Assembly (NCBI GenBank): GCA_022843625.1
Contig: JALHNH010000026.1
Location: forward strand, 1-64,000
Reading direction: 5' to 3'
DNA from: Bryobacter sp.
Lineage (GTDB): Bacteria > Acidobacteriota > Terriglobia > Bryobacterales > Bryobacteraceae
DNA: 64,000 nt
Below, piece after piece: positions 1 through 64,000 of the stretch (its first letter is position 1; each line of letters begins with the position of its first letter). The position numbers and the translations under genes were made by a program. The notes under the pieces were generated by a model, which was not told where the DNA came from, did not search any database, and worked only from the letters and a program-made list of their open reading frames with translations.

Positions 1-617
<617 letters not shown>

Positions 618-1178
618 TTACTTGCTCAGTACCCTTTCTAGTTCTTGCTCTTCTTCTTCTTCGGCAGCGCCCATGGGGACGGGCGAGGCCAGGCGTAGTT
701 TCTTCGGTTCGAGTGTTACCGCTACCAGACCGCTACGGGTGATTTCAATTTCGCCGTAGCTACGCATCAAATCAATAAATTCGTCGAGTTTTTCAGGGTC
801 GCCGGTGCATTCGATGGCAAAGCCTTCGACGCTGGAATCGACGACGCGGGCCTGGAAAATCTCGGCTTCTTTCAGGATAGCGGTGCGATTGGACATCTCT
901 GCGCGGACGCGGAGGAGGACCATTTCGCGGGCTACGCTGCGTTCTTCGGTGAGGTCTTGAGCCTGGAGGACGTTGACGAGCTTGTTGAGCTGCTTTACGA
1001 CCTGGGCGCGGACCTTATGCTCTACGTCGACGACGATGGTCATGCGTGAGAGGGTGTCGTCCATGGTGCGGGCGACGGTAAGACTTTCGACGTTGTAATT
1101 GCGGGCGGCGAGGACGCCGACGACGCGCATGAGTGCGCCGGGTTTGTTTTCGAGGAGGATCGTTAGGGTTTGGAGCAT
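618..1178 (-). CDS. ilvN: Acetolactate synthase, small regulatory subunit
   Basis: Regulatory subunit of acetolactate synthase; it activates the large subunit and mediates valine feedback. The protein opens with an ACT domain (MLQTLTILLENKPGAL, then NYNVESLTV), followed by the IlvN C-terminal domain. A longer frame exists with a start at 1214, but its first 12 residues (MPARYRTARYTT) are unlike the family and overlap the ilvB stop, so I choose the ATG at 1178, giving 186 aa. It sits 25 bases after ilvB and directly abuts ilvC. The acidic C-terminus is unremarkable. Confidence 0.95.
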   Translation of the reverse strand: MLQTLTILLENKPGALMRVVGVLAARNYNVESLTVARTMDDTLSRMTIVVDVEHKVRAQVVKQLNKLVNVLQAQDLTEERSVAREMVLLRVRAEMSNRTAILKEAEIFQARVVDSSVEGFAIECTGDPEKLDEFIDLMRSYGEIEITRSGLVAVTLEPKKLRLASPVPMGAAEEEEEQELERVLSK

Positions 1179-1183
1179 TGTTG

Positions 1184-1210
1184 TGTACCTAGCTGTTCTG
1201 TACCTAGCTG
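1184..1210. repeat. 15-bp tandem duplication over the ilvB stop codon
   Basis: The 12-mer TGTACCTAGCTG occurs at 1184-1195 and again at 1199-1210, a 15-base period. Each copy carries an in-frame TAG for ilvB (minus strand), so ilvB has its stop at 1204-1206 and an identical back-up stop 15 bases later. It looks like a replication-slippage duplication in the ilvB-ilvN spacer. Confidence 0.85.
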
Positions 1211-2964
1211 GCAACCTCTACGGGCTGTGGTTGGCCGAGGACCATTTCGTTGATCGCGCCGCCTGCCGGAACCATCGGGTAAACGTTTTCGAAGGGGGTA
1301 ACCATTACGTTGAGCAGGTAAGGCCCGGGGGTGTTGACGGCTTCTTCGAGAGCGGGGCGGAGTTCTTCGGGCTTGGTGATGGTTTTGCCTTTGAAGCCGT
1401 AAGCGCCGGCGAGTTGCGCAGGCTCTGGGAAGCTGTCGAGGGTGACCTGGCTCAAGCGGTTGTTGTAGAAGAGCTCCTGCCACTGGCGGACCATGCCGAG
1501 GTGGCCGTTGTTCATGCAGATGATCTTGATGGGGAGCTTATGGTTGGCGATGGTGGCGAATTCCGGGATCGACATCTGGAAGCCGCCGTCGCCGGCGATG
1601 GAGAAGACAAGCTTTTCAGGGCAGGCCATCTGAGCGCCGATGGCGGAGGGAAGGCCGAAGCCCATGGTGCCGAGGCCGCCGGAGTTGATCCAGAGGCGGG
1701 GGTGATCGTAGCGGATGAGCTGGGCGGCCCACATCTGGTGCTGGCCGACGTCGGTAGTGACGATGGCTTCGCCGTTGGAGATACGGTTGATCTCGGCCAT
1801 GAGGTGTTGGGGCTTGATTTCGTCGATGGAGACTTCGAGCTTGAAGGGGTGCTCTTCCATCCAGCCGCGAATGGTGTTCCACCAGTCGGCGCGCTGAGCG
1901 GACTTTTGAGCGCGCATTTCGGGTTCGAGTTCGCGCATGACCTTGTTGAGCTTGGTGAGGACCTTTTTGGCATCGCCGACGATGGGGAGTTCTGCGTTGC
2001 GGATCTTGGAGATCTCGCTGGGGTCGATGTCGACGTGGATGACCTTGGCGTGGGGGGCGAAGGCAGCGAGGCGGCCGGTGACGCGATCGTCGAAGCGAAC
2101 GCCGAGGGCGATGATCAGGTCGGTATTGTACATGCCCATGTTGGCCGCGTAGGATCCGTGCATGCCGGGCATCGAGATGAAGTTGCGGTGGTTGCCGGGC
2201 AGGGCGCCGAGGCCCATGAGGGTGTTGACGCAGGGGAGGTCAGCGAGTTCGACGAATTCCTTGAGTTCATTGTGGGCGTGGGAGTGGATGATGCCACCGC
2301 CAGCGTAGACGAAGGGACGTTCGGCTTCCCAGATCATCTGGGCGGCGCGGCGGATCTGGCCGGTGTGGCCTTCGGTGTAGAGCTTATAGCCGGGGAGATG
2401 GATGGAATCGACAGGCTGGTAGTGGGAGAAGGCCTGGAAGATGTCCTTAGGGATGTCTACGAGGACGGGGCCGGGGCGTCCGGTTGTGGCGATGTAGAAG
2501 GCTTCGTGGAGGATTCGCGGGAGTTCCGAGACGTGCTTGACCATGAAGTTGTGCTTGGTGGCTGGACGGGTGATGCCGAAGGTGTCGGCTTCCTGGAAGG
2601 CGTCAGTACCGATGAGCTTGGAGGTGACCTGACCGGTGATGGCGATGACGGGGATGGAATCCATCATGGCGTCAACGAGGCCGGTGACGAGGTTCATGGC
2701 TCCGGGGCCAGAGGTGGCGCAGCATACACCGACCTTACCCGTAGCGCGAGAGTAGCCTTGGGCGGCGAAAGCGGCATTCTGTTCGTGCCGGACGAGGACG
2801 TGTTTGACGGGGTGGTCATACATGGCGTCGTAGAAGGGGAGAGTGACGCCGCCGGGATAACCAAAGATCACTTCTACGCCTTCGCGGGAGAGGCATTCAA
2901 GCAGGATGTGCGAGCCGCTCATGAGAGCGCCTGGTGTTGCGGGAGGTTGGATGGTGGATGCCAT
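1204..2964 (-). CDS. ilvB: Acetolactate synthase, large catalytic subunit
   Basis: Thiamine-diphosphate enzyme that condenses pyruvate with pyruvate or 2-ketobutyrate, the first common step of branched-chain amino-acid synthesis. At 586 aa it has family length. The catalytic glutamate lies in RHEQNAAFAAQGYSRATG, near residue 60. The FAD-binding middle domain follows, and the TPP/Mg motif GDGGFQMSIPEFATI ... MNNGHLGMVRQ lies in the C-terminal third. The ATG at 2964 has AGGAG about 14 bases upstream, rather far. A second possible start is the Met of MSGSHILLECLSREG (2922), closer to where many homologues begin. It is the first structural gene of the operon, downstream of an attenuator-type leader. 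Confidence 0.96.
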   Translation of the reverse strand: MASTIQPPATPGALMSGSHILLECLSREGVEVIFGYPGGVTLPFYDAMYDHPVKHVLVRHEQNAAFAAQGYSRATGKVGVCCATSGPGAMNLVTGLVDAMMDSIPVIAITGQVTSKLIGTDAFQEADTFGITRPATKHNFMVKHVSELPRILHEAFYIATTGRPGPVLVDIPKDIFQAFSHYQPVDSIHLPGYKLYTEGHTGQIRRAAQMIWEAERPFVYAGGGIIHSHAHNELKEFVELADLPCVNTLMGLGALPGNHRNFISMPGMHGSYAANMGMYNTDLIIALGVRFDDRVTGRLAAFAPHAKVIHVDIDPSEISKIRNAELPIVGDAKKVLTKLNKVMRELEPEMRAQKSAQRADWWNTIRGWMEEHPFKLEVSIDEIKPQHLMAEINRISNGEAIVTTDVGQHQMWAAQLIRYDHPRLWINSGGLGTMGFGLPSAIGAQMACPEKLVFSIAGDGGFQMSIPEFATIANHKLPIKIICMNNGHLGMVRQWQELFYNNRLSQVTLDSFPEPAQLAGAYGFKGKTITKPEELRPALEEAVNTPGPYLLNVMVTPFENVYPMVPAGGAINEMVLGQPQPVEVAS

Positions 2965-3010
2965 TTAAGTAAGTTGAACTCCTAAGCTGCGGTTACTAAT
3001 TTTACGTTGA

Positions 3011-3057
3011 CAAAGATAAAGGCCACGGGCTGGATTTTTTGGTTCCCGCCAGTGGCC
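3011..3057 (-). terminator. Intrinsic terminator/attenuator ahead of ilvB
   Basis: Read on the minus strand, GGCCAC (3057-3052) pairs with GTGGCC (3026-3021). An inner GGG/CCC extends the stem with a bulge, and the 3' arm is followed at once by the T-rich run TTTATCTTTG. The stem lies between the leader-peptide stop (3083) and the ilvB start (2964). The 5' arm also contains GGCGGG, which can instead pair with CCCGCC in the last codons of the leader peptide. Confidence 0.7.
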
Positions 3058-3093
3058 TAGAAGTTAAGATTCCTGAGGCCGCTCAGGCGGGAG
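3043..3093 (-). promoter_or_regulatory. ilv antiterminator pairing and stop-codon hairpin
   Basis: On the minus strand TCCCGCC (3092-3086, last two sense codons of the leader peptide plus one base) is complementary over 7 bases to GGCGGGA (3050-3044), which lies in the 5' arm of the terminator, so the two stems exclude one another. A second compact hairpin, CCTGAG-CGGC-CTCAGG (3072-3087), contains the leader-peptide stop codon. A ribosome stalled on the Val/Ile/Leu codons would leave TCCCGCC free for antitermination; a ribosome at the stop would cover it and permit termination. Confidence 0.6.
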
Positions 3094-3214
3094 TTGAGGG
3101 TACTTGTACGACCCCGACTCCGACGAGAAGAATGCCAATAATGATGACAACGGCCCGATAGACAGGAATGCTGGCAGGCCGTTGGTAGCGGAGATTGCGC
3201 AGCAGATTCGTCAT
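3083..3214 (-). CDS. ilv operon leader peptide (43 aa, Val/Ile/Leu-rich)
   Basis: Short peptide starting MTNLLRNLRY at the ATG at 3214 and ending QVPSTPA. Residues 22-38 are VVIIIGILLVGVGVVQV; 13 of residues 21-38 are Val, Ile or Leu. This is the composition of ilv leader peptides such as E. coli IlvL and IvbL, whose translation senses charged branched-chain tRNAs. It lies directly upstream of ilvB with a terminator between. The frame stays open upstream to a GTG at 3331 (82 aa) that overlaps the previous gene's stop, but the ATG at 3214 sits just behind a plausible promoter. An alternative is a small single-span membrane protein; the position and the alternative stems favour a leader. Confidence 0.75.
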   Translation of the reverse strand: MTNLLRNLRYQRPASIPVYRAVVIIIGILLVGVGVVQVPSTPA

Positions 3215-3221
3215 ACTTTGT

Positions 3222-3250
3222 AGGTTAATGCAAAAGCCTCGCAAATGCAA
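3222..3250 (-). promoter_or_regulatory. Candidate promoter of the ilv leader
   Basis: Minus strand: TTGCAT (3250-3245), a 17-base spacer, then TAACCT (3227-3222). The -10 match is modest (TA...T). Seven bases separate it from the A of the leader-peptide ATG at 3214, so transcription would start at or next to the start codon and the leader mRNA would be leaderless. Confidence 0.4.
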
Positions 3251-3330
3251 GGAGGGTTTTTCATAAATCTCGCTAATCATAAGATTTAGTGATTGCGGCT
3301 GAATATCGTCCGGGAACAGCTTTGCATTCA

Positions 3331-3954
3331 CTAGAATTCGATCGAGGCCAGGATCTCTGAGGGTTTTTTATCGAAGGCTTTGCATATGGCGAGAAAACTC
3401 TCAAGCGAAGGCAGGTGGGCGCCGCGTTCGATCGAGCTGATCTGGCTGACGCTGAGCTTTGTGGCCGCCGCTACATCTTTCAAACTCCAATCCTTTTCTA
3501 CCCGCAGGAGTTTAATTTTGTGCCCAAGACGCTCACGGAGCCGGTCTTGCGCTGCACGGCCGAGACCGAATGACTCTATGGCATTGGCTAGCGTGGTTCT
3601 CAACTGGACGAGACTAAACGGTTTCGTGAGGTAGTCGAAGGCTTTACGCTTCAGTGCAGCACGCATGTCGTCGAGGGACGGGTATCCGGTAACGACGATG
3701 ACGCAGAGAGTGGGCCAACGGGTGAGAAGTTGATCGAGAACCTGCTCTCCCTGAAAGTCGCCCATTTTCATATCGAGCAAAACGATATCGGGGAGGCGTT
3801 GTTCAGCGGCGAGAAAGAGATCTTCGGGATGAGAGAAGCCGTGGACCGAAAATTGAGCATCCTCCACCAGTACGTCTTCCATATAATTGCGGAAGTCGTT
3901 GTCGTCGTCGAGAACGGCGATATCGACAAGCGCCGGTGACGGCTGAATTTCCAT
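3331..3954 (-). CDS. Response regulator with Xre-type HTH output domain
   Basis: A 207-aa protein with an N-terminal receiver domain (acidic pocket DDD at 16-18, phospho-acceptor D61 in IVLLDMKMGD, T89 and K111 in FDYLTKPF). A C-terminal Cro/CI-type HTH (about 144-203: LRVEKDWSLKDVAAATKLS then SQISSIERG) follows. This receiver-Xre order is uncommon, since response regulators usually carry winged-helix or LuxR outputs. I start at the ATG at 3954 because the longer frame adds 59 residues that run antisense into the sulfatase gene. No histidine kinase is nearby. It is divergent from the sulfatase with only 23 bases between start codons, so the two share a control region. Its target is unknown. 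Confidence 0.88.
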   Translation of the reverse strand: MEIQPSPALVDIAVLDDDNDFRNYMEDVLVEDAQFSVHGFSHPEDLFLAAEQRLPDIVLLDMKMGDFQGEQVLDQLLTRWPTLCVIVVTGYPSLDDMRAALKRKAFDYLTKPFSLVQLRTTLANAIESFGLGRAAQDRLRERLGHKIKLLRVEKDWSLKDVAAATKLSVSQISSIERGAHLPSLESFLAICKAFDKKPSEILASIEF

Positions 3955-3977
3955 AACACTACTGTAAAACCAAAGCG

Positions 3978-5366
3978 ATGAGAAACCAAACACGACGAAA
4001 TGTTCTTGCGGGACTGGCTGGCGCATTACTAAGAGCAGAAACGAAACAACCCAACATTGTTTTAGTGCTTTTCGACGATCTGGGATGGCGGGACTTTGGT
4101 TGTTTTGGAAACACCAAGCCAGTAACGCCAAACATTGATGCGCTCGCCGCAGAGGGGGTGAAGTTTACTCAGGCCTATGCGGCGTGCCCGGTTTGCAGCC
4201 CTTCCCGGGCGGCAGTGTTGACTGGAAAGTATCCACCGAGGACGGGCGTAACCGACTGGATTGCAGGCAGAGCCCAATGGCCGACGGCAAAACTGGTGAC
4301 ACCGAGGACGGGTACGTATCTTCCGCTTGAAGAAGTAACGATTGCCGAAACATTGAAAAAAGCTGGATACCGGACGGGGTCGGTTGGAAAGTGGCATCTC
4401 GGGGGAAGCGATGGACATATGCCCACCGATCAGGGCTTTGATCACAACACCGGGGGAAATGAGCGCGGAGCCAACGCCTATTTCGGGCCCTTCAACCTGC
4501 CAGGCCTTGAAGGGCGGAATGCGCAGCAATATTTGACTACCGAGCTTGGGATAGCCGCGAGAAAGTTTGCCGCTGCCGACCGCAAGCCGTTCTTTTTGTA
4601 TTGGCCCAATTATGCCGTCCATTTGCCATTGCAGGCTCCAGGATTTTCCTCCAAGGAAGGAACCTACCATGAGATGCTTCGGATCGCCGACGAGCAAATT
4701 GGCCATATGCGCGATCAACTGAAGGCGGCAGGCGAATACGAAAACACGATCTGGATCATTACCTCAGACAATGGGGGGCTGCTCTACGAAGGCAAGAGCC
4801 GCGAGGCGGTCACAAACAACCAGCCGTTGCGGGCGGGTAAGGGACACCTTTATGAGGGTGGGATTCGAGTGCCGCTGATTGTGAAGGCACCCGGGAAATC
4901 TAAAGCAGGGCTGGAGGTGAGCCAGCGAGTCTCCGGAATCGATTTATACCCAACAGTGCTCGACCTTCTTGGCATCGCCAAACCGCAAGGGATCGACGGA
5001 GTGTCACTGGCTGGACTTCTCGAAGGCAAGAAGAAGAGCCTGAAGCGGGATGCGCTCTATTGGCACTATCCGCATTACTCCAACCAGGGGGGAGTTCCGG
5101 GTGGAGTTGTGATTGAACGGAACTGGAAACTGATTGAGTTCTATGAAACGGGAAGGTTGGAGTTGTTTGACCTGAGCAAGGATGCTGGAGAAAAAAGGAA
5201 TCTAAGCGTGGTCGAAAAGGTACGAGCTTTGAAGATGCACGGGATGCTCCAGAGATGGAGGCAACGAGTCAGTGCCGTCATGCCAGGTAGCAATCCAAAC
5301 TTCGATCCGGCCAAGGAGGACCAAGGGCTCTTTGGGAAGGAGGAAGCGACAGTACCAGAGGCCTAG
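3978..5366 (+). CDS. Secreted type I sulfatase (arylsulfatase family)
   Basis: Hydrolyses sulfate esters, probably of polysaccharides, outside the cytoplasm. The 462-aa protein begins with a Tat-like leader (RRNVLAGLAGALL, residues 6-18). The metal-binding start NIVLVLFDDLGWRDFG follows at 26-41, and the sulfatase signature C73-S-P-S-R77 lies in CSPSRAAVLTGKYPPRTG; C73 needs conversion to formylglycine. The segments GKWHLGG and ITSDNGG are further family motifs. No formylglycine-generating enzyme is seen here. It shares a 23-base divergent spacer with the receiver-Xre regulator, which is a candidate controller. Its TAG stop overlaps the stop of the convergent Flp pilin gene in one CTAG. Confidence 0.93.
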   Translation: MRNQTRRNVLAGLAGALLRAETKQPNIVLVLFDDLGWRDFGCFGNTKPVTPNIDALAAEGVKFTQAYAACPVCSPSRAAVLTGKYPPRTGVTDWIAGRAQWPTAKLVTPRTGTYLPLEEVTIAETLKKAGYRTGSVGKWHLGGSDGHMPTDQGFDHNTGGNERGANAYFGPFNLPGLEGRNAQQYLTTELGIAARKFAAADRKPFFLYWPNYAVHLPLQAPGFSSKEGTYHEMLRIADEQIGHMRDQLKAAGEYENTIWIITSDNGGLLYEGKSREAVTNNQPLRAGKGHLYEGGIRVPLIVKAPGKSKAGLEVSQRVSGIDLYPTVLDLLGIAKPQGIDGVSLAGLLEGKKKSLKRDALYWHYPHYSNQGGVPGGVVIERNWKLIEFYETGRLELFDLSKDAGEKRNLSVVEKVRALKMHGMLQRWRQRVSAVMPGSNPNFDPAKEDQGLFGKEEATVPEA

Positions 5367-5563
5367 GGTAAGTTGGAAGCAACGGATATGATTCGGGAAA
5401 AAATGGTGCTAATGGAAGGCACAACCGTAGTTGGGAAAAAGACCCAAAGGGCAATAACCATAAAGCCCACGAGGAGGGCGTATTCGATAAGATCCTGTCC
5501 TTTGGTGTCAACCAGGAGTTGGGATAGGTGTTTTCGGGCGGCGATCAAACTTTGGTATGGCAT
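5363..5563 (-). CDS. Flp/Fap-type pilin
   Basis: A 66-aa type IVb pilin precursor. A short basic leader is followed by the class signature KGQDLIEYALLVGF (residues 21-34); processing is expected after G22, leaving a hydrophobic helix (about 26-45) for pilus assembly. The start is the ATG at 5563. Such pilins are normally encoded beside tad/cpa secretion genes, but none is present here, so it must rely on machinery elsewhere or serve another use. The gene ends in a CTAG shared with the sulfatase stop. Confidence 0.88.
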   Translation of the reverse strand: MPYQSLIAARKHLSQLLVDTKGQDLIEYALLVGFMVIALWVFFPTTVVPSISTIFSRIISVASNLP

Positions 5564-5642
5564 CTTCTAGTACTCCAGGCTCATTGGATAACTCAATACT
5601 CGGGCATATCGCCGCTCACTTCAACTAAGCAAAACACGTAGT

Positions 5643-5667
5643 AGTACCTCTAATTCGCATTAGTACT
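5643..5667. repeat. Imperfect inverted repeat upstream of the pilin gene
   Basis: AGTAC (5643-5647) plus TAAT (5651-5654), interrupted by a 3-base bulge, faces ATTAGTACT (5659-5667) across a TCGC loop. It sits in the 140-base spacer between the pilin start (5563) and the stop of the permease gene at 5704 and could be an operator or a weak terminator. Nothing else is evident in that spacer. Confidence 0.35.
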
Positions 5668-5703
5668 TTCGTCAGGTATCAAGAAGAGAATCTAAGGTAG
5701 CTG

Positions 5704-6954
5704 CTATTCGTAGCGCAGAGCTTCAACGGGGTCGAGCCGGGCTGCCTTGATTGCGGGCCATGTGCCGAAGAAGACACCAACGGCAACGCTGACGCCCAGA
5801 CCAGCGACGACCGCCCAGAGTGGAGTACTGCTGGGCAGAGCGGGCACGAGGGCAGCCACTACTAGCGTCACAAGGGTGGAGACGATGATGCCGATAATGC
5901 CACCTAGAACAGTAAGGCTAGAGGCCTCGAGCAGGAACTGAAAGACGATATCTGGCTTGCGCGCACCAAGTGCTTTGCGGATGCCGATCTCGCGAGTTCG
6001 CTCGGTTACGCTAACGAGCATGATGTTCATGACGCCGATGCCGCCAACAAGCAGGCCAAGGCCGGAGATGGCGATTGAGACAATCACAATCAAGCCGGTG
6101 ATCTTGTCGAATTGGGCAATGATCTGATCGGCAGTGGATATGTTGAAGTCGTTGTCGTCGCCAAATTTGACACCGCGGATCCTGCGCATGGCAGCTTGCA
6201 TTTCTTCAAAAGCCTGCTCGCGCATTCCTTCGCGGGCTTTGCCTGTGAGAAAAACGTTGTCGGCGAAAGGGTACTTTTGTTTTGCGACGGCCAGAGGAAT
6301 CTCAATATTGCGGTCCAGACCGTTTTCGCCGAAGAAACCTCCTTTGGCTTTTTCAAAGACACCAATGACGCGAAACTCAGCGCCATCTACGGAAATGGTT
6401 TTTTCGAGGGCCTGACCATCGGGGAATAGCGCCTCGGCCACGCTGGGACCAATCACACAAACGCGCAGGCCACGAGTATCTTCGTCCGGCGTAAATACCC
6501 GGCCGGCACGAAGCTCCCGCGGCTGCACCAGATATGAGTTAGCCGACCGGCCCTGCAGGCCAATCGTGTCGCTTTCAAAACCGGGAACTTTGGCCGAAAG
6601 TGCTCTTCCACCTTGTACGGTTGGAATAAAGATGGAAACGGAAACACGCTCAATGGCCGGGCTGGTGCGCTCAATAAACTCTGCGTAGCCTGCCTCAAGC
6701 GGGCGCCGCTTTTGCTCTTTTGGGGATCCACCGGAATTCGGATCACCGGAGAATCGGGAAACGAAAATGGAATCAGGGCCAAACTCTTCGAAGAAAGTGA
6801 CGATTCCAGCCCGAAGGCCGGTGAGGAGGCTGGCAACCGTAACGACGGTAGTGATACCGATAACAATGCCGAGGATCGTAAGCCCGGACCGGAAACGATT
6901 GGCCCAAACAGACTCGGCCGCCAGCTTGATGGTTTCAGCTACAGGAACACTCAT
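5704..6954 (-). CDS. ABC transporter permease, MacB/FtsX type
   Basis: A 416-aa permease: one N-terminal membrane helix (LTILGIVIGITTVVTVASLL), a large periplasmic MacB_PCD domain, then three helices around 280-410. The FtsX-family motif VSVTERTREIGIRKALGA follows the second helix, and the protein ends PIKAARLDPVEALRYE-like (PAIKAARLDPVEALR). This fold transmits ATPase movements to the periplasm in lipoprotein, peptide or macrolide export. It starts three bases after the paralogous permease upstream, so the two form an operon and probably a heterodimer. No ATP-binding subunit or membrane-fusion protein is present in the window. Confidence 0.9.
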   Translation of the reverse strand: MSVPVAETIKLAAESVWANRFRSGLTILGIVIGITTVVTVASLLTGLRAGIVTFFEEFGPDSIFVSRFSGDPNSGGSPKEQKRRPLEAGYAEFIERTSPAIERVSVSIFIPTVQGGRALSAKVPGFESDTIGLQGRSANSYLVQPRELRAGRVFTPDEDTRGLRVCVIGPSVAEALFPDGQALEKTISVDGAEFRVIGVFEKAKGGFFGENGLDRNIEIPLAVAKQKYPFADNVFLTGKAREGMREQAFEEMQAAMRRIRGVKFGDDNDFNISTADQIIAQFDKITGLIVIVSIAISGLGLLVGGIGVMNIMLVSVTERTREIGIRKALGARKPDIVFQFLLEASSLTVLGGIIGIIVSTLVTLVVAALVPALPSSTPLWAVVAGLGVSVAVGVFFGTWPAIKAARLDPVEALRYE

Positions 6955-6957
6955 GGA

Positions 6958-8199
6958 TCAATCCGCCCTCAAAGCTTCAATTGGATCGAGACGAGCAGCC
7001 TTGCGGGCAGGATACCAGCCTGAAATCAGGCCCACTCCGCTGGAGACGAAGACAGCCAGCAGAATGTACGGGGCAGTGATCTGCATCTTCACATCAAAAG
7101 AGCTTGTAATGATTTGAACCAGGCCCCAGGCAATTGCAATTCCGAGAAACCCGCCGAGCGCCGAGATGACAAAACTCTCAGTGAGGATCTGGACGAGGAT
7201 GTCAGAACTTCTAGCGCCCAGGGACTTGCGAATTCCGATTTCCTTCGTGCGCTCGGTAACGCTGACCAGCATGATATTCATGATGACGATTCCGCCAACG
7301 ACCAGAGAAATTAGCGTGATGGGAACAACTACGATACGGATCAAGCCCAGAATGTTGTCGATGAAGCCGCGAATGGAGTCCGGAGTAAGAAAACCAAAAT
7401 TGTCTTCCTTTTTTGGGCCCAGGTGATTGCGAACGCGCATCGCTGTACGAGTTACCTCAAGTGCCTCATCAAGAGAAAGTCCAGAGCCCGCCTTAGAGCG
7501 AGCAAAAATGCTCATCGACTTGGCGGGGCCATACAGCTTTTCAAAGGTTGTGTCGGGAATATAAACAGAGTTATCCTGGCTTCGGCCAAGGTTCGATCCG
7601 AGCTTTTCCTGCACCCCGATAATCAGGAAGTCATAGCCGCGCAATTTGATGGTTTGCCCGATGGGAGAAGCGCCGGGAAAAAAGTAAGTACGAATTTCAT
7701 CACCCACAACCGCAACGTAGCTCTTGTTCCGCTCTTCTTGTTCGGTAAAGAAGCGGCCATCAACGATACCTACATCGCGGATTTCAGCCAGAACGGCAGA
7801 CACGCCCAGGATACTGCAAGCCTCAAGCAACCGATCGTCCCGCTTGACGTCGTCCTGGCGCTGGGAATAGGGACTATATTGAACCTGGTCCCCTGTTGCG
7901 CCACGAAGGTAGACAAGATCCTCACGGCGCAACTGGCGGTTGTTGCGAAGCAGAGCAGCGCGCTGCTTGGCAGTCAGGCGCCCTACGTTGGCAACCTGTG
8001 CCAGCAGGTAGGATTCGGTACCAAAGGCCTTTGAGGTGGTCTCTTCAGCCGTTATGCCCAAACCCTCAATTCCGGCACCAACAAGAATGACGCTGGCGAC
8101 ACCGATCACGACACCAAGCAGAGTCAGAAAGCTCCTTAGGCGATGCGCTTTGATCGAATCGAGGGCAAGGGATAGAGCTGTGAGGTAAGACGTTGTCAC
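6958..8199 (-). CDS. ABC transporter permease, MacB/FtsX type (second copy)
   Basis: A 413-aa paralogue of the following gene with the same plan: an N-terminal helix (FLTLLGVVIGVASVILVGAG), a periplasmic domain, then three C-terminal helices. It carries VSVTERTKEIGIRKSLGAR and ends YPARKAARLDPIEALRAD. It is transcribed first of the pair, with a 3-base gap to the downstream permease, and starts 12 bases after the upstream aldo/keto reductase gene, so all three may share one transcript. The substrate cannot be read from the sequence. The cognate ATPase must be encoded elsewhere. Confidence 0.9.
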   Translation of the reverse strand: MTTSYLTALSLALDSIKAHRLRSFLTLLGVVIGVASVILVGAGIEGLGITAEETTSKAFGTESYLLAQVANVGRLTAKQRAALLRNNRQLRREDLVYLRGATGDQVQYSPYSQRQDDVKRDDRLLEACSILGVSAVLAEIRDVGIVDGRFFTEQEERNKSYVAVVGDEIRTYFFPGASPIGQTIKLRGYDFLIIGVQEKLGSNLGRSQDNSVYIPDTTFEKLYGPAKSMSIFARSKAGSGLSLDEALEVTRTAMRVRNHLGPKKEDNFGFLTPDSIRGFIDNILGLIRIVVVPITLISLVVGGIVIMNIMLVSVTERTKEIGIRKSLGARSSDILVQILTESFVISALGGFLGIAIAWGLVQIITSSFDVKMQITAPYILLAVFVSSGVGLISGWYPARKAARLDPIEALRAD

Positions 8200-8211
8200 A
8201 AGGCTTCTTTT

Positions 8212-9171
8212 TTAGAGTCCGTGTCTGGCAAGAAGATCTTCAATCTGTTGAAAATCAGCAGGCTCAACTTTCAGAGTAGCTGACTTAAGAACTCCGTCGA
8301 GCTGTCCGCGATTGCGCAGACCTACGATGGCAGAAGTAACGGCAGGGTGCCGGAGCGCCCAGGCAATGGAGAGTTCGCCTACGCTGCATTCATACCTGGA
8401 GGCAATCAGCCGAAGATCTTCAACGAGATTGAGCGTTGAGGTGAGCCGGGGTTCCTGGAAGTAGGGGCTGCGCTTGCGAAAATCATCTTCCGGCAGATTC
8501 TCTACACGAGCCTTGGTCATGCGACCGCTGAGCAGTCCGTTCTTCATCGGTGAATAGACCAAGGTGCCCACGTTCGTGGCGGCAGCATGAGGAAGAATGC
8601 TGCCCTCGATCTCGCGTTGCACCAGCGAATAAGGAGGCTGAAGCGAGGTTATGGGCGCAATTGCCTGAGCCCTCTTCATCTGAGATTCACTAAAATTGGA
8701 GACGCCGATCCAACGCACCTTACCTTCTTGCTTGAGCTTGGCCATGGTGGTCCAGCCCTCTTCAACGTCTTCATCGGGCTCGGGCCAATGCATCTGGTAC
8801 AGATCGATTACGTCGACATTGAGGCGACGCAAGCTCGCCTCAACTTCGCGGCGGATCGAATCCGCTTTGAGGCTCTTGCCAATCTCACCCTTTTCATTCC
8901 AAACCCGTGCACATTTGGTAAAAATGTAGGGCTTCTTTGACAAACCAGCCACAGCTTTGGCAACAACTTCTTCTGAGTGCCCCAAACCGTAAACTGCCGC
9001 CGTATCGATCCAATTCATGCCCGCCTCGATTGCGGCACGAATCGCGTCCACTGACTCGTTGTCGTCCTGATGGCCCCATCCAAAGGCCCACCCACCACCA
9101 CCGATGGCCCAAGCACCAACCCCCAGCGGGGTGATGTCCAAGTCGCTATTTCCAAGGCGTTTCGTCTGCAT
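8212..9171 (-). CDS. Aldo/keto reductase
   Basis: NAD(P)H-dependent carbonyl reductase, 319 aa, TIM barrel. The catalytic tetrad is visible: D56 and Y61 in WIDTAAVYGLGHSE, K86 in IFTKCARVW, and His in LYQMHWPEP. The typical C-terminal cofactor region IVGLRNRGQLDG is present. I use the ATG at 9171 (MQTKRLGNSDLDITPLG) rather than the upstream one at 9243, because this is where the family begins. It is the first gene ahead of the two permeases, with a 12-base spacer. The substrate is unknown; it resembles the general stress-type AKRs of the YghZ/IolS group. Confidence 0.9.
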   Translation of the reverse strand: MQTKRLGNSDLDITPLGVGAWAIGGGGWAFGWGHQDDNESVDAIRAAIEAGMNWIDTAAVYGLGHSEEVVAKAVAGLSKKPYIFTKCARVWNEKGEIGKSLKADSIRREVEASLRRLNVDVIDLYQMHWPEPDEDVEEGWTTMAKLKQEGKVRWIGVSNFSESQMKRAQAIAPITSLQPPYSLVQREIEGSILPHAAATNVGTLVYSPMKNGLLSGRMTKARVENLPEDDFRKRSPYFQEPRLTSTLNLVEDLRLIASRYECSVGELSIAWALRHPAVTSAIVGLRNRGQLDGVLKSATLKVEPADFQQIEDLLARHGL

Positions 9172-9412
9172 AAATTTCAGTTCACCAACCAGTGTACCGA
9201 AGGCTCTTGAGGCGAAGTGTAGGAAAATACAGGACTTCCGCAACCTTAACTATTAAGCTTTTTTAAGTACTGGGCCACTTGTTCTAGTAGTAAATCGATA
9301 TTTGGGGGTACGGGTACTGGATTGACTTAATCATTATTGGCCTCAAACTGGTTACAGGTGATTGTGATGGAGGAGAAAGCCATCAGAATCATCAAGTTGG
9401 AGGGATTTAGGT

Positions 9413-10447
9413 TTGACGACATTATCAATAGAGCAGGCGAAGCCTTTCAGCCTGTCAGAGGCAACAGAAAACACTGCCTGGTTGGATGGCCGGCAGGGAA
9501 TTGTTGATTTAACCTGGCGAGTTGGATTGCTTGAGCAGATCCGATCCTACGTTGGTTCCACCTTTATCAGCCGAAGCGGCCTGGGGGAAGACGCAGGAGG
9601 TTTGCTGTTTGGATATCGTCATTATGAGTCCGTGCAAGTTCTGGCCTGGCGGCCCATTTCGAGAGGCAAAGACGCCACTGAACACTTTTACTTGAACCCC
9701 AAAGAAGAACAGTTATTGCGCAAAACGATTGAGAATGCAAAGAACGACGCTTCTTTGAAATCGATGGAAGTATTGGGCTGGTTCCGATCACGAACCAAAG
9801 GAGAGCCCGATCTCGAAGAACACGACATCAAGTTTCATGAAAAGTTCTTTGATCGCCCTTCTCAATTTGTGATGATAATTCGTCCGAGCAATCAGCGGCC
9901 TGCCGATGCGGCCGTTTATGTGCGCAACCGGCAAGACCTTTTCGAGCCCAGGAATCCCACCACCAGACTCTCCTTGAAGCCAGGACCAATTGCTGTAGAT
10001 GTAGATAGAGAAACCCTGATGGGCGGCGACTCCATTGCGGGAGTATTGATTGAAGAAGCCGAAGTAGTCACAACCAGCCGCTTCCCCTGGCTACAGGCAG
10101 TTACGATGATCATTGCCGCATCTGTTGTTACAGTGGGCCTTATCTGGCTGCTTCAATGGAATTCAGGCCGGCAGGATTCAGCTAAAAAACCAGTTGGACT
10201 CGGTTTTGAAATTTCCATTGATGGAAATGAACTCAAGGCAAAATGGAACGCCTCCTCCTCGCTAGTTCAGAGTGCAGATACTGCGCAGTTGTTTCTGGGC
10301 GAAGATCGTCTTCAGTTAAGCCACTCTGAACTGGCTCAGGGGTATCTAACGATACCCATGAAATCAGATAGCAACAGCGATACAGAAATCAGTCTTAAAG
10401 TGGGTGACCAGGAAGAATTTGCACAATTGGTTGCAAGTGCCCGATAA
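9413..10447 (+). CDS. Membrane-anchored protein with degenerate JAMM/MPN-like domain
   Basis: A 344-aa protein of no family I can name with certainty. Residues 35-180 follow the JAB/MPN pattern: EDAGGLLFG (59-67), VLGWFRSRTKGEPDLEEHD (120-138), and FVMIIRP (152-158). The metal-binding HxHP is replaced by R125-S-R127-T and the conserved Ser by Glu, so it should not be a protease. A single membrane helix follows (226-249) and then about 95 residues that look like a small beta-sandwich, predicted outside. The start is a TTG at 9413, supported by a strong GGAGGGA eight bases upstream. A fasciclin gene follows 79 bases later. Confidence 0.7.
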   Translation: MTTLSIEQAKPFSLSEATENTAWLDGRQGIVDLTWRVGLLEQIRSYVGSTFISRSGLGEDAGGLLFGYRHYESVQVLAWRPISRGKDATEHFYLNPKEEQLLRKTIENAKNDASLKSMEVLGWFRSRTKGEPDLEEHDIKFHEKFFDRPSQFVMIIRPSNQRPADAAVYVRNRQDLFEPRNPTTRLSLKPGPIAVDVDRETLMGGDSIAGVLIEEAEVVTTSRFPWLQAVTMIIAASVVTVGLIWLLQWNSGRQDSAKKPVGLGFEISIDGNELKAKWNASSSLVQSADTAQLFLGEDRLQLSHSELAQGYLTIPMKSDSNSDTEISLKVGDQEEFAQLVASAR

Positions 10448-10526
10448 AAAATTAGCTCTTCGTTGAATCACTTCTCATCAAGCAAGGTGAAAGAAAGATC
10501 TTTCGTAAATGATTAGGAGAACTTCA

Positions 10527-10988
10527 ATGAAGAAGGCGTTTTTTGCTACTTTTCTGCTTTTGACCTCTGCGAGCTTCAGCTTTGCTGCTGACATCGTTGA
10601 CACCGCTGTCGCCGCTGGCAGCTTCAAGACTCTGGTTTCACTTGTGAAGGCCGCTGGCCTCGTGGACACGCTCAAGAGCGCTGGCCCGTTCACCGTGTTT
10701 GCCCCAACCGACGAAGCATTTGCCAAGGTCCCCAAGGCAACGATGGACATGCTCGCTGCCAACCCTGACAAGCTGAAGGCCGTTCTCACCTACCACGTTG
10801 TTGGAGCCAAGGTAATGGCCGCCGACGTGAAGACTGGTCCTGCAAAGACCGTCAATGGCCAGTCTGCCAAGCTCACTGCCAAAGGCGGCAAGGTGATGGT
10901 TGACAAAGCAAATGTTGTTAAGGCTGACATCGCTTGCGACAATGGTGTAATCCACGTCATTGATGCCGTAATTCTCCCCAAGCTCTAA
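10527..10988 (+). CDS. Secreted fasciclin-domain protein
   Basis: A 153-aa exported protein with a signal peptide ([21 protein letters not shown], cleavage near residue 20) followed by one FAS1 domain. Typical FAS1 blocks are [33 protein letters not shown] (H1 region), LTYHVV, and [14 protein letters not shown] (H2 region). FAS1 domains mediate adhesion or matrix contacts. AGGAGA lies seven bases before the ATG at 10527, so the in-frame ATG at 10509 is not needed. It is followed by a strong terminator and preceded by the pseudo-JAMM membrane gene, with which it may be co-transcribed. A perfect palindrome GAAAGATCTTTC (10493-10504) lies in the spacer. Confidence 0.93.
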
Positions 10989-11010
10989 GGTTTTTTAGTT
11001 AGTAAGTGAA

Positions 11011-11043
11011 AAGGCCCGCTTCTTCCGAAGCGGGCCTTTTTTT
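11011..11043. terminator. Bidirectional intrinsic terminator
   Basis: AAGGCCCGCTTC (11011-11022), loop TTCC, then GAAGCGGGCCTT (11027-11038) running into seven Ts. The opposite strand also reads GGCCTTTT after the stem. It lies between the convergent fasciclin and gpmI genes and overlaps the gpmI stop codon at 11042-11044. Confidence 0.95.
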
Positions 11044-12540
11044 ATTGCCTTAACGACACACCCGACATATCGGGTGGTTGTTGTATTTGCAGTAAATCCA
11101 GCATCGTGGGGGCAAGATCTCTTAGACTTCCACGCAGATTTGGAGCGTCTGTGCGCAGCGTTCTATGAGCATCCTCAACTACAATGACCGGTACGGGGTT
11201 GGTAGTGTGATAAGTATGAACGCCCTTGGTGACGGGGTCAATCATGGTCTCTGCATTGCCGTGATCAGCGGTGATGATCCAGGCAAAGCTGCCATGCGCC
11301 TTGAGCGCTGCTTCGATCTGGCCAAGATATACATCGGTTGTTTCGACGGCTTTCTTCGCTGCCTCAAAAACACCAGAGTGGCCCACCATATCGGGATTGG
11401 CAAAGTTGACGATGATGACACCGTATTTCTTCGATTCAATCGCTTTAACGACAACATCCGAAACCCCTTCAGCGGACATCTCGGGCATCAGATCATAAGT
11501 TGCAACCTTTGGTGAGGCAACCATCTCGCGTCCTTCACCCGTGTAAGGCTTCTCGACGCCTCCATTAAAGAAGAAGGTGACGTGAGGGTATTTTTCAGTC
11601 TCAGCTACACGCAGATTCGCAACGCCGTGATTGGACAACCATTCGCCCAAAACATTCCGATGCGATTCTGGTTTAAACACGAAGGGGTGACTAAAAGTAC
11701 GATCGTACTCGGTCATCATCGTAAAGCGAAGCTGATTCCCTTTGGTGAGCCGCTCTGTAATCTCACGGGCTCGATCGGCGCGGTAGTTGAAGAAGATGCA
11801 GGAATCGCCTTCTTCGATCAGGCCAACCGGTTTGTTGCCGGCATCGACGATCGTGACAGGGGAAACGAACTCGTCAGTGACATCGGCAGCATAGCTGTCG
11901 AGCATGACTTGCAATGGCGATTGGTTCGTCTTGGGCGCGCCAGTCGTCATTGCGACCGCCGCTTGTTCCACACGTTCCCAGCGCTTGTCGCGGTCCATGG
12001 CATAGTAGCGACCGATCACGGAGGCAATTTTTGCGGGCCCAAGATGCTTTTGCAGGTCTTCAATGAAGCCGGCACCCGACTGAGGCGGAGTATCACGGCC
12101 ATCCATGAAGCAGTGGACGTAAATCTCGGCCACACCTTCGCGCTGTGCCATGTCGATCAAGGCATAGAGATGGGTATTGAGAGAATGCACACCACCATCG
12201 CTAAGCAGGCCTAGCAGATGGACACGTTTGGTCTTCATCGCTGCTTTCAGCTCAGGGAGCTGAAAGAATTCGCCAGTCTCGATGGCATGGTCAATGCGCG
12301 AAACATCCATACGTATAATGCGGCCAGAACCAATATTGAGGTGGCCGACTTCGCTGTTGCCCATCTGTCCAACAGGCAGCCCCACCCAGGGGCCCGAAGC
12401 TTCAATCAGGGTATGCGGATTGGCCGCCCACAACCGGTCGAAGTTCGGTTTGTGGGCGGCCATCACTGCATTGCCTTCTGATTCCTCGCGCCAGCCAAAG
12501 CCATCCAGGATGGTGAGAACAACCAGATCAGGCTTGGACA

Positions 12541-12541
<1 letters not shown>
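11042..12541 (-). CDS. gpmI: 2,3-bisphosphoglycerate-independent phosphoglycerate mutase
   Basis: Interconverts 3- and 2-phosphoglycerate in glycolysis and gluconeogenesis using two Mn ions. At 499 aa it has family length. The metal-binding start is LTILDGFGWRE (residues 9-19), and the phosphoserine nucleophile S63 lies in GQMGNSEVGHLNIG. HCFMDGRDTPP, NFANPDMVGHSG and ITADHGNAE are the other active-site blocks. Its start codon overlaps the enolase stop by one base (TAATG), so the two consecutive glycolytic enzymes are translationally coupled. The stop lies within the terminator shared with the fasciclin gene. Confidence 0.97.
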
Positions 12542-13896
<1,355 letters not shown>

Positions 13897-13933
13897 TTAA
13901 CAGATCTGCTGCACATCACGTCTGGCAAAATGT

Positions 13934-15046
13934 ATGAAACTCATTCTTCTGTTTCTGTGCCTGAGCCAAGCGATTCGAGAGGGCCAAACTATCAGTTTCA
14001 TCCTTGCCGGAGACATCAACGGAGATGGGCTGCCTGACCTGATTGCGCAGACGGCGGAAGGCTATGGTGTGCACTTGAATCGTGGACGATTTCGTTTCGA
14101 AGCGCTGCACAAGATCAAGGGCATCGGCGTGGGCGAACCAGGTGGTATGGCACTTGCTGACGTCAACGGGGATGGACGGCTTGATCTGATCTCGGGCAGC
14201 CATGACAGTTACCGCATTGCTGTATTGCTGGGCGACGGCAAAGGAGGATTTCAGGCCGTATCCGGTTCGCCTTTTGTGCCGCGAAAGGGGGGCAAACCGC
14301 ACAATCATAGCCTTGGAGTGGCCGATCTGAATGGAGATCGTTTTCCAGACATCGCCTCGGCCAATATTGGGGATGGCGACCTTACGCTGATGCTCGGAGA
14401 TGGGAAGGGCGGGTTCCTGGAGGCAGCAAATTCACCCATGAAAATGGGGGCTGGAGCTTACCAGGTGAAGATAGACGATATCAATCAGGACCGGATTCCA
14501 GACCTTCTGGTGGCAAGCACCGATGATCGGGGCCCTGACCTTCTGGTAGCGCTGGGAAAGGGTAAGGGCAAATTCGAGCTGTTACAAAGCGAAGAGGATC
14601 AAAACCACAAGATGAGAACCGCTCAATTGGAAATCTCGGATTGGGACGGGGATGGCAAGCTGGACGCCGTTGTCGGGCCAGGCAACGATGGAAGGCCACA
14701 TGTGTTGCTGGGTGACGGCAAAGGCAATTTCCGCCGGTCGAAGAAAGCACTGCCAGGTCATGGGCGTACTTGGCAATTTCAGATGTCCCACCACATGATC
14801 GTCGCCGCCGCCGGCGACCATGTAGACATAATTCAGGTAGATAAAGTCAGCCGGGTTGAGGCAGGTGCTTCAGCCTGGAATCTGGTAGTTGCCGATTTTG
14901 ACGGAAACGGGAAGCCGGAAGTGGCCGTAGCCTCAGGCGTTGAGGTGCGTATTCATCCTCTCGATGGCTTCGTCAATCTCGGCAGTCGACTTGAACCCGA
15001 TCGTGACGGCATCCACCTTGCCAAACTGCATCACGAATTTGACTGA
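13934..15046 (+). CDS. Exported FG-GAP/VCBS repeat beta-propeller protein
   Basis: A 370-aa protein with a short hydrophobic N-terminus (MKLILLFLCLSQA) and about six Ca-binding loops of the form DxNxDxxxD: DINGDGLPDLI, DVNGDGRLDLI, DLNGDRFPDIA, DINQDRIPDLL, DWDGDGKLDAV and the weaker DFDGNGKPEVA. This is the integrin alpha-type propeller, and ligand binding outside the cell is likely. The last 38 codons (from 14933) run antisense through the end of the Tat aldo/keto reductase gene. That tail (for example LDGFVNLGSRLEPDRDG) does not look like propeller sequence, so the original stop may have been lost. Confidence 0.82.
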   Translation: MKLILLFLCLSQAIREGQTISFILAGDINGDGLPDLIAQTAEGYGVHLNRGRFRFEALHKIKGIGVGEPGGMALADVNGDGRLDLISGSHDSYRIAVLLGDGKGGFQAVSGSPFVPRKGGKPHNHSLGVADLNGDRFPDIASANIGDGDLTLMLGDGKGGFLEAANSPMKMGAGAYQVKIDDINQDRIPDLLVASTDDRGPDLLVALGKGKGKFELLQSEEDQNHKMRTAQLEISDWDGDGKLDAVVGPGNDGRPHVLLGDGKGNFRRSKKALPGHGRTWQFQMSHHMIVAAAGDHVDIIQVDKVSRVEAGASAWNLVVADFDGNGKPEVAVASGVEVRIHPLDGFVNLGSRLEPDRDGIHLAKLHHEFD

Positions 15047-15826
15047 GGCATCGCGCTGCTCGGGCGTGATGAACTTGCCCTCTCCCATGATCTTCATGCC
15101 CAAAACCCCTGTGCCCTGTGCGTGCACTTTCTCGATGGTTGGCAATACTTCAGAACGGTCTCCCGGGACATTCGCCTCATCGCGCAGGTTGTCCATGCGG
15201 GTTCCATCATGGTTTACACGCATGAGTGCTACGTCCAGCCAGTTGTTGCCAGCATAGGCGCGGATCGGCTGCAAGCCATGCCCTGAGCAGCCATGGCAGC
15301 GAATCAACTGTTTGTGCTTGGCTTCAGACAAAGCGTCGCGCAAGGCCTCCAGCTCTTTGGGCCAGGTGGTGGTCTTGACGTTATGCAGCAGGAAGATGTC
15401 GAAGTAATCGCTATTGAGTTCGCGGCGGAAGCGCTCGATATCGTCCATCGGCTTGTAGCCTTCACGAGCGGCATTCTGCCAGCGCAGCTTGGTCATCAGC
15501 CGGTAGTTCTCCCGCGGAATCCCCTTAAGAGCCTCAGCCAGCATCTCGTGCATCTGGTCGTAGTTGTCAGCCGATTCGAAAAAGCGAATCCCACGATCAT
15601 AGGCGTGACGAACAAGGCGTGTAAATTCCTTCTGCCCCAACTCTCGCTGGATACGGCCGCCATGAGTGCCCGTTCCAAAAGCCAGCCGGGTAACCTTCAG
15701 ATTGGTCTTGCCAAGGGTGACCCAATCCGTTGCAGAACGTTTTGCGGCCTGCAACTGCGGAAGCGCGGAAGCAACTGCGGCACCGGCAGTCACCTTCAGG
15801 AGATCGCGACGAGAGAAGTTCGACAT
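14933..15826 (-). CDS. Tat-exported aldo/keto reductase
   Basis: A 297-aa AKR-fold oxidoreductase carrying a Tat leader (SRRDLLKVTAGAAVASALP, residues 5-23), so it is predicted to act in the periplasm. Catalytic-type residues are seen in IRFFESADNYDQMHE (Asp, Tyr), LMTKLRW (Lys) and LLHNVKTT (His). Periplasmic AKRs of this kind are frequent in Acidobacteriota and Planctomycetota; the cofactor source there is unclear. It is the last gene of the 21652-14933 operon, 23 bases after the HerA-like gene. Its 3' end overlaps the FG-GAP gene by 114 bases. Confidence 0.87.
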   Translation of the reverse strand: MSNFSRRDLLKVTAGAAVASALPQLQAAKRSATDWVTLGKTNLKVTRLAFGTGTHGGRIQRELGQKEFTRLVRHAYDRGIRFFESADNYDQMHEMLAEALKGIPRENYRLMTKLRWQNAAREGYKPMDDIERFRRELNSDYFDIFLLHNVKTTTWPKELEALRDALSEAKHKQLIRCHGCSGHGLQPIRAYAGNNWLDVALMRVNHDGTRMDNLRDEANVPGDRSEVLPTIEKVHAQGTGVLGMKIMGEGKFITPEQRDASVKFVMQFGKVDAVTIGFKSTAEIDEAIERMNTHLNA

Positions 15827-15849
15827 GCCGATATTGTATCGGATCGCAA

Positions 15850-18267
15850 CTACCAGGCTGGCTCGGGGTCTTTGCCCTCTTCATGTTCGCAAGGAGCCCA
15901 AACCAAAGCAGTAAAGCCAATTGAAATGTTCGTCTTCTTCGGCTTGATCGATACAGTCTCGATCTGGGCATTGCCGGAATCGAGCTTGGCCGTGATGGCA
16001 GCAACTGCGCTTTCAACCTCCTGCTCCATTTGAGCCATCTGCGCCTGAACGGCCTCTACGGTATCGGCGGCCCGGCCGACATCACCCTGCTCCCGGAGCA
16101 CCTTGCCGGCCTGCTTGGCGGCGGTGGCGGCCTTGCCGATATTCGTCTTTGAAAGAGCGCTGCCCCGTCCAAACATTGCGCCAAGCACTCCGCCCAATAT
16201 ACTGATGCCGGTACTCATCATCTCGCTTGAGCGTTGTTGTTCCTGCAACTGCTTGGCTGCTTCAGCCTTGCGCAATCGCTCGGCAAGCGCATCCACCTTG
16301 GGACGATACTTGGTGCGGATCTTTTCCACTTCGGCATCGCGCTCTTCATGCAATTCGTGCGAGATACGGGCGCGGAAGTCAGACTCGGATTCTCCAGGAT
16401 GCGAGAAGGCCTTCAGTTCGGGAACGGTAAAAATATCAAGACATTCGTTGGCATAAATGTGGGTAACCAGATCTTTCTGCCAGCCTACATAGCTCTTCAC
16501 TTTGGTTGCAGCACCAGAAAGCTCGGCGTAACCGATGCCCTCTGCAGGTGTACCTTCCAGCTCATCCGGGTGAATGTCGGCAACCTGACTTTCCGCCCAT
16601 TCCACAGGCGTATTGTCATCCTTGACCGGTGTCAGGTAAACACGGTCGACGGACTCGTCAATACCAGACTTCGTGTCATTGAAACGGATCTTGGCAGCTA
16701 CGCACACATGAGGAAAGTACATGAGGTCTTTGCTGGAAGACCGGGCTGCGAGAAACTTCTGCAGCACTTCGGGCGGAAGCACAGGGCGTGCGGCTGCGGG
16801 AGCGAGCGTTGGGATTTTCGCGCCGATCTTTGCCTCGGCAACAGCGTCTGGTTGCGGCCCCTTTGCCGTGAGGCTTTTGATTTGATCGCGAGTAAGAGGG
16901 CCCCTCAGATAGCTGAGCGCCCAGCGAGTCTGAAAGATCGCCGGCGTGTTGTTGTGGACGTTGTTGAGATAGAAAACGCGCTTGCCGAGGCTCGACAGGA
17001 TACGCTCGGTTTTGGCAGAATCAAACGCCATTCCCGCTTGCGCACTTGCGCCACTCAGGCCTTCCATCAACCGGGCTTTGTCGCGCTCTGTCTGCAGACG
17101 CCCGATAAACCAGGTGCCGCAATTGGCGAGGCCCTTGTAATCGAGATCGACCGGGTTCTGCGTCGCAAGAACGATGCCAACACCAAAGGCGCGTGCCTGC
17201 TTCAGCAGTGTAAGCAGCGGCTTCTTGGTGGGAGGATTGCCCAGCGGCGGAAAGTAGCCAAAGATCTCATCCATGTAGAGAATGGCGCGCAAGCTGGAAG
17301 TGCCCGCTTGCGTGCGCACCCATCCCAGAAACTCGTTGAGCAACAGGGCGACAAAGAACATGCGCTCCTGATCGTTGAGGTGCGCGATAGAAATCACCGA
17401 AACGCGAGGCTTGCCGTGTGCATTTCTGAGCAGCTTCCCGATATCCATTCCTTCGCCTTCCATCCAGGCAGCAAAGCCAGGGCTGGCCAGCAGATTGTTT
17501 ACCTGCATGGCAAGGGCAAAGCGGTCTTTGGAGGGGAAGAAGCTATCGATGTCGAGAACCCCGATCTTCTTGAAGGGAGGTTCCTGAATCTGGCCGATGA
17601 TTCCGGCAAGATCCAGACTCTTGCCCTCGGCCCAATTTGCCTGAAAGATTTGCGAAAGCAGTATGTGTTCGCGGCTCTGTAGAGGATCAGCATCGATTCC
17701 AAGCAAGCTGAGCACAGCGGTAGCGGCGTTGGAAATCCGATCGGTAAACATCTCGCGGTCTTCCATCAGCTCTTCCGATGGAGCTTCAAAACTCTTGAGA
17801 ATCGACAGTGGCCGACCCATGCGAGAGCCTGGCGTGTAGATTGTGAACTCGGCAGCCTGTCCCATGCGCCGGATGCGTTCACCGTCCTGATGCCAGTCGG
17901 CCAGGCCCTTGGTCCAAAGCTCCGATTGCTGCTTTGCAAAATCGGCAGGGGTCAACTGTGCCTGTTGCGCCTCATCGGGATTGACCCAGGCTTCAAAGTC
18001 TGCGGGCTTCAGGTCTGGAAATTGCAAAAGCAGGTTCCCGAGGTCACCCTTTGGGTCAATCACAATCGCGGGAATGCCATCGAGTGCGGCTTCTTCCAGC
18101 AACGAAACGCAAAGGCCCGTTTTGCCACTGCCAGTCATGCCGACGCAGACGGCGTGCGTTACCAGATGCTTCGACTCATAGAGAAGAAGGTTACCCTTGC
18201 GCTGTTTGTTGTCTAGATCAAATTCTTCGCCGAGGTAGAAAACCCCAAGTCCTTCAATGTTGGCCAT
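15850..18267 (-). CDS. HerA-like ATPase with C-terminal coiled coil
   Basis: An 805-aa P-loop ATPase of the HerA/FtsK superfamily. Walker A is GMTGSGKT (43-50), followed by PAIVIDPKGDLGNLLLQFPDL. The Walker B region is RAILYMDEIFGYFPP (about 325-340), with a sensor-like GIVLATQNPVDLDYKG. Residues about 630-690 are charged and heptad-rich (coiled coil), and a Gly/Ala-rich segment follows. HerA relatives pump or remodel DNA, often with the nuclease NurA; no NurA or other nuclease is adjacent. The gene begins inside the 3' end of the MFS gene (14-base overlap), which is unusual company for a DNA translocase. The function in this operon is unknown. Confidence 0.85.
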   Translation of the reverse strand: MANIEGLGVFYLGEEFDLDNKQRKGNLLLYESKHLVTHAVCVGMTGSGKTGLCVSLLEEAALDGIPAIVIDPKGDLGNLLLQFPDLKPADFEAWVNPDEAQQAQLTPADFAKQQSELWTKGLADWHQDGERIRRMGQAAEFTIYTPGSRMGRPLSILKSFEAPSEELMEDREMFTDRISNAATAVLSLLGIDADPLQSREHILLSQIFQANWAEGKSLDLAGIIGQIQEPPFKKIGVLDIDSFFPSKDRFALAMQVNNLLASPGFAAWMEGEGMDIGKLLRNAHGKPRVSVISIAHLNDQERMFFVALLLNEFLGWVRTQAGTSSLRAILYMDEIFGYFPPLGNPPTKKPLLTLLKQARAFGVGIVLATQNPVDLDYKGLANCGTWFIGRLQTERDKARLMEGLSGASAQAGMAFDSAKTERILSSLGKRVFYLNNVHNNTPAIFQTRWALSYLRGPLTRDQIKSLTAKGPQPDAVAEAKIGAKIPTLAPAAARPVLPPEVLQKFLAARSSSKDLMYFPHVCVAAKIRFNDTKSGIDESVDRVYLTPVKDDNTPVEWAESQVADIHPDELEGTPAEGIGYAELSGAATKVKSYVGWQKDLVTHIYANECLDIFTVPELKAFSHPGESESDFRARISHELHEERDAEVEKIRTKYRPKVDALAERLRKAEAAKQLQEQQRSSEMMSTGISILGGVLGAMFGRGSALSKTNIGKAATAAKQAGKVLREQGDVGRAADTVEAVQAQMAQMEQEVESAVAAITAKLDSGNAQIETVSIKPKKTNISIGFTALVWAPCEHEEGKDPEPAW

Positions 18268-19507
18268 CGAGGATAGTATCTCTCAGCCGGGTGCCGATCA
18301 GAATCCAGCTCAGCACCGCAGCACCATAAAGGCCTGCCATGACGTAAAGCGGAATCGACCAGTCGCCAAACCACTGCACGAGATATGCGAGCACAATCGG
18401 GCTGAGCGTACCGCCAACCTGCCCGGCAGTGTTCATCGTTGCTGTCATCACGGCAGAGTTCTGCTTGCCAACATCAATGCACAGCGAGAAGGCTGCGCCG
18501 AGAGTAAACATGCTCACGCCATAGCTCAAGGCAATGAGGCCTGCTGCGACCTGCGGATCTTGGGCGCGGGCGGCGAAAAACATCGCGGTCATCGAGATGG
18601 AATAAGCGGTACCGGCAACACCGGCACGTCCCCAGGACAAGCCCATGCGTTTGGTCACCACGTCGGTAACGTATCCGCCACACAGAGACGCAGTCGCGGC
18701 AATGATCATCGGGAGGCCGGCGAAGACTTCCATCTGTCCACGGCTCATGCCGCGAATCTCAACCAGGTAGGTGGGCAGCCACGTAATGATGAAGTAAGTG
18801 CCCCAGGAATTAGCAGCGTGGCTGATGCAGATCGGCACAACTACGGGCAGCTTGAAGACATCGCGCCAGTTGCCGTGTCCTGCAACGGGCAAACCACGCT
18901 CGCGCTCGATCAAGGCCACCTCTTCGGGGGAAGCACCAGCCTTGTCGCGCGGCTCATCTCGGAACCACAACCACCACGCAAGAGCCCACACAAAGCCGAC
19001 CATGCCGAATACCAGAAACACATATCGCCAGGGCATCATCGTGCTGAGCCAGCCCACCAGCTTAGGCGTAAAGGCACCAGCCAAAAATGCGCCAGAGAAA
19101 AATATGCCTTGCGCCTTGCCACGCTCGCCGGCCGGAATCCAGCGCGAGAATACGCGGCCAACACAAGGCCATGCGCCTGCTTCTCCAACTCCAAATAAAA
19201 AGCGAATTACGAGCAGCGAGAGGTAGCTCCAGGCTGCGGCAGTGACCATGGTGAATGCGCTCCACCAGGCAACGATACGAGTCAAAACACCCCGGCAGCC
19301 AATCCGGTCGGCCCAGGCTGCAGTGGGAATCTCAAAGACAGCGTAAGCAACCGTGAAGGCACTGAACACATAGCCCATCTCGACTTTGGTGAGATTCAGA
19401 TCTTTCGTGATCTGGGGAGCCACAACACCAATCGCAACTCGATCGAGATAGGTAACACCGGCCAGCAGGACAGTCATCGCAATGACGCGATGGCGCATGG
19501 GAATCAT
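18254..19507 (-). CDS. MFS transporter, anion:cation symporter type
   Basis: A 417-aa major facilitator with 12 predicted helices. The N-terminal half reads YLDRVAIGVVAPQITKDLNL ... EIPTAAWADRIGCR ... FLFGVGEAGAWPCVGRVFSRW, the pattern of the ACS family, which takes up hexuronates, galactonate, glucarate or other organic anions with protons or Na. The start is the ATG at 19507, four bases after the preceding gene's stop; a second ATG lies nine bases in. It sits in the middle of the six-gene operon and overlaps the HerA-like ATPase start by 14 bases. The substrate cannot be set from the sequence alone. Confidence 0.88.
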   Translation of the reverse strand: MIPMRHRVIAMTVLLAGVTYLDRVAIGVVAPQITKDLNLTKVEMGYVFSAFTVAYAVFEIPTAAWADRIGCRGVLTRIVAWWSAFTMVTAAAWSYLSLLVIRFLFGVGEAGAWPCVGRVFSRWIPAGERGKAQGIFFSGAFLAGAFTPKLVGWLSTMMPWRYVFLVFGMVGFVWALAWWLWFRDEPRDKAGASPEEVALIERERGLPVAGHGNWRDVFKLPVVVPICISHAANSWGTYFIITWLPTYLVEIRGMSRGQMEVFAGLPMIIAATASLCGGYVTDVVTKRMGLSWGRAGVAGTAYSISMTAMFFAARAQDPQVAAGLIALSYGVSMFTLGAAFSLCIDVGKQNSAVMTATMNTAGQVGGTLSPIVLAYLVQWFGDWSIPLYVMAGLYGAAVLSWILIGTRLRDTILDGQH

Positions 19508-19510
19508 GTC

Positions 19511-20329
19511 TTATCGATCTGCTTTCTTGAAGCCTGCCGGAATCGCGAACTCGCCTGCCGGAATCGTTGCAGTTGAGAAGGCACTGGACTCAGAAGTAAT
19601 TTCCATCAGGTACTTGCTGTTGCTCGCCCCACCCATAGCGGCCATTGCCTTTTCTGCCATCTCAGCCTGCTTGCCACCGGCTTTTTTCATGGCTTCCATT
19701 TGGGCGCGCATGGCTTGCATCTGAGCCTGCATCTGTTTGGATTTTTCATCGTCACCCGACTTCATCCGGGTGATCTGAAGGACAGGGATCCCATTCACTT
19801 TGGCCATCTGCTTTTGCAGGTCAGCCATCATGCGAGTGCTTCGCGCATCGCCGCTTGCGGGGAAAAGTCCCTTTTCGGCCATCTTGAGTCCGATTGCTTT
19901 TAGCTCCGCTGCTCCGGGCACGTCTGTCGAGACCCACATCTCGTTCTCCATGTTCATCGCCATCGGTTGGCCGGTCATGGTCATCGACATGATGATCTGA
20001 CGGCAATTGAATCCGCCGATGCGCTTCTGCTGGCCGGTATCCTTTACCTCCGCCTTGACGTCCATACCAGACTTTGCGAGGGCTGCGCCTTGTTGTGTGA
20101 TGGACGAGACGCTATAAGTCTTGGCGGCGACATTGATGGATGTTACCGTCTGTGCATCCAGATCGGAAATGATGATGTTTGATCCAGTGTCAATTTTCAT
20201 CTTGTTGCCCTTGATCTTGTGCTTCGTGATGGCCCCCGCTGCCGGGCCGGCTCCTTTGATGGTCGTGGTGTAGCTGAAGTCGGCGCACACTGAGGACGCC
20301 AAAATCACCATAAGAATAGGAATGCGCAT
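19511..20329 (-). CDS. Exported DUF4412-like protein with Met/Gln/Ala-rich segment
   Basis: A 272-aa protein with a short signal peptide (MRIPILMVILASSVCA). A beta-rich domain follows, of the kind that tracks a reporter substrate (KIDTGSNIIISDLDAQTVTS, YSVSSITQ), resembling DUF4412. Residues about 190-235 form a predicted helix with repeated QMQAQMQAMRAQMEAM-type heptads, unusually rich in Met. The C-terminus returns to the beta domain (MEITSESSAFSTATIP). It lies 7 bases after the unknown 292-aa gene and 3 bases before the MFS gene. It is probably periplasmic. A metal-binding role for the Met-rich helix is possible but not shown. Confidence 0.65.
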   Translation of the reverse strand: MRIPILMVILASSVCADFSYTTTIKGAGPAAGAITKHKIKGNKMKIDTGSNIIISDLDAQTVTSINVAAKTYSVSSITQQGAALAKSGMDVKAEVKDTGQQKRIGGFNCRQIIMSMTMTGQPMAMNMENEMWVSTDVPGAAELKAIGLKMAEKGLFPASGDARSTRMMADLQKQMAKVNGIPVLQITRMKSGDDEKSKQMQAQMQAMRAQMEAMKKAGGKQAEMAEKAMAAMGGASNSKYLMEITSESSAFSTATIPAGEFAIPAGFKKADR

Positions 20330-20336
20330 AAGGGTA

Positions 20337-21215
20337 TTAGATTTCTCCTGCTGCTCTTTGAATCAAACTGCGTGACACCGATTGTATGCCCGTATGCTCC
20401 ATGTAGTTTGTACTGATATCGAGAAAAGCTGCCAGCAAATCGAATTTGCCCTCGCTGAAGTCAATCACCCCGCGCATCTGGTCCAGCACCTTGTCGAGGG
20501 TAATGCCGCGGTCTGACGCAAAACTGGAAAGATACGAATGAAACGCACCGAGGCCACTTTTGACAAAGGGCAGCGCTTCCCCTCCCGGAACCACGCCCTG
20601 TATGCCTTTGTAAATTGGGCTTTTGGCCAGATCGTCCACGCTCCAGCCAGAGGCAGAATCCATCAGCTTCTGTGCGTAATCCGGGCCCAAAGGAATCAAC
20701 CCGTCAAAAACTGCGATACCGCAAAGACGAATCAGGTTCTCCTTCTCATAAGATTTAACCGCACCCATGAAGTCAGAAATACTATCGCCTGGGAATCCGT
20801 TCGTATAACAGAAGGCCACCATTTCGGCGACAAGCTTGAGTCCAAGATCCACCGTCTGAGCCTGGTCTTCCTTCGGAGTTAATTTGGAAAGGAAGCTCAG
20901 AATGCCTACTTTCTCTCCCAACATGTGAGCCATAGACGCCAGACCCACTTTGCCACCCGCACTATCTACCATCTGATAAATCGAAACTGCGCGCTGGTAG
21001 CCCTCATTCGGATCCGCATAGAGCGTCAAAGCCCGTTGCCTCACCTGACCAATGAAGCCTGCGTCAGACTCACCCGTGACATAGCGGATCGTATTGTCAA
21101 AACCCGTCGTGTTCTGCCACTGCCCGGGTGCGGCAAAATCCAGCAGCCCAAGAACGCGCACCGTCATCCCGCTACTGGGTAATTCATCGACAAGTTGGTC
21201 GATTGCTTTGCTCAT
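20337..21215 (-). CDS. Conserved-looking protein of unknown function
   Basis: I do not recognise this 292-aa protein. It has no signal peptide and no clear membrane helix. It appears mainly alpha-helical, with a Gly/aromatic-containing middle (MVAFCYTNGFPGDSISDFMG) and few charged clusters. The opening MSKAIDQLVDELPSSGMTVRVLGLLDF suggests a cytoplasmic start. Its ATG overlaps the stop of the lipoprotein gene by one base, and it is followed 7 bases later by the DUF4412-like gene, so it belongs to the six-gene operon. Codon use matches the neighbours. Confidence 0.75.
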   Translation of the reverse strand: MSKAIDQLVDELPSSGMTVRVLGLLDFAAPGQWQNTTGFDNTIRYVTGESDAGFIGQVRQRALTLYADPNEGYQRAVSIYQMVDSAGGKVGLASMAHMLGEKVGILSFLSKLTPKEDQAQTVDLGLKLVAEMVAFCYTNGFPGDSISDFMGAVKSYEKENLIRLCGIAVFDGLIPLGPDYAQKLMDSASGWSVDDLAKSPIYKGIQGVVPGGEALPFVKSGLGAFHSYLSSFASDRGITLDKVLDQMRGVIDFSEGKFDLLAAFLDISTNYMEHTGIQSVSRSLIQRAAGEI

Positions 21216-21652
21216 TACTTGAGACCTCCGAGTTGAAATTGATTGAGCCAGGCTTCACGCTCTTGCGCCGTAAAGCCAGGATCGATAGACCGCACCTGTA
21301 CCTGATAGCGATTGGCAACCAGGATTGCAGTGCCTAATGAGCCAACCGTGGCAGACGGGTGGCCGGCAATCGTACGGGCACCAGGCTTAAACTTCTCGCG
21401 GGCACTGGGATTGGAGTCAGTGTCAGATATTGAGAGTTGCGCCATCTTCTTGCCGTCCTTCAACAGGTCGGCCTGGGCATAGCCTTCTTTTTCCTGAGTG
21501 AACTGAACAGTAAGCCCGGCAGAGGGCTTGGGAAAAGCGCTATTGAAATTTTTGCCAGGCGCAATCTGGGGTTCTGGTGATGGGCCCGACCGGGAACAGT
21601 ACACTAGCACGAGGGTGAGGGCCAAGGCGAGCAGGAGTGCAATTTTTTTCAT
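21215..21652 (-). CDS. Putative small lipoprotein
   Basis: A 145-aa protein with a lipoprotein-like N-terminus: MKKIALLLALALTLVLVYC with Cys at 19. The -1 residue is Tyr, which departs from the usual small residue of a lipobox, so lipidation is uncertain. The mature part is hydrophilic with a predicted alpha/beta domain (LTVQFTQEKEGYAQADLL ... ILVANRYQVQVRS). It is the first gene of the 21652-14933 operon, translationally coupled to the unknown 292-aa gene by a TAATG overlap. The 44 bases before its start, shared with the divergent zinc-ribbon gene, must hold the operon promoter. Confidence 0.75.
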   Translation of the reverse strand: MKKIALLLALALTLVLVYCSRSGPSPEPQIAPGKNFNSAFPKPSAGLTVQFTQEKEGYAQADLLKDGKKMAQLSISDTDSNPSAREKFKPGARTIAGHPSATVGSLGTAILVANRYQVQVRSIDPGFTAQEREAWLNQFQLGGLK

Positions 21653-21696
21653 TGTGAGTACTTGTGATTTATACTATCTTGTTGGAACCTAAAGAC

Positions 21697-21891
21697 ATGT
21701 TTCCTTCAGATCACAGACTTGGAGACACTGTAGACGATTTCTGTGTCAAGTGTAAGCGACTAACGAACCACAACATCGTCTCGCTTGTGGGAACGACGCC
21801 TGCAAAGGTGCGTTGTTGTACCTGTTATGGCGATCACGACTTTCTAAACGAAGTCGCCCCTCCCCCAAAACCTCGCAAAGCGGCCGGCTAG
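21697..21891 (+). CDS. Small zinc-ribbon-like protein
   Basis: A 64-aa protein with two Cys pairs, CVKC and CCTC, separated by about 23 residues (DDFCVKCKRLTNHN ... KVRCCTCYGDHDF), the spacing of a rubredoxin-like knuckle. The C-terminus is Pro/Lys-rich. I choose the ATG at 21697 over an in-frame GTG at 21664, because the extra 11 residues (MIYTILLEPKD) are unlikely and the GTG sits in the short divergent spacer. The gene ends one base before the stop of the convergent APC permease. The function is unknown; RNA-, DNA- or protein-binding are all possible. Confidence 0.75.
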   Translation: MFPSDHRLGDTVDDFCVKCKRLTNHNIVSLVGTTPAKVRCCTCYGDHDFLNEVAPPPKPRKAAG

Positions 21892-21892
21892 G

Positions 21893-24121
21893 TTAACTCT
21901 TGCCGAGATCGGTCTGCAACTGCTTCACTACTTCTTCTTTGCCCGACTTGTCGATTTCTTCATCCAGTCTGCGCAGGGCTACGCCCACGATGTCGCGGTG
22001 ATGCAACCGGCTGCCCAGTTGCTCATCGCTTGAGAGCTTGAGCCAGATCTCGTGTAGCAAATCGACATCTTCAGGCCACAGGCGTGGCGGGTGAGGCCCA
22101 AGGTTTACAAAGACGCTCGTGCGGCCTTCGGCAATGATCTCAAGTGAAAACGGGTGCTTCGGGTCGGGAAGGCCTTCCCAGGCAAGTCCGATTCTGCGAG
22201 CCAATTCTTCGCTGGCCATCTTGGCACTCACACCCGACACAAGCCGCGAAGCCTTGAGCTTGTGCGCAGTCTGAACCATCGCCTCAAAGGGGTCCACGGC
22301 AGGAACCACCACAAGGTCCACGTGCTTGCCTTCTTTTTCGGCCACCTCAACCACCTTGGAAAAAAGTTCCTGTTCGTAGCTGGTGAAGAGTTGCTCCTGG
22401 GAAAGATCATGTTCGCCAGTACCGATTGCGACTGGCCGAACAGTCATCACGACGATGTCGTGGCGGCGCAGGTTGGTTTTCTCAAGAACTTTCTTCAGGT
22501 GCTCCATATTGCGCCAACCACGCACCGCGACAAGCACACACCCAGGCCGCGCCTCGAGACTATCCGAGGTCACCTCAACCTGATGTTCGAGATTGAATTG
22601 CTCCAGCCCCTTCACCTTGCGCTTCTGCTTCTGACGGTTTACGTACTCGCTGAACGTAAAAAGCAAAAACAAAACCACAGTGAAAGTGATGCCATAAACA
22701 GTGGCCACCTTCTTTGAAATCAAGTTGGCGATAGCGATCAAAAAGAGCGAAGCGGTCATCGCGGCAAGGCCAAAGGGAATTTCCTTACCGCCAATCTTGA
22801 AATTGAAAGGGAACTTGTATTCCTGATCATGGCGCTGGAAGCGAAGCGCAAGGACGCCCATTGCTTTCATGAAGAAGCTCCAGACAACGCCAAACGCATA
22901 AGCTTCGCCAAGGAGATAGACGTCGCCGCGCGAGCCGATAATCGTCACGATCTGCAGGATTGTAATCAGGTGAATGATACGTGCGCTGGTACCGAACTTC
23001 GCGTGCGGCTTTCGGAACCACTTGAGCAACACTCCATCCTCGGCAACACGATTCAAGACTCCGTTGGCACCAATAATCGAAGTGTTGACGGCACCGCTGA
23101 GGATCAGCGTACCTACGATGACGACGAAAACGTGGAATGCATATTTCAGCAGCGGGTCACCTTCAAGGCTCATCGCCATGCCGCCGATCAGGTTGTCGTA
23201 ATACTTGGGGCGTATCGCGTCGGGAATAATCATCACCGCGAGCAGCGAAATGAAGCCCGTTGAAATCACTGCATAGAAGCAAACGATGTTGCTTGTGATC
23301 TTCAGGTTCTTCATCTTGGGATATGCGATTTCACGATAGACCTGGGCAAGGGTCTCAAATCCGCTCATCGCAAGCAGACTGTGGCCAAATGCAATCAAGA
23401 GTCCAACAGCGGCAAGATTGGGCCAGAAACTTCCTTCAAACCACCCGAGCGATTCTTTAGTGAAGCGAAGGTTCTCGAGCGTTGGCCCCGGCGGCAAAGG
23501 GGCTCCCCCTCGAACGATCAGCGTGTAGATGCTCCAAATCATCAGCATGCCCACCATCACCGTTGTGATTTGCATGATGCGAAGAGCCTTGTGAGAACTC
23601 TCGTGAATGCCCTTGATGTTTGAGTACCAGAAATAGAGGGTGACAGCCACACCGAATGCAGCCGCAAACATGGGTGGGTCTACGTGGTAGCCGTTGCCCA
23701 TCTTCTCGAAGGTTTCGTTCAGAAGATGCCCCAGATATTGCCCTGCTGCCACTGACGAAATCGGCCCTGTCAGAATGTAATCGACAATCAGCGCACTCAC
23801 ACTGATTTTGGCCATCAGGGGGCCGAGCGCATCGCGGACAACAACATAAACGCCGCCGCGGACAAACATGCTGCAACTCTCCATATACACGCTGCGAACA
23901 GCAAAACTGTAGAGCATGACGGCGAGTATGAACCAGGGAGCACTTTTGCCAATGGCCTGTTCGGTGATGCCACCGATGTAGAACATGGTGGATGCCATAT
24001 CGCTCAGCACAATCGCAGCCCCGCGCCAGAAGCTGATGAAAGAAAGAGCTACAGTTGTGGCGACGACTACCTTGGTTGTAGTGGAACTGTGAGAAGACGG
24101 GTCAGAAGCGGGAATGGACAT
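21893..24121 (-). CDS. APC-superfamily permease with C-terminal Usp-like domain
   Basis: A 742-aa transporter. Residues about 20-495 hold 12 helices of the amino acid-polyamine-organocation fold (ALSFISFWRGAAIVLSDMAS near the first unwound helix, then GGVYVVVRDALGP and ILSGAVNTSIIGANGVLNR). The remaining 245 residues are soluble, with a universal-stress/nucleotide-binding-like beta-alpha pattern (GCVLVAVRGWRNMEHLKKVL, HVDLVVVPAVDP). Such tails may sense nucleotide or potassium status. The start is the ATG at 24121; a TTG three codons earlier is less likely. The substrate is unknown, with amino acids or K the usual options. Confidence 0.85.
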   Translation of the reverse strand: MSIPASDPSSHSSTTTKVVVATTVALSFISFWRGAAIVLSDMASTMFYIGGITEQAIGKSAPWFILAVMLYSFAVRSVYMESCSMFVRGGVYVVVRDALGPLMAKISVSALIVDYILTGPISSVAAGQYLGHLLNETFEKMGNGYHVDPPMFAAAFGVAVTLYFWYSNIKGIHESSHKALRIMQITTVMVGMLMIWSIYTLIVRGGAPLPPGPTLENLRFTKESLGWFEGSFWPNLAAVGLLIAFGHSLLAMSGFETLAQVYREIAYPKMKNLKITSNIVCFYAVISTGFISLLAVMIIPDAIRPKYYDNLIGGMAMSLEGDPLLKYAFHVFVVIVGTLILSGAVNTSIIGANGVLNRVAEDGVLLKWFRKPHAKFGTSARIIHLITILQIVTIIGSRGDVYLLGEAYAFGVVWSFFMKAMGVLALRFQRHDQEYKFPFNFKIGGKEIPFGLAAMTASLFLIAIANLISKKVATVYGITFTVVLFLLFTFSEYVNRQKQKRKVKGLEQFNLEHQVEVTSDSLEARPGCVLVAVRGWRNMEHLKKVLEKTNLRRHDIVVMTVRPVAIGTGEHDLSQEQLFTSYEQELFSKVVEVAEKEGKHVDLVVVPAVDPFEAMVQTAHKLKASRLVSGVSAKMASEELARRIGLAWEGLPDPKHPFSLEIIAEGRTSVFVNLGPHPPRLWPEDVDLLHEIWLKLSSDEQLGSRLHHRDIVGVALRRLDEEIDKSGKEEVVKQLQTDLGKS

Positions 24122-24172
24122 AATTTGCAAACCGAATGACCGGCTCGCAACTTTTATTCTAGGCTGAAATCG

Positions 24173-25333
24173 ATGGAACTGGAAGCTGATCGCGAATTGG
24201 CAACAAGAATCGTAGAGCGACTGCAGGGGGCTGGATACACAGCCTACTGGGTAGGCGGCTGTGTGCGTGATCAGTTGATGGGGCGCAAACCGAAAGACTT
24301 CGATGTCGCTACCTCAGCCAAACCAGAAGTGGTGTTAGGTCTCTTCCCAGGAGCACAGCTCGTCGGGGCCAGCTTCGGCGTGGTGCTTCACGGTGGAGGC
24401 ATCGAGATCGCAACCTTCCGCTCTGAAGGCAATTACCGCGACGGACGAAGACCGGAGGAAATTCGTTATGAAACCGAAGCCGCTCTGGATGCAACACGCA
24501 GAGACTTCACCATCAACGCCATCTTCTACGATCCCGTAAGCAATGAGACGATCGATTTTGTTGGCGGAAAGTCAGACCTTGAGGCCGGAGTAGTTCGGGC
24601 CATTGGCGACCCTCATGTGCGCTTTGGCGAAGATCACCTGCGGCTGTTGCGGGCAGTACGTTTTGCGGCTCGCTTTCGATTCGCGCTCGAAGCGAAGACC
24701 TTTGCCGCGATGACTGAGATGGCTTCGCTGATCGTCAAGATCGCAGGCGAACGATTGCACGATGAAATGCGCCGCATTCTGACAGGCCCAAACCTCGATC
24801 TGGCCTGGAAGCACCTGAGCGAATCGGGCCTCATGCGCGCAATGGTTCCCGAAGCGAAAGCAGGCTTCCGGCTCACCAGTCTCAGCGGCGCAGTGAGTGT
24901 AAGCCTCGGGTGGGCAGCGCTGCTCGAAGGTGTCGAAGATGCCAACCCTGTCTACCGGCGCTTCCGCTTCTCGGAAGAAGAAAAACATGCCTGCGCAGAC
25001 CTTCTGGCAAACGAGGATCGATTCCGCACCCTATCGCAGATGTCACTTTCACACCTCAAGCGATTCTTGCGTCGCGCCAATATCAACGACCACCTGGAAT
25101 TGCATCGCGCCACTCATGGGGAAACCAGTGCGTATCGATTTGCCAGCGAGATGGTGGCCAGCTTGGGCCCCGAAATTCTGTTCCCCGCCCCTTTGATTGA
25201 CGGCAGAGACCTGATCGCGCTTGGCCTCGAGCCCGGGCCGCGCTTTAGCCAGATTCTGAAGCAGGTGGAAGATGCGCAACTCGAAGGCCGTATTCAGTCG
25301 AAAGAAGAAGCCCTCAGGCTAGCTGTCGCGTAA
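24173..25333 (+). CDS. cca: CCA tRNA nucleotidyltransferase
   Basis: Adds or repairs the CCA end of tRNAs. The 386-aa protein carries the class II nucleotidyltransferase head: [13 protein letters not shown] (GG at 28-29), the catalytic KDFDVAT (41-47), then the template block [17 protein letters not shown] and [15 protein letters not shown]. The RNA-binding neck follows ([20 protein letters not shown]). There is no HD domain, so it is the shorter form rather than the E. coli type; a poly(A) polymerase role cannot be excluded. It is divergent from the APC permease with 51 bases between and overlaps the SDR gene tail to tail by 15 bases. Confidence 0.93.
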
Positions 25334-26065
25334 TGCTGCCGTCATGTCCATGCCAAAGGCCGTCATCGCCCCATCCACCGGGATCACGGCTCCAGTGAGG
25401 TAGCTGGCGACAGGCATACAGAGAAACGCTACAACAGCGGCAATCTCCTCTGGCTGCCCAATTCTCCCAAGCGGCGTTCGCTCTTCAATCACGCGCATCG
25501 CCCGTTCACTGATCTGAATTTTGGCAGTCAGGGGAGTGGCCACCCAGCCCGGTGCAACGGTGTTCACGCGAATCTTGTCTTTGGCCCATTCAACGGCAAG
25601 GTAGCGAGAGATGTGAGATGCCGCAGCCTTGGTCATCGCATAAGCAGCGCCGGAGCCAACCGATACAGTACCGGCAACGCTGCCGATGTTTACGACGCTG
25701 GCATGCCCGCTCTTCTTCAACCGGGGATGCAATAACCGCGATAGCTCATGCATGCTTGTCGAATTGGTCCGCTGCACAAACTCAAAGTCCTCGAGACTGA
25801 ACTCGATCGTTGGCTTGCGGATGTTCGTACCTGCGTTGTTTACCAGGATGTCCAGGCTGTCCCAATCCTCAGGTAGCGCGGCAAGCACCGCCTCCCGGCC
25901 TGCAACGGTTGATACATCCGCTTCTATGCCACCGGGGCTTGCTTCCAGCGAAGCGCTCACCACCGTCGCGCCCTGGCGGGTGAGCTCTTCGACAATGGCC
26001 AGGCCAATACCGCTCGAGCCACCTGTCACCAGGGCCCGATATCCGTTCAGATTCCATGCATTCAT
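25319..26065 (-). CDS. Short-chain dehydrogenase/reductase
   Basis: A 248-aa classical SDR. The cofactor motif is [15 protein letters not shown] (residues 14-28), with NNAGTN, the catalytic Ser in VVNIGSVAG, and YAMTK (Tyr and Lys of the active site). The C-terminal [21 protein letters not shown] ... GAVIPVDGA is typical of the FabG/tropinone-reductase-like branch. The start ATG overlaps the stop of the PIG-L gene by four bases (ATGA), so the two are co-translated. The 3' end overlaps cca by 15 bases. The substrate is unknown. Confidence 0.92.
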
Positions 26066-28515
26066 TTAGAGTTTGTCTTTCGCCATCTAGAGTCTGCCGC
26101 ACCGAGGCTTACCAGATTGGCAACAATCCGAGCCGCCCCAGGCACGGCAAAGGGAAGCTGCCGGTACCAGGCTAGCGAGCAATAAACATAAAGCCCCTTG
26201 CCGTAGCGGGCCTGCATCCAGACCCCGCGTTGTGGCGCTTGCCCCTGATCCTGAGTCTCTATCATCGGCTGCCATTCTGGTGCCCAGGTTGCAAAAAATT
26301 TAGAGCCCCGTTGCTCCACCCAGCCTTCAAAGTCGGCCTTGGTGATGCGATTGGGCGATTCAAAAACCACGTCATTGGCTGCAAGAATCGTTACCGGAGC
26401 ATCTTCCTCGCTGGTCTCTTCAGCCCCGCGGCCCTGTGTGTAAGGGAATGGGCCAAAGTTTTTGTCGTATTCCTGAGTCTGGTACTGAACAATCAAAGCC
26501 CCTCCCTGGTTTACATAATCGAGCATCCTCGAATTATGCCGCTTCAGGTCCTCCCGTGCGGCATAGGCGCGGATGCCCACCAGAATCGTCGAGTACTTCG
26601 AGAGATCCCCCGTTGCAAGAGTAGATTCGTTGAGCAGATCCACCGGGATGCCTAACTGTCGAAGGCCCTCGGGCATCTCATCTCCGCTGCCCATGATGTA
26701 GCCCACTTTCAGCCCGGTGGCAATCTTCACATCCACAGCGCGTAGAGCATGTGTGGAGGGCTGGCTCCAGTAGAGAACCCGGAATCCGGGTTGAGTAATC
26801 GGTTGAAAGCTCGAACTATATTCGAGATCTCCGATCTTTGCAAAAGCAGTAATCGGATAGTCCTGCGATGCGAGCCGCTCCGGAAGCCGAAGCCGCAGCT
26901 GGATTCGGGCTTCTTCTTTCTCTTTGGCGAGATCAAAACCGGGGGCGTCGCCGATCAGGCTGAAGCCGGCAGGCAGGCGCAACTGCAATTGGCCTTTTTG
27001 ACGCAGCATCGAAAGATTGCGGATCGTAACGCTTAGTTCGTATTCGCGCTTGCCGATCGGCGCAAGCCCAAAACTGCTTTCGAACTGCACGCTGACAGGA
27101 GGCCCGATCGCGAGCGTCTGTCGCTGTGCACCTATACGCGGATCAACGCTGCTGGTCTCGAATTCCGACTCCAAGGTGACTTCATTTCCCCGATAGGTGA
27201 AACTAACCAGCCCACGGATGCCGGAATCCGGAACCACCCGGCCGAGCAGGTTCGGATCGCTCAGTTGATACATGGCATCACGAACCGATGGCCGGCTCCA
27301 AAAGGCAGAGGTCGATTTGGCGTCGCTCAATACTTTTAGCGGATAAACTCCGCCAGAATCGGGCTGACCAATCTCGATGGGCCCTTTGACGCCATAGCGA
27401 ATCCCATCTACTTTCGTATTGCCGCGTTGGTGCAAGACCATTCGCCCTTTAAGCGCCTGCCCTGGCTGCGCCACCTGCAACGTCTCGATCGGACGAAACA
27501 TCGCAAAGGGCCCAGTGACCGGTTGGTCGGGCTCAACGAGTGCCTCAAACTCAAGCCCCAGCGACAGAGCCAGCGCTTTTGCGAGCAGCTTGCGGCGCTC
27601 AGGCAGCCGCTGCCAGGCGTGTGCCAACTGTGGGGCAAGTGCTTCAGGCTCGAGCGGATTAAACAGTCTCACTAAAGCAGCAATGTTCTCGTCCTCTACC
27701 TTGTGTGGCACACGATCGAGCACAGAAGTCTCGGAATCCGCCATGCCGAGACTTGACCCTTCAAGCTTGAGATAAGCCCATACCGGCCCGGGCCGCGGGA
27801 TGTTTCCAGCCATACCCTGACTGCGATGCCAGCGATAGCCGTCGCGGCCAATCTGCGCATAGCTGCGCCCCAGCACTGCATCGTATTCACCGGTGTTGAT
27901 CTTGAGCGTTATTGGCTCCCCTTCGCGCCAATTCGTCGTGTAAAGTTTAAGCGGCCGCCAGCCGGCAATCGCACTTTCACGAAAGGCTCGTTTGGCCATA
28001 CGGCCGGCCGTCTGATGGTGGCCATGGCCGTCCCGCTCACTTTCATTGAAGCGGCTGATGATGATGTGTGGCTTTACGTCCCGAGTGATGCGCACCACAT
28101 CGGCGAGCAATTCTTCTTCTTTCCATTGCGTGAGAGCTTCACGAATGTTCTTCGAAAATCCGTAATCAACTGCGCGGGTGAATCGCACATCCACGCCGTA
28201 GTACTGCGCTGCCTTCAACATCTCAACGGTTCGCAGGGCACCGAGGGCTTCAAAGAAATCGCCACTCACCACATTGGCCCCGCCCTCACCGCGATTGAGA
28301 ATCAACATCGTGACATGAGCACCAAGCCCACGGCTCAAATAAGTCAGCAGTGCGGGATCTTCGTCGTCCGGGTGGGCGGTGACGTAAAGAATGCGCGCGT
28401 CGGTAGACAGTTGCTTGAGTGAATGACGCAGGCCAGCCACTCCACGGTCCTCCGGCAGCACCTCAGCACCGGGGAGTAATGAGAGCAAAGCAAGCAAACA
28501 GAAAAGAACACGCAT
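26062..28515 (-). CDS. Secreted PIG-L (LmbE-like) deacetylase, large form
   Basis: An 817-aa exported protein. A signal peptide ([19 protein letters not shown]) is followed by a PIG-L zinc deacetylase domain: [19 protein letters not shown] (the HPDDE motif, about 45) and [15 protein letters not shown] (third metal site). About 550 residues follow, predicted as beta-sandwich and a C-terminal Rossmann-like block ([20 protein letters not shown]). PIG-L enzymes remove N-acetyl groups from amino sugars; large secreted versions are common in this phylum. I start at the ATG at 28515, since the earlier one at 28551 would run into cbiM. It is followed by the SDR with a 4-base overlap. Confidence 0.9.
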
Positions 28516-28545
28516 GATCTGCCATGTTAACTTTGAAACAAGTTC

Positions 28546-29445
28546 ATGCATATCCCGGACGGAATTTTATCTGCTCCGATTCTGGCTGGATTTGGCGCCG
28601 CGAGTTGTCTTGGCGTGATTTATTCGGCCAGGAAAGCGGAGGAGACAACGCAGGCACATCGCATTCCTTTATTGGGTGTGCTGGGTGCATTTGTATTTGC
28701 AGCCCAAATGGTGAACTTCCCGGTTGGCCCAGGTGCTAGCGGCCATCTGCTCGGCGGAGCGCTTCTGGCTGCGACGATCGGCCCCTGGGCCGCCAGCATC
28801 ACGATGACGGCAATTCTCCTCGTGCAGGCGCTGGTCTTTCAGGATGGTGGGGTTCTGGCACTGGCAGCCAATGTCTTCAACATGGCGATACTCGGAGTAT
28901 GGGCAGCGTGGCTCCCCTTCAAGACTTTGTCCCAGGCGGGCCACCCCCGGACCGGCCTCTTTATCGGCTCTCTACTTTCAGTCTTTCTCTCTGCAATCCT
29001 CGCGCTGGGGCAGGTATCGATCTCCAGCGGCGTGATGAGTCAGGGGCTCTGGATCTTCTGCCTTGGGCTATTCACTATCACCGGCGCAATTGAAGGCGCA
29101 GTCACGCTTGCGGCATGGCAAGCGATCGAAAGACTCGAAGGCAACACGCCCACGGCTGCGGTTACCGGGCCCAATCGGTATTGGATTCTGGGCATAAGCA
29201 TCGCTGTGATGCTAACCGGCGTCTTCTTCGCCTCAAGCTCGCCAGACGTTCTCGAGTACTTCCAACAGCAAACCGGCATTGCCGGCAATGGCACAAGCTT
29301 TGCGGCGCTCATGCCTGATTACGAATGGGGCAAATTCGATGGCGAATGGATGAGAAAGTCAGCAGCTGGAATTGCCGGTTTGATCTTTGTCTACGGTCTG
29401 AGTCTGCTGCTCTCCAAGCTGATTCCGCGCGGACAGCAACAGTAG
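28546..29445 (+). CDS. cbiM: Cobalt/nickel ECF transporter substrate component CbiM, with CbiN-like tail
   Basis: Substrate-binding membrane subunit of an energy-coupling-factor transporter for Co or Ni. The mature-type N-terminus MHIPDGILSAP (Met1 and His2 form the metal site) is intact, followed by NFPVGPGASGHLLGG and further helices. The last 85 residues form a PDGLE/CbiN-like unit (GVFFASSSPDVLEYFQQQ ... YGLSLLLSKL), so a separate CbiN is not needed. It starts the cbiM-cbiQ-cbiO operon, 30 bases from the divergent PIG-L gene. No cobalamin or Ni riboswitch fits in that spacer, and no cobalamin or hydrogenase gene is near to set specificity. Confidence 0.92.
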   Translation: MHIPDGILSAPILAGFGAASCLGVIYSARKAEETTQAHRIPLLGVLGAFVFAAQMVNFPVGPGASGHLLGGALLAATIGPWAASITMTAILLVQALVFQDGGVLALAANVFNMAILGVWAAWLPFKTLSQAGHPRTGLFIGSLLSVFLSAILALGQVSISSGVMSQGLWIFCLGLFTITGAIEGAVTLAAWQAIERLEGNTPTAAVTGPNRYWILGISIAVMLTGVFFASSSPDVLEYFQQQTGIAGNGTSFAALMPDYEWGKFDGEWMRKSAAGIAGLIFVYGLSLLLSKLIPRGQQQ

Positions 29446-29447
29446 TC

Positions 29448-30095
29448 ATGAAGCTGGATCCTCGCTGTGCCCTGCTCTTGTTGCTCGCCTATCTGGTTGC
29501 ACTGTCTTCACTCAGTCCAGGCCAGAATCTGCTGCTTGCCCTGATGTGTGTTCTGCCCGTGATCCTGCTGATCTTCAGCCCGCTGCCCAAAGCCGACCTC
29601 CTGGCCCAGGCAGCTTACGTGCTGCCGTTCTCTTTCGCAATTGCTGCCGTCGCACTGCTGCGCGGCAACACAGCTCAGGCCGTATTCTTTCTGCTGCGAA
29701 GCTACATTTCGATCCTCACGGTTTTGATCGTAACCAAACTTGTTTCCACGCTCGACCTGCTGCGAGCGATGGAGCGCCTGGGTGCACCAAAATTCCTGAT
29801 CATCGTCACGGAATTTCTCATGCGCTACCTCGAAGTGCTGCGGGCCGAGGCCGATGCAATGCGCCTGGCAGCCTTGTGCCGGGGTGCCGCCCAAAGCAAG
29901 TTGATCGCTGCCTCAAGCCTTGGCATGCTCTTCGTGCGCAGCCTCGAGCGCTCCACCGGAATCCATAATGCAATGCTGGCCCGTGGCTTCAGCGGAAGGC
30001 TGCCCCGGCTCTACCCGATGCAGTGGCACATCGCAGATAGCGTCACTCTCGTCGTCGGCCTCGCGGGAATCGCGGGCTTAAGGTGGGCTCTATGA
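29448..30095 (+). CDS. cbiQ: ECF transporter transmembrane component CbiQ
   Basis: A 215-aa T component that couples the ATPase to CbiM. About five helices are predicted, followed by the ECF coupling segments RLAALCRGAA and HNAMLARGFSGRLP (the two Ala-Arg-Gly-type motifs that contact the ATPase). I use the ATG at 29448 (MKLDPRCALLLLLAYL), two bases after the cbiM stop. The longer frame reading back into cbiM adds residues that are antisense-like and lack helices. Its stop overlaps the cbiO start (ATGA). Confidence 0.9.
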   Translation: MKLDPRCALLLLLAYLVALSSLSPGQNLLLALMCVLPVILLIFSPLPKADLLAQAAYVLPFSFAIAAVALLRGNTAQAVFFLLRSYISILTVLIVTKLVSTLDLLRAMERLGAPKFLIIVTEFLMRYLEVLRAEADAMRLAALCRGAAQSKLIAASSLGMLFVRSLERSTGIHNAMLARGFSGRLPRLYPMQWHIADSVTLVVGLAGIAGLRWAL

Positions 30096-30769
30096 TCCGC
30101 GTCTCAGACTTGCGCTATCAGTACTCAGACTCGGGGCCTGTTCTTCGTGGAATCAACTACGCACAAGGCAGCGGTGAAAGCGTTGCGCTGCTCGGGGCCA
30201 ATGGCTCTGGCAAGACAACTTTTGCCCTCCACTTGAACGGCATCCTCCAGGGGCAGGGCCAGATCGAAATCGACGGCATCCGCGTGGAGAGCCACACACT
30301 GGAGGCGGTGCGCCGCAAGGTCGGCTTTGTCTTTCAGTCTGCTGAGAATCAATTGTTTCTGCCTACCGTTCTCGAGGACGTCATGTTCGGCTTGCTCAAT
30401 CAAGGCGTCGGCGTTGAAGAGGCAAGACAGCGTGCCATGCAGATGATCGTGAGCCTCAACCTCGAAGCCTATGCCGAGAGAAACCCCTTCCATCTCAGCG
30501 CTGGAGAAAAGCGCCGCGCTGCGCTCGGAGGCGTCCTACTCATGGAGCCTGAAGTACTGATCCTCGACGAGCCCACCACCTTCCTCGACCCGCCCGGAAT
30601 CCGCAGTCTCAGCCAGATGCTCAATCGACAGTCGATGGCAAAAATCATCATTACGCATGATTCGAGATTCGCCATTGAAACCACAACGAGGGCCGTGTTT
30701 TTCGAGAAGGGGCAAATTGTGGCAGAAGGCCCCACCAGAGAAATCATCGACCGCTTCGGCTGGCTCTAG
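30092..30769 (+). CDS. cbiO: ECF transporter ATP-binding component CbiO
   Basis: A 225-aa ABC ATPase that drives the cbiMQ complex. Walker A GANGSGKT (35-42), Q-loop FVFQSAENQLF, signature HLSAGEKRRAALGG, Walker B VLILDEPT and H-loop IIITHD are all present. The ATG at 30092 overlaps the cbiQ stop by four bases; a GTG nine bases earlier is less likely. Only one ATPase gene is seen, so a homodimer is expected. The last 26 bases overlap the metallophosphoesterase gene tail to tail. Confidence 0.94.
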   Translation: MIRVSDLRYQYSDSGPVLRGINYAQGSGESVALLGANGSGKTTFALHLNGILQGQGQIEIDGIRVESHTLEAVRRKVGFVFQSAENQLFLPTVLEDVMFGLLNQGVGVEEARQRAMQMIVSLNLEAYAERNPFHLSAGEKRRAALGGVLLMEPEVLILDEPTTFLDPPGIRSLSQMLNRQSMAKIIITHDSRFAIETTTRAVFFEKGQIVAEGPTREIIDRFGWL

Positions 30770-31451
30770 CTGGCAACAAGGCCACCTGCCGGCCTGTCGC
30801 CACATAGATTTCGTGTCGGCCCAGAATGGCCTTCACCTCTTTTGGCAGGCTCGTTTTGGACACATCCATCCCGGCCGCAAAGGGCGAGAATGCGGGCAAA
30901 ACAGTAGCCGTCTTGCTCACCAGAAATGCAGGAACCCGTCGATTGACGCCAGCATCATCACGCAAGTTGATAGCAGGGTGTAGATGCCCCAGCAGGTAAT
31001 GCCCGGCATCGGGAAGCTCCAGGTGCAAGCGGTCTCCGTGAAGGCCGAGCAGATTCCCTTCCCTCCAGGACGCCGCCACCTCAATCGGCAGATGCCCGAA
31101 ATCGCGCACCACCGCGCGGTCGTGATTGCCCTGCACAACCCTTACCTTGCACTTCGCGAGAACAGAGCGCAAGGCAATTTCAATAAACTCGCGCTCAGCC
31201 GCCATCGGGCTCGGGGCATGAACCGTATCGCCGAGAAAGACAGTCTCAGATGGCTCAAAGAAATCGAGAACAGCTTGGAGTCTGTCGAGGATCCCACCAT
31301 CGGTCGTAGGCCCAAGCTGGCCTCGCCGACGCTGCGCAAAGCCATAACCGAGATGCGCATCGGCGATCATCAGCGTGCGGCTTTCATGCAGAAACAAAGC
31401 TCCGCTGCCATGAGCAATCCGGCCGGGAGCAATCTCGATACTTAGTTCCAT
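30744..31451 (-). CDS. pdeM: Ligase-associated metallophosphoesterase (MPE)
   Basis: A 235-aa binuclear metallophosphoesterase of the calcineurin-like fold: MIADAHLGYG, VFLGDTVHAP, VVQGNHDR and LLGHLHPAI supply the metal ligands in the family order. In Pseudomonas the homologue clustered with ligase, Lhr-type helicase and exonuclease is a Mn-dependent DNA endonuclease. It is the last gene of the four-gene repair operon, and its start overlaps the helicase stop region by ten bases. It converges on cbiO with a 26-base overlap. The DNA-repair role is inferred from the cluster. Confidence 0.9.
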   Translation of the reverse strand: MELSIEIAPGRIAHGSGALFLHESRTLMIADAHLGYGFAQRRRGQLGPTTDGGILDRLQAVLDFFEPSETVFLGDTVHAPSPMAAEREFIEIALRSVLAKCKVRVVQGNHDRAVVRDFGHLPIEVAASWREGNLLGLHGDRLHLELPDAGHYLLGHLHPAINLRDDAGVNRRVPAFLVSKTATVLPAFSPFAAGMDVSKTSLPKEVKAILGRHEIYVATGRQVALLPARASRSGR

Positions 31452-33964
31452 TCTTCGTACATCCCGGCAACGATTTCATCTAGAGCCTTGTCTGGATCCT
31501 GGGCAATCAAAGCTTCCCGGTTGAAGCCTGAGAAGAGAGGGATGGCGAAGGGGCTAGGGCGCTCCAGATCGTAAACTTCCCAGGGGTCGACAAAAATTCG
31601 CGCAGCCGCCCTGCAGGCCGCAGCACCATCGAGATCATCCTCCAACACCTCGCGAATTGCTTCGCGCAAGAGGGGATGGTTCGGCTCGTAGCGTCGAAAT
31701 GTCTCAAAAAGCAGACGGCCACTCCAGCTTGCGGCGCGCTTCTGCGATCCCGGATTGCTCGCATTGCGCCTGGCCATCAGTTGGCCAGTCTCGCAGATCG
31801 GGCGAAACTTGGCACCCAGCAATTCTGTCTTGTCGAGCGCAGCTTCGAGATCACGCTCAAAGTTCTCCGGGTTGAAAACAGCACGCAACCGGTCTGCGCC
31901 GGGCGCACGTTTGGCCCCAAAGCTCAGCAGGAAACTGTGGTCGTCAAAGTTCCCCACCATCGAACCAAACTCCTCTCCAAGCCGGTGGCTCAACGTCCAG
32001 ATCATCGAACGATTCACGCTGCGCCCAGCCACGTGATGAAAGAGGTAAATGAGGGACCGTTGGCTGGGCACTCTCTCAACAAGAACCGGGCAATCCACCG
32101 GCAAAGGCGTCGCAAGATACTGCCTGTCGAGATAGGCAACCACGCGACGCGCAATCGAAGCACTGACACCCCATTCCGACTCAAGTACCCGCACGCATTC
32201 GCGGCTCCCCCCAGACTCATGAGCCGCACGCAGGCTCCGTCGAAGCCGCAATTCCTCTTCAGCCAGGCGAGCGGTGAGGCTCATCTTGCCACCCATCCAG
32301 CGCGGCGTCCGCACCCGTTCTCCCTTGGCTGCTTCTACAACTGCGACATTGGCGTGGAAGCGCTTCACCACAACGCTCTTGCCACCAATGACAAAGGCCT
32401 CTCCTGGCTGCAGAGCCGTCAGGAAGCTCTCCTCAACCTCTCCCAAACGATGCTGGTTCCGGTTCACAACTCTAACCGCAAAGTCATCGCTGATCGTTCC
32501 AATATTTTGATAATAGGCACGCGCAACCCTGCGGTTGGCTACACAAAATTTACCGTCACGCAGCTTGATTTTTCCATACTCCGCATTCTGCCCAAGCACG
32601 GTTCCACCGCCAGCAAGATAGTGCAGCACAGCATCAAAGTCTTCGCGCTTCAGGTCTTGAAAAGGGCCCGCGCGCTGAATCAGTTCGTACGCCTCTTCCA
32701 TCGAATGCTCACGCTCCACTGCCAGCCCGAGCAATGCCTGAGCGAGCACATCCAGTGGAGCCTCAGGCATCTTCAACTGATCCAGACGGCCAGCCTTCAC
32801 CGCAGCGCGAATCGCGATGCACTCGAGCAAGTCGGGCAGACTCAGCGGCACCAGCGCACCTACGGCATGGCCACCAATCCTGTGCCCACCGCGGCCCAAA
32901 CGCTGCAACGCCCGGCTCACCCCGCGCGGTGCTCCCAGCAGAAGCACCTGATCCACTCCTGCAAAGTCCACGCCCATCTCGAGGCTTGAAGAGCACACCA
33001 CCGCGCGCAACTTGCCCTCTGCCAATTGGTCTTCCACCCAGAGCCGTTTCTCCCGGTCGAGCGAAGCATGATGCACTTCAATATCGTTTTCGAGATCGGG
33101 AAGCAACACTTTCAACGCCAGCCCAAGCCGCTCTGCAGCGCTTCTGGTTTGCGTGAAGACCAGCGAACACTTGGCACGCCCCACCAGATCAGCCACCACA
33201 TGAGCAACGCGGTAGGGATTGAATCCCGCTGCCGGCAACGTCGTTTCATCGGGTACTGGTGCAATCTCAAGACGGTGTACGCGTTGCGTCAACGCCTGTG
33301 TGATGGCACATTCCCGTTTCCCGACAAGCAAACGAGCCACGGCCTCAACCGGCGCAGCCGTCGCACTCAAACCGATGCGCTGCATCGGCTTCCCCCCCCG
33401 TGCCTCAAGCCGCTCAAGGCTAATCGCAAGCAGGCTGCCACGCTTGGATTCACAAAAGCTGTGGATCTCATCGACGATGACGCACAGAGGCCGAAATCCG
33501 TCCCGCCACTGTGCCTGGCTCAGCAGGCTGCTCAGGCTCTCGGGTGTGGTTAACAGAAGATGTGGCTTGAGCTTGTTCATCTTCTGCCGGTCGCTAAGCG
33601 AAGTGTCCCCTGTACGGGTTTCCTGTCGAATGCGTTGGGATGCCGGAAGACTCTGATTCAGAGCCTCAAGCGGCGCTCTGAGATTGCGATCAATATCCCG
33701 GTTGAGGCTACGTAGCGGAGAAACGTAGACCACATAAGTGGCATTCTCGAGCTTGTTCTTCGACGCAAGTTTCCCCAATGCCGAAAGCGCACTCAGAAAA
33801 GCCGCCAGGGTCTTGCCACTCCCGGTAGGCGCCAGTATCAGCGTGTTCTCCGACTTGAGCGTGTGCGGCAGTGCCAGCTTTTGAATCTCGCTGAAGCCTG
33901 GAAAGCGCTGGGCAAACCATTCGGTCAATGGTGGATAAAGCCTATTGCGCAAGCGAGCGCTCAT
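31442..33964 (-). CDS. Ligase-associated DEXH-box DNA helicase (Lhr-Core type)
   Basis: An 840-aa superfamily 2 helicase. Motif I is LAPTGSGKTLAAF (45-57), motif II VDEIHSF, motif III GLSATAAPVEAV and motif VI QRLGRGGHRIGG. The Lhr-specific winged-helix and C-terminal domains follow. The length matches the Lhr-Core proteins found next to bacterial ATP-dependent ligases, shorter than full-length Lhr. It would unwind RNA:DNA or DNA duplexes with 3'-5' polarity. It overlaps the ligase gene upstream by 23 bases and the MPE gene downstream by ten, so all are translated as a set. Confidence 0.93.
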   Translation of the reverse strand: MSARLRNRLYPPLTEWFAQRFPGFSEIQKLALPHTLKSENTLILAPTGSGKTLAAFLSALSALGKLASKNKLENATYVVYVSPLRSLNRDIDRNLRAPLEALNQSLPASQRIRQETRTGDTSLSDRQKMNKLKPHLLLTTPESLSSLLSQAQWRDGFRPLCVIVDEIHSFCESKRGSLLAISLERLEARGGKPMQRIGLSATAAPVEAVARLLVGKRECAITQALTQRVHRLEIAPVPDETTLPAAGFNPYRVAHVVADLVGRAKCSLVFTQTRSAAERLGLALKVLLPDLENDIEVHHASLDREKRLWVEDQLAEGKLRAVVCSSSLEMGVDFAGVDQVLLLGAPRGVSRALQRLGRGGHRIGGHAVGALVPLSLPDLLECIAIRAAVKAGRLDQLKMPEAPLDVLAQALLGLAVEREHSMEEAYELIQRAGPFQDLKREDFDAVLHYLAGGGTVLGQNAEYGKIKLRDGKFCVANRRVARAYYQNIGTISDDFAVRVVNRNQHRLGEVEESFLTALQPGEAFVIGGKSVVVKRFHANVAVVEAAKGERVRTPRWMGGKMSLTARLAEEELRLRRSLRAAHESGGSRECVRVLESEWGVSASIARRVVAYLDRQYLATPLPVDCPVLVERVPSQRSLIYLFHHVAGRSVNRSMIWTLSHRLGEEFGSMVGNFDDHSFLLSFGAKRAPGADRLRAVFNPENFERDLEAALDKTELLGAKFRPICETGQLMARRNASNPGSQKRAASWSGRLLFETFRRYEPNHPLLREAIREVLEDDLDGAAACRAAARIFVDPWEVYDLERPSPFAIPLFSGFNREALIAQDPDKALDEIVAGMYEEWN

Positions 33965-35567
33965 AGAGCCCCTTCACCTGATCGAGCGTATCGGCATCCT
34001 CAGCCTTCTTGTCTTTTCTCCAACGCAAGATACGGGGAAACCGCAGGGCAAAACCGCTCTTGTGACGCGGGCTTTTCTGCAAGCCGTCAAAGGCCACTTC
34101 CAAAACCACCTGCGGCTCAACCAGCGTCACTCTTCCATATCGCTCTTTGGCAATCGATCGAAAGACCTTCGTCAGCTCACGAATTTCATCATCCGTCAGG
34201 CCTGAATACGCCTTGCCCACATTCAGAAAGCGCTCGCCGTCTCGCACGGCAAAGGTGTAATCGCTGAGCATCGTGGCACGTCTCCCAGTGCCCTGCTCCG
34301 CAGCAGTCACTACAACATCGAGACTGGCATAGGCGCGCTTCACTTTGAGCCAGTTCGAGCTGCGCCGGCCCGATTCATAAAGACTTCCTGCACGCTTGAG
34401 CAGAAGCCCTTCATTCCCTCGACTGCGAGCCAACTGAAAAGTCTCCTCGATGTTCTCAGCCAGATCCACGCGCCGCTGGGCAGAGATCAGCAGCGGCAAG
34501 GACTTGCCCTCAAAAAGAGCCTCCAGCCGCTGCCGCCGTAGCTCAATCGGCATGTCCAGCAGAAGTTCTTTGTCCCGGTATAAAAGGTCATAACCAATAA
34601 AGGCAACCGGAACCTCAGCGATCAGCTTTTCGCTCACCTTCTTGCGTGCCAGCCGCGTTTGCAGCACCGTGAAATTGAGAGCACGGTCATTCTGCCAGGC
34701 CAGCACTTCTCCGTCCACAATGCCGTTGCCCACGATGCCGGCAAAGGCAGCAGCAATCTCCGGGAAAGCCTTTGTTGTGTCTTCCAAACCTCGGGTGAAA
34801 ATAGCAACCTTGCCATGTTCAAAGTGAACCTGGCTTCGAATGCCGTCGAATTTGTCCTCTACAAACCAGTCGTTTGCCGCTGGCAGTTCAGCGGCTTCAT
34901 CGAAAGACCGGGCCAGCATAAACTCCATTGGGTGAAAGAGCCGCGCCTCGAGTGTATGCAGGAGATTTTGTCTTGCGCAGACGGCAACCTCCGAAAGATC
35001 TCCGGCCCGATTGGAAGCTGCTCGAACGGCAGCCAGGCTCACTCCGCAGGATTCGGCAATCGCCTCTTCCACCAGTTTCTGCTGCAAGCCAATGCGAAAG
35101 CTACCAGTAATCACTTTCAGAAAATACTTCGTCGTGAGCCGATTCTGCCGACGTACCGCCTCAGCCAAAATCGCCGCTTTGTCTTCTGCCCTCCGAGCCG
35201 CAAACAACCGCATGTAGCAAGCCTCTGCCGCTTCCAGACTCATGGGAGTGTCCGTAGTCTTGCCATGCAAAAGCAGACTGATCGTCTCGCTGGTATCACC
35301 GACTTCGCGCTGACAAAAGCGAAACAGCTCGGCGTCAACGCCGGTAGCCAGCAATGCCGCATCCCGCAGCACCGAGCGGCCGATACTCAGCTTCTTCTCG
35401 CCAACACCCGAAACCGGCTGCCCGCTCATGAAGCCAACAGCACGCCTCAAATCGGCATTACTTTGCTCGCCCAGCCAAACAGCCAAAAGCTTCACCTTCC
35501 GATTCCGGCTTGAGGTGTTGGCAATCTGATCGAGGATTCGCGCCAGTCCGTCCATGGAGCCGTTCAT
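33942..35567 (-). CDS. ATP-dependent DNA ligase (ligase-associated repair cluster)
   Basis: A 541-aa ATP-dependent ligase. An N-terminal DNA-binding domain (1-200) is followed by the nucleotidyltransferase core with motif I EDKFDGIRSQ, where K239 is the adenylated lysine. Further blocks are IFTRGLEDTTKAFPE (motif III region), VDGEVLAW, EGLLLKRAGSLYESGRRSSNWLK (motifs IV-V), and an OB-fold C-terminus. It is distinct from the NAD-dependent LigA used for replication. The ATG at 35567 overlaps the exonuclease stop (ATGA); a second ATG lies 12 bases in. It is the second gene of the exonuclease-ligase-helicase-MPE operon. Confidence 0.94.
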   Translation of the reverse strand: MNGSMDGLARILDQIANTSSRNRKVKLLAVWLGEQSNADLRRAVGFMSGQPVSGVGEKKLSIGRSVLRDAALLATGVDAELFRFCQREVGDTSETISLLLHGKTTDTPMSLEAAEACYMRLFAARRAEDKAAILAEAVRRQNRLTTKYFLKVITGSFRIGLQQKLVEEAIAESCGVSLAAVRAASNRAGDLSEVAVCARQNLLHTLEARLFHPMEFMLARSFDEAAELPAANDWFVEDKFDGIRSQVHFEHGKVAIFTRGLEDTTKAFPEIAAAFAGIVGNGIVDGEVLAWQNDRALNFTVLQTRLARKKVSEKLIAEVPVAFIGYDLLYRDKELLLDMPIELRRQRLEALFEGKSLPLLISAQRRVDLAENIEETFQLARSRGNEGLLLKRAGSLYESGRRSSNWLKVKRAYASLDVVVTAAEQGTGRRATMLSDYTFAVRDGERFLNVGKAYSGLTDDEIRELTKVFRSIAKERYGRVTLVEPQVVLEVAFDGLQKSPRHKSGFALRFPRILRWRKDKKAEDADTLDQVKGLYERSLAQ

Positions 35568-36568
35568 TCTGCCTGAATCGACTCCTCTTCGGAATTTCGC
35601 AGGCGAGCTCTTGCAGGTGCCGAGGCATCAAAGCCCAGGTCTCGCAGTTGACGGGCAAACATTTCCGTATAGCCGTGGATTACATCGATTTTCTTTGCCC
35701 CGGATCGCTGTACCATCTCCAGCAATTCGTCAAAGTCTCCGTGATCGCTGTACGGAATCAACTTCTCGGCACCAGATCGCAATCGCGCATTATCCAATTG
35801 AGCCCAACCAGAGACATATGCCACTCGCATGTTCTTGCCCGCTGATTCCAACTGCCTTCTCATGCCCGGCACAACAACCAGCGCCTGCCCCTCCGTCTGA
35901 CTGGATTCGTATGGTTTCCATCCTCGAAAGCTAAACCCGTTCGCCTCATATATCGGTATGTACTTCGCAATCGCTCCATGCACTGCAGTTGCAATCCCCG
36001 CCTGCGTCAGGCAATGCACGATTTCCTGCCCGCGTCCCAGCGGATAGCCCATAAAGACAGGAGTTGCTCCCTCTGCAAGGCACTCACGTGCAAAATCGGC
36101 GATTTCGGCTTTCGCCTGTTCACGAGACAGAAAATGAAAAATCGGTAATCCAAAGGTGGACTCGAGAATCAGGTGGTCGCACTCTATGATCTGCGTCTGC
36201 TGGCCACACAAAGGTGGACTCAGCTTAATGTCACCGGTGTAAACAATCCGCTCGTTCTTGTACTCGATCAGCAATTGGGCCGCACCGAGAATGTGCCCAG
36301 CTGGGTAGCAGGTGATTCGTGCCCCTTTCCAATCCCGTGATTGGCCATAGTCGAGCGGCTCGAGCGATTGCTTCAAGGCATCGTTGCCAGGCCAACGCAT
36401 CCTATAGATTTCAAGGGAGATACTGGTTCCGATGACGGTCTCTGAGTAGTATCGGGCATGGTCGCTGTGAGCGTGAGAGATCCAGGCTGCTGGTTTTGAA
36501 ACCTGGGGGTCCAGCCACAAATCAATATCAACGGCGTGGATTCCTTCGCTCGAATACTGAAGATTCAT
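35564..36568 (-). CDS. Ligase-associated DNA exonuclease (beta-lactamase/CASP fold)
   Basis: A 334-aa metallo-beta-lactamase/beta-CASP nuclease related to Artemis, Pso2 and CPSF-73. The metal site SHAHSDHARYY lies at 31-41. Further family blocks are YPAGHILGAAQLLIEY and YTGDIKLSPP, with a Cys instead of the usual Glu-Pro text before ECDHLILESTFG. The C-terminal motif YSDHGDFDELLEMV is present. The start is the ATG at 36568 (MNLQYSSEGIHAVDIDLWLD); the longer frame from 36652 adds a non-conserved stretch. It opens the repair operon, and the divergent spacer to 36675 (106 bases) must hold the promoter. I see no LexA box there. Confidence 0.91.
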   Translation of the reverse strand: MNLQYSSEGIHAVDIDLWLDPQVSKPAAWISHAHSDHARYYSETVIGTSISLEIYRMRWPGNDALKQSLEPLDYGQSRDWKGARITCYPAGHILGAAQLLIEYKNERIVYTGDIKLSPPLCGQQTQIIECDHLILESTFGLPIFHFLSREQAKAEIADFARECLAEGATPVFMGYPLGRGQEIVHCLTQAGIATAVHGAIAKYIPIYEANGFSFRGWKPYESSQTEGQALVVVPGMRRQLESAGKNMRVAYVSGWAQLDNARLRSGAEKLIPYSDHGDFDELLEMVQRSGAKKIDVIHGYTEMFARQLRDLGFDASAPARARLRNSEEESIQAE

Positions 36569-36674
36569 TAGCTTTGTTAATGTGATGCGCCCCAAATGCC
36601 TTTGACTGAAAATACAAGATCTCCGCGCTCCTTGCGGCATCTCTTCAATCAAGGGATAAGATCAAGACAAAACA

Positions 36675-37628
36675 ATGCCAACTCAGACTTTTCCGTCCTG
36701 GATGAAACTCGCTTTGGCCGCTGCCGGCTTCTACAACATTGTTTGGGGAGCCATTGTGATTTTCGCCCCGAACCTCTTCTTCGACCTCGCCGGTCTGGCC
36801 CGTCCTAACTACCCGGAGCTCTGGCAATGTATCGGCATGATTGTGGGAGTTTACGGTGTGGGCTATTGGATCGCCTCCAGCGACCCTGTTCGCCACTGGC
36901 CTATTGTCCTTGTCGGGCTTCTGGGTAAGATCCTCGGACCCATTGGCATGGTAAAAGCTCTATGGGAAGGTCGCTTCCCAATGTCTTTTGCCTGGATCAA
37001 CCTCACCAATGATCTGATCTGGTGGCTCCCCTTTGCCTTGATCCTGATTCATGCGGCCAAAGAGACAGAAGACAAACAGCGGGTTTTCTCGCCAGATATC
37101 CAGGGTTGGGCGATGAGAGCCAAGTCACAATTTGGTCTCAGCATTCTCGAACATTCTAAGTTGCGTCCGGTACTTCTTGTATTCCTTCGCCATGTAGGAT
37201 GCACCTTTTGCCGTGAGGCGCTGGCCGATCTTCATGCGAACCGGGCAGACATCGAAGCCTCAGGAACGCAAATCGTTTTGGTTCACATGGGCCGCGAAGA
37301 GACAGCCGAAAGCGTACTGCAGAAATATAAGTTGGCCGACGTTCCCAGAGTGTGGGACCCGAAGTTGTCTCTCTATCGTGCGTTTGGTCTTGAAAAGGGC
37401 GCGCTGGCACAATTGCTTGGCCCCAAAGTCTGGCTCCGTGGATTCAAAGCAGGCTTCCTTGGCAAACATGGAGTGGGCGGAGCAGACGGCGATGTCACCC
37501 AAATGCCCGGAGTCTTTCTTGTATTCCACGGTGAAATCCTGAAGTCTTACCGTCACCAGAGTGCTGCAGACCGGCCTGACTATGTCGCCCTGGTCAGTGA
37601 GATGAACGATACCCCGGCTTCGCGCTAA
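36675..37628 (+). CDS. Membrane protein fused to a thioredoxin-fold (AhpC/TSA, SelL-like) domain
   Basis: A 317-aa two-part protein. Residues 10-130 hold four membrane helices (MKLALAAAGFYNIVWGAIVI, QCIGMIVGVYGVGYW, WPIVLVGLLGKILGP, IWWLPFALILI). Residues 155-310 form a peroxiredoxin-like domain with a CxxC site C176-T-F-C179 in FLRHVGCTFCREALADL, the AhpC/TSA_2 or SelL-related pattern, then TQMPGVFLVFHGEILKSYRH. It would be a membrane-tethered thiol oxidoreductase facing the cytoplasm. It lies four bases before the FAD oxidoreductase gene, so they are likely one operon. Confidence 0.82.
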   Translation: MPTQTFPSWMKLALAAAGFYNIVWGAIVIFAPNLFFDLAGLARPNYPELWQCIGMIVGVYGVGYWIASSDPVRHWPIVLVGLLGKILGPIGMVKALWEGRFPMSFAWINLTNDLIWWLPFALILIHAAKETEDKQRVFSPDIQGWAMRAKSQFGLSILEHSKLRPVLLVFLRHVGCTFCREALADLHANRADIEASGTQIVLVHMGREETAESVLQKYKLADVPRVWDPKLSLYRAFGLEKGALAQLLGPKVWLRGFKAGFLGKHGVGGADGDVTQMPGVFLVFHGEILKSYRHQSAADRPDYVALVSEMNDTPASR

Positions 37629-37632
37629 GCGG

Positions 37633-38877
37633 ATGAGAGCTGAACCAGTAGTCATCGTCGGAGCAGGCCTTGCGGGCCTCGCCTGCGCTCTCGAACTTCA
37701 GAAAAACAAGATCCCTTTTCTGTTGCTCGAAGCCTCAGACGCCCCCGGTGGCAGGGTAAGAACAGACAAAGTCGACGGCTTTCAACTCGATCGTGGCTTT
37801 CAGGTTTATCTTACGGCCTACCCGGAAGGGGAGCGCTTACTCGACTACAGCGCGCTTCAATTTGGACGCTTTTCGCCCGGAGCAATGGTTCGGCTCAACG
37901 GCAATTTTCATCGTGTTATGGACCCCTGGCGGGAACCGTTTGCAGCACTGGCAGGAATTCTAAACCCCGTCGGCAACATGAAGGACAAACTGCTGGTGGC
38001 ACGGTTGCGGGCCGTGGCGATGGCGGGCAAGGCAGATGACCTTCTCAACAAAGTAGAAAAACCCAGCCACCAGGCCCTACAGGAATACGGTTTCTCCCAA
38101 AACATGATCGACCGGTTCTTCCGGCCCTTCTTCGGTGGGATTATGCTCGATGCAGATCTCAATGTCAGCTCTCACATGCTCGAATATGTATTTCGAATGA
38201 TGGCGTCAGGAGATACCGTTTTGCCGTCTCAGGGCATGGGAGCGATTCCTGCACAACTGGCCTCCCGATTTCCGGCAAACTCCATCCGCTACAACACAAG
38301 AGTCGAGTCGATAACAGCGAATACAGTACGCATCGCAGGCAATGAAGAACTTAAGGCTTCAGCCGTGGTCGTTGCCACCGACGGCCCCACGGCTGCCAGA
38401 TTATTGCCTGAAATCGCCCATGTTGAAAGCCGCATGGCGATGACCCTCTACTTCTCGATACGAGGGCATGCTCCCATTGCTGATCCCATCATCATGCTCA
38501 ACGGAGATATGGAATGGCCGATTCAGAACGCCTGTTTGCCCAGTCTGGTCTGCCCGAACTACGCGCCCGCCGGGCATCATCTGGCCAGTGTCGTTGTGCT
38601 CGGGGACCCCACCCAATCCAACCAGGAAATGGAAGCTGCCGTCCGCAAGCAACTAGGCCAATGGCTCGATCAAAATCTCGACACCTGGAAGCTTCTACGC
38701 ATCTACAGAATTCTGAACGCCCATCCCGCCCATCGACCTGAAACGGTTGCCGAAAAACCTACCAGACTCGAAAGTGGCGTTTACGTTTGTGGCGACCACC
38801 GCTTCATGCCCAGCATACAATCAGCACTGGTCAATGGCAGGCACGCAGCAGAGGCAGTAGCCGCCAATGCCGGCTGA
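37633..38877 (+). CDS. FAD-dependent amine-oxidase-type oxidoreductase
   Basis: A 414-aa flavoprotein. The dinucleotide-binding motif VIVGAGLAGLACALELQ (residues 7-23) is followed by LLEASDAPGGRVRTDKVDGF, the pattern of protoporphyrinogen oxidase, phytoene desaturase and monoamine oxidase. The C-terminal FAD block GVYVCGDHRFMPSIQSALVNGRHAAEAV is present. No carotenoid or haem genes are adjacent. It lies between the redox fusion gene (four-base gap) and the small membrane protein (11-base overlap), part of a four-gene redox operon ending in ndh. The substrate is unknown. Confidence 0.88.
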   Translation: MRAEPVVIVGAGLAGLACALELQKNKIPFLLLEASDAPGGRVRTDKVDGFQLDRGFQVYLTAYPEGERLLDYSALQFGRFSPGAMVRLNGNFHRVMDPWREPFAALAGILNPVGNMKDKLLVARLRAVAMAGKADDLLNKVEKPSHQALQEYGFSQNMIDRFFRPFFGGIMLDADLNVSSHMLEYVFRMMASGDTVLPSQGMGAIPAQLASRFPANSIRYNTRVESITANTVRIAGNEELKASAVVVATDGPTAARLLPEIAHVESRMAMTLYFSIRGHAPIADPIIMLNGDMEWPIQNACLPSLVCPNYAPAGHHLASVVVLGDPTQSNQEMEAAVRKQLGQWLDQNLDTWKLLRIYRILNAHPAHRPETVAEKPTRLESGVYVCGDHRFMPSIQSALVNGRHAAEAVAANAG

Positions 38878-39283
38878 ACTTCTGCTGAAAATCAATCTTG
38901 CCTGCTCTCTCTACATGACAGGTCTGATCTGGTTTGTTCAGATCGTCCACTACCCTCTTTTTGCGCACGTTGGGCGGGAAGCCTTCCTCGACTATGAGCA
39001 GCGACACCAAAGGCTCACCACACGCGTCGTTGCTCCAGCGATGCTTTTGGAATTGATAGCCTCCATTGCGATTCACTTGGTTGCGCCTTCACCTCTCGCG
39101 CTATGGGTAGCAAGCGGGCTCACCATCATTGCGTGGGCATCTACAATGCTGATACAGGTCCCGCTCCATGGAAAACTGGCTAAAGGAGTCCATCCAGCAC
39201 CCTTAAAGACTTTGGTAGCATCCAACTGGATAAGAACGGCTGCATGGAGCGCCAGGTCGATTCTGCTTCTTTGGACAATATGA
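38867..39283 (+). CDS. Small four-helix membrane protein, unknown
   Basis: A 138-aa integral membrane protein with helices near 5-25, 57-72, 77-95 and 118-137. A conserved-looking stretch, IVHYPLFAHVGREAFLDYEQRH, lies after the first helix, and VPLHGKLAKG before the last. The His/Tyr/Glu residues at the membrane edge suggest cofactor or ion contact, but I cannot name the family. It overlaps the upstream flavoprotein gene by 11 bases and precedes ndh by six, so it probably works with them in membrane redox chemistry. Confidence 0.8.
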   Translation: MPAELLLKINLACSLYMTGLIWFVQIVHYPLFAHVGREAFLDYEQRHQRLTTRVVAPAMLLELIASIAIHLVAPSPLALWVASGLTIIAWASTMLIQVPLHGKLAKGVHPAPLKTLVASNWIRTAAWSARSILLLWTI

Positions 39284-39289
39284 AAATCA

Positions 39290-40573
39290 ATGGCTAAACA
39301 TCGAGTGGTAATTGTCGGCGGCGGCTTCGGCGGCTTGCACGCAGGCAAGGCCCTCCAAAACAAGGACCTGGAAATCACAATTCTGGATCGTAGGAACTAC
39401 CACCTCTTCCAGCCACTGCTCTATCAGGTTGCAACCGGAGGTCTATCGCCAGGCGAGATCGCAGCGCCTCTAAGAGCGATCTTTGAATGGCAGAAAAACT
39501 TGCGGGTCTTGATGACAGAAGTGACCGGATTCAATATCGATCAGCGTCTCGTTCACACTCAAATGGGAGACATTCCCTACGATTCGCTAATTGTTGCGGC
39601 TGGAGCCAAAAGTACATATTTTGGTAACGAACGCTGGTCATCGATTGCCCCCTCGCTCAAGAACATTGAGGATGCCACCAGCATCAGGGCTCGCATATTC
39701 GGAGCCTTTGAAGAAGCGGAGAAAGAGAGCGACCCGGACAAACGCAGGGCGCTTCTCACTTTTCTGATTGTCGGCGGCGGGCCTACAGGGGTAGAACTGG
39801 CCGGCGCATTGAGCGAAATTGCCAACGATGCCTTAAAGGAAGACTTTCGCAGCTTCGACCCTGAAGACGCCCGCATAATGATTCTCAATTCAGGCCCGCG
39901 CATACTCTCCTCGTTCTCTGAAAGTCTCTCTAAATCGGCAGAACTACAACTGATCCGCCTCAACGTCCTCTGCCGGGCAGGAGTAAGGGTAGTCGATGTC
40001 AGCCCGGAAGGGGCCACTGTCATGATCGAGGGCCGTCAGGAGTTCATGCCGGCCCGCACAGTGATCTGGGCCGCAGGTGTTACTGGTTCTCCGCTAGGCA
40101 AGGCCCTGGCTGCAGCCAGCGGTCAAGCGCTGGAAAAAGGTGGCAAGATCCGGGTTGAGCCGGACTGTACCCTCCCCGGACACCCTGAGATCTTCGTGAT
40201 CGGTGACATGGCGCACTTCCAGCATGGACTCGACCAACCCCTGCCAGGTGTTTGCCAAACTGCAATGCAAATGGGAGACTACGTCGGCGACCTGATCCAG
40301 AAGCGAATCGCAGGCCAGACGAAACCCCCTTTCCAGTATTGGGACAAGGGCAACATGGCGGTCATTGGCCGCAACCGGGCTGTAGCGCAAATCGGCAAAT
40401 TCGAATTCACAGGCTACTTTGCCTGGCTGCTCTGGGCCGTCATCCACGTACTCTACCTGGTGAATTTTCAATCCCGCATCATCGTCGCCATCCGTTGGGG
40501 GTTTGACTACTTCAGTTTCAATCGAGGCGCACGGCTGATTACGCGGCAGGATCCACCGGCTCAAGAATCTTGA
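39290..40573 (+). CDS. ndh: Type II NADH dehydrogenase
   Basis: A non-proton-pumping NADH:quinone oxidoreductase, 427 aa. FAD site RVVIVGGGFGGLHAGKAL (5-22), NADH site FLIVGGGPTGVELAGAL, the quinone-side AAPLRAIF, and the FAD block PEIFVIGDMAHFQ are present. A C-terminal hydrophobic segment, YFAWLLWAVIHVLYLVNF, anchors it to the membrane. It is the last gene of the 36675-40573 cluster, six bases after the small membrane protein. Its 3' end overlaps the convergent fliM gene by 35 bases, so the last residues of both are constrained together. Confidence 0.94.
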   Translation: MAKHRVVIVGGGFGGLHAGKALQNKDLEITILDRRNYHLFQPLLYQVATGGLSPGEIAAPLRAIFEWQKNLRVLMTEVTGFNIDQRLVHTQMGDIPYDSLIVAAGAKSTYFGNERWSSIAPSLKNIEDATSIRARIFGAFEEAEKESDPDKRRALLTFLIVGGGPTGVELAGALSEIANDALKEDFRSFDPEDARIMILNSGPRILSSFSESLSKSAELQLIRLNVLCRAGVRVVDVSPEGATVMIEGRQEFMPARTVIWAAGVTGSPLGKALAAASGQALEKGGKIRVEPDCTLPGHPEIFVIGDMAHFQHGLDQPLPGVCQTAMQMGDYVGDLIQKRIAGQTKPPFQYWDKGNMAVIGRNRAVAQIGKFEFTGYFAWLLWAVIHVLYLVNFQSRIIVAIRWGFDYFSFNRGARLITRQDPPAQES

Positions 40574-41504
40574 CCGACCGCTTTTTGTTGGAGACCACAA
40601 TATGACAGCGGTGCTTGAGCTTGCCGTTGAGTTCTACCGACAGTGGCTTGGTCGCCGGATAGTCAAAGGTCAGCACGTCGCCCACCTTCAGCTTCAACAT
40701 ATCGCTCAACAGCATGTTCGGTCCACGTAACCGGCTGTCGAGTTCCACTTTTGAATTCCGCACCCGGCTGTAAATACGGCGCGTATCTTCATCCGTACTC
40801 TCTGTTTTGCGGATCGTCCACTGATCGGCAAACTTGTGGCTCAACATTTTGATGATGATGGATGGGATCCCGATATTCATCATGCCGCTTACTTCGCCAA
40901 TGCGGATTTCGATCGACACCGCCACAATCGCCTCATTCGGAGCAAGAATCTGCATCAACTGCGGCTCGGTCTCATAGCCGGCAATCTGGAAGTCAATAGC
41001 GGCAATGCCCTTCCAAGCCTCCTTAAGGTCGCGCAACATCAGTTTGAAAATGCTCTCAAGAATCGACTGTTCAATCTCGGTGACTTCCCGTTCCATCTTC
41101 GTGAGCGTATTCACGGATCCACCCAGCAGCATTTCGAGCATGGGAAAGATCATCGTCGGGTTCAACTCCAGCAAACAATTGCTGTCAAACGGCTGCGCAT
41201 CCACCGTCGCCACCACCGTAGGCGATGGCAACACCTGCTGAAACTCCGTAAACGAAAGCTGTTCCACACTCACCAGATTCACCACTACGTAAGCGCGCAG
41301 ATAAGCCGATAAGCTACTCGCCAGCGAGCGCGAAAACGCTTCATGCAAAACATAAATAGACCGCAGCTGGTCTTTGGCGATCCGGTCAGGGCGCCTGAAG
41401 TTGTAGGGCTGCGCCCTGCGGGCCAATTCCGTTCGACGAGCATTGGCGCTCGTCTGTTGGAACATATTATCGATTTCATTTTGCGAAAGAACACGGGCCG
41501 ACAT
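40539..41504 (-). CDS. fliM: Flagellar motor switch protein FliM (orphan)
   Basis: A 321-aa FliM. The N-terminal CheY-binding motif is VLSQNEIDNMF (residues 4-14). The CheC-like middle domain follows (LELNPTMIFPMLEMLLGGS, and IGEVSGMMNIGIP), and the C-terminal SpoA domain reads LKVGDVLTFDYPATKPLSVEL. It should form the cytoplasmic C-ring. The start is the ATG at 41504; a TTG one codon earlier is possible. No other flagellar or chemotaxis gene lies in the window, so it is detached from any motility locus. It overlaps ndh tail to tail by 35 bases and is divergent from mtaB. Confidence 0.93.
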   Translation of the reverse strand: MSARVLSQNEIDNMFQQTSANARRTELARRAQPYNFRRPDRIAKDQLRSIYVLHEAFSRSLASSLSAYLRAYVVVNLVSVEQLSFTEFQQVLPSPTVVATVDAQPFDSNCLLELNPTMIFPMLEMLLGGSVNTLTKMEREVTEIEQSILESIFKLMLRDLKEAWKGIAAIDFQIAGYETEPQLMQILAPNEAIVAVSIEIRIGEVSGMMNIGIPSIIIKMLSHKFADQWTIRKTESTDEDTRRIYSRVRNSKVELDSRLRGPNMLLSDMLKLKVGDVLTFDYPATKPLSVELNGKLKHRCHIVVSNKKRSVKILEPVDPAA

Positions 41505-41568
41505 CAAAAGAGGTATCGACTCTGAATCCTTCTCCCATGAGTAGGCCCATTGTTAATCTAGAGGTAGG

Positions 41569-42861
41569 GTGAAAACCTTTCATGTTCAGAATTTCGGATG
41601 CCGCGCCTCACAAGCTGACGGAGCCGCCCTTGAGGCCAGCCTTGCTGAAAAAGGCCTGACTCAGAGCGCAACCCCAGACCTGATCGTATTCAACACCTGC
41701 ACGGTCACAGCTTCTGCCGACCAGGACTTGCGATATCTCATCCGACGCACCAAACGGGAAAACCCCAACGCCCGCATTTTGGTCACCGGTTGTTACGCTC
41801 AACGCTCTTCTGAGGAAATCGCTGGCCTTGAGGGCGTCAACTGGGTTGTAGGCAATTCGCACAAGGGCAGCATTGGCGACATTGTCACCGAAAACCCTAC
41901 GCCCTATCACGCCGAAGTCCATGTCGGAAACATTTTCGATCAGAATGAGTTCTTCACCGCCCCGGTAGAGGGCCCGGCTGGAGACCGCGCACGACCGAAC
42001 CTCAAGATCCAGGACGGCTGCAACAACCGTTGTTCCTTTTGCATCATTCCGAGCGTCCGTGGCAAATCCCGATCGGCGCAACCGGAATGGGTTTTGGCAG
42101 AAACCGAACGGCTCTCAAGTAGTGGCTATCCCGAAATCGTGCTCACCGGAATCAACCTGGGCCGCTGGGGTCGCGAATGGGGTGCTGGCCGCCAATTGCC
42201 CGATCTGCTTCGCAGGATGCTCGAAGAAACATCGATCCGCAGCATCCGCCTCTCCAGCGTAGAACCAATGGATTTCACGACGAACCTGCTGGAACTGATG
42301 TCCTCCACCCCCCGGATCGCCAAACACGTCCACGCACCATTGCAAAGCGGCAGCGACAGCGTCTTGCGCCGCATGCACCGCAAGTACCGCCCACGTCACT
42401 ACGAAGACCGTCTTCGTCTGGCTCGACAATTGATGCCGCATGCAGCAATAGGAGCCGATGTCATGGTGGGCTTCCCCGGCGAGACCAAAGAGGAATTCGA
42501 AGAAAGCCGCGCCTTCATCGAAGCCATGCCGCTCACCTATCTGCATGTCTTCACATACTCAGAACGGCCAGGCACCAAAGCCGCAACAATGGATGCGCCG
42601 GTTCCGATGGAGCTCAGGCGCGAGCGCAATCGCATCCTCCAGGAGCTCAGCCTTGCCAAGACACGCCAATTTCATCTCAGCCTGCTCGGCCAGCGATTCT
42701 CAGCCGTCACTCTCAACGATCAGGGCACCGCGCTCACAACAAACTATGTCAGGGTGCAACTGAATGAGGCAAGGCCGGCAAGCCAGTGGATCGAAGTTGA
42801 ACTGGGTGCAATTACCAGCCGTGGCGTACGCGAAGCCAATCCGCTCCTGGTCCTCACCTAG
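41569..42861 (+). CDS. mtaB: tRNA methylthiotransferase, MtaB type
   Basis: Radical-SAM enzyme that adds a methylthio group to t6A37 of tRNA (the MiaB/RimO family). The 430-aa protein has the N-terminal cluster cysteines C11 ([11 protein letters not shown]), C44 (FNTCTVT) and C75 (VTGCYAQRS), and the radical-SAM triad C151, C155, C158 (CNNRCSFC). The NTCTVT form and lack of the MiaB-type NTC(A/S)xR text favour MtaB. The C-terminal TRAM-like region is short. The start is a GTG at 41569 with GAGG just upstream. Its TAG is shared with recR as a CTAG palindrome. Confidence 0.9.
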
Positions 42862-43457
42862 ACTTCGCGACGATTCTCAAGGCTCTTGAGCATCGTTACT
42901 TCGTCGGCGAAATCGAGATCAGACCCAACCGGAATCCCCATCGCAATCCGGGTTACTTTGAGGCCGAGAGGCTTCAGCAACCTTCCCAGGTAAGCAGCGG
43001 TCGCTTCTCCCTCAACCGTAGGGTTGGTGGCCAGAATGATTTCTTCAATCCCCGGATCTGCCAGGCGTTCGAGCAAGCCCTTGATCTTGAGTTGCTCAGG
43101 GCCAATCCCTCGCAACGGCGAAATTGCCCCATGCAGCACATGATAAAGACCATCAAACGAACGTGTGGTCTCAATCGGAATCACATTGTGCGGATCTTCC
43201 ACCACACAGATAAACTTACGATTGCGATGCGGGTCAGAGCAAAAAACACAAAGCTCGGCACTGCTGATGTTGTTACAAACCGAGCAAAGCGTCAGGTTAT
43301 CTTTGACGTCAATCAAGGCCTGGCTCAATCTCAGCGCACTCTCGCGCGGAGACCGCATCACATGAAACGCCAGCCGCTGAGCCGATTTCTGTCCTATCCC
43401 GGGCAGACGTTTGAACTCGGCGATCAGTCTTTCGAGGGGCTCTGCGAAATCAGGCAT
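42858..43457 (-). CDS. recR: Recombination protein RecR
   Basis: Recombination mediator that works with RecF and RecO to load RecA at gaps. The 199-aa protein has the HhH motif [18 protein letters not shown] (16-33), a four-Cys zinc finger (C58, C61, C70, C73) and the TOPRIM domain beginning [12 protein letters not shown]. It closes with [11 protein letters not shown]. Its ATG overlaps the ybaB stop by one base (TAATG). The order SRP RNA-dnaX-ybaB-recR is conserved in many bacteria. Its stop shares a CTAG with mtaB. Confidence 0.97.
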
Positions 43458-43765
43458 TAGAACATGCCAGGCGGCAGGCCCATGCCTCCCAGCATGGCCC
43501 CTGTCTTCTTGGATGTCTCGTCGTCAACCTTCTTGGCCGCTTCGTTAAAGGCTGCCATCACCAGATCCTGCAGCATCTCGACATCGCCCGCTACTTCCGG
43601 GTCGATCTTGACTTCCAGCACGCGCTTTTGGCCATCCATCTTCACGTTGATGGTGCCGCCACCTGCGCCCGCTTCGACGCGGATTGCTGCGATTTCCTGC
43701 TGCAAGCGCTCCTGCATTACTTGCGCCTGCTTCATCATGTTTTGCATGTTGCCTGGTAATTTCAT
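43457..43765 (-). CDS. ybaB: Nucleoid-associated protein, YbaB/EbfC family
   Basis: A 102-aa DNA-binding dimer. It has the family text [21 protein letters not shown]-like helix (N-terminal Met/Gln-rich), then [21 protein letters not shown] and [14 protein letters not shown], with the glycine-rich end typical of the family. It lies 13 bases after dnaX and overlaps recR by one base, the standard dnaX-ybaB-recR arrangement. Confidence 0.96.
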
Positions 43766-43778
43766 GATTGGTGCCTAA

Positions 43779-45404
43779 CTATTCCTGATTTGACAAGTCT
43801 CTCACGCCGCGTACGACAGCATCCTTGAATATCTCGCGATAGCGCTGCACCTGGGGATTTTCCAGCGCCCGCTCTCGAGTAGCCTCATCGTCCTGACTCG
43901 GCTTCGGAGCCACAGCCTTGGCTTCTACAATCGTATCGTCCTGAACAACTTCAATCCGTGCCATGCGGCCCAGCACCGCATTCAGCGCCGCTGCAATGTC
44001 ACGGGATTGCAGCGGCCGCACAAATTCGCGAGGGGCCAAAAACTTCACCCCGCCAGCTACTTCCATCACCCGCGCATTCTGTACTGCATCGGCGGAAAAC
44101 TTCTTTTTTTGCTCATTGAGATGGGCCAGCAGACGCTCCTTCAGCGGAGAGTCCTCAGCAGGAACTGCGACCGCCGCAACAGGAGCGACAGGCACAACTT
44201 TCGGCTCGACATTCACTCGCAGATTGGCCCGCTCACGAGGCGCAGTCGCCGCCGCACTTAGAGCCACTGGCCTTGACTGCGGCAGACTCGCCAGCACCTC
44301 TTCGATCGCCGTCAACTTGCCGGCCTGCACCATCCGGATCAAGCCCAATTCCATATGCAAGCGGGGCTGCAACGAATGCTGCAAGTCCCGAAACAGATCC
44401 AGCGTCAACTGCAGATAGCGGGTTAAATCGAGTTCCGAGAAGTTCTCAGCCGTTTCCACCATCCGTTTGATTTCTGAAGGCGAGGCAGCAATCAAACGGG
44501 TGCCCGGCCCCGTCACCTTCGCCACCAGCAAATTGCGGAAGTAGCGCGCCAACTCGCGGCAAAAATGCTGCAAACTCTGGCCAGACCGCTCCAGTTCCAT
44601 CACAATCTCAAGCATCCGCGCCGAATCCTGCTTCACCAGCGCCTGCGACACGTCCCCAAGGGAATCAATCCCAAAAATCCCCAGCAACTGGCGCACTTCG
44701 GTCGCCTTCAGCGTGGTCCCGCAACAGGCAATCGCCTGGTCTAGCGCCGAAAGGGAATCACGAACGCTTCCCTCGCCCGTCTGCGCCAACACCGCAAGCG
44801 CATCGTCATCTGCATCGATGCCTTCCTGCTTGCAGATATACCGCATCCGTTCCATCACTTCGGCAAACTCCACAGAGCGGAAACTGAACTGCTGGCAGCG
44901 CGAGGCAATCGTTACCGGGATCTTGTGCGTTTCAGTCGTACACAGGATAAAGACCGCCCATTCCGGTGGCTCTTCCAGTGTTTTCAGCAGGGCATTGAAG
45001 GCTTCCGTCGTGATCTGGTGCGCTTCGTCGATAATAAAAACCTTATAGCGGTCACGCGACGGACGGAAGCGAACATTCTCACGCAACTCGCGCATTTCAT
45101 TGATGCCGCGATTAGACGCAGCGTCGATTTCGATCACATCGATCGCGTTGCCCAGAACCACTTCGATACATGAGGAGCACTTGCCGCAGGGGTTGGCCGT
45201 AGGACCCTCTACACAGTTGAGGCAACGAGCCATAATGCGGGCTACGGTGGTTTTGCCAGTTCCGCGTTGTCCGGCAAAAATGTAGCCGTGGGCAATCCTT
45301 TTTTGAGTGATTGCGTTGTCAAGCGTGTGCTTGACATGCTCTTGACCAATCAGCTCATCAAAATCGCTGGGACGATACTTGCGTGCGATAACCTGATAGG
45401 ACAT
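43779..45404 (-). CDS. dnaX: DNA polymerase III tau/gamma subunit
   Basis: Clamp-loader ATPase, 541 aa. It begins with the canonical YQVIARKYRPSDFDELIGQEH. Walker A GQRGTGKT is at 45-52, zinc cysteines C64, C73, C76 and C79 follow, and then FIIDEAHQI (Walker B), the ALLKTLEEPP sensor block and ARYFRNLLVAKV in domain III. The C-terminal 130 residues are Ala/Val-rich and end in a conserved-like helix. I looked for a slippery A-run of the kind that makes gamma by frameshifting; the stretch around 44100 has short A/T runs but I see no clear signal. It is preceded by the SRP RNA gene. Confidence 0.96.
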   Translation of the reverse strand: MSYQVIARKYRPSDFDELIGQEHVKHTLDNAITQKRIAHGYIFAGQRGTGKTTVARIMARCLNCVEGPTANPCGKCSSCIEVVLGNAIDVIEIDAASNRGINEMRELRENVRFRPSRDRYKVFIIDEAHQITTEAFNALLKTLEEPPEWAVFILCTTETHKIPVTIASRCQQFSFRSVEFAEVMERMRYICKQEGIDADDDALAVLAQTGEGSVRDSLSALDQAIACCGTTLKATEVRQLLGIFGIDSLGDVSQALVKQDSARMLEIVMELERSGQSLQHFCRELARYFRNLLVAKVTGPGTRLIAASPSEIKRMVETAENFSELDLTRYLQLTLDLFRDLQHSLQPRLHMELGLIRMVQAGKLTAIEEVLASLPQSRPVALSAAATAPRERANLRVNVEPKVVPVAPVAAVAVPAEDSPLKERLLAHLNEQKKKFSADAVQNARVMEVAGGVKFLAPREFVRPLQSRDIAAALNAVLGRMARIEVVQDDTIVEAKAVAPKPSQDDEATRERALENPQVQRYREIFKDAVVRGVRDLSNQE

Positions 45405-45437
45405 TGTGAGGGGTTGTATTAACTTATAGTTATGCTA

Positions 45438-45530
45438 GACTCCGGGTGATCCGCGGCACACGAGCTAAACCACTACCGTTGCTTCCTTCCGGACCTGGCG
45501 GGGTTTGCGGCCGATCATTGCACGGAGCCC
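45438..45530 (-). ncRNA. ffs: Signal recognition particle RNA, small (4.5S) form
   Basis: The minus strand carries the invariant domain IV loop CAGGTCCGGAAGGAAGCAAC (45497-45478), which binds Ffh. The flanks fold into one long hairpin: the 5' end GGCTCCG-TG pairs with the 3' end CAC-CCGGAGTC, with a small bulge. The total of about 93 bases fits the short bacterial SRP RNA without an Alu domain. It ends 33 bases before the dnaX start and runs in the same direction, a common arrangement. The exact ends are estimated from the pairing. Confidence 0.95.
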
Positions 45531-45622
45531 AAAGCCTAGCAACTCTCTAGTTTAGCACCCGCTTTTTGCCATAGACTTTGACTCGAAAGAATTTATTGAA
45601 GCAACGACGCTTCACCGGACCC

Positions 45623-46009
45623 ATGATTCGAGGTTTTGATCCTTTTCGCTTCCTAAGCTCAGCCTCCCGGCTGATCTGGGGCCTCGTCTTCACGCTCTCA
45701 GTCGTGGTCCTTTCAGCTTCCTTTCTCGTCTGCGCCGCAGACGAAGACGGCGTCGATTACAGCCCTCGCCGCACTCACAGGAATTCGCGCCACCGGGTCT
45801 CCGTCGGCACCACCCACAGCAGCTCTGCCAGTCACGCAACAGCCGCAAAATCTTCCGCCTTTGCTGGCGGCCTCCCTGTATTTGCTGTCAATCTACGATT
45901 TCCTCTGATTTGCCACGATCTCTTATTGCAGACAAACGCTCTTGCGGCGCACAAACCAGATGTGATCGTAGATTCTGCACTTCCCCGCCCGCCTCCAGCC
46001 TCGGCCTAG
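45623..46009 (+). CDS. Small exported or membrane-anchored protein, unknown
   Basis: A 128-aa protein from the ATG at 45623; a TTG at 45578 would add 15 residues and place the start 48 bases from the SRP RNA. It has one hydrophobic helix (LIWGLVFTLSVVVLSASFLV) and then a polar Ser/His/Thr/Arg-rich tail (RRTHRNSRHRVSVGTTHSSS), ending Pro-rich. No family is recognised. An intrinsic terminator 40 bases after the stop supports it as a transcribed unit, but ribosome-binding signals are weak. It could be spurious. Confidence 0.45.
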   Translation: MIRGFDPFRFLSSASRLIWGLVFTLSVVVLSASFLVCAADEDGVDYSPRRTHRNSRHRVSVGTTHSSSASHATAAKSSAFAGGLPVFAVNLRFPLICHDLLLQTNALAAHKPDVIVDSALPRPPPASA

Positions 46010-46048
46010 CCTAAACCAAACTTCGAAGACATTTTTGATTCTTGAGCA

Positions 46049-46071
46049 GCCACACGTGTGTGTGGCCTTTT
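46049..46071 (+). terminator. Intrinsic terminator
   Basis: GCCACAC (46049-46055), loop GTGT, then GTGTGGC (46060-46066) followed by CTTTT. It separates the small unknown gene from the carbonic anhydrase gene, whose Shine-Dalgarno begins 20 bases further on, so it may also act as a 5' attenuator for the latter. Confidence 0.65.
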
Positions 46072-46105
46072 GGACGCTGCCAGAAGCAGCAGGAAAGAGC
46101 ATTCC

Positions 46106-46762
46106 ATGAACGAATTAACAAAAGGGGTCATGCGTTTTGAAAAGAAAATCTATCCCGAACGCAAGGAGTTCTTCGACAAATTGATTGCACGCCAGTATCC
46201 ACGAGCGCTCTTTATCACCTGTTCAGACTCTCGTGTCGTGCCCAACATGATTACCGACTCCGAACCCGGCGATCTATTCACAATTCGTAACGCTGGCAAC
46301 ATCGTCCCCCCCTACGGTGAGGCGATGGGAGGCGTGTCGGCAACCATCGAATATGCCGTCATGGTGCTGGGAGTCAAGGCCATCATCATTTGCGGCCATA
46401 CCCATTGCGGCGCAATGGACGCCGCCATGCATCCCGAACAAACCGTTCACATGCCCATCGTCAGAAGTTGGCTCAATCATTGCGAAAGCGCTCGCCGTGT
46501 TGTTGTCAGCAATGAAAAGCTCACCCCGGATGAAAGGGCTCACGCGATGGTGGAAGAAAACGTCCTCGCCCAGCTCGACCACTTGCGAACGCATCCAAGC
46601 GTAGCTGCTGCCCTGGCCGCTGGCAGCATTGACATCTATGGTTGGGTCTTCGATATCGCCGAAGGTCATCTCTTTTCCTTCGATGCCGATCAGGGCGAAT
46701 TTGTACCCATGGGCGAAGACCACATCCCGAGCGCGACTCCCAAACGCAGGAGACGCAAGTAG
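46106..46762 (+). CDS. Beta-class carbonic anhydrase
   Basis: Interconverts CO2 and bicarbonate. The 218-aa protein has zinc ligands C39 (with D41 and R43 in ITCSDSRVVP) and H98, C101 (CGHTHCGAM), the full beta-class set. The start is the ATG at 46106 with AGGAAAGAG seven bases upstream; the longer frame from 46058 is not needed. The C-terminus is strongly basic (PKRRRRK). The stop TAG overlaps the GTG start of the SulP gene (TAGTG), so the two proteins are made together, consistent with bicarbonate handling. Confidence 0.94.
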   Translation: MNELTKGVMRFEKKIYPERKEFFDKLIARQYPRALFITCSDSRVVPNMITDSEPGDLFTIRNAGNIVPPYGEAMGGVSATIEYAVMVLGVKAIIICGHTHCGAMDAAMHPEQTVHMPIVRSWLNHCESARRVVVSNEKLTPDERAHAMVEENVLAQLDHLRTHPSVAAALAAGSIDIYGWVFDIAEGHLFSFDADQGEFVPMGEDHIPSATPKRRRRK

Positions 46763-48270
46763 TGAGCAAAAACTTCTCGAAAGACCTTCTTTCCAGTTTT
46801 GTCGTTTTCCTGGTCGCCCTCCCTTTATGTCTCGGCGTTGCTGTCGCCTCTGGCATGCCTCCGGAAACGGGGCTCATCACCGGAATCGTGGGCGGCTTGC
46901 TCGTCGGCATGATTTCGGGTTCCCCAATGCAGGTCAGCGGACCCGCAGCAGGTCTTGTCGTTCTTGTTTTTGAACTCCATCAGGAGCACGGCATGGCTGC
47001 CCTCGGATTGATCCTGATGATGGCTGGGCTATTGCAAGTCGGCTTGGGCTTTCTCAAGGCAGGACAGTGGTTCCGCGCCATCTCTCCGGCAGTCGTTTAC
47101 GGCATGCTTGCAGGCATTGGCGTTCTGATCATGGCCGGGCAGTTCCATGTCGTAGTCGACGACACACCCAAAGGAACCGGCATCAAGAACATCATGTCCA
47201 TCCCTGAGGCCATCTTCAATGGAGTTTTCCCACTCGATGGCAGCCCCCACGAAATGGCAGCCCTCATCGGGCTTCTCACCGTAGCCGTGATTCTCGCTTG
47301 GAACAAGTTTCGTCCCGAAGGCCTCAAGTTTCTTCCGGGGCCGCTGATGGGTTTGCTCGCTGCCGCAATCGCCAGCTTTTTCTACAGCCTTGAAATTAAA
47401 CACGTCAATGTCCCTAATAACTTGATCGGTAACTTAAGCTTGCAAGGTTTTCAAAATCTGGGTGGGCTCACCAACCTGAAATACTGGGCCGAAGCCGCAG
47501 CCCTCGCCTTCATCGCAAGTGCCGAAACACTTTTGAGCGCGGCGGCCGTCGATAAAATGACGGCAGCCTCAGGGAGAAGAGAATTGCGTACCAATTACGA
47601 TCGCGAACTCATGGCTCAAGGTGCCGGCAATCTATTGTGTGGTGCCCTCGGTGCCTTGCCGATGACAGGCGTAATCGTCCGCTCCAGTGCCAATGTTCAG
47701 GCTGGCGCTCAATCCCGCTGGTCTACCGTCATGCATGGAGGCTGGTTGCTCCTTACTGTTGCACTCATTCCGCACGTCCTCGAGCGAATCCCCACTTCAG
47801 CCCTGGCAGCAGTCCTCGTCCTCACAGGCTGGAAGTTAGTCAGTGTGGAACATGTCCGAAAACTTCGCGAATTCGGCTGGATCCCGCTGACGATCTACTT
47901 CTCAACCCTCATTGGCGTCGTAGCCTTCGATCTCCTCACCGGCGTCCTGATCGGCATCAGCCTCACCATTCTCAAGATGGTCTACAAAGCCTCCCGTTTA
48001 GGTATAAAGCTCGTAACTCACCATTCCGGACGCTCAGACATCTACCTGGAAGGTTCTGCCACTTTCCTGCGACTTCCAGTGCTGGCCGATACGCTAGACC
48101 GCGTAGCACCACAATCCGAGTTGCATATCCATTTTGAAAACCTCACCTACCTCGACCACTCCTGTCTCGACCTGATTCAGGAGTGGCGGCAAACACACGA
48201 AGACAATGGCGGCAAAGTAATTGTGGAATGGGATAGACTCGTCTCCCGATACACAAACGACAAAGCCTAG
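46762..48270 (+). CDS. SulP-family anion transporter (probable bicarbonate transporter)
   Basis: A 502-aa transporter starting at the GTG at 46762, which overlaps the carbonic anhydrase stop by one base. About 12-14 helices of the SLC26/SulP fold begin with FVVFLVALPLCLGVAVASGM, with SGPAAGLVVLVFE in the substrate region and ALPMTGVIVRSSANVQAGA. A C-terminal STAS-like domain (SELHIHFENLTYLDHSCLDL) follows. SulP proteins carry sulfate, bicarbonate or other anions; coupling to carbonic anhydrase favours bicarbonate (BicA-like). A longer frame reaching back to 46642 would read antisense-like residues and is rejected. Confidence 0.88.
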   Translation: MSKNFSKDLLSSFVVFLVALPLCLGVAVASGMPPETGLITGIVGGLLVGMISGSPMQVSGPAAGLVVLVFELHQEHGMAALGLILMMAGLLQVGLGFLKAGQWFRAISPAVVYGMLAGIGVLIMAGQFHVVVDDTPKGTGIKNIMSIPEAIFNGVFPLDGSPHEMAALIGLLTVAVILAWNKFRPEGLKFLPGPLMGLLAAAIASFFYSLEIKHVNVPNNLIGNLSLQGFQNLGGLTNLKYWAEAAALAFIASAETLLSAAAVDKMTAASGRRELRTNYDRELMAQGAGNLLCGALGALPMTGVIVRSSANVQAGAQSRWSTVMHGGWLLLTVALIPHVLERIPTSALAAVLVLTGWKLVSVEHVRKLREFGWIPLTIYFSTLIGVVAFDLLTGVLIGISLTILKMVYKASRLGIKLVTHHSGRSDIYLEGSATFLRLPVLADTLDRVAPQSELHIHFENLTYLDHSCLDLIQEWRQTHEDNGGKVIVEWDRLVSRYTNDKA

Positions 48271-49418
48271 CGAACCAGTGAAATCCCAGGTCCTGCCGGG
48301 ATCATTTGAATGTCTAGAATCTCACCAGATTCCGGATCCAGATGCGTCGCCGATTGCCCAAGGATGTCCCGCACAAACATTACGTCTCCGTTTGGCGTGA
48401 ATTCCAGATTCTGCGGCTGTATCAAGCGAGGCAAGGCAATCCTGCGCACCACCCGGCGCGCCTGCACATCGTACTCATCAAGCCCAAAGGTAGACGGAAA
48501 GCTCCAAAAAATCCTCGACCCATTTGGATGAATCAAAATCTGCTCAGCGGCGATCGGCAGCCCGAGTGCCATAACACTGTGAGTGTTAGTCAAAGTATCA
48601 AAATGGCTCATACTTGGCTCTGCTGTATTCAGCTCGTTCAGGCTGGTCCCCATCACATAAATCGTCGATCCATCGGGGCTCAACACCGCGGACTGCGGAG
48701 TGGTCGTCCCCAGCGAAACCTTATTCCGGATCACCCGCGTCGCCGCATCGATCACAAATACAAAACCCCGGTCATTCACGCTTTCCGGGTTTCGTACCAC
48801 TGCATAAGCAGTCCTCCCTGATGGCGAAAAGAATAGCCCCACCGGAACCGCCTGCGGATTCAGGCGAAACGGAATACTCGTCACCAATCGCTCGCTCACC
48901 GTATCTGATATCGAGATCTGATTGGAAGTCCCCGCATGGGTCACCCACACTTCTCCTGCTCCGGGGCGCAAAGAAATCTGTCTCGCCAGCGCCGGCAAAA
49001 CAATCGACCGCCCAACCGTCAATGCCACCGGGTTCAACAAACGCAAGGTAAATTCGGTCCCACCACAAAGCACAGCAACACGGTTCTCGGCCAATGCCGC
49101 ATTGGGGCTGCTGAAATTCACAAAAGGAAAGTCATACAACTCACGAGCAATTCGCAGCGGCTCAGGCATTTGCAATTCCTTCTCCTGCAATCGAACTCGC
49201 GTATACTTGCCCGCCTCACGCTTGCTCGTCCACACCTGCACGCGGGAAAATCCGGCAACGCCCGGCGCAGGAAAAATCGCCACTTCCATAAACTGCCCCG
49301 TCCCGTCCTGCCGGTCCACCGTCTGATTCCGCGCAGCCTGCCTGCCGCTGGGGCCAAGCAACTCAACGACGCCAGCCTGCAGCATAGCCACACCTACAAC
49401 ACTGATCAGAATTCTCAT
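48267..49418 (-). CDS. Exported beta-propeller (YVTN/surface-layer type) protein
   Basis: A 383-aa protein with a signal peptide (MRILISVVGVAMLQAG). About seven propeller-type repeats follow, with phrases such as VWVTHAGTSNQISISDT, GFVFVIDAATRVIRNKV, AVLSPDGSTIYVMGTS and LEFTPNGDVMFVRD. The first 90 residues may be a separate small domain. These proteins are usually cell-surface or periplasmic binding scaffolds. Its ATG (49418) overlaps the stop of the TIGR03437 gene by four bases, so it is the second gene of a two-gene operon. Its stop shares a CTAG with the SulP gene. Confidence 0.8.
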   Translation of the reverse strand: MRILISVVGVAMLQAGVVELLGPSGRQAARNQTVDRQDGTGQFMEVAIFPAPGVAGFSRVQVWTSKREAGKYTRVRLQEKELQMPEPLRIARELYDFPFVNFSSPNAALAENRVAVLCGGTEFTLRLLNPVALTVGRSIVLPALARQISLRPGAGEVWVTHAGTSNQISISDTVSERLVTSIPFRLNPQAVPVGLFFSPSGRTAYAVVRNPESVNDRGFVFVIDAATRVIRNKVSLGTTTPQSAVLSPDGSTIYVMGTSLNELNTAEPSMSHFDTLTNTHSVMALGLPIAAEQILIHPNGSRIFWSFPSTFGLDEYDVQARRVVRRIALPRLIQPQNLEFTPNGDVMFVRDILGQSATHLDPESGEILDIQMIPAGPGISLVR

Positions 49419-51085
49419 TGGATATACACCGATTTCGTTTGCCACTGCGAGAAGAGAAGAAGTCCGCCATCCAGGCCCGTTGCACTAAAGGGCACCGCGC
49501 GACTCAGGGGAACTATCCCGATCCCAAGCATCGCCAGAGACCCATCCGGCCGGCCAAAGGACTGTGGCAAATTGGACATCAAGTCCGGAGAGAGTTGAAT
49601 CGTGTCCACCCCCGGGGCAGCCAGACAGGTAATCGCCGTAGTCGCATTATGAACTGCCGAATAAGCCACCAAGGAAAGCTCGCTGGTGGCATTAAAATCA
49701 TTGGGCGTGAACTGAATCCGCGTATTCACACTACGGCGGATTCGCTCAAGTAGCGCACGTCCACCCCAGGCAAACAGATTCGTAAGATTCGGCTGTACGC
49801 TTACTTCACCCACTGCTCCATTAAAGCTAAGCGTCGTCGCATTCGGGAAATCAAGCTTCGGAAGCCCCACGCCATCATTGGCCCGCAAGCTCCCGACAAC
49901 CGCCGCATAACCTGCCAGAGGCACAAGAGTTCGAGGTATCTCAGCCGTCCCGCTAAAGCTTGTACTCAACCTTAAAACAGACCCTGCATCAAGAGAACTC
50001 GAAGCAGGCAGGCTGCCCCTCAGCACCGCCCCGCGCATTAAATTTCCACTCGCCTGTTGCACCATGCAAGTGCCGGGAGGCGGATAAGAAAACTGCGGAT
50101 CAAAGGCAAACGACGAAGGCTCGCGGTTCCAGAAATACGCTCGTACCGCTTCGGTTGTATTTTGTTCCGTAGTAGTAATGTAGCTGTCAATCTGATGCAA
50201 AGTACGGTCCATCATCACCATCCCCTGACGCCTCGAATTGCGGATCAGACTGGTAAAAGGATTGAAGGTGTCGCTGCAGCGTGCACCAGCCGTATTTGCA
50301 ATTGCCATCGTTACCGTGTTCGATACCGTGTTGCCAGCTTTGATCCGCAAGGGTACGTAGCAACCAAGCGGCGCATCCTCAGGCACTCTCACTACAATCT
50401 GGTCCACCCCCGCACAACAAGGGCTGCGTCCCCCGTAAAGCTTGATCGCATCCCGCTCGCCAATCGTGATTGTTAGCGGAATCTCCAGATTCTGCGCTGT
50501 TGGTGCGATGTTATCGGCAAAAGGAGCACGCCCTAAACCTGTCGCCCAGATCGTAATCACCTGCCCGCGAGCGGCCGAACTATCCAGCGAATTCACCGGC
50601 TGGTCGCCCTCGGTATTGAAGTTCTGTACCACCCCGGGCCCAAAGCCGCCAGAAGAAATCGCGAAAATCCCGGGCGCATTCTCCACCACCTCAATTGAAA
50701 CAGGGGCACTGGTGCGCCCTCCAAAGCTCACCCGCAAAGACCCCGTTCCCAGCGGCGCATTCGAAGGCAAAATCGCATTGATCTGATTGAGCGACACAAA
50801 AATCGGAATCGCCGACACACTGGTCCCGCCCTGAGCCAACGTAACATTCACCCCATTAAATCCAGGAAACAGAGGAAACGAAGTCACCGTAGCAGGTGTC
50901 GATGGGCCGATATTGGAACCAAATATCGTAAAGACGCTGCCCCGGGCAATCCCGGCATTCGGCAACCCCGGCGGGGCCAGACTGGCGGCATTCAACACAC
51001 CGCGATAGACAATCACCGGTTGCGTTGCCAACTGCCCCAAAGCCAGCATCGGCATCATCACAAGCGGAGCAAAACGTAAAAGCAT
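49415..51085 (-). CDS. Exported protein with N-terminal Solibacter-type (TIGR03437) domain
   Basis: A 556-aa secreted protein (signal peptide MLLRFAPLVMMPMLALGQ). Residues about 25-265 match the beta-sandwich repeat known from Solibacter proteins as TIGR03437: GVLNAASLAPPGLPNAGIARG, FTIFGSNIGPS, LNQINAILPSNAPLGTGSLRV, VITIWATGLG, VDQIVVRVPEDAPLGCYVPL. That domain is usually C-terminal; here about 290 unassigned residues follow it (FTSLIRNSRRQGMVMMDRTL onwards). I use the ATG at 51085, next to an AGGGA. It is co-transcribed with the propeller gene, so surface attachment or ligand binding is likely. Confidence 0.82.
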   Translation of the reverse strand: MLLRFAPLVMMPMLALGQLATQPVIVYRGVLNAASLAPPGLPNAGIARGSVFTIFGSNIGPSTPATVTSFPLFPGFNGVNVTLAQGGTSVSAIPIFVSLNQINAILPSNAPLGTGSLRVSFGGRTSAPVSIEVVENAPGIFAISSGGFGPGVVQNFNTEGDQPVNSLDSSAARGQVITIWATGLGRAPFADNIAPTAQNLEIPLTITIGERDAIKLYGGRSPCCAGVDQIVVRVPEDAPLGCYVPLRIKAGNTVSNTVTMAIANTAGARCSDTFNPFTSLIRNSRRQGMVMMDRTLHQIDSYITTTEQNTTEAVRAYFWNREPSSFAFDPQFSYPPPGTCMVQQASGNLMRGAVLRGSLPASSSLDAGSVLRLSTSFSGTAEIPRTLVPLAGYAAVVGSLRANDGVGLPKLDFPNATTLSFNGAVGEVSVQPNLTNLFAWGGRALLERIRRSVNTRIQFTPNDFNATSELSLVAYSAVHNATTAITCLAAPGVDTIQLSPDLMSNLPQSFGRPDGSLAMLGIGIVPLSRAVPFSATGLDGGLLLFSQWQTKSVYIQ

Positions 51086-51151
51086 CAATCCCTAATCTAC
51101 AATGAGTCCGCACTTTAGCGGCTGGGAACGCTAAACTGGAACTTCCCTCAC

Positions 51152-52255
51152 ATGTTGCAAGCAGGAATTGTTGGGTTGCCCAACGTAGGTAAGAGTACGC
51201 TCTTTAACGCATTGACCAAGTCGCGCAAGGCGATGGCGGCGAACTATCGCTTCTGTACCATCGAGCCCAACGAAGGCATGGTGACCGTTCCCGATGAACG
51301 TCTCGCCGTCCTCAGCAAGCTCTCCGGTTCCGAGAAGCTGATCCCCGCTGTCTTCCAGTTCGTCGACATCGCCGGCCTCGTCGCAGGCGCCAGTAAAGGC
51401 GAAGGTCTCGGCAATCAGTTCCTCGCCCACATCCGTGAAGTTGACGCGATTGTTCAAGTCGTCCGTTGCTTTGAGAACTCCAACATTGAACACGTCATGG
51501 ATACTGTCGATCCCGTTCGCGACATCGAGATCATCAACACCGAACTGCTGCTCGCCGACATGGACAGCATCGAAAAACAAAAAGGTAAACTCCAGAAGCT
51601 GGCCCGCAGCGGAGACAAAAAAGCCGCCGCCACAATCGACCTGATCGCCCGGCTTGAGCCTCACCTCTCAGACGGCAAGTACGCCGTCACCCTCGATATG
51701 TCCCCGGAAGAAAAGGCCCTGGCCAAGCCCCTTTTCCTGCTCACCAACAAGCCCACCATTTACGCTTGCAATGTCGCCGAAGGCGATCTGGCCAACCCTG
51801 AAGCCAACCCCTTCGTTGGCCAGGTCCGCGCCTATGTCGCCACTCATCACGACACCAGCGCCGTTGTAGTTTCAGCCGAAATCGAAGCAGAACTCGTAAT
51901 GCTGGCCGCAGAAGAAGCCGCTGAATACCTCGAAGGCCTCGGTGTTACAGAAAGCGGCGTCGGCAACCTGATCAAGGAAGCCTACCACCTGCTCGGCCTC
52001 CGCACCTACCTCACAACTGGCGTCAAGGAAACCCGCGCCTGGACCATCCACGCTGGCTGGAAGGCACCGCAAGCTGCTGGCGTCATCCACTCGGACTTCG
52101 AAAAGAGCTTCATCTCTGCCGACACAATTGGCTACGAAGAACTGGTAGCCCTTGGCAGCTTCGCCAAAGCACGCGAAGTAGGCAAGCTCCGCACCGAAGG
52201 CAAAGAGTACGTCGTCGCTGACGGTGACGTCATGGAATTCAAGACCTTCGTCTAG
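51152..52255 (+). CDS. ychF: Ribosome-binding ATPase/GTPase YchF
   Basis: A 367-aa Obg-family P-loop protein of the YchF/OLA1 branch, which binds ribosomes and prefers ATP. Walker A GLPNVGKSTLFNALT is at 8-22, the switch FVDIAGLVAGASKGEGLGN follows, and NKPTIYACNV replaces the usual NKxD. The TGS domain at the C-terminus (ETRAWTIHAG ... VIHSDFEKSFISAD ... KEYVVADGDVMEFKTFV) is complete. It is divergent from the TIGR03437 gene and shares its CTAG stop with the RNase T2 gene. Confidence 0.96.
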   Translation: MLQAGIVGLPNVGKSTLFNALTKSRKAMAANYRFCTIEPNEGMVTVPDERLAVLSKLSGSEKLIPAVFQFVDIAGLVAGASKGEGLGNQFLAHIREVDAIVQVVRCFENSNIEHVMDTVDPVRDIEIINTELLLADMDSIEKQKGKLQKLARSGDKKAAATIDLIARLEPHLSDGKYAVTLDMSPEEKALAKPLFLLTNKPTIYACNVAEGDLANPEANPFVGQVRAYVATHHDTSAVVVSAEIEAELVMLAAEEAAEYLEGLGVTESGVGNLIKEAYHLLGLRTYLTTGVKETRAWTIHAGWKAPQAAGVIHSDFEKSFISADTIGYEELVALGSFAKAREVGKLRTEGKEYVVADGDVMEFKTFV

Positions 52256-52935
52256 CGCTTGGCCGCCACACGCACTTCCACATCATCAGGAGTTCCGGGG
52301 TCGGCGCAAGCCGTGAACCGGAACTTCTTGTCATAGCAAATCATCAGCTCTGAAAAGCGATTGCCAGAAACAACGCGCACATGCGTGTGTTCGGCCTTCA
52401 GCCCCTTCGCCTTGTTTGCATCCACCACAATCTTGCGAATAACTCCGGCCCGCGTCATTCCACCCCTCAAGTCAGGCAACACCAGGTTCTTGTAAAGCGC
52501 TTCCACCTGGTCGAGATAAGCGGCCGCATTCGGCCACGCACAAGTACCGTGCTTCACCCACTCATCCTGAATCAACTGCGCCCCGGGCATAGTGCAAAGA
52601 TGCGGCTTGATGGTAGTGGCGGGCAAAATCTCTGGAGCCTTGCAATTTCGCGGATGCTCATCACTCCGTCTCGCCTTGGCCGACTGCGGCCAAAGCCCAT
52701 GCACCACAAACCCAAAACGATTCTCGGCACACTGCCAGCTATTTCGAGGATTCTGACCGGCCGGCGAATTGCAAAACTGCGGCGACCAACTCAGGGACAA
52801 GCCGTGATAGTCCACCGTAATGTCTTTGTTCTTGTAATCCACCCGGGTCGGGCGAGTCGAAGGAATGTTTCCCGGAATCACACACTGCTGACCGAAAGCA
52901 CTCACTGCAAACACAAACCAAACAAAACGACGCAT
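52252..52935 (-). CDS. Secreted ribonuclease T2 family protein
   Basis: An endoribonuclease making 2',3'-cyclic phosphates, exported by a signal peptide (MRRFVWFVFAVSAFGQ). The 227-aa protein has both active-site blocks: FVVHGLWPQ (CAS I, H79) and DEWVKHGTCA (CAS II, H129), with several cysteines for disulfides. I choose the ATG at 52935, because AGGATG stands six bases before it; another ATG at 52944 overlaps the PhzF stop. It is the last gene of a three-gene minus-strand operon and may scavenge RNA outside the cell. Its stop shares a CTAG with ychF. Confidence 0.9.
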   Translation of the reverse strand: MRRFVWFVFAVSAFGQQCVIPGNIPSTRPTRVDYKNKDITVDYHGLSLSWSPQFCNSPAGQNPRNSWQCAENRFGFVVHGLWPQSAKARRSDEHPRNCKAPEILPATTIKPHLCTMPGAQLIQDEWVKHGTCAWPNAAAYLDQVEALYKNLVLPDLRGGMTRAGVIRKIVVDANKAKGLKAEHTHVRVVSGNRFSELMICYDKKFRFTACADPGTPDDVEVRVAAKR

Positions 52936-52940
52936 GATTG

Positions 52941-53843
52941 TCATCCTAAACGATGTACCTGTCCTTCGAGCACAAGCACGCTCGATCCCCCCACCTGCAC
53001 CTGATCCACTGACCCGTCTCCGGCCTTCACCGCCGACAGCAACAACTCGCTCGGCCTCCCCATCAAATGCCCCTGTTCCATTCGTACAGTCTTGCCAGAC
53101 CCGGCAATCCCATACTTCGCCAGATACGCCGCAGCGCAGCCTGCCGCAGACCCGGTGGCCGGATCCTCCAGCCTGGGAGTGATCTTCCGCGCATGAACCG
53201 TGCTGCCCTTCTCGAGCGTATCGCGTGTCAGCAAATAGATCCCCCGCTGCACATCCCCCTTGGCGAAATACTCTGTCAGCGCGGCCCAGTTGAATCGAAC
53301 GCCCTTCATCGCCGCCATCGTCTTCACCATCACAATCAGATTCGGCCGCCCCGTCGAAACATTCTGTACCGGATACCCCGCATCGACATCCTCCACCTTC
53401 AACCCCAGCATGGGCGCCATCACAGCAGCCTCATGCGTCTCACGAAACTCGGGCTTCTGCTGCAGCATCATCGCAGTAGATCCGCTGAAGCTCACCGGGA
53501 TCGCCCCCTGCGGCACATTCACCATCACCGTCTTCTCCGACGGATTCCGCCGCTGCAAAGCAAACGCCGTCCCCAACACCGGATGCCCGGCAAAGGGCAA
53601 TTCCTGCGTTGCCGTAAAGATCCTCACCTTGCGATCCTTCGTAACAAAGGTCGTCTCCGAGTGATTCATCTCGCGAGTGAGCGAAAACATCTGCTCCGTC
53701 GTCAGGCCATCGGCTTCAAAGAAAACCCCCAGCGGATTCCCGCCAAAAGCCTTTGCCGTAAACACATCCCAAACCTCGTAGCGCATGGCCTTGGCCCCAA
53801 CCTGCATCGCCACACCCTCAATCAAAGTCCGCCTGCTCAACAT
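52941..53843 (-). CDS. PhzF-family isomerase with extended N-terminus
   Basis: A 300-aa PhzF/DapF-like protein. The catalytic Glu is in MNHSETTFVT, with DVFTAKAFGGNPLGVF at the start of the fold, LPFAGHPVLGTA, and the second-half partner EDPATGSAAGCAAAYL. Family members isomerise trans-2,3-dihydro-3-hydroxyanthranilate or similar acids; the substrate here is unknown and no phenazine genes are present. The frame adds 19 residues (MLSRRTLIEGVAMQVGAKA) before the usual MRYEVWDVF start, including a twin Arg, which hints at export. The true start may instead be the ATG at 53786. Confidence 0.87.
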   Translation of the reverse strand: MLSRRTLIEGVAMQVGAKAMRYEVWDVFTAKAFGGNPLGVFFEADGLTTEQMFSLTREMNHSETTFVTKDRKVRIFTATQELPFAGHPVLGTAFALQRRNPSEKTVMVNVPQGAIPVSFSGSTAMMLQQKPEFRETHEAAVMAPMLGLKVEDVDAGYPVQNVSTGRPNLIVMVKTMAAMKGVRFNWAALTEYFAKGDVQRGIYLLTRDTLEKGSTVHARKITPRLEDPATGSAAGCAAAYLAKYGIAGSGKTVRMEQGHLMGRPSELLLSAVKAGDGSVDQVQVGGSSVLVLEGQVHRLG

Positions 53844-53845
53844 AA

Positions 53846-55195
53846 CTATTCAGAACCTTTCACAAACGGCGACAATGACACCCGGACACCCGCCTTCAGA
53901 CTCTTCACAAACTCAAGCGACAAAATCCCACCTGAATCCGTTTGCGCCTCTTCCAGTTCGTGATCGTCAATCTCAACATCGTAAATGGCATTGGGCCGCA
54001 GCCCAATCAGATACCAGGATTCGCGGTCCGTCCCCGTCAGTTGAAACTGCATCGGCTTCAGTAAATCCTGCCCGCCCACCAGAATCGTCGCCCCACCCAT
54101 CTCCACCGGCGGCGTCGCGGGCGAAACCTTCAACACCTTCCGCTTTCCATCTTCAAACAGCTGGATCTTCCCGTCGTAGTAACAGAGAAACCGCGCTTCC
54201 TCCTCCCAGTGATTCCGAATGAAAAGCATCCCCTTACGCTTGTCGTGATACGAATTCGGCAAGTGGTGATAGGTCAACCCAGGCTGGTAAGGATTCGCCC
54301 ACAGAAACTCATAGGGAATCCCCAATGCCGACCTCAGCAAATACCGGTCCTGCATCAACCACCCCTGCAGCGACTGCGCCAGTTCCGCATTGTTGTCCAG
54401 CGATACCAGTGACAGTTCAGCCGATCGCAACATCGTCGCCAGTGTCAGATCCGGCTCACCATCGCCGGTAAAGAAGGCCACGCGAAACTCATTGTCAGGC
54501 CCGGGGTAGGCTGCTGGATAATAGCCCAGCATCTGCGTGAGCGGCAGATCGATAAAGAACTGCGGCGAATCCTGACGCAAGTCGATCTCCAGATTGTCCC
54601 GCACCACATGCAGCAATTCGAGCAGCGGATACAACTGATCGGGCTTAACAGGCATCGCCTGTTTCAACCCCGGTGCTACCTTCGTCCGCCAGTGCAAAAC
54701 CGTCTCCCGCAATACCCGCTCCGACAAAGCAGCATCCAGATCCGCAATCGCCAGTGCTACAAAAGCTCGATCCCGCAAGGAGCGGAAATCCGTAATTGCG
54801 GGCACAGACTTCTGCAGCTTCTCACCCAACGCTTTCGTCTGCCCCTCGGCAAGCGATCCCGCACACCAGTCATAAACAATTGCTTCCTGCCGCAAATCCC
54901 CCTGCTTCGACTTCATAAGCCACGCGTAGGCGTTGTTGCAATGTACCGGATTGCTGCTGATCCTGCTCGCCAGCGCAAGCGCAAAGCCTGCCTCCGGCAT
55001 CGCAGCCCCATTGGATATGTAGGTATCAAATTGTTGATAACGAATCGTCTGACGCTCCCGCTCCCGCGTCAAAAGCCTCAGTCGCGACGGCCGCAGCAGG
55101 AGCCGTGGTGCTTCTGTGTAGGTTTTGTAGTTTTCTTCGCTCGCCGTCTGCCCCAGCACCGTCCCACAGACAAGAAAAATCAGAAGCCACTGCAT
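53846..55195 (-). CDS. Exported protein resembling alginate lyase/heparinase-type fold
   Basis: A 449-aa secreted protein (signal peptide MQWLLIFLVCGTVLGQ). The mature part starts with PRLLLRPSRLRLLTRERER, as in polysaccharide-lyase-like alpha-toroid proteins, then NAYAWLMKSKQGDLRQEAIVYDW, and ends in a beta-rich C-terminal third (GMLFIRNHWEEEARFLCYYDG). This resembles heparinase II/III-related proteins in layout, but I see no confirmed catalytic His-Tyr set and it is short for the family. It is the first gene of the operon with phzF (two-base gap) and RNase T2. Treat the name as a suggestion. Confidence 0.6.
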   Translation of the reverse strand: MQWLLIFLVCGTVLGQTASEENYKTYTEAPRLLLRPSRLRLLTRERERQTIRYQQFDTYISNGAAMPEAGFALALASRISSNPVHCNNAYAWLMKSKQGDLRQEAIVYDWCAGSLAEGQTKALGEKLQKSVPAITDFRSLRDRAFVALAIADLDAALSERVLRETVLHWRTKVAPGLKQAMPVKPDQLYPLLELLHVVRDNLEIDLRQDSPQFFIDLPLTQMLGYYPAAYPGPDNEFRVAFFTGDGEPDLTLATMLRSAELSLVSLDNNAELAQSLQGWLMQDRYLLRSALGIPYEFLWANPYQPGLTYHHLPNSYHDKRKGMLFIRNHWEEEARFLCYYDGKIQLFEDGKRKVLKVSPATPPVEMGGATILVGGQDLLKPMQFQLTGTDRESWYLIGLRPNAIYDVEIDDHELEEAQTDSGGILSLEFVKSLKAGVRVSLSPFVKGSE

Positions 55196-55360
55196 TGTTC
55201 TATCAGTGTGTCACAGCGCTACACTTCCGTGTCCAGATTGCCTCTCCCCTATGCAGATCCCATCACAAAGCCTATTGTTTTCAATAGAATCTTTTTGTGC
55301 AATGGTGGCCCTAGATTTGCTATCTTAGCTAGTGAATTGATGGAGTACCTTTAAAACCTG

Positions 55361-55481
55361 CCCTCTGATGCAACTGGCAGGCGGTAAAGCGAGCGGGTCC
55401 AAAAAGACTTGCGTGCTTGCGGGAGTCGGGATCAGTATTTACGAACCGCTCACTCATCCGTTATGCGGTTGCACCAGAGGG
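55361..55481. ncRNA. Candidate structured RNA with 6S-like architecture
   Basis: CCCTCTGATGCAAC (55361-55374) is complementary to GTTGCACCAGAGGG (55468-55481) at 13 of 14 positions. Inside, GAGCGGGTC (55391-55399) pairs with GAACCGCTC (55443-55451) at 8 of 9. The two helices are separated by exactly 16 unpaired bases on each side, and the apex holds a GACT/AGTC hairpin. A long closing stem, large symmetric bubble and terminal stem is the plan of 6S RNA, the RNA polymerase inhibitor. Strand is open. Plus: ATTTTT follows the closing stem. Minus: the one mismatch becomes G-U, a TACAAT box lies upstream, and CCTGCC/GGCAGG-TTTT ends it. Confidence 0.45.
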
Positions 55482-55522
55482 GATTTTTATGTCTTCAATC
55501 AATTGTAAAGGGACATTTACAT

Positions 55523-55882
55523 GGCCCTAAACTTGCTCCACTTGTTGTGGGCTTGGGCCAAAAACTTTGAAACGAAGTCTTCGTTTCGCGGATCTTTCAA
55601 TATTGTGTTCTCTGCACTTTGGTTTTTCTACAGTCGGAGTACCGGCAATGCAGGTAGCTGTTGGATGAAGGGTTGAATTAGGACGCGGGCCTTCATCCAG
55701 CAAGATGGCGGGAACCGTTACGCTACTCGCAGCAGGCGCACCGATTGTTGCCCCAGTGGTAACCGAGGGCGGACCGCATCGGAGGAGGATCTAGCAAAAC
55801 CCACCCACCCGAATCCGATGCGGTCTATCTAATGAGAAGCGCCCTGCGGAACCTCAGCTTTTAGAACTGCGGCTTACGCAGT
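55523..55882. repeat. Run of five hairpins
   Basis: GGCCC (55523-55527)/GGGCC (55555-55559) encloses TCCAC/GTGGG (55537-55551). GAAACGAA/TTCGTTTC spans 55569-55587 with a 3-base loop. TGGATGAAGG (55662-55671)/CCTTCATCCA (55690-55699) is perfect. GACCGCATCGGA (55773-55784)/TCCGATGCGGTC (55815-55826) is a perfect 12-bp stem with a 30-base loop. ACTGCG/CGCAGT (55866-55882) has a 5-base loop. None is followed by a T-run, so they are not ordinary terminators. They may be parts of one large RNA or an untranslated leader/trailer. Confidence 0.6.
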
Positions 55883-55930
55883 CTATCGGCAATCTCAAAG
55901 AATCCATTAATCTAGCACAATTTCCAACCA

Positions 55931-56155
55931 CTACCAAGCCAGCGTCGCCGTGCGAGGACTCTCTTCCGGGTTTGGCAGATAAATCGTCTTGCATTTTTCA
56001 CAGCGGTAAAGCTCCGCATCAGCCCCAAATCGATCCGCGATATCCCCACCAAATGTGAACCACCTTTTCAGGTGACCCGCACAAATCTTGCCCTTTTCGT
56101 TTTTTTCATTGCACGCCCGCTGCTTCGGCAGTCGCGTCTTGATCAGTGGTTCCAA
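55931..56155 (-). CDS. Small four-cysteine protein, unknown
   Basis: A 74-aa basic protein with cysteines at 15, 25, 52 and 55. The last pair (YRCEKCKTIYLP) is a typical zinc-ribbon knuckle, and the first two (RACNEKNEKGKICAGHLKRW) could complete a metal site. The frame starts with a TTG at 56155 (MEPLIKTRLPKQR); no ATG lies in frame near the start and the Shine-Dalgarno is poor, so the start is uncertain. It is divergent from the DUF3179 gene and precedes the hairpin-rich region on the minus strand. The function is unknown. Confidence 0.65.
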   Translation of the reverse strand: MEPLIKTRLPKQRACNEKNEKGKICAGHLKRWFTFGGDIADRFGADAELYRCEKCKTIYLPNPEESPRTATLAW

Positions 56156-56256
56156 AACACCATTTTACATTGAGTCAATTCGCCACACTATCTGGGGCAA
56201 TAAGCTACACTCACACCTGAATCGAACGGCCCTCCCCGCGCGTCAACTCTAACAAT

Positions 56257-57480
56257 ATGCTTCGTCGTCATGCCTTGCCGCTGGTATTCGCGCCCACCCT
56301 ACATGCCCAGCCAACCATGACACCGCTTGAGGTCTTCTCCCAACTCACTTCCAACGAATCCCAGGTCTTCAGCCCAGCCATGTCCGAGCTACAGCGAAAA
56401 TGGAAAAACTCCTATGCCATCATGCTGCTCGAAATGCTCACCCTGCTCGCCGCAGACAATCCCGCCCGGGACCGCCTCCTACGCTTTCTCGAACTCCGCA
56501 CCGGGCAAAACCTTGGCCTAAAAATGCACGATTGGCATCGCTGGATCTGGTCGCTGCCCTATGACCCGCATCCCCATTACGCAATCTTCAAGGGAATCCT
56601 CTACGCGAATTTCGATCCCCGAATGCAGACGTTCTTCCCGCCCGATCGTCAAACCCAATCCCGCATCCGGCTGGACCAGGTGGAATGGGGTGGAGTCCGC
56701 GTCAACGGCATCCCGCCACTGGTCAACCCCAAACACATAGCAGCAGCCGAGGCCACCTATCTCAAAGACAACCACACCGTCTTTGGCCTCACCATCGGCG
56801 ACCGCTCCCGAGCCTATCCCAAACGAATCCTCGCCTGGCACGAGATGGCCCGCGATACCTTCGATGGCCAGAACATCTGCCTCGTTTACTGCACCCTCTG
56901 TGGTACGGTAATTCCCTACCTCGCCAAGTCCCATACTTTTGGCACCTCAGGCCTGCTCTATGAGAGCAGCAAACTGATGTTTGATGAAGAGACCAACTCG
57001 CTGTGGTCCACCCTCCAGGGACAACCCGTAATTGGCCCCTTGGCAAACTCCGGCCTCCAACTCGAATTTGCAAACGTAGTCACGACAACCTGGGGTGAAT
57101 GGCGTGCGCTGCATCCCGATACAACCGCCCTCTCACTCGATACCGGGCATCGCCGCGACTACGGCGAAGGCGTCGCATACCGGAGCTACTTCGCCTCAGA
57201 CGAACTCATGTTTCAGGTCTCAGGCAAAGACGGCCGCCTCCGCAAAAAAGACGAAATCCTAGCCATCCGTCTCCCCAAACGGCAGCCCCTGGCAATCGCA
57301 ATGTCCTATCTCCTCAAGCACCCGCAATTCAAAACCAACCACGAAGGAGCATCTATCGAGGTCGAGACAACCAAAGGCGGCGTCACCACCCTCACCGTAG
57401 ACGGAAAACCCTTTCCCGCCCATCGTGCCTTCTGGTTCGCCTGGTACACCCAGTTCCCGTCAACAGCTCTGATCCGCTAG
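56257..57480 (+). CDS. DUF3179 domain protein, probably exported
   Basis: A 407-aa protein. A short hydrophobic N-terminus (MLRRHALPLVFAPTLHA) is followed by a helical part and then the DUF3179 domain from about 150: GDRSRAYPKRILAWHEMARD, VYCTLCGTVIPY (the conserved Cys pair), GTSGLLYESSKLMFDEETNSLWS, and KDGRLRKKDEILAIRLP. The domain's function is not known; the CxxC suggests metal or haem binding. It stands alone between a divergent small gene and the convergent GntP transporter, with which it shares a CTAG stop. Confidence 0.88.
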   Translation: MLRRHALPLVFAPTLHAQPTMTPLEVFSQLTSNESQVFSPAMSELQRKWKNSYAIMLLEMLTLLAADNPARDRLLRFLELRTGQNLGLKMHDWHRWIWSLPYDPHPHYAIFKGILYANFDPRMQTFFPPDRQTQSRIRLDQVEWGGVRVNGIPPLVNPKHIAAAEATYLKDNHTVFGLTIGDRSRAYPKRILAWHEMARDTFDGQNICLVYCTLCGTVIPYLAKSHTFGTSGLLYESSKLMFDEETNSLWSTLQGQPVIGPLANSGLQLEFANVVTTTWGEWRALHPDTTALSLDTGHRRDYGEGVAYRSYFASDELMFQVSGKDGRLRKKDEILAIRLPKRQPLAIAMSYLLKHPQFKTNHEGASIEVETTKGGVTTLTVDGKPFPAHRAFWFAWYTQFPSTALIR

Positions 57481-58802
57481 GTACGCAACCAGTCCACCAC
57501 CAAAATAATCGCAATCCCCACCACCGACGTAATCACCTTCATCACAGTCCACGTCCGCAACGTTTCCGGCACCGTCAGCCCCAGATACTGATTCACCAGC
57601 CAGAACCCCGCATCATTCACATGCGACAGGATCGTCCCGCCTGCGCACAACGCCAGCACCAACAACTCTGACGACTGCCCCGGGATATCCTTCACCAACG
57701 GCGCCACAATCCCAGCCGCAGTAATAATTGCCACCGTAGCCGACCCCTGAGCCACCCGCAGCGCCGTCGCCACAGCATAAGCTACCAGGATTGGCGGTAT
57801 CGAAGACGAAGCCAGCAACTGCCCCGCATATGGCCCTACCCCGGAATCCACAATTACCTGCTTAAACGCTCCGCCCCCACCCATAATCGCGAGCAACGCG
57901 CCAATCGGCGCCAGCGACTCATTCGCCATCGACGAGATCTGCGCCCTGCTCATCGCCCGCTGCGCACCCAGACAAACCAGCGTCACCAGCGTCGTCAACA
58001 ACAACGCCGAAAACGGATGCCCCACCAGCGTAAAGAAGTTATCCGCCTTCGGATTCTCCAGGTTCATAAACGTCGCAATAAAGATCAGCGTCACCGGCAT
58101 CAACAAGAGCAACAACACCATCGGCACACTCGGCGGATTCTCCACCCGCACATCCTTGGTAGCAATCTCGGGCACCGGAATAAACATCCGCTTCGCGATC
58201 CACAATCCATACCCGATCCCACCCGAGATCGCCATCGGAATCGAGATCGCAATCCCCCACAAAATCGTCTTCCCCAGATCTGCATGAAACATCTGCGCCG
58301 CAGCCGCGGGCGCCGGATGCGGAGGTACCATCGCATGCACCACCGTCAACGCACATCCCATCGGCAACCCGTAATACAGCAGGCTCTTCTTCGACTCGCG
58401 AGCCAGGCTCCAGGCCAGCGGCACGATGATGATGAACCCAACCTCAAAGAACAACGGCAGCCCCACCAGAAACGCCGCAGTCAACAAAGCCCAGGGCGTC
58501 AGCTTCGATCCAAACTTCTTAAGCAGCCACTCGGCAAGATGCCTTCCCCCACCGGAATGTTCAAGAAAGCGTCCGATGATGGCTCCAAGCGCCACAACAA
58601 CAGCAATAAACCCCAACGCCTCACCAAACCCAACCTGAATCGACTTCAACAACTTCGCCGGCGACATCCCCGTCATCAGCCCAAGCGAAAAACTCGAAAT
58701 CAGCAGCGCCAGAAAAGCATGCAGCCGCAAATAAAGAATCAGAAAAAGCAGCAACGCCACTGCCGCGAGCGTCGCTATCAGCAGTGGCGTTCCAGGTGTC
58801 AT
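57477..58802 (-). CDS. Gluconate:H+ symporter family transporter (GntP)
   Basis: A 441-aa transporter with about 12-14 helices. It has GntP-family text: FLALLISSFSLGLMTGMSP, FFEVGFIIIVPLAWSLARES, MGCALTVVHAMVPPHPAPAAAA (the signature HAMVPPHP) and AGGTILSHVNDAGFWLVNQYLG. The family imports gluconate and related sugar acids. It starts nine bases after the HpcH/HpaI-type aldolase gene in the same direction, so uptake and aldol cleavage of a sugar or keto acid are likely linked. It ends in the CTAG shared with the DUF3179 gene. Confidence 0.93.
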   Translation of the reverse strand: MTPGTPLLIATLAAVALLLFLILYLRLHAFLALLISSFSLGLMTGMSPAKLLKSIQVGFGEALGFIAVVVALGAIIGRFLEHSGGGRHLAEWLLKKFGSKLTPWALLTAAFLVGLPLFFEVGFIIIVPLAWSLARESKKSLLYYGLPMGCALTVVHAMVPPHPAPAAAAQMFHADLGKTILWGIAISIPMAISGGIGYGLWIAKRMFIPVPEIATKDVRVENPPSVPMVLLLLLMPVTLIFIATFMNLENPKADNFFTLVGHPFSALLLTTLVTLVCLGAQRAMSRAQISSMANESLAPIGALLAIMGGGGAFKQVIVDSGVGPYAGQLLASSSIPPILVAYAVATALRVAQGSATVAIITAAGIVAPLVKDIPGQSSELLVLALCAGGTILSHVNDAGFWLVNQYLGLTVPETLRTWTVMKVITSVVGIAIILVVDWLRT

Positions 58803-58811
58803 CGTTACAGA

Positions 58812-59651
58812 TTACAGCAAGCTGGTAGGACGGCGCGACCAGGGCTTGCCCTTTTCAGCACCAATACTTTCAAGCGCCGCAACATGCGCGCCGGTCTGCG
58901 TAAGAATGTGATGCAGATCGTTGCCAATCGAGATGAACGTAAAGCCCTTATCGAGGAACTCACCCACGCGTGCAGTCCCAAACAGGAACAACCCGAGAAT
59001 CACGTTGTTCTTCTTGGCTTCTTCGATCAGCGTTGAAGTTGCCGCAAGCAACTCAGGGCTCGTGTACATCTCAGGGAACACATAGGTCTCAAACAGACCC
59101 ATCGACATACAAAGATCGTTCTGGCCCAGAAACAAAATGTCCACACCCGGCACGGCCGCAATCTCGGCCATGTTCTTGATGCAGTCATGAGTCTCAACCT
59201 GCAACGCCACCATGATGTTCTTGTTCGCGTTCGGCACATAGCCAAGCAGGCCGGCCTTGTTGGTCGACCGCTGCGGGAAGTACACGCTACGCGTACCTGC
59301 CGTCGGATAGAGACAGCAGCTAACAGCCTGGCGTGCTTCTTCAGCTGTGTTGATATAAGGCACCAGCACGCCGTCGGCCCCGAGGTCGAGCGCCTGCTGA
59401 ATCCCCTGCCGGTCGCCATAACCAGCAACACGCACCATCGACTTGGCACCGCCACTGGCGATTGCGCAAAGCATCGCGCTCAGCTTCTCATAACCCATCG
59501 GGCCATGCTGCGCATCGACTAGCAACCAGTCGTAACCGCTATGCGCCAACTGCTCGGCAACGGTCGCTGATGCAGAATTCAGAAAGAGGCCCATCTTGGG
59601 GCTGCCATTGCGGAGTTCTGCTTTGAACTCGGCACCGGATTGTGTAGACAT
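58812..59651 (-). CDS. HpcH/HpaI-family aldolase
   Basis: A 279-aa class II (metal-dependent) aldolase for 2-keto-3-deoxy sugar acids or 4-hydroxy-2-oxo acids. It begins like 2-dehydro-3-deoxyglucarate aldolase: LRNGSPKMGLFLNSAS, YDWLLVDAQHGPMGYEKL (His base), VALQVETHDCIKNM (metal Glu), and DILFLGQNDLCMSMG (metal Asp). The start is the ATG at 59651, with AGGAGC upstream. It leads an operon with the GntP transporter. The true substrate is unresolved between keto-deoxy-glucarate and hydroxy-oxo-heptanedioate types. Confidence 0.91.
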   Translation of the reverse strand: MSTQSGAEFKAELRNGSPKMGLFLNSASATVAEQLAHSGYDWLLVDAQHGPMGYEKLSAMLCAIASGGAKSMVRVAGYGDRQGIQQALDLGADGVLVPYINTAEEARQAVSCCLYPTAGTRSVYFPQRSTNKAGLLGYVPNANKNIMVALQVETHDCIKNMAEIAAVPGVDILFLGQNDLCMSMGLFETYVFPEMYTSPELLAATSTLIEEAKKNNVILGLFLFGTARVGEFLDKGFTFISIGNDLHHILTQTGAHVAALESIGAEKGKPWSRRPTSLL

Positions 59652-59751
59652 AAACTAGAGTGCTCCTAAAGGAATCGTTGAAGACAACTCCAAAAGGATA
59701 TCAACGCAGCGACAAGGTTCGATAGGATATACCGAAAGGACTGTTTCCAAA

Positions 59752-60168
59752 ATGAAAAAAATGATTCTCCTGGCTGCCGGCATCTGCGGCGTCTTTGGCT
59801 TGGGCTATGTCAGCGGCGCTGGCGCTGCATCGAAGAACCACGTATTCGAGCTCCGCACCTACACCACCCCAGACGGCAAGCTCGACGACCTCAACGCCCG
59901 CTTCCGCAACCACACCCTCAAGATCTTCGAAAAGCACGGCATGAAGAACGTCGTCTACGGTGTCCCCTCAGAAGGCCCCACCTCCAAGAACACTCTTATC
60001 TACCTCCTGCAACACGATAGCCGTGATGCCGCCAAGGCAAGTTGGGACAAGTTCCGCACCGATGCCGATTGGGTCAAAGCCCGCACCGCCAGCGAAGTCA
60101 ACGGCAAGCTCACCACCAAAGTCGAAAGCGTCTTCCTCGAACCCACCGATTACAGCCCTATGAAGTAA
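59752..60168 (+). CDS. Exported NIPSNAP-family protein
   Basis: A 138-aa protein with a signal peptide (MKKMILLAAGICGVFGLGYVSG, cleavage near the Ala-rich GAGAA). One NIPSNAP ferredoxin-like domain follows: HVFELRTYTTPDGKLDDLNARF, HTLKIFEKHGMKNVVYGV, and YLLQHDSRDAAKASWDKFRTD. Its biochemical role is not known. AAAGGA lies 11 bases before the ATG. It is divergent from the aldolase gene (100-base spacer) and overlaps the Kef-type antiporter tail to tail by 11 bases. Confidence 0.92.
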   Translation: MKKMILLAAGICGVFGLGYVSGAGAASKNHVFELRTYTTPDGKLDDLNARFRNHTLKIFEKHGMKNVVYGVPSEGPTSKNTLIYLLQHDSRDAAKASWDKFRTDADWVKARTASEVNGKLTTKVESVFLEPTDYSPMK

Positions 60169-61759
60169 GCGCTATCTGCGCCATGGCGACGCCGCCTTCC
60201 CGCTCCGGCTGGATCGCGGCGTCGGCCCCCATTTCCATCAGCTTTGTCACATGCGGCTCATTCACAGCCCGCGCAACAATTTTCAATCCTCGCTTCACAT
60301 TCCTTGCCCGCTCGATTGCCATCTCAACCGTAACCGCGTTTGGCATTGTCAGAATCAAGGCCCGGGCCTTTCCCACATTTGCTGCATGTTGAATCTCCGG
60401 GCTTGTAATGTCGCCCCATATTGATTCAACGCCAATATCAGCCAAATCCGCATACAGGACATAGTCCGACTCAACCACAACCACAGCAATACCCGCCTCA
60501 AGCAAGCTCTCCACAGCGCCCCGCCCACTGCGTCCATACCCTGCCACCACCACATGCCCCTCCGCCTCACTCTGCTCTGCCTGACCACCCGCCACAACAA
60601 CCTTACGCCGGAAAATCCTCCCCAGCGGCACCGCGAACGAAGAAACCACCGGCGATAGCGCCATCGTCAGCACCGTGCAAGTAAGCGCCAAATCATAAGT
60701 CGGCTTGCTCAACGCTCCAGACGACAAACCCGCACGGGCCAGCACAAACGAAAACTCGCCAATCTGGCTCAACCCCAGGCCCACAATCCACGGTGCCATA
60801 TTCACATACCCAAAGGCTCTCGTCGAAAAGCCCATCACCACCGCCTTCAAGACAAAGATAAGCAAAACCACAACCACTATTTGCCCGATATTGGAAACCA
60901 CATAAGCCGGCTCAAACAACATCCCCACACTCACAAAAAACAGAAGCCCAAACACATCCCGCAACGGCACCACATCGCTCAACGCCTGATGGCTAAACTC
61001 AGACTCGCTCAGCACAATACCAGCCACAAAGGCACCCAGCGCAAACGACAACCCCACCGCGTGAGTTGCATAACCCACCCCCATTCCAACCGCGACAACC
61101 GATACCAGAAACAACTCCCGGGATCCCCACGACAGCACGCGCTTGAGCAACAACGGCAACACCCGCGTCCCCACAAAATAAACGCCAGCCAGAAATACCG
61201 CTGCCACCCCGATAGCTTTCCCCACCTTCAGCACCACACCATCCAGATCATTGAGCTGCGGCAATATCGTCAGCATTGGGATCACCGCCAGATCCTGCAC
61301 CACCAGCAACCCCACCATCACCCGGCTCGCCAGTGTCGCCGTAACTCCCGCCGCTGACAGGGTCTTCAGCACTACCATCGTGCTCGACAAAGAAACCATC
61401 GCCCCTAACCAGATCGATTCCGTAACCGCAATCCCCAACAGCCGGTTCGCAGCCACAGCTGTCAACCCGCAGATCACCACGATCTGAATCGGCCCCCCGA
61501 TCAGCGCAACCTTCTTCACTGGTCCAAGATCGCGAAACGAAATTTCAAGCCCCAGCGAAAATAAGAGCAGCGCCACCCCAATCTCGGCCAACAGCTCAAT
61601 ATCGCGCACCTGCACAACTGTCGGCCCGGCTGTGTGTGGCCCCACAATCACCCCCGCAGCAACATAGCCCACCAGCAACGGCAACCGCACTAAGCGCGCT
61701 AGCATCCCACCAATCAATCCGGCCAAAATGATCAAAACAAAGTCTGCGGCAATTCCCAA
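60158..61759 (-). CDS. Kef/YbaL-type cation:proton antiporter with TrkA-N domain
   Basis: A 533-aa monovalent cation antiporter of the CPA2 family. About 12 helices begin FVLIILAGLIGGMLARLV, with VGYVAAGVIVGPHTAGPTVV and LALLFSLGLEIS-like text in the exchanger core. From about 400 a cytoplasmic TrkA-N/KTN domain follows (VVVAGYGRSGRGAVESLLEA, VVVESDYVLYADLAD), which binds NAD(H) or glutathione signals. It is probably K+/H+ exchange or efflux. The start is a TTG at 61759, since no in-frame ATG precedes the first helix. The 3' end overlaps the NIPSNAP gene by 11 bases. Confidence 0.92.
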   Translation of the reverse strand: MGIAADFVLIILAGLIGGMLARLVRLPLLVGYVAAGVIVGPHTAGPTVVQVRDIELLAEIGVALLLFSLGLEISFRDLGPVKKVALIGGPIQIVVICGLTAVAANRLLGIAVTESIWLGAMVSLSSTMVVLKTLSAAGVTATLASRVMVGLLVVQDLAVIPMLTILPQLNDLDGVVLKVGKAIGVAAVFLAGVYFVGTRVLPLLLKRVLSWGSRELFLVSVVAVGMGVGYATHAVGLSFALGAFVAGIVLSESEFSHQALSDVVPLRDVFGLLFFVSVGMLFEPAYVVSNIGQIVVVVLLIFVLKAVVMGFSTRAFGYVNMAPWIVGLGLSQIGEFSFVLARAGLSSGALSKPTYDLALTCTVLTMALSPVVSSFAVPLGRIFRRKVVVAGGQAEQSEAEGHVVVAGYGRSGRGAVESLLEAGIAVVVVESDYVLYADLADIGVESIWGDITSPEIQHAANVGKARALILTMPNAVTVEMAIERARNVKRGLKIVARAVNEPHVTKLMEMGADAAIQPEREGGVAMAQIALTS

Positions 61760-61814
61760 TGATTCTACTTTCTAAAGCAAGCTTAACCAATCACAACGGG
61801 AATAGAATAGAAAC

Positions 61815-64000
61815 ATGCGAAATGTCTTCTTGCCCCTGATCTCAATCAGCTTGGGCTTTGGTGCCGATTTCGCCACTGATGTACAACCAGTGCTCGCCAA
61901 GCGCTGTGTCATGTGCCACGGTGGTGCTCAACAACTCGCCGGTGTTCGTCTCGACAACAGCACCGACGCCATGAAGGGCGGCTATTCCGGCCCCATCATC
62001 ACCGCCGGCAAAGCAGACGCGTCCAAGATCATCGAGCGTGTCACATCCAAAAAAGACGGCTTCCGCATGCCCCCCATGGGCCCACCCTTGAGCGACGCTG
62101 AAGTCGCCGGCCTCAAGACCTGGATCAACGAAGGCGCCACCTGGCCTGCTGGCCTCACCATCGGCAAAGCAACCACGCGCAAGACCACCCACTGGGCCTT
62201 CCAGCCCCTCTGGCAAGGCGCTCTACCTCCAGTCAAGAACACCACCTGGCCAAAGAATCCAATCGACAACTTCACCCTCGCCAAGCTCGAATCGCAAAAC
62301 ATACCCCCCTCACCGGAAGCCACCAAACTCACCCTCCTCCGCCGCGTCGCCCTCGACCTCACCGGCCTCCCACCCTCGCAGGAGCTCACTCGCACCTACC
62401 TCGCGGACACTCGTCCAGACGCCTACGAGCGCGCTGTCGATCAGCTCCTCAAAGCCCCGCAATACGGCGAGCGCTGGGCCCGACAGTGGCTCGATCTCGC
62501 ACGCTACGCCGACACCGACGGCTTCGAAAAAGACCTCGCCCGCCCCTACGCCTGGCGCTGGCGCAACTACGTCATCGACAGCCTCAACGCTGACAAGCCC
62601 TTCAACCAGTTCACCATCGAACAACTTGCCGGAGACCTCCTCCCAAACCCAACGCTCGAACAAAAAGTAGCCACCGGTTTCCACCGCAACACTCTTATCA
62701 ATCGTGAAGCCGGAGTCACCCGCGCCGAAGACCGCTTCGACACACTCGTCAACCGCGTCAACACAACATCTACCACCTGGATGGGCCTCACCATGGGCTG
62801 TTCCCAGTGCCACGATCACAAATACGACCCCATCTCGCAAAAAGAATATTACGCAACGATGGCGGTCTTCTCGAAAAGCTACGACACCACCATCGATGCC
62901 CCCATGCCCGGCGAACTCGGCCCCTGGCTGGCAGACCGTGCAACCTATCTCAAGAAGCGCGAAGACATCCTGAAGAGCGCCCCCATCGACGAATGGTTCG
63001 CCCGCTGGCAAACCAAGATGCGTGCCGCCATCACCAACCCCGGCGTCGACGGCGAATGGGATTTCTCAGTCACCAGCTTCCGCGTCATGTTCGATCACGC
63101 AGAACGCGTCATGATGATGCCGGCCGAGCAACGCAGTGAGCGCGACGCCTGGCGCCTCCTCACCTACTTCCTCAACAACCCGAGCCACACCGTACGCGGC
63201 GAAAAAGAGAACATCGAAAAACTCAAAACCGTCAAAGAGCAGATCAAGAAGCTCGAAGACGAAACTGCCAAGCTCACTCAGGCCTACGTAGTCATTCCCG
63301 ATCCCACCGCTCCAGCGCAACGCCTCGCCGTTCGGGGTGATTGGAAGACCCCCGGCATCGAAGTCCAACCGGGCACCCTCGCTGTCCTGCCCGAATTCAA
63401 ACCCGGCAACGAACCAGAACGCCTCGCCTACGCCAAGTGGCTCGTAAGCGATGCGAATTTCCTCACACCGCGAGTCATCGTCAACCGCTACTGGCAGGAA
63501 TTCTTCGGCCGTGGCATCGTCAAGACCAGCGAAGATTTCGGCCTCCAGGGCGACAAGCCCTCCCACCCCGAACTCCTCGACTATCTCGCTCGCGAGTTCC
63601 AAACCAAAGGCTGGTCCGTCAAGCAGCTCCACCGCTCTATCGTCACCAGCGCGACATACCGGCAAAGCTCCAAGGCTCGCCCCGAAGTAGCCGAGATCGA
63701 TCCTGACAACGCACTCCTCGCCCGCCAGAGCCGCATCCGTCTCAGCGCCGAAGCGATCCGTGATTCTGCCCTTGCCGCCAGCGGCCTCTTGAACACCCAA
63801 CTCGGCGGCCCCAGCGTAAGGCCCCCCCAACCCAAAGGCGTTTCTGAGCTAGTCTACGGCGGAGCCAAATGGAACGAGAGCGCCGGCACCGACAAGTATC
63901 GTCGAGGCCTCTACATCTTCTTTCAGCGCACAGCCCCTTACCCCATGCTCGGCAACTTCGACGCGCCCGACATGACCGTCGCCTGCAGTCGCCGTCGCAC
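61815..64000 (+). CDS. Planctomycete-type cytochrome c/DUF1549/DUF1553 protein (partial)
   Basis: About 728 codons are visible and the gene runs off the window. A signal peptide (MRNVFLPLISISLGFGA) is followed by a PSCyt1 haem domain with C31-V-M-C34-H35. DUF1549 comes next (IDNFTLAKLESQNIPPSPEA, YADTDGFEKDLARPYAWRW, and a second CSQCH motif in GCSQCHDHKYDP). A coiled-coil stretch (ENIEKLKTVKEQIKKLEDE) precedes DUF1553 (LTPRVIVNRYWQEFFGRGIV, ATYRQSSKARPE). Such secreted proteins usually pair with a DUF1501 partner and take part in polysaccharide breakdown or electron transfer. The C-terminus and partner lie beyond 64000. Confidence 0.93.
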   Translation, partial: MRNVFLPLISISLGFGADFATDVQPVLAKRCVMCHGGAQQLAGVRLDNSTDAMKGGYSGPIITAGKADASKIIERVTSKKDGFRMPPMGPPLSDAEVAGLKTWINEGATWPAGLTIGKATTRKTTHWAFQPLWQGALPPVKNTTWPKNPIDNFTLAKLESQNIPPSPEATKLTLLRRVALDLTGLPPSQELTRTYLADTRPDAYERAVDQLLKAPQYGERWARQWLDLARYADTDGFEKDLARPYAWRWRNYVIDSLNADKPFNQFTIEQLAGDLLPNPTLEQKVATGFHRNTLINREAGVTRAEDRFDTLVNRVNTTSTTWMGLTMGCSQCHDHKYDPISQKEYYATMAVFSKSYDTTIDAPMPGELGPWLADRATYLKKREDILKSAPIDEWFARWQTKMRAAITNPGVDGEWDFSVTSFRVMFDHAERVMMMPAEQRSERDAWRLLTYFLNNPSHTVRGEKENIEKLKTVKEQIKKLEDETAKLTQAYVVIPDPTAPAQRLAVRGDWKTPGIEVQPGTLAVLPEFKPGNEPERLAYAKWLVSDANFLTPRVIVNRYWQEFFGRGIVKTSEDFGLQGDKPSHPELLDYLAREFQTKGWSVKQLHRSIVTSATYRQSSKARPEVAEIDPDNALLARQSRIRLSAEAIRDSALAASGLLNTQLGGPSVRPPQPKGVSELVYGGAKWNESAGTDKYRRGLYIFFQRTAPYPMLGNFDAPDMTVACSRRR

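Follow-up and report, generated by a model that had tools for sequence, protein, structure and literature searches.

We describe here a leader upstream of ilvBNC in Bryobacter sp. that is very probably a ribosome-mediated transcription attenuator, sensing charged Val, Ile (and Leu) tRNA and controlling the operon behind it. It lies on the minus strand of the window, by which we mean the whole 64,000-nt stretch of contig JALHNH010000026.1 that was analysed. Downstream of it is the cognate operon for valine, isoleucine and leucine biosynthesis, consisting of ilvB (1204..2964, minus strand), which encodes the 586-aa large subunit of acetolactate synthase with three TPP_enzyme Pfam domains, ilvN (618..1178, minus strand, putative start) for the small subunit with ALS_ss_C and ACT domains, and ilvC (1..611, minus strand), a ketol-acid reductoisomerase gene truncated by the contig end and recognised by eye from its N-terminal IlvC translation. 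A first-pass annotation had proposed such an attenuator from the letters of the DNA, and all of the coordinates that it gave proved correct to the base on the minus strand.

The leader peptide ORF encodes 43 aa (MTNLLRNLRYQRPASIPVYRAVVIIIGILLVGVGVVQVPSTPA; 3083..3214, minus strand), from an ATG at 3214 to a TGA at 3085-3083, and as originally noted lies just before ilvB and is rich in Val, Ile and Leu, with 13 of these in 18 residues. The control codons form a run from V22 to V38 (3101..3151, minus strand; AVVIIIGILLVGVGVVQV), which is kept in the family. The 600 nt upstream of ilvB were compared in genomes from the same genus, family and order, each ORF being scored by its densest Val/Ile/Leu stretch (best 14-residue segment, threshold 9 or more). 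ORFs with a score of at least 9 were found in 79/130 ilvB upstream regions as against 14/2597 dinucleotide-shuffled ones, which is more than expected by chance. Within the window's family, 108 of the 112 ilvB upstream regions carry the leader at the same place, as judged from the scores and, where these were low, by inspection, and the position of its start codon is kept within the genus (L002-L007). What stays constant among the family leaders is their Val/Ile/Leu richness, while the residues themselves, the N-terminus and the length (about 18-60 aa) vary. The peptide ends in (G)PA in the window's family and in SPG in a sister family; these endings are kept because the RNA pairing described below demands their letters, they alter along with that pairing, and they are gone in other lineages. 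Codon usage in the leaders is also unusual, GUA making up 54% of the Val codons among the last 20 leader codons and 7% of those in the ilvB genes of these genomes; when the GUA found almost invariably five codons before the stop is left out, the leader figure is still 43%. AUU accounts for 70% of leader Ile codons compared with 22% in ilvB.

Between the leader ORF and ilvB lies an intrinsic terminator hairpin (3021..3057, minus strand; -21.2 kcal/mol), followed by the U-rich tail TTTATCTTTG (3011..3020, minus strand), for which most relatives have TTTTTT. Both elements had been claimed before and were verified in the sequence, and the hairpin co-varies in relatives. The helices were tested as stated on a MAFFT alignment of 49 leaders with 500 shuffles; for the terminator, 97.3% of cells were paired and 39 cells showed double-sided changes spread over six pairs, a result equalled in 0/500 shuffles, although the aligned sequences are related and such shuffle counts, here and below, are not to be read as probabilities. 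When the partner strand was slid out of register, pairing fell to 14-58%. In the window's genus the U-tail is weaker than elsewhere in the family. The 112 hairpins of the window's family have a median of -27.4 kcal/mol and are, in nearly all members, stable and directly followed by T-rich DNA. A generic pattern scan detected neither the promoter nor the terminator in the window, its consensus being too strict; the terminator was missed because the pattern needs a 3-8 nt loop and at least 5 T per 8 bases.

A second helix, the antiterminator P1, shares the inner part of the terminator's 5' arm: TCCCGCC in the last leader codons just before the TGA (3086..3092, minus strand) pairs with GGCGGGA (3044..3050, minus strand). 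This complementarity, already pointed out in the first-pass annotation, was confirmed in the sequence and co-varies in relatives: 93.9% of cells in the 49-leader alignment were paired and 12 were changed on both sides, with 0/500 shuffles equalling this, and sliding the partner strand lowered pairing to 45-61%. The antiterminator is longer than originally described, since in the fold of 3093-3043 an inner helix of GGCCU (3076..3080, minus strand) with AGGCC (3058-3054) stacks inside P1; on its own this hairpin folds at -27.3 kcal/mol. Many relatives have a GGCC shortly 3' of the stop codon that could likewise pair with a GGCC of the terminator arm and lengthen the antiterminator, its register shifting among them. 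In relatives outside the alignment P1 takes many forms, complementary throughout, including CCTCGCC:GGCGAGG, CCCCGCT:AGCGGGG, CCCCGTC:GACGGGG, TCGCCTG:CAGGCGA and GCCCCGGC:GCCGGGGC. Some of these paired differences separate sisters in the IlvB tree (L045 from L053/L056, and L031 from L035), and paired changes therefore arose several times. Moreover, the position common to both helices co-varies with both of its partners (alignment positions 42-85-107), the triple being C-G-C in 26 sequences and U-A-U in 6, which is what mutually exclusive helices should show.

The other hairpins of the region fared less well. The earlier claim of a complete classical enteric layout stood as far as the ORF, the terminator, the exclusive antiterminator and the operon were concerned, while the protector hairpin is weakly supported and the stop-codon hairpin is not conserved. 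The latter (CCTGAG-CGGC-CTCAGG, 3072..3087, minus strand; -8.4 kcal/mol) does exist in the window as reported, but in L002, L003 and L006, near relatives from the same genus, its pairing is disrupted. We rejected it as a component of the device; it is probably incidental. The candidate 1:2 protector hairpin (3090..3121, minus strand) pairs GGAGU (3121-3117) with ACUCC (3094-3090) around an inner GGGG/CCCU and is the minimum free energy structure. Compared with synonymous codon draws, 114 leaders fold somewhat better (mean z -0.93, 81% below zero), and a fixed-register 1:2 helix, GGGGUC:GGCCCC, was paired in 68% with a co-variation score that did not exceed the shuffles, so that sequestration of the antiterminator strand by such a hairpin is only suggestive. 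A conserved hairpin in the 5' portion of the leaders was likewise considered and rejected (mean z -0.8), the structures varying among members.

Comparison of relatives further revealed a promoter, overlooked in the first-pass annotation together with the likely leaderless start that it implies. In the window it consists of a -35 box TTGCAT (3245..3250, minus strand) and a -10 box TAACCT (3222..3227, minus strand; family consensus TAnnCT) with a 17-nt spacer. TTGCAT, or a near variant, together with TAnnnT, usually TAnnCT, was present upstream of 99/115 leaders, with a spacer of 17 nt in 89 and of 18 nt in 10 of the 99. The ATG of the window's leader lies 7 nt after the -10 box, at the predicted transcription start, and in 45 of the 99 cases an in-frame start codon follows this box at a distance of 6-7 nt (28/44 in the respective frame at 6 nt and 17/41 at 7 nt, the figures for the preceding in-frame codons being 0-2). 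In Streptomyces lividans the distance from the -10 box to the transcription start averages 6.3 nt (PMC8079986). As the start codon sits at the expected transcription start, many of these leaders, the window's included, are probably translated from leaderless mRNA, a prediction from promoter spacing; the remaining leaders are predicted to have a short 5' UTR of about 3-13 nt.

The run of Val/Ile/Leu codons and the complementarity of terminator and antiterminator are both kept, and co-vary, across about 100 relatives; the refuting condition set in the first-pass annotation, loss of both in related genomes, was thus looked for and not observed. Four members of the window's family (L037, L058, L157 and L172) retain the promoter, whereas leader and terminator are gone; these are natural attenuator deletions and the device is therefore dispensable. 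In genus g71 of the sister family f3 (L142-L147, L149, L150 and L154), the leader and a P1 of the form GCCCCGG:CCGGGGC are kept and most members have no U-run terminator; control there may be Rho-dependent or translational. In other classes of Acidobacteriota, nine ilvB loci have a Val/Ile/Leu-rich leader before a terminator, with unrelated sequences, and at these loci the leader end has its complement in the terminator 5' arm (shuffle fractions 0 to 0.075, individually modest). Examples of such pairs of leader end and terminator arm are GGAUAAUG:CAUUAUCC in L257, CGGGGGUUC:GAACCCCCG in L265, UGAUGGCCU:AGGCCAUCA in L278 and GGAUGAUG:CAUCAUCC in L279. At many further ilvB loci of the phylum sample, no leader of this kind was seen.

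A covariance model built from the alignment found a single strong site in the window's genome, at 69.3 bits. Its weaker matches in other classes (L280-L287) do not lie upstream of ilvB and were taken as ordinary terminators. A complete attenuator was also found in a genome from another family of the class (L288, in G274), the ilvB of which shows about 70% identity and falls inside the tree of the window's family; this copy is ascribed to horizontal transfer or to bin contamination. In the genome of the window, leuA and hisG have no leader peptide; upstream of leuA (L289) a LysR-like gene is apparently divergent, as judged by eye. Within the window, the gene upstream of the leader (3331-4131, minus strand) encodes a response-regulator receiver domain fused to a Cro/C1-type HTH, and a bacterial small SRP RNA (RF00169) lies at 45437-45534 on the minus strand. 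The Balneolales loci L080, L086 and L106 have very Val/Ile/Leu-rich ORFs before ilvB, ahead of inverted repeats (GCCAGAGGT...ACCTCTGGC), and are a candidate for another ilv attenuator.

Other explanations of these features can be envisaged. As the run AVVIIIGILLVGVGVV has the hydrophobicity required of a membrane helix, the ORF could encode a functional small membrane protein with the run as its transmembrane segment, the terminator simply ending the ORF's own transcript. The family, however, preserves Val/Ile/Leu richness alone, and the peptide's C-terminus is set by the RNA pairing, varies with it and is lost in other lineages. The GUA/AUU bias, moreover, is atypical for protein genes of these genomes, and the position of the ORF before ilvB is fixed, all of which makes a small membrane protein very unlikely. 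A leader peptide that acts by translation attenuation or through Rho-dependent termination in place of the intrinsic terminator has in its favour the genus of the sister family mentioned above, where leader and P1 persist in members mostly lacking a U-run terminator. As an account of the window's family, where nearly all members have the stable, co-varying hairpin followed by T-rich DNA, we nevertheless regard it as very improbable.

Control by a ligand-binding riboswitch or a T-box, sensing ppGpp or tRNA, also deserves mention, as ppGpp riboswitches precede ilvB in some bacteria (PMC10272879). Conservation in the present leader is, however, limited to the end of the ORF, P1 and the terminator, with no aptamer-like core, and a search of Rfam 15, with ilvB-OMG, ilvH, T-box and ppGpp riboswitch families included, covered the window and nine relatives and gave no match of the leader that reached the gathering score; with E up to 5, the sole match was a snoRNA far below the cut-off. 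We consider a riboswitch or T-box at this locus extremely unlikely.

The presumed mechanism of ribosome-mediated attenuation can be read from the geometry of the leader. CCCGCC abuts the UGA and the Val/Ile/Leu run ends 9 nt upstream of it, most of the run lying further away, so that a ribosome on the stop codon would mask the antiterminator strand and one stalled in the run would not. We infer that the leader is translated and that it works as follows. Transcription would begin from the conserved promoter, on the leader start codon or immediately beside it, with a ribosome close behind RNA polymerase. When Val-, Ile- and Leu-tRNAs are charged, the ribosome would reach the UGA and cover CCCGCC, the 5' strand of the antiterminator, leaving the terminator 5' arm free for its 3' arm, and transcription would end before ilvB. 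Under shortage of a branched-chain amino acid, the ribosome would stall no further than codon 36, within the GUA/AUU-rich run; with an A-site codon up to about V36, the P1 strand would be bare and could capture GGCGGGA before the terminator 3' arm is made. The inner GGCCU:AGGCC helix may help this capture, after which the terminator could not form and ilvBNC would be transcribed. A static fold of the full-length RNA favours the terminator even under a stalled-ribosome mask, and antitermination must therefore be kinetic, as is assumed for classical attenuators; folding of this static kind does not probe a kinetic switch. More tentatively, and with less confidence than doubt, we suggest that the leader is read from leaderless mRNA, with the ribosome starting right at the 5' end, and that its control run, composed of the rare codons GUA and AUU, responds chiefly to the charging of tRNA-Val(UAC) and tRNA-Ile. 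On this reading it would belong to an ancient, Acidobacteriota-wide ilv attenuator in which the last codons and the stop codon of the peptide form the antiterminator strand.

Enterics are known to control ilv operons by ribosome-mediated attenuation, and in the trp, his and ilvGMEDA attenuators of E. coli the position of the ribosome on a run of cognate codons decides whether antiterminator or terminator forms. The present leader shares with these the cognate-codon run and, presumably, the use of ribosome position as a switch; its antiterminator strand, however, lies inside the ORF, whereas theirs follows it, and its 1:2 protector hairpin is a candidate only.

Beyond enterics, ribosome-mediated ilv attenuation is known in Corynebacterium (PMC10272879, PMC11857589), in Streptomyces (PMC8079986) and, according to PMC4117421, in Caulobacter crescentus, the ilvBN attenuator of which is credited there to Tarleton 1994. 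Caulobacter ilvBN is preceded by a leader with Ile and Val codons and an intrinsic terminator and shows stall-dependent read-through (PMC4117421), a layout like the one proposed here; it belongs to a different phylum. The ilvBNC attenuator of Corynebacterium (ilvB-II motif) likewise precedes the same operon, with a BCAA-rich uORF, a terminator opposed to an antiterminator and one copy per genome, and the leader mRNA of C. glutamicum has been discussed as leaderless (PMC10272879, PMC11857589). Its leader, however, is 15-17 aa long with P1/P2 hairpins, whereas here leaders of about 18-60 aa have the antiterminator strand in their last codons before the stop. In Streptomyces lividans, an actinobacterium, the ilvL, leuL and trpL leader peptides are leaderless with a -10 box TAnnnT like the one found here, their transcription starts having been mapped by RNA-seq (PMC8079986), whereas the start in our case is predicted from spacing and the -35 box is TTGCAT. 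The ilvB-OMG and Leptospira ilvB motifs (PMC10272879) are also structured ilvB leaders with BCAA-rich uORFs; the present leader, in contrast, matches no Rfam 15 family.

In Acidobacteria, nearly all predicted attenuators have been noted to lack a function, and attenuation in this phylum is almost unannotated (PMC2965389). An ilv attenuator from Acidobacteriota was not found in the literature searched, from which subscription papers were mostly absent, so that priority is not proven; within that coverage, the result agrees with the first-pass annotation, which knew of no described case in this group. Extension of the textbook ilv attenuator to Acidobacteriota, a phylum for which no described case was found, appears well supported by the comparative evidence. 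It provides a concrete and testable attenuator that a large soil lineage has retained, its helices co-varying as strongly as those of established attenuators, and about 100 natural variants, natural deletions included, in which the co-evolution of terminator and antiterminator can be studied. Leaderless attenuator peptides are documented in Actinobacteria (PMC8079986), with a mycobacterial cysteine case cited in PMC13236596, and the leaders described here suggest that leaderless translation extends beyond that phylum. An attenuator of this kind would, in turn, imply tight coupling of transcription and translation in Acidobacteriota.
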